From IMG/VR virus record IMGVR_UViG_3300035698_013338, positions 1 to 21,777 of that record: a stretch of DNA of 21,777 nt, one strand, 5' to 3'. This document shows positions 1-21,777 of this stretch, piece after piece. The stretch is from a virus. Made by a program: the position numbers and the translations under genes. Below the pieces are notes generated by a model. That model was not told where the DNA came from, made no database searches, and saw nothing but the letters and a program-made list of their open reading frames with translations. Every line of letters starts with the position of its first letter. Position 1 is the first letter of the stretch.

Positions 1-43
1 CAAAAAAACAAAAAGAGAAGTGATTTAATGCAGGTTTTATTAC

Positions 44-478
44 GTGAAGCAAGATCAAGATCAAGATCAAGGTCAGGGTCATGGTCATGGTCAAATTCAG
101 GTTCAGGGGCAAGGTCAGGGGCAAGGTCAGGATCAATATCAAGATCAAGGACAGGGTCATGGTCAGGGTCAAGGTCAGGGTCAAGGTCAAGGTCAGGGTC
201 ATGGTCAAATTCAGGTTCAAGGGCAAGGTCAAGGTCATGAACGAACTGGAGAAAATGAAATGAACCTCGCCTTTAAGCACGAATTCATCATGCCAGATTC
301 AACCATTCATAAAACGCTAAACAGATCAGTAACAATGGACAATGCGCCTAGGGGAAAACGCACCGCCCTTTGTGGTGAGATAATAGATGCCACTAATACA
401 AATCTCCATTGGCGATCCGTTACTTGCAAAGACTGTAGAAAAGCTAGCGTGAGAAAGAAAGAGTTAGTTCAGAAGTGA
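44..478 (+). CDS. Small CxxC protein with N-terminal Q-x dipeptide-repeat tract
   Basis: The frame opens at GTG 44 (a GCAGG lies about 10 nt upstream) and runs 144 codons. About the first 65 residues are alternating Gln/His with Gly, Asp, Ile, Val or Tyr, encoded by a hexanucleotide repeat. The remaining ~72 residues are ordinary sequence ending in a Cys...VTCKDCRK pattern, as in many small phage proteins with a CxxC zinc-type knuckle. Function is not recognised. The start is uncertain. ATG 260 has GGAG 10 nt upstream and would give only the 72-residue C-terminal part. ATG 28, with AAGAGAAG upstream, opens another frame through the repeat that stops at 240. I favour the Q-frame because its CA dinucleotide is invariant in every second codon and most changes there are CAA/CAG or GGN synonymous. 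The stop overlaps the next frame at GTGA (475-478). Confidence 0.55.
   Translation: MKQDQDQDQGQGHGHGQIQVQGQGQGQGQDQYQDQGQGHGQGQGQGQGQGQGHGQIQVQGQGQGHERTGENEMNLAFKHEFIMPDSTIHKTLNRSVTMDNAPRGKRTALCGEIIDATNTNLHWRSVTCKDCRKASVRKKELVQK
49..240 (+). repeat. Imperfect hexanucleotide tandem repeat (GGTCAR/GATCAA type)
   Basis: About 32 consecutive 6-nt units, mostly GATCAA, GGTCAA, GGTCAG or GGTCAT. A higher-order copy is embedded: the block beginning ATGGTCAAATTCAGG at 87 recurs at 201, exactly 114 nt (19 units) later. Because the unit is a multiple of three, expansion or contraction changes protein length without shifting the frame, and all three forward frames remain open. Read in frame 2 it encodes Q-x dipeptides, in frame 1 R/G-S dipeptides. 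The complementary strand reads as TTGACC/CTGACC units. Confidence 0.9.
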
Positions 479-492
479 AACGAGAGGGTGAT

Positions 493-816
493 ATGCAATA
501 CCGTTATGACAGACCAGATTTTAATTTCAATGTGAACGATAAGCGAGATAGACAAACAAAGTCTCTAGTTAAAGTTAAAGTTAAAGAAGTCGAATGCTTT
601 GAATTAAAAATGGAGTTCGTGCTAAATCAAGTTGTAAACGATCTCTATCGGCTGGCTCATGAAAAGGAGTCACTCAGTATTGAGTTAATAGAAAAATCAG
701 TGATTGAGAATTTATATACAAAGTTTAATAAAACACATATCGCTGAGATAACTGATTTATCAGTCAAAACTATTAGGAATAAATTAAATGGATATGAAAG
801 TCTACGAGATAACTAA
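493..816 (+). CDS. Fis-type helix-turn-helix DNA-binding protein
   Basis: A 107-residue protein. I chose ATG 493 because GAGAGGG sits 5-6 nt upstream. An in-frame GTG at 475 would overlap the previous stop. The C-terminal ~40 residues (EKSVIENLYTKFNKTHIAEI and on to the end of TIRNKLNGY) match the Fis/HTH_8 pattern: a helix, an N-K-T-x-I/A turn, then a recognition helix ending in a R-x-K-L-x-x-Y type motif, as in Fis and the C-termini of NtrC-class activators. The N-terminal half is charged and unrecognised. In its family the domain binds or bends DNA, so here it is a candidate phage transcription regulator. It overlaps the start of the next gene by 29 nt, indicating translational coupling in the early operon. 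The HTH call is from motif reading only. Confidence 0.6.
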   Translation: MQYRYDRPDFNFNVNDKRDRQTKSLVKVKVKEVECFELKMEFVLNQVVNDLYRLAHEKESLSIELIEKSVIENLYTKFNKTHIAEITDLSVKTIRNKLNGYESLRDN

Positions 817-1216
817 AAGGATTTGCTATAAGCAATTAATAAAAGCGTACCACGATAGGCACTTGGAAGATTGTATCCAAGACTGCGTGATGCAATATTT
901 AGAAGGACGAAGAAATATTGTATGGAACGTGATCGAGTACTGTAGAAAAAATGGACTATCACAAAAAAGAGGAAAACTAGCAGCAAAAACAATTGAGTAC
1001 TCACTAAGCATTGATGCTCCTGGAACACACGAAGATAGCGTGAACAGTGAATATTTATTGGATCAAGAAAGTATTTCGAGGTCAAAATCAGAAGATGAAA
1101 TTAATCATAGTTCTGACACCATTAAGGGAGCACTAGAAGAATTCTTATCTCCTTTATATTTAAACATGGAGACATTAAAATGGGCGATCAACAGCTACAA
1201 GGTAAAAACGAACTAA
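788..1216 (+). CDS. Possible divergent sigma-factor-like protein
   Basis: A 142-residue protein starting at ATG 788, with AGGA about 9 nt upstream and the start inside the end of the preceding Fis-like gene. Residues ~15-80 recall sigma region 2 of small phage or ECF-like sigma proteins: a Glu-Asp-Cys-Ile-Gln-Asp helix where ECF factors have a D-x-x-Q-E-x-F type segment, followed by a basic helix and an LSIDAP segment that often links the sigma domains. The C-terminus lacks a clear region-4 helix-turn-helix, so it may be only half a sigma factor or an unrelated helical protein. Sitting next to a Fis-like protein, a role in redirecting transcription is reasonable but unproven. Alternative: an uncharacterised early phage protein. 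Confidence 0.4.
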   Translation: MDMKVYEITKRICYKQLIKAYHDRHLEDCIQDCVMQYLEGRRNIVWNVIEYCRKNGLSQKRGKLAAKTIEYSLSIDAPGTHEDSVNSEYLLDQESISRSKSEDEINHSSDTIKGALEEFLSPLYLNMETLKWAINSYKVKTN

Positions 1217-1431
1217 AAGTTTCATTTAATGATAGAAGGTCTGATATAGAATTTATCCAGACTAAATTTGATATTAAAAGCACTGTCGATCACCTACATG
1301 AAATGATGAAAGAAGTGACGAAAGAAGAATTTTCAGCAAAGAATGTAAATGCTGCCTGTCATTGTATTCACCAGCTAAATGAAACTATCAATACAACAAT
1401 AAAAGCAGCGAGCTTTCTGCGTGAAAAATAA
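1180..1431 (+). CDS. Small hypothetical helical protein
   Basis: An 83-residue protein starting at ATG 1180 with GGAG 8 nt upstream. It overlaps the upstream gene by 37 nt in another frame. The second half (residues ~35-83) is predicted mostly helical and amphipathic, with two Cys in an ACHCIH cluster, too few ligands to argue for a zinc site. I recognise no family. Its place in the run of overlapping early genes suggests an early regulatory or host-takeover role, but nothing in the sequence specifies it. Confidence 0.6.
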   Translation: MGDQQLQGKNELKVSFNDRRSDIEFIQTKFDIKSTVDHLHEMMKEVTKEEFSAKNVNAACHCIHQLNETINTTIKAASFLREK

Positions 1432-1942
1432 AAAAAAGAGTCGGTGCGATATTTATCATGACGAGATAAAGAGACTTATATCAATGGGTATGACTTATCC
1501 AGAAATAGCGCAAGAGTTAAGCCTTTCGAGAAGTGCGATTGCTTTATACAGTTTCCGATACCTAGGAGGTAATCCAAATTATCTTAAGTCTAAAACAAAG
1601 CATAAGCATCTACATAAAAAGATTTTAGAGCTCAGACTTAAGAAATCAGACGATGAGATTAGAGAGCTGTTAAATCTTACAAAGTCAGAAATGAAATCAT
1701 GCATGAGTTGTGCTTATAGGGATCCGAAGCTTGCACATTTGCGAAAAGAAACAAGAAGGCGTGACGCCTGGTCTACCAGAGAGTATAGTTTCTTGCTGCG
1801 TTATTCTGGAATAATCTCACAAGCTGAAATAAATGAACATTTAAAAAGAGGTAACTCAAGAATTGTTAATAAAAGAAAAATAGAAATTACTTGGACTTTG
1901 CTCAAAAAATGTAAACGGTATGACTTATTCGCAGTTTCATAA
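1421..1942 (+). CDS. Helix-turn-helix DNA-binding protein
   Basis: A 173-residue basic protein opening at GTG 1421, which overlaps the previous stop. No clear Shine-Dalgarno is visible, so it probably depends on coupling. Residues ~13-45 form a helix-turn-helix of the resolvase/sigma-4 kind: IKRLISMGMTYPEIAQELS, then a second helix SRSAIALYSFRYL. Residues ~115-150 (WSTREYSFLLRYSG and following) resemble a second Myb/HTH-like segment. Two DNA-binding segments joined by a basic linker suggest a site-specific DNA-binding regulator or packaging accessory. No catalytic residues are seen. Confidence 0.55.
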   Translation: MKNKKKSRCDIYHDEIKRLISMGMTYPEIAQELSLSRSAIALYSFRYLGGNPNYLKSKTKHKHLHKKILELRLKKSDDEIRELLNLTKSEMKSCMSCAYRDPKLAHLRKETRRRDAWSTREYSFLLRYSGIISQAEINEHLKRGNSRIVNKRKIEITWTLLKKCKRYDLFAVS

Positions 1943-2195
1943 ACTCTTTAAGAAGAGTCCAATTTACTGTTTGGAAACCTCTGCCGGCAGTCCTGCATCA
2001 AAATTTACCGACAATACAAATTGGAAAATAGTTCCATGGTGTCACATCGAAGAAATGTTGGATCAGAAATATATCTCACACAGTGAAGCTATTGAGAAAT
2101 ACATCAAAACAATGTCCATGTTTCAACGTTGGCTCCATGGCCCTAACTATTGGAGATCCTTAACTTCAGCCCCTAAGTTTAAGGAGCAACACTGA
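1920..2195 (+). CDS. Small hypothetical protein
   Basis: A 91-residue protein beginning at ATG 1920, 23 nt inside the end of the upstream gene. No convincing ribosome-binding site is visible. It contains an IVPWCHIEEML segment and several aromatic residues, but I recognise no domain. Its last codons contain AAGGAG (2181-2186), which could serve as the ribosome-binding site for the small gene that follows. Confidence 0.5.
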   Translation: MTYSQFHKLFKKSPIYCLETSAGSPASKFTDNTNWKIVPWCHIEEMLDQKYISHSEAIEKYIKTMSMFQRWLHGPNYWRSLTSAPKFKEQH

Positions 2196-2340
2196 GCACC
2201 AACACAAATCATACATTCAGCGTTAGGATGAACCCTTTAGTAATGGCAAAAGTGAAATCCCACATTCAGGATTCTTCTTTTAATTCATAACCAATCACGC
2301 CATGCTTAAGTATGGAAAAAATTGCAAAGAAAAAACCTAA
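2192..2340 (+). pseudogene. Ribbon-helix-helix (Arc-like) small protein, apparently split by a -1 frameshift
   Basis: This short stretch would otherwise look empty. From CTG 2192, 5 nt after AAGGAG and overlapping the previous stop as CTGA, a frame reads STNTNHTFSVRMNPLVMAKV, then KSHIQDSSFNS, and stops at TAA 2288-2290. The -1 frame from 2287 continues ITNHAMLKYGKNCKEKT to TAA 2338-2340. Joined, this is about 49 residues with the Arc/MetJ ribbon-helix-helix layout: a FSVR beta strand, a first helix, a turn with N-S, and a second helix ending in Lys-Tyr-Gly. Arc itself is 53 residues. Possibilities are a real one-base deletion, an assembly error or programmed slippage. No classical slippery heptamer is visible, and frame 1 has a stop at 2281-2283, so any slip must occur between 2284 and 2290. 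The CTG start is unusual; ATG 2228 would lose the strand. Confidence 0.45.
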
Positions 2341-2752
2341 AAAAAGAAAACGATCACCATTACGAATAGCTAAAGATAAGGCTTGGAGAATTTTTTCTAT
2401 TTACATTAGAAGGCGAGATTCTGATGAGTATGGTCTGGCCACATGTGTGACATGCAAAAGAGTTAAGCCTTGGAAAGAATTGCAAGCTGGCCATTTTATA
2501 GCTGGCAGAAGCAATGCGGTGTTATTCGAAGAGAAGGGAGTACATTCTCAGTGCAGGCAGTGCAATTATAACGAAGGTAATGGGCCGGAGTATTTCTTAT
2601 TTATGGAAAAGACTTATGGTCGCGAAGAGATAGAGCGTCAAATGAGACTGAAGGGAACAATACTAAAGCGCACAGAAGAGGATTACTTAGACCTTATGGC
2701 GAAGTATCAAGCGCTAATAGATGAAATGGAGGAGTATGACCAAGCTTCTTAA
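2312..2752 (+). CDS. ninG: NinG/Rap-family recombination protein
   Basis: A 146-residue basic protein of the lambda NinG (Rap) family. In lambda, Rap is a structure-specific nuclease that promotes recombination at branched DNA. Visible hallmarks: a basic N-terminus, KAWRIFSIYIRRRDSDEYG, a Cys pair C45-V-T-C48, the GHFIAGR segment (H61) with SNAVLF, H78, a second Cys pair C81-R-Q-C84 and a glutamate-rich C-terminal helix. This is the expected order for the HNH-like zinc fold. NinG proteins often run longer at the N-terminus, so this copy is on the short side. Start ATG 2312 has only a weak upstream AAG. Its frame is shared with the upstream RHH-like remnant but separated by TAA 2288. It overlaps the M15 peptidase gene. 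Confidence 0.8.
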   Translation: MEKIAKKKPKKRKRSPLRIAKDKAWRIFSIYIRRRDSDEYGLATCVTCKRVKPWKELQAGHFIAGRSNAVLFEEKGVHSQCRQCNYNEGNGPEYFLFMEKTYGREEIERQMRLKGTILKRTEEDYLDLMAKYQALIDEMEEYDQAS

Positions 2753-3113
2753 AAAATCCGCAGAGGATAATCTTAGCGCGCACCTAAGTCATAATGAGTT
2801 CAGGTGCAAATGTAGTCGCACAGAGTGCCACTTCACTTTAGTGGATGAGCATCTTATCAATTGCTTCGAGAAATTAAGAGCAAGATGGGAAAAGCCTATT
2901 CTTGTTAACTCAGGCTTTAGGTGTCAGGCGCACAATAAGGCAACCAATGGATCAGTGCCGAACAGTCGCCACACCACAGGCGAAGCAATTGATCTAAGAA
3001 AGCCCAGCGATCCAGAGCAAGCGAAACTATTCCAACAATTATGCAAAGATATCTTCCCGCACATCATTCCGTACAAGGGTTTCGTGCATTGTGATCTGGG
3101 GGATAACAACTAA
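2736..3113 (+). CDS. M15-family peptidase, probable endolysin
   Basis: A 125-residue zinc peptidase of the M15 (VanY/DacD-like, peptidase_M15_3) type that cleaves peptidoglycan cross-links or stem peptides. SGFRC at ~59-63 precedes the metal motif: H79 in NSRHTTGEAIDL, D86 seven residues later, and the third ligand H118 in FVHCDL. It has no signal peptide or cell-wall-binding domain, fitting a compact phage endolysin that needs a holin to reach the wall. Start ATG 2736 has GGAGGAG unusually close upstream; ATG 2721 is an in-frame alternative without a site. Extra N-terminal Cys residues (24, 26, 31) are unusual. It lies far from the membrane-protein module at 20910-21747, so the lysis functions appear split. 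Confidence 0.8.
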   Translation: MTKLLKKSAEDNLSAHLSHNEFRCKCSRTECHFTLVDEHLINCFEKLRARWEKPILVNSGFRCQAHNKATNGSVPNSRHTTGEAIDLRKPSDPEQAKLFQQLCKDIFPHIIPYKGFVHCDLGDNN

Positions 3114-3150
3114 AAAATTTTATTTTTAAAACTATTAAGCAAGGATGATG

Positions 3151-3594
3151 ATGAATAGAAGCGAATTTAAAAAGAAAGTGACTGCTGAAAATGGACTAGG
3201 CAAGAGAATTACACTACTTAGAAAAATAACAGGAGTTACACCTGTTCAAATTGAAAAAGCATCAGGCATTCCAGAGCGAAATATTAGAGCAATGGAAGAC
3301 GGTGGCAGAACAACTATTTATGAAGACCTATATACTTTAGTGGCGTATTTCGATAAAAAACTCGAAGGTAGACCTGTCAGGTATAACGGATCTATTATTG
3401 AGAAAGTGACTATCGATTGGCTATTGCTTGGGAGCGACCAAAAACTTACTATGCATAAACTAGAAATCGAAGCAGTGAAAGAAGATTATGATAGGCGAGA
3501 GCTGGAACTTATTGAAAGAAATTTTATCTTAGATCTATTGGTAATAGAAAAAGAGCGCGAGATTAAAAGAATAAGCGAGTCGGAAACCACTTAA
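3151..3594 (+). CDS. XRE-family helix-turn-helix regulator with coiled-coil tail
   Basis: About 147 residues. Of three consecutive ATG codons I chose 3151, 5 nt after AAGGA. Residues ~15-65 form a Cro/CI-type helix-turn-helix: LGKRITLLRKITG, PVQIEKASGI, PERNIRAMEDG and a following helix. A WLLLG turn at ~90 is common after XRE domains. The remaining ~50 residues are rich in Glu/Lys/Leu and look like a dimerising coiled coil rather than a LexA-type autoproteolytic domain. It is the last gene before the non-coding gap leading to the packaging genes, so it could control that junction. Whether it is a lysogeny repressor or a lytic switch cannot be told. Confidence 0.75.
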   Translation: MNRSEFKKKVTAENGLGKRITLLRKITGVTPVQIEKASGIPERNIRAMEDGGRTTIYEDLYTLVAYFDKKLEGRPVRYNGSIIEKVTIDWLLLGSDQKLTMHKLEIEAVKEDYDRRELELIERNFILDLLVIEKEREIKRISESETT

Positions 3595-3618
3595 TAGCTT
3601 GCGGCCATAAAAAACGAT

Positions 3619-3624
3619 TATAAT
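3619..3624 (+). promoter_or_regulatory. Candidate -10 element (TATAAT) upstream of packaging genes
   Basis: A perfect TATAAT lies in the gap between the XRE regulator and the small terminase. A good -35 at the standard spacing is missing: the nearest TTGCGG (3599-3604) is only 14 nt away. This would fit a promoter that needs an activator or a phage-specific sigma factor, or it may be chance in AT-rich DNA. A transcript starting near 3631 would carry the hairpin at 3649-3683 in its leader. Confidence 0.4.
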
Positions 3625-3648
3625 ATATGCATTCATCATTCGTACTCC

Positions 3649-3683
3649 GTAGGGGTTTGGTCATATATTTTCCGAGCCCCTAC
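3649..3683 (+). ncRNA. 12-bp RNA hairpin in leader upstream of small terminase
   Basis: GTAGGGGTTTGG (3649-3660) pairs with CCGAGCCCCTAC (3672-3683) over 12 positions with an 11-nt loop. Ten pairs are Watson-Crick and two are G-U wobble pairs that work only in RNA made from the + strand; on the other strand they become A-C mismatches. No U-tract follows, so it is not a classical terminator. It may be an RNase III site, a protein-binding leader element or part of a small RNA. The structure is seen in the sequence; a function is inferred. Confidence 0.55.
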
Positions 3684-3751
3684 CTTGTCAAACGAAAACA
3701 CAAAACACACTTAATTCTGAATTATATAAATTAGGCCATTAGTATTATTTC

Positions 3752-4180
3752 ATGGCAAAACTAGAGAACCCAAAACAAGAACAATTTTGCAAACTAATGG
3801 TTAAAACAGGGAACCAGACCCTTTCTTACAGAGAGGCTTACAGTAACCCAAAAAGTGCAGAGGGCAACGCCTCAAGACTGATGGGGAATGAAAAGGTTAA
3901 GCAAAGAATAAAAGAATTACAGACTAGAGCATCTGATAGAGTCGATATAACGATAGATAACCTACTTATGTTTGCTGATGAAGTTAGAACTAAGGCGATG
4001 ATTGGCGATAAGCCAGACTTTGCTAATGCATTGAAGGCTAACGACCAGATGGCACGCATAATCGGTGCGTACAACGACAATCTAAACATTACAAATAAAC
4101 CTAAAACATTAGAGCAGACAGTGCGTGAAGCATGGGAGAGAGAAAATGACTCAAGCAAAGAAGACAGCAACGAAAGTTAA
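3752..4180 (+). CDS. Terminase small subunit (Terminase_2 type)
   Basis: A 142-residue protein matching the small terminase family that recognises the packaging site and hands DNA to the large subunit. The N-terminus has the typical order: KQEQFCKLMV, a Y-R-E-A-Y segment, SAEGNASRLMGNEKVKQRI, forming the helix-turn-helix DNA-binding domain (residues ~8-50). A central helical oligomerisation region and an acidic Ser/Glu-rich tail follow. The start ATG 3752 lacks a recognisable Shine-Dalgarno. The following gene begins inside its 3' end, and the large subunit follows one gene later. Confidence 0.85.
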   Translation: MAKLENPKQEQFCKLMVKTGNQTLSYREAYSNPKSAEGNASRLMGNEKVKQRIKELQTRASDRVDITIDNLLMFADEVRTKAMIGDKPDFANALKANDQMARIIGAYNDNLNITNKPKTLEQTVREAWERENDSSKEDSNES

Positions 4181-4784
4181 TACAGAGGGCACGACCAAGA
4201 AAGATAATAGTTTAGACCTCGAAAGGGAACTATCTAACCTACAAGATGAACACAAGAGAATGGGTACACTTGCTGTAAGAATAAAAGGTGTTAAGACTAA
4301 AGAAGGTAAGGCAGATGTTAGAAAGTCTTATCTGTTTGATTTAAATGCTGTCAAAAAGAAAATAGCCGTATTCAAAAAGCATCTAGATGAGAATCCAAAT
4401 GATAAGATACTTAAAAAGCTTCTTGTTTGGGAAAGGCAACGAAACCTTATTGGTGTAGCAGATGAATATAAATTAAATACTATAGAAGAAAATGAATTAG
4501 AAAAAGAATGTGAATGCTATAATGCACCACCATCAGGCTTTTTTGCTGATCTTGGAGGCAGATACAAGTTTCGCTCTGTCTATGATGAAGCAAGAAGCAT
4601 GGACGTATTTTACACATATATTAAAAGAATTATTGAGCCAGAAGAACAAATCGATAAAGAATTAGCTTGGAAGATGCAAAACGGTTTTATGCCGGAACGC
4701 AAAGACTACGCACCACCTAAAGAACAAATGCGCAGAGTTGTTCTATCTGAAACACAATGGAATAGATATTTCAGAGAAGTTTAA
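4146..4784 (+). CDS. Unknown protein between small and large terminase
   Basis: A 212-residue protein. ATG 4146 is preceded by GGGAGAG at ~6 nt; an in-frame GTG at 4125 is the alternative. The first ~100 residues are highly charged and Lys/Glu-rich, probably coiled coil. The rest includes an ECECYN segment, a GFFADLGGRYKFRSVYDEA segment and a C-terminal QWNRYFREV. It overlaps the small terminase by 35 nt and its TAA shares a base with the large terminase ATG (TAATG), so the three are co-translated. I recognise no family. A packaging accessory role is suggested only by position. Confidence 0.75.
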   Translation: MTQAKKTATKVNTEGTTKKDNSLDLERELSNLQDEHKRMGTLAVRIKGVKTKEGKADVRKSYLFDLNAVKKKIAVFKKHLDENPNDKILKKLLVWERQRNLIGVADEYKLNTIEENELEKECECYNAPPSGFFADLGGRYKFRSVYDEARSMDVFYTYIKRIIEPEEQIDKELAWKMQNGFMPERKDYAPPKEQMRRVVLSETQWNRYFREV

Positions 4785-6454
4785 TGAACATTCTAGAGCT
4801 ACTGAATGACTATTATTTTTATGCTCGGAACTTTCAAAAGATAAAGACTAAGCTCCATGGTTTGAAGCCTTTAGAATTAAGGGTCTACCAAGAGAGCTTT
4901 ATTAATTTCATAGACAAAATAGATGGCCCTAAAAGAATAATAGTCCTAAAGCCTAGACAGGCAGGGTTCTCTACAATCGCAGCGTCATATTTCACACATA
5001 AGATATGCACCATTCCAAATTATAGACACATAGCTCTTGCTGACAAAAAAGGTAGAACGCTCGAAATATCAGGGATGTATCGAACCTTTATAGAAGAACT
5101 AGACGACGGTATTAGGCCACTTATTGCCTTAAATAATACCGAGCAAATCCTTCTAGATAATCCTAGTGAAAAATCAAATGACGACGGCATGGGGTCTAGT
5201 GTAAGGTTTGAGACAGGGCAAGATCCAAATGCTGGTAGGTCTGGGACGAGACAGGGGGCTCATATTTCGGAAGCCGCCTTCATTAGGTATATGAAACAAA
5301 TTGATGACGGTATCCAAAACTCCATTCCTTTAGATGACTCAACTACCATAATTAAAGAAAGTACAGCGAACGGAAAAGCCGGAGTAGGTAAGTCGTTCTA
5401 TGATTTATGGCAAGCTGCTAAACGAGGCGAATCTATCTATAAGCACTTCTTTGTAGCTTGGCACGAGATAGATGACTACCAATTAGTACCACCAAGAGGT
5501 TTCACGGTCACACCGCAAGAACAGGACATACTTAGGCAGCACCCAAGCGTTACAGAGGCTAATCTAGCTTGGAGAAGATTAAAGCTACTCGAATACTTAA
5601 ACGATGACGAACTTAGTATCGCAAGTCCAGAAGAGAGATTTAAGCAAGATTTTCCACTTAACGACGAGGAGGCATTTCTCAATACAGGTGCTCCAGTGTT
5701 TGAGCCTGAAATGGTTAACAGTCTTAATAAAAGATTAAATGATTCACCTGTGCCTGAAATTAAAGACAGGTTAAATTTAAATAGCTTTCTTCTTAAAAAC
5801 CACTGGCGAGGTCTTAAAATATACTCACCACCTAGACCTAATAAGTCTTACTTTATCGGAGCTGATATTTCTGAGGGTCTAGCTATTGGGGACGCATCAA
5901 GCGCCTATATTATGGACGAGTCATACAATCAGGTAGCAAGGTGGCACGGTAAGATTGATCCCGATGTATTCGGACACTTGCTGATATGCCTAGGTGAGCT
6001 TTTTAATAACGCTCTAATCGTTCCAGAGAAAAACAACATGGGATTAACCACAGTTTTAGTAATAAGAAACGAGGGCTATCCTAAACTCTATAGAGAGATG
6101 ATTGAAGATAAGGCAACTAAAGAATTTAAGGAGCGCCTAGGTTGGGTTACGACAAAGAAATCTAAGATGATTATGCTTAATGAATTTATTACAAAATTAA
6201 GAGATGGCGACACAAATATTAGAGATATAAGATTAGTAGAAGAAATGAGCCTAGTATCAAGAGAGGAGAACGGTACAGTTAATCTAAATGGTAGAGATAG
6301 GGTCGTGGCAGCGTGTTTAGCGCACATGGGACGTAAGCAGTCGTTTATAGATAATAAAACTAGTGCCCCAAGGGTAAGTAAAGAGTTTCGGGATACTGAC
6401 CTTTACAAATCTTTAAAGCCTAAGATAAAAAAGAATACAGATATGTTTGGCTAG
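4784..6454 (+). CDS. Terminase large subunit (ATPase-nuclease packaging motor)
   Basis: A 556-residue protein, normal for the family. The N-terminal ATPase shows a variant Walker A, LKPRQAGFST (residues 55-64), a Walker B region GAHISEAAF ending on the likely catalytic Glu163, and a coupling-type motif IIKESTANG (~189-197). The C-terminal RNase H-like nuclease has D361 in IGADISEG, E415 in VPEKNN and D505 in GRDRV, the expected acidic triad. It pumps DNA into the prohead through the portal and cuts the concatemer. The start overlaps the previous stop as TAATG. All key residues are present. Confidence 0.93.
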   Translation: MNILELLNDYYFYARNFQKIKTKLHGLKPLELRVYQESFINFIDKIDGPKRIIVLKPRQAGFSTIAASYFTHKICTIPNYRHIALADKKGRTLEISGMYRTFIEELDDGIRPLIALNNTEQILLDNPSEKSNDDGMGSSVRFETGQDPNAGRSGTRQGAHISEAAFIRYMKQIDDGIQNSIPLDDSTTIIKESTANGKAGVGKSFYDLWQAAKRGESIYKHFFVAWHEIDDYQLVPPRGFTVTPQEQDILRQHPSVTEANLAWRRLKLLEYLNDDELSIASPEERFKQDFPLNDEEAFLNTGAPVFEPEMVNSLNKRLNDSPVPEIKDRLNLNSFLLKNHWRGLKIYSPPRPNKSYFIGADISEGLAIGDASSAYIMDESYNQVARWHGKIDPDVFGHLLICLGELFNNALIVPEKNNMGLTTVLVIRNEGYPKLYREMIEDKATKEFKERLGWVTTKKSKMIMLNEFITKLRDGDTNIRDIRLVEEMSLVSREENGTVNLNGRDRVVAACLAHMGRKQSFIDNKTSAPRVSKEFRDTDLYKSLKPKIKKNTDMFG

Positions 6455-6462
6455 GGGGTTAT

Positions 6463-6759
6463 GTGATTATAATAGGATTATTTGCCTTATGGGTCGTTTG
6501 CCTGGTTTTCATAGCAGGTATATTAAAAAGACTTGATCTGCAAGACTCAAAGATAAACGAGATTTATACTTTAGTAATGGACAGTGAAGAAAGATTTAGC
6601 TCTGAATCCAATATTAAAGAATCACTTATACAGATAATCAAAAAGTCTCCACTCAATACGAAGAAAAATGTATTTATTCCAAGCAAAGATGTTGATTATG
6701 TGATGAGTGGCAAGCTTACTGATGTTTTTGACGGTAAAGACGATGACATGTTTAGCTAA
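6463..6759 (+). CDS. Small single-pass membrane protein
   Basis: A 98-residue protein. It must start at GTG 6463: the overlapping ATG 6461 is followed immediately by TGA in its own frame. AGGGGG lies 4-5 nt upstream. Residues 2-20 form a hydrophobic segment without Lys/Arg, followed by K-R and a soluble, charged domain ending in an acidic tail. Orientation is probably N-out/C-in by the positive-inside rule. No family is recognised. Its stop overlaps the end of the convergent minus-strand gene by 8 nt. Confidence 0.6.
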   Translation: MIIIGLFALWVVCLVFIAGILKRLDLQDSKINEIYTLVMDSEERFSSESNIKESLIQIIKKSPLNTKKNVFIPSKDVDYVMSGKLTDVFDGKDDDMFS

Positions 6760-7162
6760 GCTCACCAGATTGCAGACCTTTAACTAACTGCCCATCAAGA
6801 CTAACACCATCTTCTGTATATAACTCTCTGAGAACGTCGTCAGTCCAGTACCCTGAGAAGTCTTCACTTTCTGGCTCGACGTTTATTTCATCGTACCCGA
6901 TCTCTACTAATCCCATATCTTTTAGGGCCTGTTTATAAGCACCGTATGTGTCACACACTTTTTTAATGTTTCTTTGGTAGCCAGGCTTAAATCCGTCTTT
7001 CACTGCCTTATTTGATTTGATAACACCCATTCTAGCAAAGCCACAATCGAAACATGCCCACCCAGATTTGTATTGTTGCTCCTCAAACTCTTCTACTGGA
7101 AAGTATTTATGAAACTCTGAGTTGCATCTAGTGTTGCGACATTTAAATCTGTAAGCTGGCAT
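6752..7162 (-). CDS. FmdB-like zinc-ribbon protein
   Basis: A 136-residue protein and the only minus-strand gene here. MPAYRFKC opens like FmdB-family zinc ribbons (M-P-x-Y-x-F/Y-x-C). Probable zinc ligands are C8, C13, C37 and C40. Unlike FmdB the first knuckle has four intervening residues. A second part (NIKKVCDTYGAYKQALKDMG and following) resembles a motif found in other phage proteins after such a ribbon. A strong GAGGA lies 6 nt before the ATG on the minus strand. It must be transcribed independently of the packaging operon, suggesting different timing or a moron. It ends 8 nt inside the preceding + gene and is divergent from the portal gene. Confidence 0.75.
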   Translation of the reverse strand: MPAYRFKCRNTRCNSEFHKYFPVEEFEEQQYKSGWACFDCGFARMGVIKSNKAVKDGFKPGYQRNIKKVCDTYGAYKQALKDMGLVEIGYDEINVEPESEDFSGYWTDDVLRELYTEDGVSLDGQLVKGLQSGELS

Positions 7163-7227
7163 ATTAATTCCTCAGTGTAATTGCACGTATTCATAGATTA
7201 TTTCTTTACATTAACTAATCTAATTAT
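7163..7227. promoter_or_regulatory. Divergent intergenic region between zinc-ribbon and portal genes
   Basis: Sixty-five AT-rich bases separate two divergently oriented starts, so a promoter for the minus-strand gene, at least, must lie here or within the portal gene. No consensus -35/-10 pair is convincing on either strand. The minus-strand gene has a clear GAGGA ribosome-binding site; the portal side has none. Confidence 0.35.
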
Positions 7228-9294
7228 GTGCAAAATAATAAATCAGATACAAAAAATTCTATCGAATTAAGAGACAAGGTCAAGAAAGACGTTTGTTCTT
7301 ACTTTGATTCTGTTAAAAAACTCTTTAAAGATGAAGAGGAACTTTACTTCGGACAGGCTTGGAAGAATTCCAACGATTACCGCCCATACGAAAATAATGT
7401 TTTTGATATCATCGAAACGGCAGTGCCAATTCTTACAGATAATTTACCAGCTCCGACAGTTGAGGTTTTCGATAAAGAAAAAGAGGAAGCTGCCAACGTT
7501 TTAAAGGGTGCATTAGCGTGGGTTAATGAAGACCAAAACCTGCCTTTAAAATTACCTGATGTTGTCAGGGGTGCATTGGTTACAGGCACTGGTTACATTC
7601 ATACTTATTATGACTACGAAGCAAACAATGGGGATGGTGGTAATATTTATGAAAACTTGCACTATACTCAGGTCAAGCTTTCTAGTCGGACAGGCAACAT
7701 TGAAGACTGTGATAAGGCGAGAATTGAGCTATATCGCTCTAGAGATTGGCTTAAGCTCACCTATCCTAACCATAAAGAGGCGATCGAGAAGACCACGGCA
7801 CCGCAAAGTAAAAGTGATGACGATGATCGAGGTCTTGAGGGTATTGACTCCGGAACAGGTTACGCAAAAAGAACGACACCAAAAAAATATCAAGACGACG
7901 ATACTTTAGAATTAATTTTAACCTACATTAAAGATTTTACCTTAGAGGCAATCCCTGAAGGTGAGAGTGTATCTGAAATAGAAAGCGAAGCCGAATATAT
8001 TCTTGGTGGCGAGCTTCCAGATATAACCAGATGGCAAGATCATCCAGCACACATCGAAAGCCACGAGCAGGGCGTAGCGATGATTAAGGAGCGCCTAGGT
8101 GTTCCACAAGAGTCAACATTTGATGAAGCTTATGAAATAGTTCAACAACTAGTAGAACAGAATCCAGAAGCTGCCGAAGACTTCGAGCAAATGGTTACTC
8201 GCCTAAAGGTTATGCTTGATCATATTGAAGATCATCGAACCTACGAAAAGCTAAATCCAGAAGGTAAAAGACTTAAATATAAAGGCGGTTATCGAGTCAT
8301 AGTAACTGTGAATAATACGGTTTTATATGATGGCCCTAATAAAAATGAGCATGGTGAAATCCCTATTGTTCCTTTTTATTGTTATAGAAACGGCACCATT
8401 TACGGATACGGCATGATTAGAAATATAGCCGATTCGCAAAGAATGAAAACCGTAATGGGCTACAAAGAATACAAGGGTCTACAGCTAATATCTAATCCTC
8501 AAAAGGAATATAACAAAGACGCAGGAATAACTAGCGACGATATCACTAATGAAGATGGAGCCGCTTACGGTGTTCCAGGTGGTCAAGGTTGGGCAGTCAG
8601 AAATATCCAACCAGGTCAAATATCAGAACAAGGTGTTAGATTTCAAAGAGATCGAGTAGATACTATGTCTCAGATTTCTGGAATGAGCGACCCTATTCGT
8701 GGCGAAATGCCAGATCATCGTATGTCAGAGGTGACTGTCACTAAGATACAAAATCAGGCATTAGGTCGGATTAGGTTAAAAGATCGTCAAATTCAACTAT
8801 ATAGCCTTGTTAGACTTGCAAAATTAACAGCATCAGACATTATTCAACATTGGACCTCTGAGAAGTTCTTAGAGTTTGCAGACGATGGCTCCGCTATTAT
8901 TTACAACCCTATGGTCGCTAAAGACTTGGAGTACAACATTAAACCGACTTCTGGAAGTATGTCTGGTGTTGATCGCGACTCATTTAATCTATTTGCGACA
9001 TCATTACTAAATACCAACCGAATCACATTCTCTCAATATACTGAATTAGTGGACATGCCAAAAGTAGATAAGCTTAAAATGTTCGCTCAAGAAAACAACG
9101 AAGTCCAAGCACAAACTCAAGAACTAACTCAGCAACTTCAAGAAGTTCAAATGCAAAACTTGAAGCTACGTGCACAAGTAGCGCCAGAGACTTTAAGTCC
9201 TGACGAAATCAAAATGCTTGAACAGATTCAGAGAGAAGAATTACTCGCTCAACAAACGGGAGTCACTAACGACCAACCCGAAGCAATGGAGTAA
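7228..9294 (+). CDS. Portal protein (P22-like)
   Basis: A 688-residue protein, close in length to the P22 portal. It forms the dodecameric ring at one vertex through which DNA enters and leaves. The helical N-terminus (YFGQAWKNSNDYRPYENNVF), the VTGTGYIHTYYD segment, the core QRMKTVMGYKEYKG, then IRGEMPDHRMSEVTVTKIQN fit this group. A long acidic insertion (residues ~235-320) and a Gln-rich helical C-terminal barrel-like tail (~620-688) are present. Start is GTG 7228, overlapped by an out-of-frame ATG at 7226, with no Shine-Dalgarno; the next in-frame ATG would remove conserved sequence. Neighbours (terminase, scaffold, capsid) support the call. Confidence 0.88.
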   Translation: MQNNKSDTKNSIELRDKVKKDVCSYFDSVKKLFKDEEELYFGQAWKNSNDYRPYENNVFDIIETAVPILTDNLPAPTVEVFDKEKEEAANVLKGALAWVNEDQNLPLKLPDVVRGALVTGTGYIHTYYDYEANNGDGGNIYENLHYTQVKLSSRTGNIEDCDKARIELYRSRDWLKLTYPNHKEAIEKTTAPQSKSDDDDRGLEGIDSGTGYAKRTTPKKYQDDDTLELILTYIKDFTLEAIPEGESVSEIESEAEYILGGELPDITRWQDHPAHIESHEQGVAMIKERLGVPQESTFDEAYEIVQQLVEQNPEAAEDFEQMVTRLKVMLDHIEDHRTYEKLNPEGKRLKYKGGYRVIVTVNNTVLYDGPNKNEHGEIPIVPFYCYRNGTIYGYGMIRNIADSQRMKTVMGYKEYKGLQLISNPQKEYNKDAGITSDDITNEDGAAYGVPGGQGWAVRNIQPGQISEQGVRFQRDRVDTMSQISGMSDPIRGEMPDHRMSEVTVTKIQNQALGRIRLKDRQIQLYSLVRLAKLTASDIIQHWTSEKFLEFADDGSAIIYNPMVAKDLEYNIKPTSGSMSGVDRDSFNLFATSLLNTNRITFSQYTELVDMPKVDKLKMFAQENNEVQAQTQELTQQLQEVQMQNLKLRAQVAPETLSPDEIKMLEQIQREELLAQQTGVTNDQPEAME

Positions 9295-9298
9295 ATAT

Positions 9299-10333
9299 AT
9301 GAATTTTTTTAACTTTCTAATTAGTGCATTAAGCAACAACCGCGGATCGGTTGACTTGGGTACTGAATCAGAAGCAGGTGAGGCATCGGACAATCTAGCT
9401 GACATGGAAGCATTGGCAGGTCTAGAACCCGAAATAGACACCGAGGGGTCGGAAGCTGATAAACCTTTAGAGGAATCGGTAGAAGGTGACGACATTAGGA
9501 CTCAGCTAGAAAAACTAGAGTCTGGTGAAGAAAATACGCCTAATGAGCTATTGGAAAAACTAAACGCACTCGGAATACTTCACAAAGGTATGCCTGTCGA
9601 ATTTGACGACGTTGAGAAAGTCCAAGAGATCTTATCTAAGGGGTATGATTACACCCAAAAAACTCAAGAGCTTTCAGAAATGAGAAAAACCGCCGAGGGC
9701 GAGATTTCACAAATGAAGGAAACTTTTGAAAAAGAGCGCGAAACATTCGAGGCCGAACGCGTGCAAAATGAAGAGGCCCTTAATCAACACAAAATACTCG
9801 ACAGAGTCTTTGCGGAAATAGCGCAACAAGACCCGAGCTTAATTGATGAGATTAGACCCTATTACTCTAAGATTGAATCTCAACACCTACAGAACTATGA
9901 CAACCCTTTAATGAAAAAGATGCAATCGCGTATCGACGAATTAGAAGGGAAATTTGGAGATAGTTCTAAAGGTCAGGAAGACCAGAAGTTAGGTGAGATA
10001 AGACAAACTTGGGAAAGCGAACTTAAAGAAGTTCAAAGCTCAATTGGTCCAAAACTTAGAACACTAGGGATTAAACCAAACTGGAAGGAAGTTCAAGAGC
10101 TATGGAGTGGGGACGCATCAGGGAAGATGAGCGTAGAAGGTGCCCTATTCGCCAAACATGGTGCCGATATTAAAAAGGCAATGGATAACCAGACAAAATT
10201 AAGCAACTCCAAGAAAAGAACACAGCATTTAAGTGATTCACAAGGAAGTGAAAATACGTCTGTTTTTGGAATGGAGTCAGGAAATAGTTACGAGAACGAA
10301 GCAATGAGAATCTGGAAAGAGGAACTAAACTAA
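9299..10333 (+). CDS. Scaffold protein
   Basis: A 344-residue, highly acidic protein between portal and major capsid, the classical scaffold position. ATG 9299 has GGAG 7 nt upstream. The first ~85 residues are Glu/Asp-rich. Residues ~125-180 are a long coiled coil (MRKTAEGEISQMKETFEKER and on), and the C-terminus carries a basic patch (NSKKRTQHL) before a short tail, as scaffolds often have for binding capsid. It would direct prohead assembly and then exit. The N-terminal MNFFNFLISAL is oddly hydrophobic. Function is inferred from position and composition more than from a recognised domain. Confidence 0.8.
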   Translation: MNFFNFLISALSNNRGSVDLGTESEAGEASDNLADMEALAGLEPEIDTEGSEADKPLEESVEGDDIRTQLEKLESGEENTPNELLEKLNALGILHKGMPVEFDDVEKVQEILSKGYDYTQKTQELSEMRKTAEGEISQMKETFEKERETFEAERVQNEEALNQHKILDRVFAEIAQQDPSLIDEIRPYYSKIESQHLQNYDNPLMKKMQSRIDELEGKFGDSSKGQEDQKLGEIRQTWESELKEVQSSIGPKLRTLGIKPNWKEVQELWSGDASGKMSVEGALFAKHGADIKKAMDNQTKLSNSKKRTQHLSDSQGSENTSVFGMESGNSYENEAMRIWKEELN

Positions 10334-10343
10334 GAGGTTTAAA

Positions 10344-11303
10344 ATGTTAACGTATACAGAGCTTGACTCAATAACTACAAAACTAATTAAGAAAAAATTA
10401 ACAGAGGGTGTTTTTAAAAATGACAAACTCTTAATGAGATTTAGAGAAAATCAAGAGCTAGAAGATGGTGGGACTAGTATCACATGTCCACTTTATTCTG
10501 TAGATGACACTGGTACTACTGGTGAATTCTATAGCCCTAGAGATTCTCTAAGCTTAGCTGAGTACGATGGTATCACAGCTTCAGAACACCAATGGCGTTA
10601 CATTTACGAAAGTTGTGTAATTTATAAAGCAGACATTGCTAAAAATGGTGGTGACTCAGGTAAAGTTAAACTTGTTTCATCGAAAGTTAAGCAAGCAGAG
10701 CTCGCAATGAAGCAAAGACTTATCAAGGGTATCTTGAGTGATGGTGGTGCGTCTTTAGGTGCTGCCGATACTGATCAGTTTGACGGCCTAGAAGCAATTA
10801 TTGCCTCAAGTGGTTCTTATGGTGGCATCTCTAGTGTTGATTTAGCAACATGGGTTTCTTATGTAGATGATAACTCAGGTAATAATCGTGCCCTTACTCA
10901 AACAATTATGGATAAGGCTTACGATCAAACTGTAGAAGAAGGTCAAGGCGGAGCTACTTTAGGAATTATGGACAAGTCTGTATTTACTAAGTTTAAAGGT
11001 CTTTTAACAGGTCAACAACGTGTTACTCGTGAAGGCACTGTTAGTGGTCAAGGTCATAAAGGTCAGATTATCGTTTATAACGGTATTGATCACATGATCT
11101 GTAATAACATGCCAGCTAACACACTTTTCTACATTGACGAGGAACATGTAAAGCTTCACGTACACCGTGAAAACAATATGAGAAGACAGTCAATTTCTGA
11201 TTTAGAAACTGCTGATGCTCTATTACAGAGAATCTTCTTATACGGAAATATTATCGCTTCTGAGAGAAAGTATCACTCAAGAGTTAATGATATTGCAGTT
11301 TAG
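10344..11303 (+). CDS. Major capsid protein
   Basis: A 319-residue protein with GAGG 7 nt before ATG 10344. Position after the scaffold and a codon choice noticeably smoother than its neighbours (many GGT, GAA, AAA, CTT codons) point to the highly expressed major head protein. The sequence has features of the HK97-fold phage coat group: a helical N-terminus followed by DGGTSITCPLYSVDDTG-type beta-rich E-loop region, a central IKGILSDGG spine and a C-terminal LFYIDEEHVKLHVHRE beta region. A strong intrinsic terminator follows immediately. Confidence 0.85.
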   Translation: MLTYTELDSITTKLIKKKLTEGVFKNDKLLMRFRENQELEDGGTSITCPLYSVDDTGTTGEFYSPRDSLSLAEYDGITASEHQWRYIYESCVIYKADIAKNGGDSGKVKLVSSKVKQAELAMKQRLIKGILSDGGASLGAADTDQFDGLEAIIASSGSYGGISSVDLATWVSYVDDNSGNNRALTQTIMDKAYDQTVEEGQGGATLGIMDKSVFTKFKGLLTGQQRVTREGTVSGQGHKGQIIVYNGIDHMICNNMPANTLFYIDEEHVKLHVHRENNMRRQSISDLETADALLQRIFLYGNIIASERKYHSRVNDIAV

Positions 11304-11304
11304 T

Positions 11305-11328
11305 AAAATGGGGCGAAAGCCCTTTTTT
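11305..11328 (+). terminator. Intrinsic terminator after the major capsid gene
   Basis: GGGC (11311-11314) and GCCC (11319-11322) form a stem capped by a GAAA tetraloop and followed by TTTTTT (11323-11328). A G-U pair and four A-T pairs (11305-11308 with 11325-11328) extend the base. It lies directly after the capsid stop and would reduce transcription of the downstream neck and ejection genes relative to capsid. Confidence 0.88.
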
Positions 11329-11364
11329 AAGTATTAATTTTAAAACTTTAACAGGATGAATAAA

Positions 11365-11880
11365 ATGAAAACAATCTTTTTACTTTTAACTTTAGCGTTT
11401 GGCTTAAATGTCATGGCCTTAGAGTGTAACGTGGGAGCTGCTGTAGATGGTACTGGTGCCTTGAAAGCAGGCTCAGAGTCTAAATGTTTTGACTGGTTTA
11501 AGAATTCAAACGGTGCGGTATTAAATGCTGGTCGCCTTGTATGTCTTGATCTTTCTGACGATGACGGTGCTGGAGTTATATACTGTCCAGCAGTAGCGGC
11601 AGGTGTTCCGGTTGGTATCGTTGCTCCACTTAATGGTGCTAGTTGTGCAGACGGTGCTCAATGTCGTGTACAAGTTTATGGGCTTAATTCAGCAGTGGCT
11701 TTTGATTCTACGAATTCGGTAGCTACAGCAGGTCTATCGGCTTATCTTTCAGAGTCTACAGCAGGATATATTGAAGCAGAAGCTACTGGCACAGTGGCAG
11801 CTACGGATCATCCAATTGGTGTATTTTATGATTCACCTACTGCTAGTGGTGATATTGAGCTTTTTATTAAGCTTAGATAG
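11365..11880 (+). CDS. Exported six-cysteine protein resembling a capsid decoration protein
   Basis: A 171-residue protein. ATG 11365 is chosen because AGGA lies 8 nt upstream; in-frame ATG 11356 overlaps that site. Residues 1-18 form a signal peptide (MKTIFLLLTLAFGLNVMA, then LE), with likely Sec cleavage after Ala18. The mature part is rich in Ala, Gly, Ser and Val, beta-strand-like, with Cys 21, 41, 60, 74, 94 and 100, suitable for disulfides in the periplasm. The GRLVCLDL...GVPVGIV...VQVYGL pattern recalls DUF2190-type head decoration proteins, whose position after the capsid gene it shares. A signal peptide on a decoration protein is unusual. Its TAG overlaps the next GTG. Alternatively it is a secreted host-surface protein. 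Confidence 0.65.
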   Translation: MKTIFLLLTLAFGLNVMALECNVGAAVDGTGALKAGSESKCFDWFKNSNGAVLNAGRLVCLDLSDDDGAGVIYCPAVAAGVPVGIVAPLNGASCADGAQCRVQVYGLNSAVAFDSTNSVATAGLSAYLSESTAGYIEAEATGTVAATDHPIGVFYDSPTASGDIELFIKLR

Positions 11881-13052
11881 TGAATAAATATTTCAAAATC
11901 TTTTGGGGTGTGGCATTAGTGCTGCACCTTTTTGTTTTAAGGTTTACCGAGTTTGCAACTCGGGTTACTGGTGGTCGCATCACTGGGAACATTTATAACT
12001 GGATACAAAAAGACGCTAAGCTATTTGAGAAAATGGAATTAATGCGAGCTGGTAAAAATAGCTTCTTTATCTTTGTTTGCTTATTGTCGTTTATTGCTTT
12101 TAAGGGAAATAAAAACCTTCCTAAAAAAACCCTAATCCCAATTATTTTATTAATGATACTTACTTACTTTAATACCTATGACTTTCTTTCGCCTGCTGTG
12201 TGGGAGCAAAGTTTATTCTTTATGGTGGGACTAGCTTTAATTACTCATTTGTACTCATGTATAGACATGAAAGATGTAGATTTCTACACAAACTGTCTTG
12301 GGTTATCATGCTTACTCGGTTCTCTATATGTTTTTTTAGAAGCATGTGGACTAGTTCCTTATGATGTATATAGCTCATTTTACGGTATTAGCAACTCTTA
12401 CGATGGCTCTATAATAAAAGGGGCATTGAGTAATCCCAATCCTTCAGCGGCTTATATCGCCTTAACAGCACCTTGTTTGATGAAAAGAAAATGGCCAATG
12501 ATTTTTCCTATCGCTGCTCTTTATTTACTGGGCTCCATGATGGGATATCTATCTTTGGTAGGATTCTTTCTTTATTATTTTTATTCTAAACTTTTCACAC
12601 CCGGAACAATTCCTTATTTATTGGCCGTCTTAACTTTATTAATATGCTCAGTTGTTTTTTACACTGAATATCATGGTGGCGTGGACTCTGGAAGATTTTA
12701 TATGTGGGGTGAGGCATTAGTTAAGCTTAATATTAATCCATTATTTGGTGGTGGTCTTGGTTTTGTGTATGACAAATTCCCACCCTTGGCTAATTTGAAT
12801 GGTGCAGTTTTTAGAAGTATGCACAATGAATTGTTAAGCTTGTATTATTCTCATGGTCTAATTGGCTTTGCCCTAGTCGGGTATTTATTAATTGGACCTA
12901 TTAAAAAAGGCGGCACCTTCTTTGCCTCTTTGGTATTTGCATATTTCATTAATAGTTTAGGTAACTTTCCATTCCACATAACTCCACTTTTTACTGTATT
13001 CGCATTTTACTTTGTGTTTTTATTAAAGGAAAGCGAGGGGAATTATGTCTAG
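11880..13052 (+). CDS. O-antigen ligase/polymerase-like (Wzy_C superfamily) membrane protein
   Basis: A 390-residue protein with ~11-12 hydrophobic segments (approximately 5-20, 60-75, 84-98, 108-127, 135-155, 205-261 in several passes, 320-339, 346-382). The superfamily signature is clear: R272 in SGRFYMWGEAL, then P287-L-F-GGGLG (289-294), then H315-N-E-L-L-S-L-Y-Y-S-H-G-L-I-G. This is the Wzy_C periplasmic-loop pattern in WaaL ligases, Wzy polymerases and PglL/PilO O-oligosaccharyltransferases; the Arg and His match residues important in WaaL. It would use undecaprenyl-linked glycans in the inner membrane. GTG 11880 overlaps the upstream stop (TAGTG), and its end overlaps the next neck gene, so it is inside the structural operon. 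The acceptor (lipid A, glycan chain or protein) is not shown. Confidence 0.75.
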   Translation: MNKYFKIFWGVALVLHLFVLRFTEFATRVTGGRITGNIYNWIQKDAKLFEKMELMRAGKNSFFIFVCLLSFIAFKGNKNLPKKTLIPIILLMILTYFNTYDFLSPAVWEQSLFFMVGLALITHLYSCIDMKDVDFYTNCLGLSCLLGSLYVFLEACGLVPYDVYSSFYGISNSYDGSIIKGALSNPNPSAAYIALTAPCLMKRKWPMIFPIAALYLLGSMMGYLSLVGFFLYYFYSKLFTPGTIPYLLAVLTLLICSVVFYTEYHGGVDSGRFYMWGEALVKLNINPLFGGGLGFVYDKFPPLANLNGAVFRSMHNELLSLYYSHGLIGFALVGYLLIGPIKKGGTFFASLVFAYFINSLGNFPFHITPLFTVFAFYFVFLLKESEGNYV

Positions 13053-14097
13053 AGTTTGGAATGGTAAAGCATTAGTGGATGAGCTTGCCGTTAGGCTTTG
13101 GGATACCTCTACGGCCAATAAAAATAGAATCATTATATGGCTTAACGAGATTCAAGACGATCTTACTAGTGAAATCCCTTTAGATTATTTTAAATTCAGA
13201 ATCAAAAAATTACTTCCTACGCTTCAAGATGAAATGAATCTAAATCCTGAGACTTCGGTGGCACCAACGGTTTCAGTCTCGTCTGGTGGAAGTTTAACAG
13301 AAAATAATATCTATAAGTTAACAGTCACTTTTTTAATTTGGGATGGTGACACAAAAAGATATATCGAGTCAGAGCAAGGTGCATATAGTGCCAATGTTAC
13401 AGCTACATCCTCTGTTAAAACAATTGATGTAAGCGCGATACCGCTTTACTCAGGCGATACCAGTTACGAGCCATCTAGTATTTATAGAAGAATTTATATG
13501 GCCGTATCCACAGATGTAGGCATTACCTTTAGTGAACCCTTCTTTTCTCAAGATATAGAAGATAACACAACCACGGTAGCGACAATTACTACCGAGACAA
13601 CAAGCACAATCACGCCACCTAGTGACACCGAAGTAGATCAGATAAGCAGCGATAATCCTTTCTTTATATCTTCTGGCAAGTATTTAGAAAGAGTTGATAT
13701 GGCCAAGACTCGTAGAAGTAACCCACAGTATTCGACAAGTGCCACACCTTATTTTTACGACTACATCGGACAAGATAGGATTAGCCTTTATCCTAAGTTA
13801 TCAAGCACTGCTACTGATGCTCAAAGAACATTGTCTTATTATGTTTTTAGAAGGCCCCACGAAGTTTTTTATAATGTTGATAGAGATATAGATTTGCCTA
13901 TAACTTTTAAGAAAGCACTTATTGAGGGTGTTACGTGGAAGGCTTACGTATTTAGAGATAGGGACGGTCAAGAAAGTAAGGCCGCTAATTATGAGCAGTT
14001 TAAAAAGCAAGTACTAACTAAAGCAACAAGACAGCGAAATAGACCATCTTCTGTAAGGGATGTTACAGGAGATACATGGGGCTATACCGTACAGTAA
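13045..14097 (+). CDS. Head-tail adaptor-like neck protein with inserted Ig-like domain
   Basis: A 350-residue protein with GAGGGG just before ATG 13045. The N-terminal ~60 residues are helical (WNGKALVDELAVRLWD, IIWLNEIQDDL), as in gp4/gp6-type adaptors that bind the portal. The C-terminal helix KALIEGVTWKAYVFRDRDG and following continues that fold. Between them, residues ~73-194 are a Thr/Ser-rich beta domain (APTVSVSS to TPPSD) which is repeated in the next protein. The adaptor role is inferred from position and helical ends; the inserted domain is seen directly. It overlaps the upstream ligase-like gene by 8 nt. Confidence 0.65.
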   Translation: MSRVWNGKALVDELAVRLWDTSTANKNRIIIWLNEIQDDLTSEIPLDYFKFRIKKLLPTLQDEMNLNPETSVAPTVSVSSGGSLTENNIYKLTVTFLIWDGDTKRYIESEQGAYSANVTATSSVKTIDVSAIPLYSGDTSYEPSSIYRRIYMAVSTDVGITFSEPFFSQDIEDNTTTVATITTETTSTITPPSDTEVDQISSDNPFFISSGKYLERVDMAKTRRSNPQYSTSATPYFYDYIGQDRISLYPKLSSTATDAQRTLSYYVFRRPHEVFYNVDRDIDLPITFKKALIEGVTWKAYVFRDRDGQESKAANYEQFKKQVLTKATRQRNRPSSVRDVTGDTWGYTVQ

Positions 14098-14107
14098 AGG
14101 GAGTTAG

Positions 14108-16003
14108 ATGCCTTTAAGAAAAAGAGCTTCTACCAAGTGGAAAAACTTTAATATGCCTATATCTTATAAGGCACAGGCGCAAGATCGCATGAAAGATGCA
14201 CGTAACGTGTGTACAATTCAAGACTTATTGGAAACAAGACACGGTATTTCTAGATGGAACTCTGTAGCTTTTTCAGATGCTCCAAAGTCTATAAGTTACT
14301 TTAAAGATAATTCAAATAATAGTTACATACTAGCAAAAGACGAGACTACTCTATATAAAGCAAACGAATCGGGTGCACATACTTCTGTTAAAACAGGTCT
14401 AACGTCTACAACAAAACACAGAGGCGTTACGTTTAACAATAGACACATAGTAGCGATTGGGAGCGATGGTTTATTCTCTTACGATGGGACTATTTTTACA
14501 CAACTAGGTCAAAATGTACCAGCGGCGCCAACGGTTGCGGCAAGTGGCTCTGGTAATACTTTAGCGGCCGGTACTTATCAGGTGGCGATAACATTTTACT
14601 CATCTACATACGGATATGAAACAAATCAAGGAACCGCAAGTTCTAATGTGGTTGTGGCAAGTGCCGAACAAATAGATGTTTCAAATATTCCAAGCACCGC
14701 AGATAATGGCTTTATTGATAAGGTTAGAATTTACGTTAAAAACGTAAGCACTAGTGGTGTCTTTTTATTTTGGGCCGAACTAGACTTGGGAGTGACTACA
14801 GATACTATTGATGCCGATTCAACATCTACACAAACCCCACCAAATAAAAATGCAAAGCCGATTGCTGGCGGTGGGAAATACTTGGCGGTATATGGTCAAT
14901 CAATTACTTATTCTGGTAATTCGACATTTCCTAGCGATGTTTTCATCTCAGAACCATTTTTGCCAGATGCTTTTGATAGTACAGATACATCTAAGACTTT
15001 TAATGTTGCCGGCAATGGCCCATTAACTGGACACGCTGTGGGTTATTTTAATGGAGACTTTCAAAACCCATATATAGTGGCCTTTAAAAAAAGACATATC
15101 GAACTATTTACAGAGGCCAGTGGTAGTCCGCAACAAGTCGTTATTTCCAGTGAGCTTGGTTGTATCTCACATGACACAATTGAAGTTATAAATGGTGATG
15201 TTTTTTTCATGTCGGCAAAGGGTTGGCACGCGATAAGCAATGGAAAGTTAATAAAAACTAAAGATAAGAATGATTCTATAGATAATGGAGATATTAACGA
15301 CATTTTCACTAGATCAGGATTTACTTTTGAATTAAATAAAAGTGATTTTTCTAATTTCTTTTCTATATATTACCCAACACTAAATCAATATCTAACATTT
15401 GTTTCGGAAGGTGCTAATAATTCTATTTATAAGGCATATAATTTTGAGTTCGAAATAGGTGGGTTTAGAACTTACGATTTTCGGGTATTTTTCATGGGCG
15501 CGACCATAGGTGAAGACTCTTCTGGTGAGGAAGTTGTTTATCTCGCTGGTGAAAATGGCTACATATATAAGCATAGTATCAAAGAAGCAAAGGGCACCGA
15601 TGTTGATAGGGATGGTGCAGAGGTCGCAATAAATGCCTTTGCGCAACTTTATTGGAAGGGAGGTAACGATATGGATGCCTCTTATAACTTCGGCCCATTT
15701 CTAGTTAGGGCGCTAGCGCAAGACAACCCCATCATAGTTAAGTATTTCTTAGATTATTCACAGCAAGATCCTGTGGATCTGAGTTATGACTTCAGCGACA
15801 CAGAAACAGGCTTTATTCTTGATGTCGATAGTTTAGATGTTGGGATACTAGGAGATGGGCGGACGATCGTACGTTACACTGGTGAGATACTTAAAAGCGG
15901 TCAATCATTATTAATAGGATTTTATAAATCTGACATGGGCGAAAGTATGGCCCTTATTGAAGGTCAGTTGGATATACAAAAAAACGGCAACCCGGCAGGA
16001 TAA
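14108..16003 (+). CDS. Large neck/tail beta-rich protein (P22 gp10-like position)
   Basis: A 631-residue protein with AAAGGGAG 5 nt before ATG 14108. Mostly beta strands in propeller-like repeats: ISYFKDNSNNSYILAKDETT, FNNRHIVAIGSDGLFSYDG, VFFMSAKGWHAISNGK and VVYLAGENGYIYKHS each read as a blade-type strand pattern. Residues ~140-250 carry an Ig-like insert (APTVAASG to TQTPPN, then GGGKYLA) homologous to the one in the previous protein. By gene order it corresponds to tail-stabilising proteins such as P22 gp10, which close the portal channel. Homology to gp10 itself is not established. Confidence 0.6.
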   Translation: MPLRKRASTKWKNFNMPISYKAQAQDRMKDARNVCTIQDLLETRHGISRWNSVAFSDAPKSISYFKDNSNNSYILAKDETTLYKANESGAHTSVKTGLTSTTKHRGVTFNNRHIVAIGSDGLFSYDGTIFTQLGQNVPAAPTVAASGSGNTLAAGTYQVAITFYSSTYGYETNQGTASSNVVVASAEQIDVSNIPSTADNGFIDKVRIYVKNVSTSGVFLFWAELDLGVTTDTIDADSTSTQTPPNKNAKPIAGGGKYLAVYGQSITYSGNSTFPSDVFISEPFLPDAFDSTDTSKTFNVAGNGPLTGHAVGYFNGDFQNPYIVAFKKRHIELFTEASGSPQQVVISSELGCISHDTIEVINGDVFFMSAKGWHAISNGKLIKTKDKNDSIDNGDINDIFTRSGFTFELNKSDFSNFFSIYYPTLNQYLTFVSEGANNSIYKAYNFEFEIGGFRTYDFRVFFMGATIGEDSSGEEVVYLAGENGYIYKHSIKEAKGTDVDRDGAEVAINAFAQLYWKGGNDMDASYNFGPFLVRALAQDNPIIVKYFLDYSQQDPVDLSYDFSDTETGFILDVDSLDVGILGDGRTIVRYTGEILKSGQSLLIGFYKSDMGESMALIEGQLDIQKNGNPAG

Positions 16004-16005
16004 AT

Positions 16006-17013
16006 ATGAGAAATATAATTATAAATACTTTATTAGCTTTTTTTGTGTTCGCACTTGCTGGATACTTTATTGATGCCCAAGCAGCTACCTGTACGAGTAT
16101 TTCGAGAACTAATAATTCAGCAAACTCGGTTTTAAAATCAACTAAGCTAAATTTAGATTTTAACACTGCCTATACCGCTATTAATAACTTTGATGGTGGT
16201 TGTGTTACTGATGGGACTTTAGAAATAAGCTCTACAGATTCGAGTTGGGATAACTTAAAAAACTATCTTCAAGCTGGGTGTAAGGTTTCATATTCTAACG
16301 CTTCGACAGTATCTATAAGCAAATGTTATGTGGCGGTTAATGGAAACTTTGTTGCTAAATCAACCGCAACAAGTGCGGCTTTTGGGTGTACTAATTGCTC
16401 ATCTGAAGCCGTATCAACTAATTACTATGTTTACGCGGCAAATGGCTCAGCTGGCTCCACATTAACACCATTGATTTTAACGGATGCACCGAACGCAGAT
16501 GGTTACGATGCTTCTAATAATAAGGTTCTAGCTAGGTTTTATAATAATTCAACTAGTGACTTGGACCAATATTCAATAGAGCAATGGAGTGTAAATAAAT
16601 TTATACCGCAGACAATGGGTTGGACGGCTTATACGCCATCTAGCTACGCAGGACTAGGCACACCATCTTCTGTTAATTTTTTCTGGAAACGTGGGGCTGG
16701 AAATACAATTGAAATCATAGGTGGTTTAGACACGGGTACAGTCTCGGCAACAACAGCAGAAATTGCGCTACCTAATAACTACACAGTAAAATCAGGATTG
16801 GGACAGACTATGGTTGTAGGTGACCTCGGGAGAGGGTCAGGGTCAGTTTCACGCTTTATATATGTTGTGGTGGTTTCTGATGAATCTGTTATTAAATTTA
16901 CAAATCAAAACACTGGAGCAGAAGTTCCAATTGTCGGAAACGCACTGGCATCGAATAGTGAAGGTCTTGCCATAAATGCAATTATTCCAGTAAATGAAAT
17001 AGAGGTAGACTAA
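16006..17013 (+). CDS. Signal-peptide-bearing fibre-like (receptor-binding) protein
   Basis: A 335-residue protein with AGGA 5 nt before ATG 16006. Residues 1-26 form a Sec signal peptide (IIINTLLAFFVFALAG core, cleavage after AQA). The mature N-terminal half holds six Cys (29, 66, 92, 107, 128, 131). The middle (DAPNADGYDASNNKVLARFY) and C-terminus (MGWTAYTPSSYAGLG, VNFFWKRGAGNTIEIIGG, EIALPNNY) match patterns common in phage tail fibres and collar proteins: a Trp start, an F-x-W-x-R-x-G strand pair and an LP turn, probably a trimeric C1q-like head. Its position between neck and ejection genes fits a tail spike/fibre. Export by Sec would be exceptional for a virion protein. Its stop and the next start overlap (TAATG). 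Confidence 0.6.
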   Translation: MRNIIINTLLAFFVFALAGYFIDAQAATCTSISRTNNSANSVLKSTKLNLDFNTAYTAINNFDGGCVTDGTLEISSTDSSWDNLKNYLQAGCKVSYSNASTVSISKCYVAVNGNFVAKSTATSAAFGCTNCSSEAVSTNYYVYAANGSAGSTLTPLILTDAPNADGYDASNNKVLARFYNNSTSDLDQYSIEQWSVNKFIPQTMGWTAYTPSSYAGLGTPSSVNFFWKRGAGNTIEIIGGLDTGTVSATTAEIALPNNYTVKSGLGQTMVVGDLGRGSGSVSRFIYVVVVSDESVIKFTNQNTGAEVPIVGNALASNSEGLAINAIIPVNEIEVD

Positions 17014-17714
17014 TGGGATTTCTTAAGAAAGCACTAGGTGCTGTAAGCACAGGCGGACTCAGTCTTGTAGCAGATAAGATTGGTAGCGATGCCTTGTTTG
17101 GTAAAAAAGACAAGGGCACCGCTGATAGGTATATCGAGTTAGACCCATCGTTAAAAAAAGTTATCGATAAGGGAAGACCGCTACAAGAAAAATCACTTGG
17201 GCTGTATAGTAGCGAACTAGATAGGGTCAATGATATAAACTCCGATGGTATCGCAGCATTAATGCGTACGAAAGGCGAAAAAAACCTTCTAGGTCAGGGT
17301 GAGGACTCAAGGCGACGAGCTGAACAATTGGTGGCGCAAAGAGGTCTAGGAAGATCGTCAGTGGGATTAAATGCCCTTGTAAATGCAGATAAGTCGTCGA
17401 GAGAGGGTATAACTCAACTAAGAGCAAATCAACCGATGGTTGAAAATCAACTTAAGATGCAGGATGCAAATCAAAGAATGTCATCTATTCAAAATGCCAC
17501 AAGTGGAATAAATAGTATTTTAGGAACACCAGGTCAGCAAAAAACATTGATACGTGGGCGTGAGGGAACAGGACAAAGATCTGGCGGTATAGCCAATATG
17601 GCCATGACACTCGGTGGGGGCGCTATTGGTGGCATGAGTGGAGGACCACAAGGGGCCGGGGCTGGAATGCAAATGGGTAGTTCACTTGGAAGCATGTTCG
17701 GAGGTATGGCGTAA
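17013..17714 (+). CDS. Probable DNA-ejection / internal virion protein 1
   Basis: A 233-residue protein beginning MGFLKKALGAVSTGG, typical of small internal virion proteins. A central charged helical region (~50-150, with RRAEQLVAQRGLGRSSVGL) is followed by a Gly/Met-rich hydrophobic C-terminus (~185-233: MTLGGGAIGGMSGG and MQMGSSLGSMFGG) able to insert in membranes. First of three genes linked by TAATG overlaps, matching the three ejection proteins (gp7, gp20, gp16) that P22-like phages release into the cell envelope to form a DNA conduit. Direct homology is not claimed. Confidence 0.6.
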   Translation: MGFLKKALGAVSTGGLSLVADKIGSDALFGKKDKGTADRYIELDPSLKKVIDKGRPLQEKSLGLYSSELDRVNDINSDGIAALMRTKGEKNLLGQGEDSRRRAEQLVAQRGLGRSSVGLNALVNADKSSREGITQLRANQPMVENQLKMQDANQRMSSIQNATSGINSILGTPGQQKTLIRGREGTGQRSGGIANMAMTLGGGAIGGMSGGPQGAGAGMQMGSSLGSMFGGMA

Positions 17715-18838
17715 TGGCAAGACAGATACTATCTAACAACACTCAAGACCTTTCAACGATGAGACAAAGAGCTTTTCAAGATAACGTAAATCAGATTAGT
17801 GGCGCTTTAAATCAGTATGGTGCTTATCAAGATAAACAGAAAATGACTGAAAGACAGTTAGCACTTCAGAACGAAGCTCAAAATATGAGTGATATTAAAA
17901 ACGCTGTGGAAATGACAACGATGAGCGGTCAGCAAATAACTCCGGAAGATGTTAGATCAATGCGTACAGGTGAGGTCGCACCTGGGCAGATGGGCGCTAA
18001 TGAAATGGGCCCTCCAGAACCGAACGCAATTCAGTCTATGCTTGGCGGTATTGCGGATAGACAGTCGAGTGCAATGGTACAAGCTGCGGAAGATAGGGAT
18101 TTAAACAGGCGTAAGACAGAGGCACAGTTAGCAAATCTTGGTAAAAAACGTGGTGATAACATGTCTTGGACAGATAAGAAAGAATATGAAGCTAATCAGA
18201 GAAGGCAAGAGAAAGAAGCAAAAACGGTACAAGATAAAGAAGAAAGATTGGTGCCTGGTCTTGGTTATGCATTAAATAACTCTGATGCTAAGCAGATGAA
18301 AGACGCTAAACAGATGAAAAATAAGTTTGATAGACAGATTGGTGAAATGATTTCCCTTCGTGAAAAATACGGTGCGGAAGTTGCCAATCGCGAAGCCGTA
18401 GGAAGGGGAAAACAGTTATCTAAAGATCTTCTTTTGACCTATAAGAATCTTGCAAAGCTAGGGGTTTTGTCCAAGTCTGACGAGGATATCGTAAACGCAA
18501 TTATTCCTAGTGATCCATTACAGTTAGATGCTTCTAATTTAATAGGCCAAGATCCAACACTTCATGTGTTAAAAAAGTTTAAGGGAGATCTAGACTCTGA
18601 CTATGCCGAGACATTACGAAACAGACTAGAAGGCGGTCAACAAATGGCCGATAGTATGGGACTAGAAAACGGTGGTATGCAAAATCAAGGCAGTAACCTT
18701 GATTTCTTAGCCGTGCCAAGTGCTAACGCTGCTCCGATGGTAGAACATCCAGAAGCAAACCAGGCATTGAGCTGGGCAAGAAGTAACCCTAACGATCCAA
18801 GGTCACAAGCAATTTTACAAGGCATGGGGGTTAGGTAA
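17714..18838 (+). CDS. Probable DNA-ejection / internal virion protein 2
   Basis: A 374-residue hydrophilic, Gln- and Met-rich protein, mostly helical, with long charged segments (~150-250) likely to form coiled coils. No transmembrane segment is evident. A short tandem duplication, DAKQMK-DAKQMK, lies at ~195-206. Start and stop both share bases with the neighbouring genes (TAATG), so the trio 17013-20535 is translated together. Composition and place fit an internal head protein ejected with DNA. No enzymatic motif is visible; a transglycosylase domain, sometimes found in this class, is not seen. Confidence 0.55.
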   Translation: MARQILSNNTQDLSTMRQRAFQDNVNQISGALNQYGAYQDKQKMTERQLALQNEAQNMSDIKNAVEMTTMSGQQITPEDVRSMRTGEVAPGQMGANEMGPPEPNAIQSMLGGIADRQSSAMVQAAEDRDLNRRKTEAQLANLGKKRGDNMSWTDKKEYEANQRRQEKEAKTVQDKEERLVPGLGYALNNSDAKQMKDAKQMKNKFDRQIGEMISLREKYGAEVANREAVGRGKQLSKDLLLTYKNLAKLGVLSKSDEDIVNAIIPSDPLQLDASNLIGQDPTLHVLKKFKGDLDSDYAETLRNRLEGGQQMADSMGLENGGMQNQGSNLDFLAVPSANAAPMVEHPEANQALSWARSNPNDPRSQAILQGMGVR

Positions 18839-20535
18839 TGGCATTTGATCCTGATAAGTTCATAGCAGAGACAGCACAAGCCGCTCAGCAATCTCCGCAA
18901 CAAACTACACAAGGGTTTGATCCTGATAAGTTTTTAATGGAAACCGTTCAAGCTTCTCAGCAAGAAGCTGCTCAGAACAGTACAGGTCAACAAATTCAAG
19001 CAGGCGTAGAGGCTCTCGGACAAGGTGCATCTTTTGGTTATTTGCCACAGATTCAAGCAGGCGTAGAAATGTTAATGGATACGTTAACGCCAGAATCTGA
19101 TGTAGATAAAGAGTTAAGAAAGCAGGGCTTTAACATACAAGAAAAAGATCCTAGCTATACTGAATTAAGGGATGCCAACATACTGAGACATCAATCTCAA
19201 AAGGAACGCTTCCCTGGCACTACAGGCACCGCAGAAGTGCTTGGTGGTATTGCCACAGGAATTGCAACAAGTGGGCTAGGGTCACAAATGAAAGGAGCTC
19301 AATTTTTAGGCAAATCGGGTAAGCTTGCTCTGGCCGCAAAAACTGGTGCTCAATATGGAGCAATACAAAACCCAGGAGACACGAAAGGTGAAATTGGGGG
19401 CGTGCAAGTAATTGATAGGCTAGAAAATGCCCTAACTGGCGCTTTAACTGGTGCCGCCTTTGCTGGTGGTGCTGAAGCTATAGGAAAGGCTGCAAAAGGT
19501 GTTAGAAAGCTTCCGTCATTATTAAGATCTGGTGCTGGTGAAGAGGCCATATCAGCGGCCGGTGGTGAGCGTGGATCTCTTAAAAAAGTTTTCAGGGCCA
19601 ATAGAATAAATCTAAAGAAAGCCGGACAGGACTTATTAAAAAAGCAAGATGCTCTAGGCGGTAAAGCTGTAATAGAAATGGGCGATGACATTGACAAGAT
19701 AGCAGGAAAAATATCCAAAATGGAAGCCTCTATCGGTCAAAAAATCAGTGGTATAACAGATAGTGCCGATGAAGTACTGACAAAAATTAAAATGCAAAAC
19801 CTTTCACCACAACATCAAAGGGCCTTAAGAAAGTCTACTATAAACATGAAAGACTTTGCCGAAGTCATGAAAAGAGAGCTTAAAAAAGATTTAAAAGGTG
19901 TTGATAAAAGAACATCATTTAATAGGCTATCGAAAGCTTTGGACGAGTTGGCGACTGAAGGTGACGATATATCACTTAGTAAATTAAGAGAGCTTAGAAA
20001 AAGTGTAGACGATAAGATTTCATGGAATAAATCAAATAGTGAGTTAGCACCAATTGAGCGTGGATTTAAAATGATTCGCGATAAAATGCAAGACTTAACA
20101 AAGCAAAAAATACGTGTGGCCGATGAGATTAGTGGCACCAATATGCTGCCAGACTTTAGGGGTGCTAATAGAGATTATGGACAATATAAAACTCTTTCAG
20201 AATTTGCACAAAATAAACTAGCAGCATCGAAAGGCAATAGGTTTTTATCAATGGGCGAAATGGGACTTGGTGGTGCTGGCTCAGTAATGGGTGGCCCTGT
20301 AGGTTTTATTGCTGGTGTGGCCGGATCAAGAGCTGTTAAGAAGTGGGGCGGTGCCGCTGGAGCAAGGGCACTAAAAAGAACATCCGAAATACTGAAAAAA
20401 GATCCTGCTAGGCTTGGGAAATATCTGGGCATGATTAACAAGGCTTATATGGAAGAACCTGATTCCGTTATTAGGCTAATTATTGAACTACAACAAGGAA
20501 ACCCTGAGTATAGGGAATTAACCAAAGGAAGATAA
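18838..20535 (+). CDS. Probable DNA-ejection / internal virion protein 3
   Basis: A 565-residue protein, largest of the trio. The N-terminus has two copies of an FDPDKF-(I/L)-x-E-T-x-Q-A-x-Q-Q motif (residues ~3-17 and ~27-41), a short module common in phage internal proteins, followed by two copies of QIQAGVE-x-L (~52-60, ~71-79). Three Gly/Ala-rich hydrophobic stretches (~135-150, ~200-220, ~475-500) could be membrane-active, with long charged helices between (~250-440). Layout fits an ejected pilot protein that helps DNA cross the envelope. No lysozyme-like catalytic motif is seen. Confidence 0.6.
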   Translation: MAFDPDKFIAETAQAAQQSPQQTTQGFDPDKFLMETVQASQQEAAQNSTGQQIQAGVEALGQGASFGYLPQIQAGVEMLMDTLTPESDVDKELRKQGFNIQEKDPSYTELRDANILRHQSQKERFPGTTGTAEVLGGIATGIATSGLGSQMKGAQFLGKSGKLALAAKTGAQYGAIQNPGDTKGEIGGVQVIDRLENALTGALTGAAFAGGAEAIGKAAKGVRKLPSLLRSGAGEEAISAAGGERGSLKKVFRANRINLKKAGQDLLKKQDALGGKAVIEMGDDIDKIAGKISKMEASIGQKISGITDSADEVLTKIKMQNLSPQHQRALRKSTINMKDFAEVMKRELKKDLKGVDKRTSFNRLSKALDELATEGDDISLSKLRELRKSVDDKISWNKSNSELAPIERGFKMIRDKMQDLTKQKIRVADEISGTNMLPDFRGANRDYGQYKTLSEFAQNKLAASKGNRFLSMGEMGLGGAGSVMGGPVGFIAGVAGSRAVKKWGGAAGARALKRTSEILKKDPARLGKYLGMINKAYMEEPDSVIRLIIELQQGNPEYRELTKGR

Positions 20536-20536
20536 A

Positions 20537-20869
20537 ATGGCAAAAGTAAAAGAAGAAATGGAAGTACCAAAAGAGATTAACGAAGTAGGGATTGCTATTA
20601 AGAAAGTAATTGAGGTAGCAGCAAAGGCGCTTGAGGATGGTTTTCAAGCAGGGCAAGATATTCCTACAGTTATGCTGGGCTCGTTTCAAGAGTTGAACGC
20701 TGCACTTGCTGGCATTGATCAAATGGACGATGAGTTTAAAGAGGATGCTGTGGGTTCTGTTATGGGAGCTCTTATTCCTATTTCTGAAGGATTAAAGATT
20801 TTACTTGAGAGAAAGAAAAAAGGAACAGTACCAGCGGCTAATTTAGTTGGGAATAAAAAGGCTAAATAA
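20537..20869 (+). CDS. Small hypothetical protein
   Basis: A 110-residue protein starting one base after the previous stop, with AAGGAAG about 6 nt before ATG 20537. Predicted helical: acidic N-terminus, a hydrophobic middle (VIEVAAKALEDG, VMLGSFQELNAALAG, GSVMGALIPISEGLKILL) and a basic C-terminus. No signal peptide or clear transmembrane helix. Not recognised. Position at the end of the virion operon, before the membrane-protein module, leaves both a minor virion and an assembly role possible. Confidence 0.65.
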   Translation: MAKVKEEMEVPKEINEVGIAIKKVIEVAAKALEDGFQAGQDIPTVMLGSFQELNAALAGIDQMDDEFKEDAVGSVMGALIPISEGLKILLERKKKGTVPAANLVGNKKAK

Positions 20870-20870
20870 C

Positions 20871-20887
20871 ATCTAAAACATTTAGAT
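20871..20887. repeat. Short perfect inverted repeat
   Basis: ATCTAAA (20871-20877) and TTTAGAT (20881-20887) are perfectly complementary around a 3-nt loop, between the virion operon and the membrane-protein module. The hairpin is AT-only but for one pair, with no U-tract behind it, so it is not a good terminator. It may be a weak processing or protein-binding site. Confidence 0.4.
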
Positions 20888-20909
20888 AATATCGAATCAA
20901 GGTAACCGC

Positions 20910-21119
20910 ATGAAAGAAAATGTCCACAATATAATTTTAGGAGTTGTTGGAACCCTTGCTTTGATTATATTTAACGATATGCGAACTAATCTAGGTAGTC
21001 TCGCTAAAAATGTTCAAGAGTTAAATGGAAAAATAGTGAAAGTAATATCTGATCAAGGTTGGCATAAAAAGCAGCTTGATAGGCATGATGCGAGAATTAC
21101 AAAACTAGAAAACTATTAA
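20910..21119 (+). CDS. Small membrane protein with coiled-coil tail (holin or inner-spanin candidate)
   Basis: A 69-residue protein; AAGGT lies ~8 nt before ATG 20910. Residues 7-21 (IILGVVGTLALIIF) are a single transmembrane helix; residues ~28-66 form an amphipathic, probably coiled-coil helix. An N-terminal anchor plus helical domain is the layout of inner-membrane spanins (Rz), though short, and a reversed version of XhlA-type holin partners. First gene of the small end module with a second membrane protein and a lipoprotein, supporting a lysis role. The exact role is undecided. Confidence 0.55.
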   Translation: MKENVHNIILGVVGTLALIIFNDMRTNLGSLAKNVQELNGKIVKVISDQGWHKKQLDRHDARITKLENY

Positions 21120-21129
21120 GGGAGTCAGT

Positions 21130-21312
21130 ATGACAAAGAAAAAACCATGGCTATCTAAAACACTTATTATTAACTTTATTATGGCACTAATTGCTATTAC
21201 TGGATTAACTGAAAAGGTCAGCATCACAAACGACCAATTAGTCATGGCCCTTACCGGTGTGAATATTATTTTACGTTTAGTTACTAAAGATAAAATAGGT
21301 TTAGAAGCTTGA
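21130..21312 (+). CDS. Small two-helix membrane protein (putative holin)
   Basis: A 60-residue protein with GGGAG about 6 nt before ATG 21130. It has the common phage pattern K-K-P-W-L-S-K-T-L followed by a hydrophobic helix (~11-26), a short loop, a second helix (~38-50) and a basic tail ending in RLVTKDKIG. Many tailed phages carry such a protein near lysis genes and it is often annotated as a holin, which would let the M15 endopeptidase reach the cell wall. Its TGA overlaps the next ATG. The function is inferred from architecture and neighbours. Confidence 0.6.
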   Translation: MTKKKPWLSKTLIINFIMALIAITGLTEKVSITNDQLVMALTGVNIILRLVTKDKIGLEA

Positions 21313-21527
21313 TGGCAACAATTATGACCTTCTTACGAGCACTGCCTGAAATGGTCAGTGCCGTTAGGGAGTTGAATAATTCAATTATAAGTCTTAGAAA
21401 TAGTAAGATTGATTCTGATAATGCTTTATATAAAAAAGAATTAAATCTATTAATTGCTAGACTAGAAAATAGTAAAGGAGATGTTGATGAAGTATCAGAT
21501 ATTGTGCGTCGTCTTAACTCTTTGTAG
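21312..21527 (+). CDS. Small hypothetical helical protein
   Basis: A 71-residue protein beginning at ATG 21312, overlapping the previous stop (TGATG). Only a weak hydrophobic segment (~3-18) is present, followed by charged helices rich in Ser, Asn and Arg. The lipoprotein gene starts inside its 3' end in another frame, an arrangement like overlapping Rz/Rz1 spanin pairs, but the lack of a strong N-terminal anchor argues against a regular inner spanin. Function unknown. Confidence 0.55.
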   Translation: MATIMTFLRALPEMVSAVRELNNSIISLRNSKIDSDNALYKKELNLLIARLENSKGDVDEVSDIVRRLNSL

Positions 21528-21747
21528 TTGTGAATCTTTGCCACCGCCAAAAACAGAGCTATGTGGTGGTACGAGTATCGGTAATCTAGCTTGTAATGAC
21601 CAAAGAAGAGATAATCAAGACTATACCAGAGAGCTTAGAAAAGGCGATCTCTGTACAAACTCAAAAGATTTTGAACGCATGAGAGGTTATTGCTCAGACC
21701 TTAGGGTAGAACTCTTAAAGTGTAGAAATAATAAATCAACTAAATAG
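21487..21747 (+). CDS. Cysteine-rich lipoprotein (outer-spanin-like)
   Basis: An 86-residue protein. ATG 21487 lies 6 nt after AAAGGAG; ATG 21481 is too close to that site. The N-terminus (MKYQILCVVLTLCSC) is a lipoprotein signal with lipobox L-C-S-C15, followed by ESLPPPK, a Pro-rich start reminiscent of Rz1 outer spanins. It begins inside the preceding gene, as Rz1 does. Unlike Rz1, the mature part has five more Cys (~25, 36, 55, 68, 78), suggesting disulfides, and is only briefly Pro-rich. An outer-membrane lysis partner is most likely; a superinfection-exclusion lipoprotein is the main alternative. Confidence 0.6.
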   Translation: MKYQILCVVLTLCSCESLPPPKTELCGGTSIGNLACNDQRRDNQDYTRELRKGDLCTNSKDFERMRGYCSDLRVELLKCRNNKSTK

Positions 21748-21777
21748 CTCTATCAATAATGTCAGAGATCAGGTCAC

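Follow-up and report, generated by a model that had tools for sequence, protein, structure and literature searches.

A conserved Wzy_C-type gene in the head-gene block of uncultivated phages follows a cement gene with a predicted signal peptide

The closest described relatives of the gene reported here are the O-antigen ligase WaaL (E. coli; C. metallidurans, PDB 7tpg and 7tpj; GT-C type) and the protein O-oligosaccharyltransferases PglL, PilO (TfpO) and PglS, which belong to the same superfamily. In E. coli WaaL, residues R215, R288 and H338 are important and are conserved in PglL (PMC3643930), and the genes of PglL/PilO enzymes commonly adjoin the gene of an exported substrate (PMC3643930), as for pilin/PilO and ComP/PglL (PMC3643930; PMC12800693). 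Phages also encode Wzy_C-type proteins, such as the seroconversion polymerases Wzy-beta of D3 and VG_p25 of VarioGold (phrog_19842), and the known ones alter host O-antigen (PMC4815439); an A. baumannii prophage likewise encodes Wzy2Ph, a 392-aa Wzy_C protein, and prophage Wzy proteins change capsules of this species (PMC13228068). Glycosyltransferases of mycobacteriophages (e.g., Maravista) have additionally been suggested to glycosylate capsid (PMC11256854).

We analyzed a 21,777-nucleotide stretch of viral DNA (hereafter the window), whose plus strand carries at 11880-13052 a gene of 390 codons, with a GTG start, for a polytopic membrane protein resembling O-antigen ligases. The protein matches Pfam PF04932 (Wzy_C) across residues 207-333 (E = 4.9e-10; 39.8 bits against a gathering score of 31.7), which is the sole Pfam family it matches and bears out the initial annotation, where a polytopic Wzy_C-type protein had been read from the sequence. 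The overlaps noted there also hold, with the stop codon of the preceding cement gene shared in TAGTG and 8 nt (13045-13052) shared with the SU10-adaptor-like neck gene that follows. A crude hydropathy scan marked seven hydrophobic segments, and our reading of hydrophobic segments and Lys/Arg placement suits about 12 membrane spans with the loop between R272 and H315 outside, hydrophobicity and positive charges placing this Arg/His loop on the putative periplasmic side. AF2 models, built from one sequence or from seven viral Wzy_C sequences, reached a pLDDT of about 40, below usable confidence. We rejected an alternative start at M52, located 3' of a hairpin discussed below, because the preceding segment aligns with the N-terminal segment of homologues.

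Searches with this protein gave no match in PHROGs, nothing relevant in NCBIfam or by phmmer against PDB, and nothing useful among viral contigs; a plasmid search returned one weak match, a sphingomonad polysaccharide-locus protein. Among isolate phages the window protein found no match and two further family members found no useful one, and nothing useful came from searching viral contigs with alignment A4, or genome contigs with A4 and a capsid alignment.

The surrounding plus-strand genes form a head-gene block. A major capsid protein (10344-11303; SU10_MCP PF17236, 36.5 bits; phrog_9953, 4.3e-31 in PHROGs) is preceded by a TerL gene, a P22-like portal gene and a scaffold-like gene, and the Wzy_C gene is followed by a neck/adaptor protein (13045-14097; SU10_adaptor PF24175, 37.9 bits) and a head-closure-like protein (14108-16003; phrog_8040 in PHROGs). 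Among annotated isolate phages, the portal and head-closure-like proteins found no match and the capsid protein found one marginal match. Elsewhere in the window, the frame at 44-478 opens with a long Gln/Gly/His/Asp repeat (GQGQGHGQ...), probably low-complexity DNA at the contig end, and the genes at 2721-3113, 20910-21119, 21130-21312 and 21481-21747 give the impression, by sequence, of a likely lysis set (an M15-type peptidase, two small membrane proteins of holin-like type and an outer-spanin-like lipoprotein).

Using the head-closure-like protein as a query, we found 23 loci, among which 14 distinct uncultivated phage contigs besides the window (L056, L057, L058, L059 (= L060), L062, L063, L065 (= L071), L067, L068, L069, L070, L072, L073 and L076) carry a homologue at the same place, with the cement gene upstream and the neck gene downstream. 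Judging by their gene maps, these homologues are polytopic proteins of 357-426 aa, and their median identity is 23%. PF04932 is matched at E<=1 by 14 of the 15 family members (alignment A12), with a best value of 2e-13, and a profile comparison (hhalign) of the family with bacterial O-antigen ligase family proteins gave 96.6%; the same comparison with E. coli WaaL alone gave an uninformative 16%. Of the two further comparisons put forward in the initial annotation, that with PglL_A (PF15864) matched none of the 15 homologues at E<=1, and, toward that with WaaL structures, a search of PDB sequences with the family profile returned C. metallidurans WaaL 7tpg at the top, a weak match (E = 0.25) aligned across the Arg-His region.

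Protein distances of the enzyme track those of the head-closure-like protein (Mantel r = 0.85) and of the cement protein (0.80), and dN/dS is 0.055 in L063/L065, the only close pair that could be scored. Synteny, distance correlation and dN/dS together indicate that the Wzy_C family is old in these phages, largely vertical in descent and under purifying selection. The gene is missing in L002, L003, L007, L050, L074 and L075, some of which are fragments, and in L002 and L003, the closest relatives by capsid (82-83% identical), a terminator and short spacer take its place. Absence from these sites would suit a moron carried neutrally by a single phage where its intergenic DNA tolerates insertion, but homologues at this position in 14 additional contigs, all distinct, together with agreement with phage phylogeny and purifying selection, make this very improbable. 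A one-off insertion, suggested by the absence of the gene in L002 and L003 and of PF04932 matches in the relatives found before the head-closure-like protein scan, was rejected on the results of that scan. Gene predictions and profile matches show that the Wzy_C gene is conserved and syntenic within the head-gene block of these uncultivated phages, which have an SU10-type capsid and adaptor and a P22-like portal.

Several relatives differ from the window in local detail. Most of them carry an extra gene of ~80-110 aa, absent from the window, between the Wzy_C and neck genes or between the cement and Wzy_C genes (L063:696-941, L065:5659-5904, L058:7518-7799 and others), and in L056 (5883-8000) the neck gene is enlarged to 705 aa through an inserted segment. 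We also observed an independent Wzy_C gene (43.2 bits) in L049 (5000-6390, +), a contig of an SU10-type phage with 63% GC, where it lies between the scaffold and portal genes on the opposite strand.

Six residues are invariant across the 15 same-locus homologues (R272, W276, G290, G292, H315 and G326), and G181, S219, R272, W276, G290, G292, H315 and G326 are common to the A12 alignment. R272 (codon 12693-12695, +) is the putative equivalent of WaaL R288/PglL R298, aligned with the 7tpg WaaL in a weak profile match, and H315 (codon 12822-12824, +) is that of WaaL H338/PglL H349, invariant also in 11 aligned Wzy_C proteins; both positions had been singled out in the initial annotation, and both are borne out by their invariance. 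We also aligned the window protein with ten other Wzy_C proteins, E. coli WaaL and D3 Wzy-beta among them; H315 and G326 do not vary in this set, R272 and N316 hardly vary, and WaaL's own Arg is out of register with R272. The resemblance to WaaL thus comprises the Wzy_C profile, the R288/H338 equivalents and a long loop between hydrophobic segments that bears both the Arg and the His.

The window family differs from WaaL in being phage-encoded, in a head-gene block and not an LPS locus, and in the residue at the position of WaaL R215/PglL R224. The ten other Wzy_C proteins all have Arg here, whereas the window protein has M220 (codon 12537-12539, +) and the other 14 homologues have A, S or T, and since the Arg is missing in 15/15, catalysis is not certain. 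The missing Arg could reflect lost activity or changed specificity, either of which is possible. A non-catalytic or altered Wzy_C protein might bind lipid-linked glycan or the host's WaaL/Wzy and so block host glycan assembly during infection, an explanation in line with the family-wide replacement of the Arg, with the Val found by alignment at the R215 position of the unrelated L049 protein, and with the low amounts suggested by expression behind a terminator. We nevertheless regard it as rather unlikely, as the invariance of R272, W276, H315 and the G-x-G motif over very divergent members fits retained chemistry better.

The gene directly upstream (11356-11880, +) encodes a cement/decoration-type protein with a predicted Sec signal peptide (about residues 1-21) and 6 mature Cys. 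Like Phage_cement_2 (PF09956), it lies just after the capsid gene, and weak profile matches to PF09956 occur in part of its family (A13, n=17), namely in 5/17 members with a best value of 3.2e-5, the window member having no match; phrog_122 (head decoration) is matched by 4/17. The window-group cement departs from Phage_cement_2 in its signal peptide and in its even, pairwise-varying Cys, and no signal peptide was visible by eye in the outgroup cement of L004. By a simple heuristic rule, used in place of SignalP, a signal peptide is predicted in 17/17 cement proteins vs. 0/10 cytosolic-type phage proteins of the window, though the rule also flags true membrane proteins and is thus not specific alone. 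Mature cement Cys number 2, 4 or 6 in 17/17, a parity count whose independence is overstated because the relatives are mutually related, and within columns 105/123 and 115/121 the two Cys of each pair are jointly present or jointly absent. Capsid, neck and head-closure proteins have few Cys, in mixed counts. The cement Cys vary as if they were disulphides gained and lost as pairs and formed after export, to judge from the alignment.

All 15 enzyme contigs carry the signal-peptide cement upstream of the enzyme, directly adjacent or overlapping in 12 and separated by one ~80-aa gene in 3. Across the 21 distinct contigs that cover the locus, cement and enzyme occur together in 15, cement alone in 2, neither in 4 and enzyme alone in 0 (Fisher p = 0.0025, with kinship ignored, so that the mutual relatedness of these contigs makes the co-occurrence look more independent than it is). 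Exported-type cement without the enzyme in L002 and L003 indicates that cement does not need the enzyme. We found nothing on point in the literature concerning exported or glycosylated cement.

Proximity to an exported-type protein gene is a likeness to PglL/PilO systems, the genes here even overlapping; the window family differs from these in having no PglL_A match and a cement-type rather than pilin neighbor, which is here a candidate substrate. D3 Wzy-beta and VarioGold VG_p25 share with the window protein their phage origin, Wzy_C type, similar length and Arg/His motifs, but they retain the conserved Arg and are themselves accessory genes, and phrog_19842 is matched by D3-like proteins and not by the window protein. 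(The category of phrog_19842, 'DNA, RNA and nucleotide metabolism, polymerase', looks like a mislabelling of an O-antigen polymerase.) The D3 gene is encoded on the minus strand, flanked by tail and endolysin genes, and the VarioGold gene on the opposite strand beside spanins, in contrast to the head/neck block of the window. The view in the initial annotation that a locus between capsid and neck genes is unlike usual phage cargo is thus upheld as regards place relative to D3 and VarioGold, but not as regards cargo of a single phage, given that the gene belongs to a whole syntenic group. From the sequences, the present family is distinct from the D3, VarioGold and prophage Wzy cases in place, conservation, sequence and the missing Arg.

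These comparisons bear on the possibility that the enzyme acts late on the host surface, polymerizing or ligating the host's O-antigen or capsule through an altered linkage, which would keep progeny from sticking to debris and would exclude superinfecting phages, as with D3 Wzy-beta and prophage Wzy. Known phage Wzy_C proteins do act in this manner (PMC4815439; A. baumannii Wzy2Ph, PMC13228068), the high divergence of the family fits ever-changing host glycans, and a second, unrelated Wzy_C gene lies within the L049 head-gene block. We consider this explanation possible but less likely than the one favored below, in that the enzyme is fixed behind exported-type cement and absent in contigs without cement, the locus showed no gene for a depolymerase, an acetylase or a polymerase inhibitor, and the gene is not on a separate transcription unit, unlike those of D3 or VarioGold.

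A second exported-type protein is predicted further downstream, where the gene at 16006-17013 (+) encodes a fibre-like protein with a predicted Sec signal peptide and 6 mature Cys; the 'fibre' label is provisional, being drawn from position and sequence pattern with no family match. Homologues occur in L003, L007, L050 and L056-L076, and the heuristic assigns a signal peptide to 16/18, inspection by eye to the remaining 2. With a fixed cut, 15/18 have an even number of mature Cys, rising to 17/18 by eye with the cut at likely cleavage sites. The fibre-like proteins also show an (A/G)TC-type motif after the signal peptide and, in most members, six conserved Cys, a combination uncommon among structural genes of tailed phages.

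Inside codons 9-17 of the Wzy_C gene we identified a terminator-like hairpin (11905-11930, +) of 11 pairs and -14.5 kcal/mol, followed by a T run. Another terminator-like hairpin with a T run follows the capsid gene (11310-11323, +), with similar ones after the capsid gene in L002, L003, L007 and L050; a terminator after the capsid gene is also found in T7. The nested hairpin has a counterpart in 12/12 homologues that directly follow cement, is absent in L063, L065 and L067, where another small gene separates the cement and Wzy_C genes, and has weak T runs in L056, L068 and L073. Its region encodes a W-G...L-P-like segment, with stem sequences that vary while pairing is kept. Relative to synonymous-codon shuffles the hairpins gave p <= 0.008 in 11 cases and 0.054 in one (about 2e-16 combined), values that depend on the choice, made after inspection, to anchor the hairpin region on the G run. 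In enzyme-free relatives, hairpins are instead found in the spacer after cement or capsid. The spacer of the close enzyme-free relatives holds a shared element as well (L002:8360-8560, L003:11560-11690, L050:5700-5760), consisting of about TTTCTTGCCAT plus flanks, with TGGCCCTTG/GGGCCTCCAAA in two.

With a G+C-rich stem, a T run and predicted stability beyond coding constraint, the nested hairpin has the sequence features of an intrinsic terminator, and we read it as a probable terminator that ends the plentiful capsid-cement transcript and has been kept within the gene that follows. A terminator-like hairpin in the first codons implies that the enzyme is probably made by read-through, in lower amounts than capsid and cement. 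The earlier proposal that the enzyme is made together with virion proteins accordingly needs this qualification.

We tentatively favor, at somewhat short of even likelihood, an explanation in which a WaaL/PglL-like transferase moves a lipid-linked glycan of the host onto a phage protein that is exported, most likely the cement. Cement/enzyme co-occurrence, overlapping genes and the neighbor precedent of pilin/PilO and ComP/PglL favor an exported phage protein above other candidate acceptors. The suggestion in the initial annotation of a virion or exported protein as acceptor gains indirect support from the cement signal peptide (17/17) and the even, pairwise-varying cement Cys. Most capsid and cement transcripts would end at the nested hairpin, and a small amount of enzyme would come from read-through, possibly with ribosomes restarting at the cement stop codon. 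This enzyme would be an inner-membrane protein with R272 and H315 on the periplasmic face; it would take host glycan from undecaprenyl pyrophosphate and transfer it to the acceptor, the likeliest being the exported, disulphide-bonded cement from the gene just upstream, or else the fibre. Modified proteins would then join virions at cell lysis, under the assumption that exported proteins reach the virion. Mycobacteriophage capsid glycosylation offers a likeness in that phage genes are proposed to put sugar on virion proteins; those glycosyltransferases are not known to belong to the membrane Wzy_C proteins, nor to use exported virion proteins as acceptors.

Virion assembly in tailed phages is generally taken to occur in the cytoplasm. 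The fixed place of the enzyme behind an exported-type cement suggests that these phages may finish, and perhaps sugar-coat, part of their shell outside it. In the fuller, more speculative form of this idea, to which we give a minor share of belief, part of the virion would be made outside the cytoplasm, with cement and fibre exported by Sec and disulphide-bonded, cement (or fibre) glycosylated by a dedicated Wzy_C-type transferase, and these proteins coating virions at lysis. More generally, our results add to the Wzy_C family a syntenic phage branch that lacks an Arg regarded as important for function, and provide an example of a terminator-like hairpin kept within coding sequence. If the proposal is true, the conserved signal peptides and disulphide signatures of coat and fibre, together with a lipid-linked-glycan transferase fixed in the head-gene block, would imply either that some phages complete virion proteins with the help of the host envelope or that virion-like proteins also serve at the cell surface.
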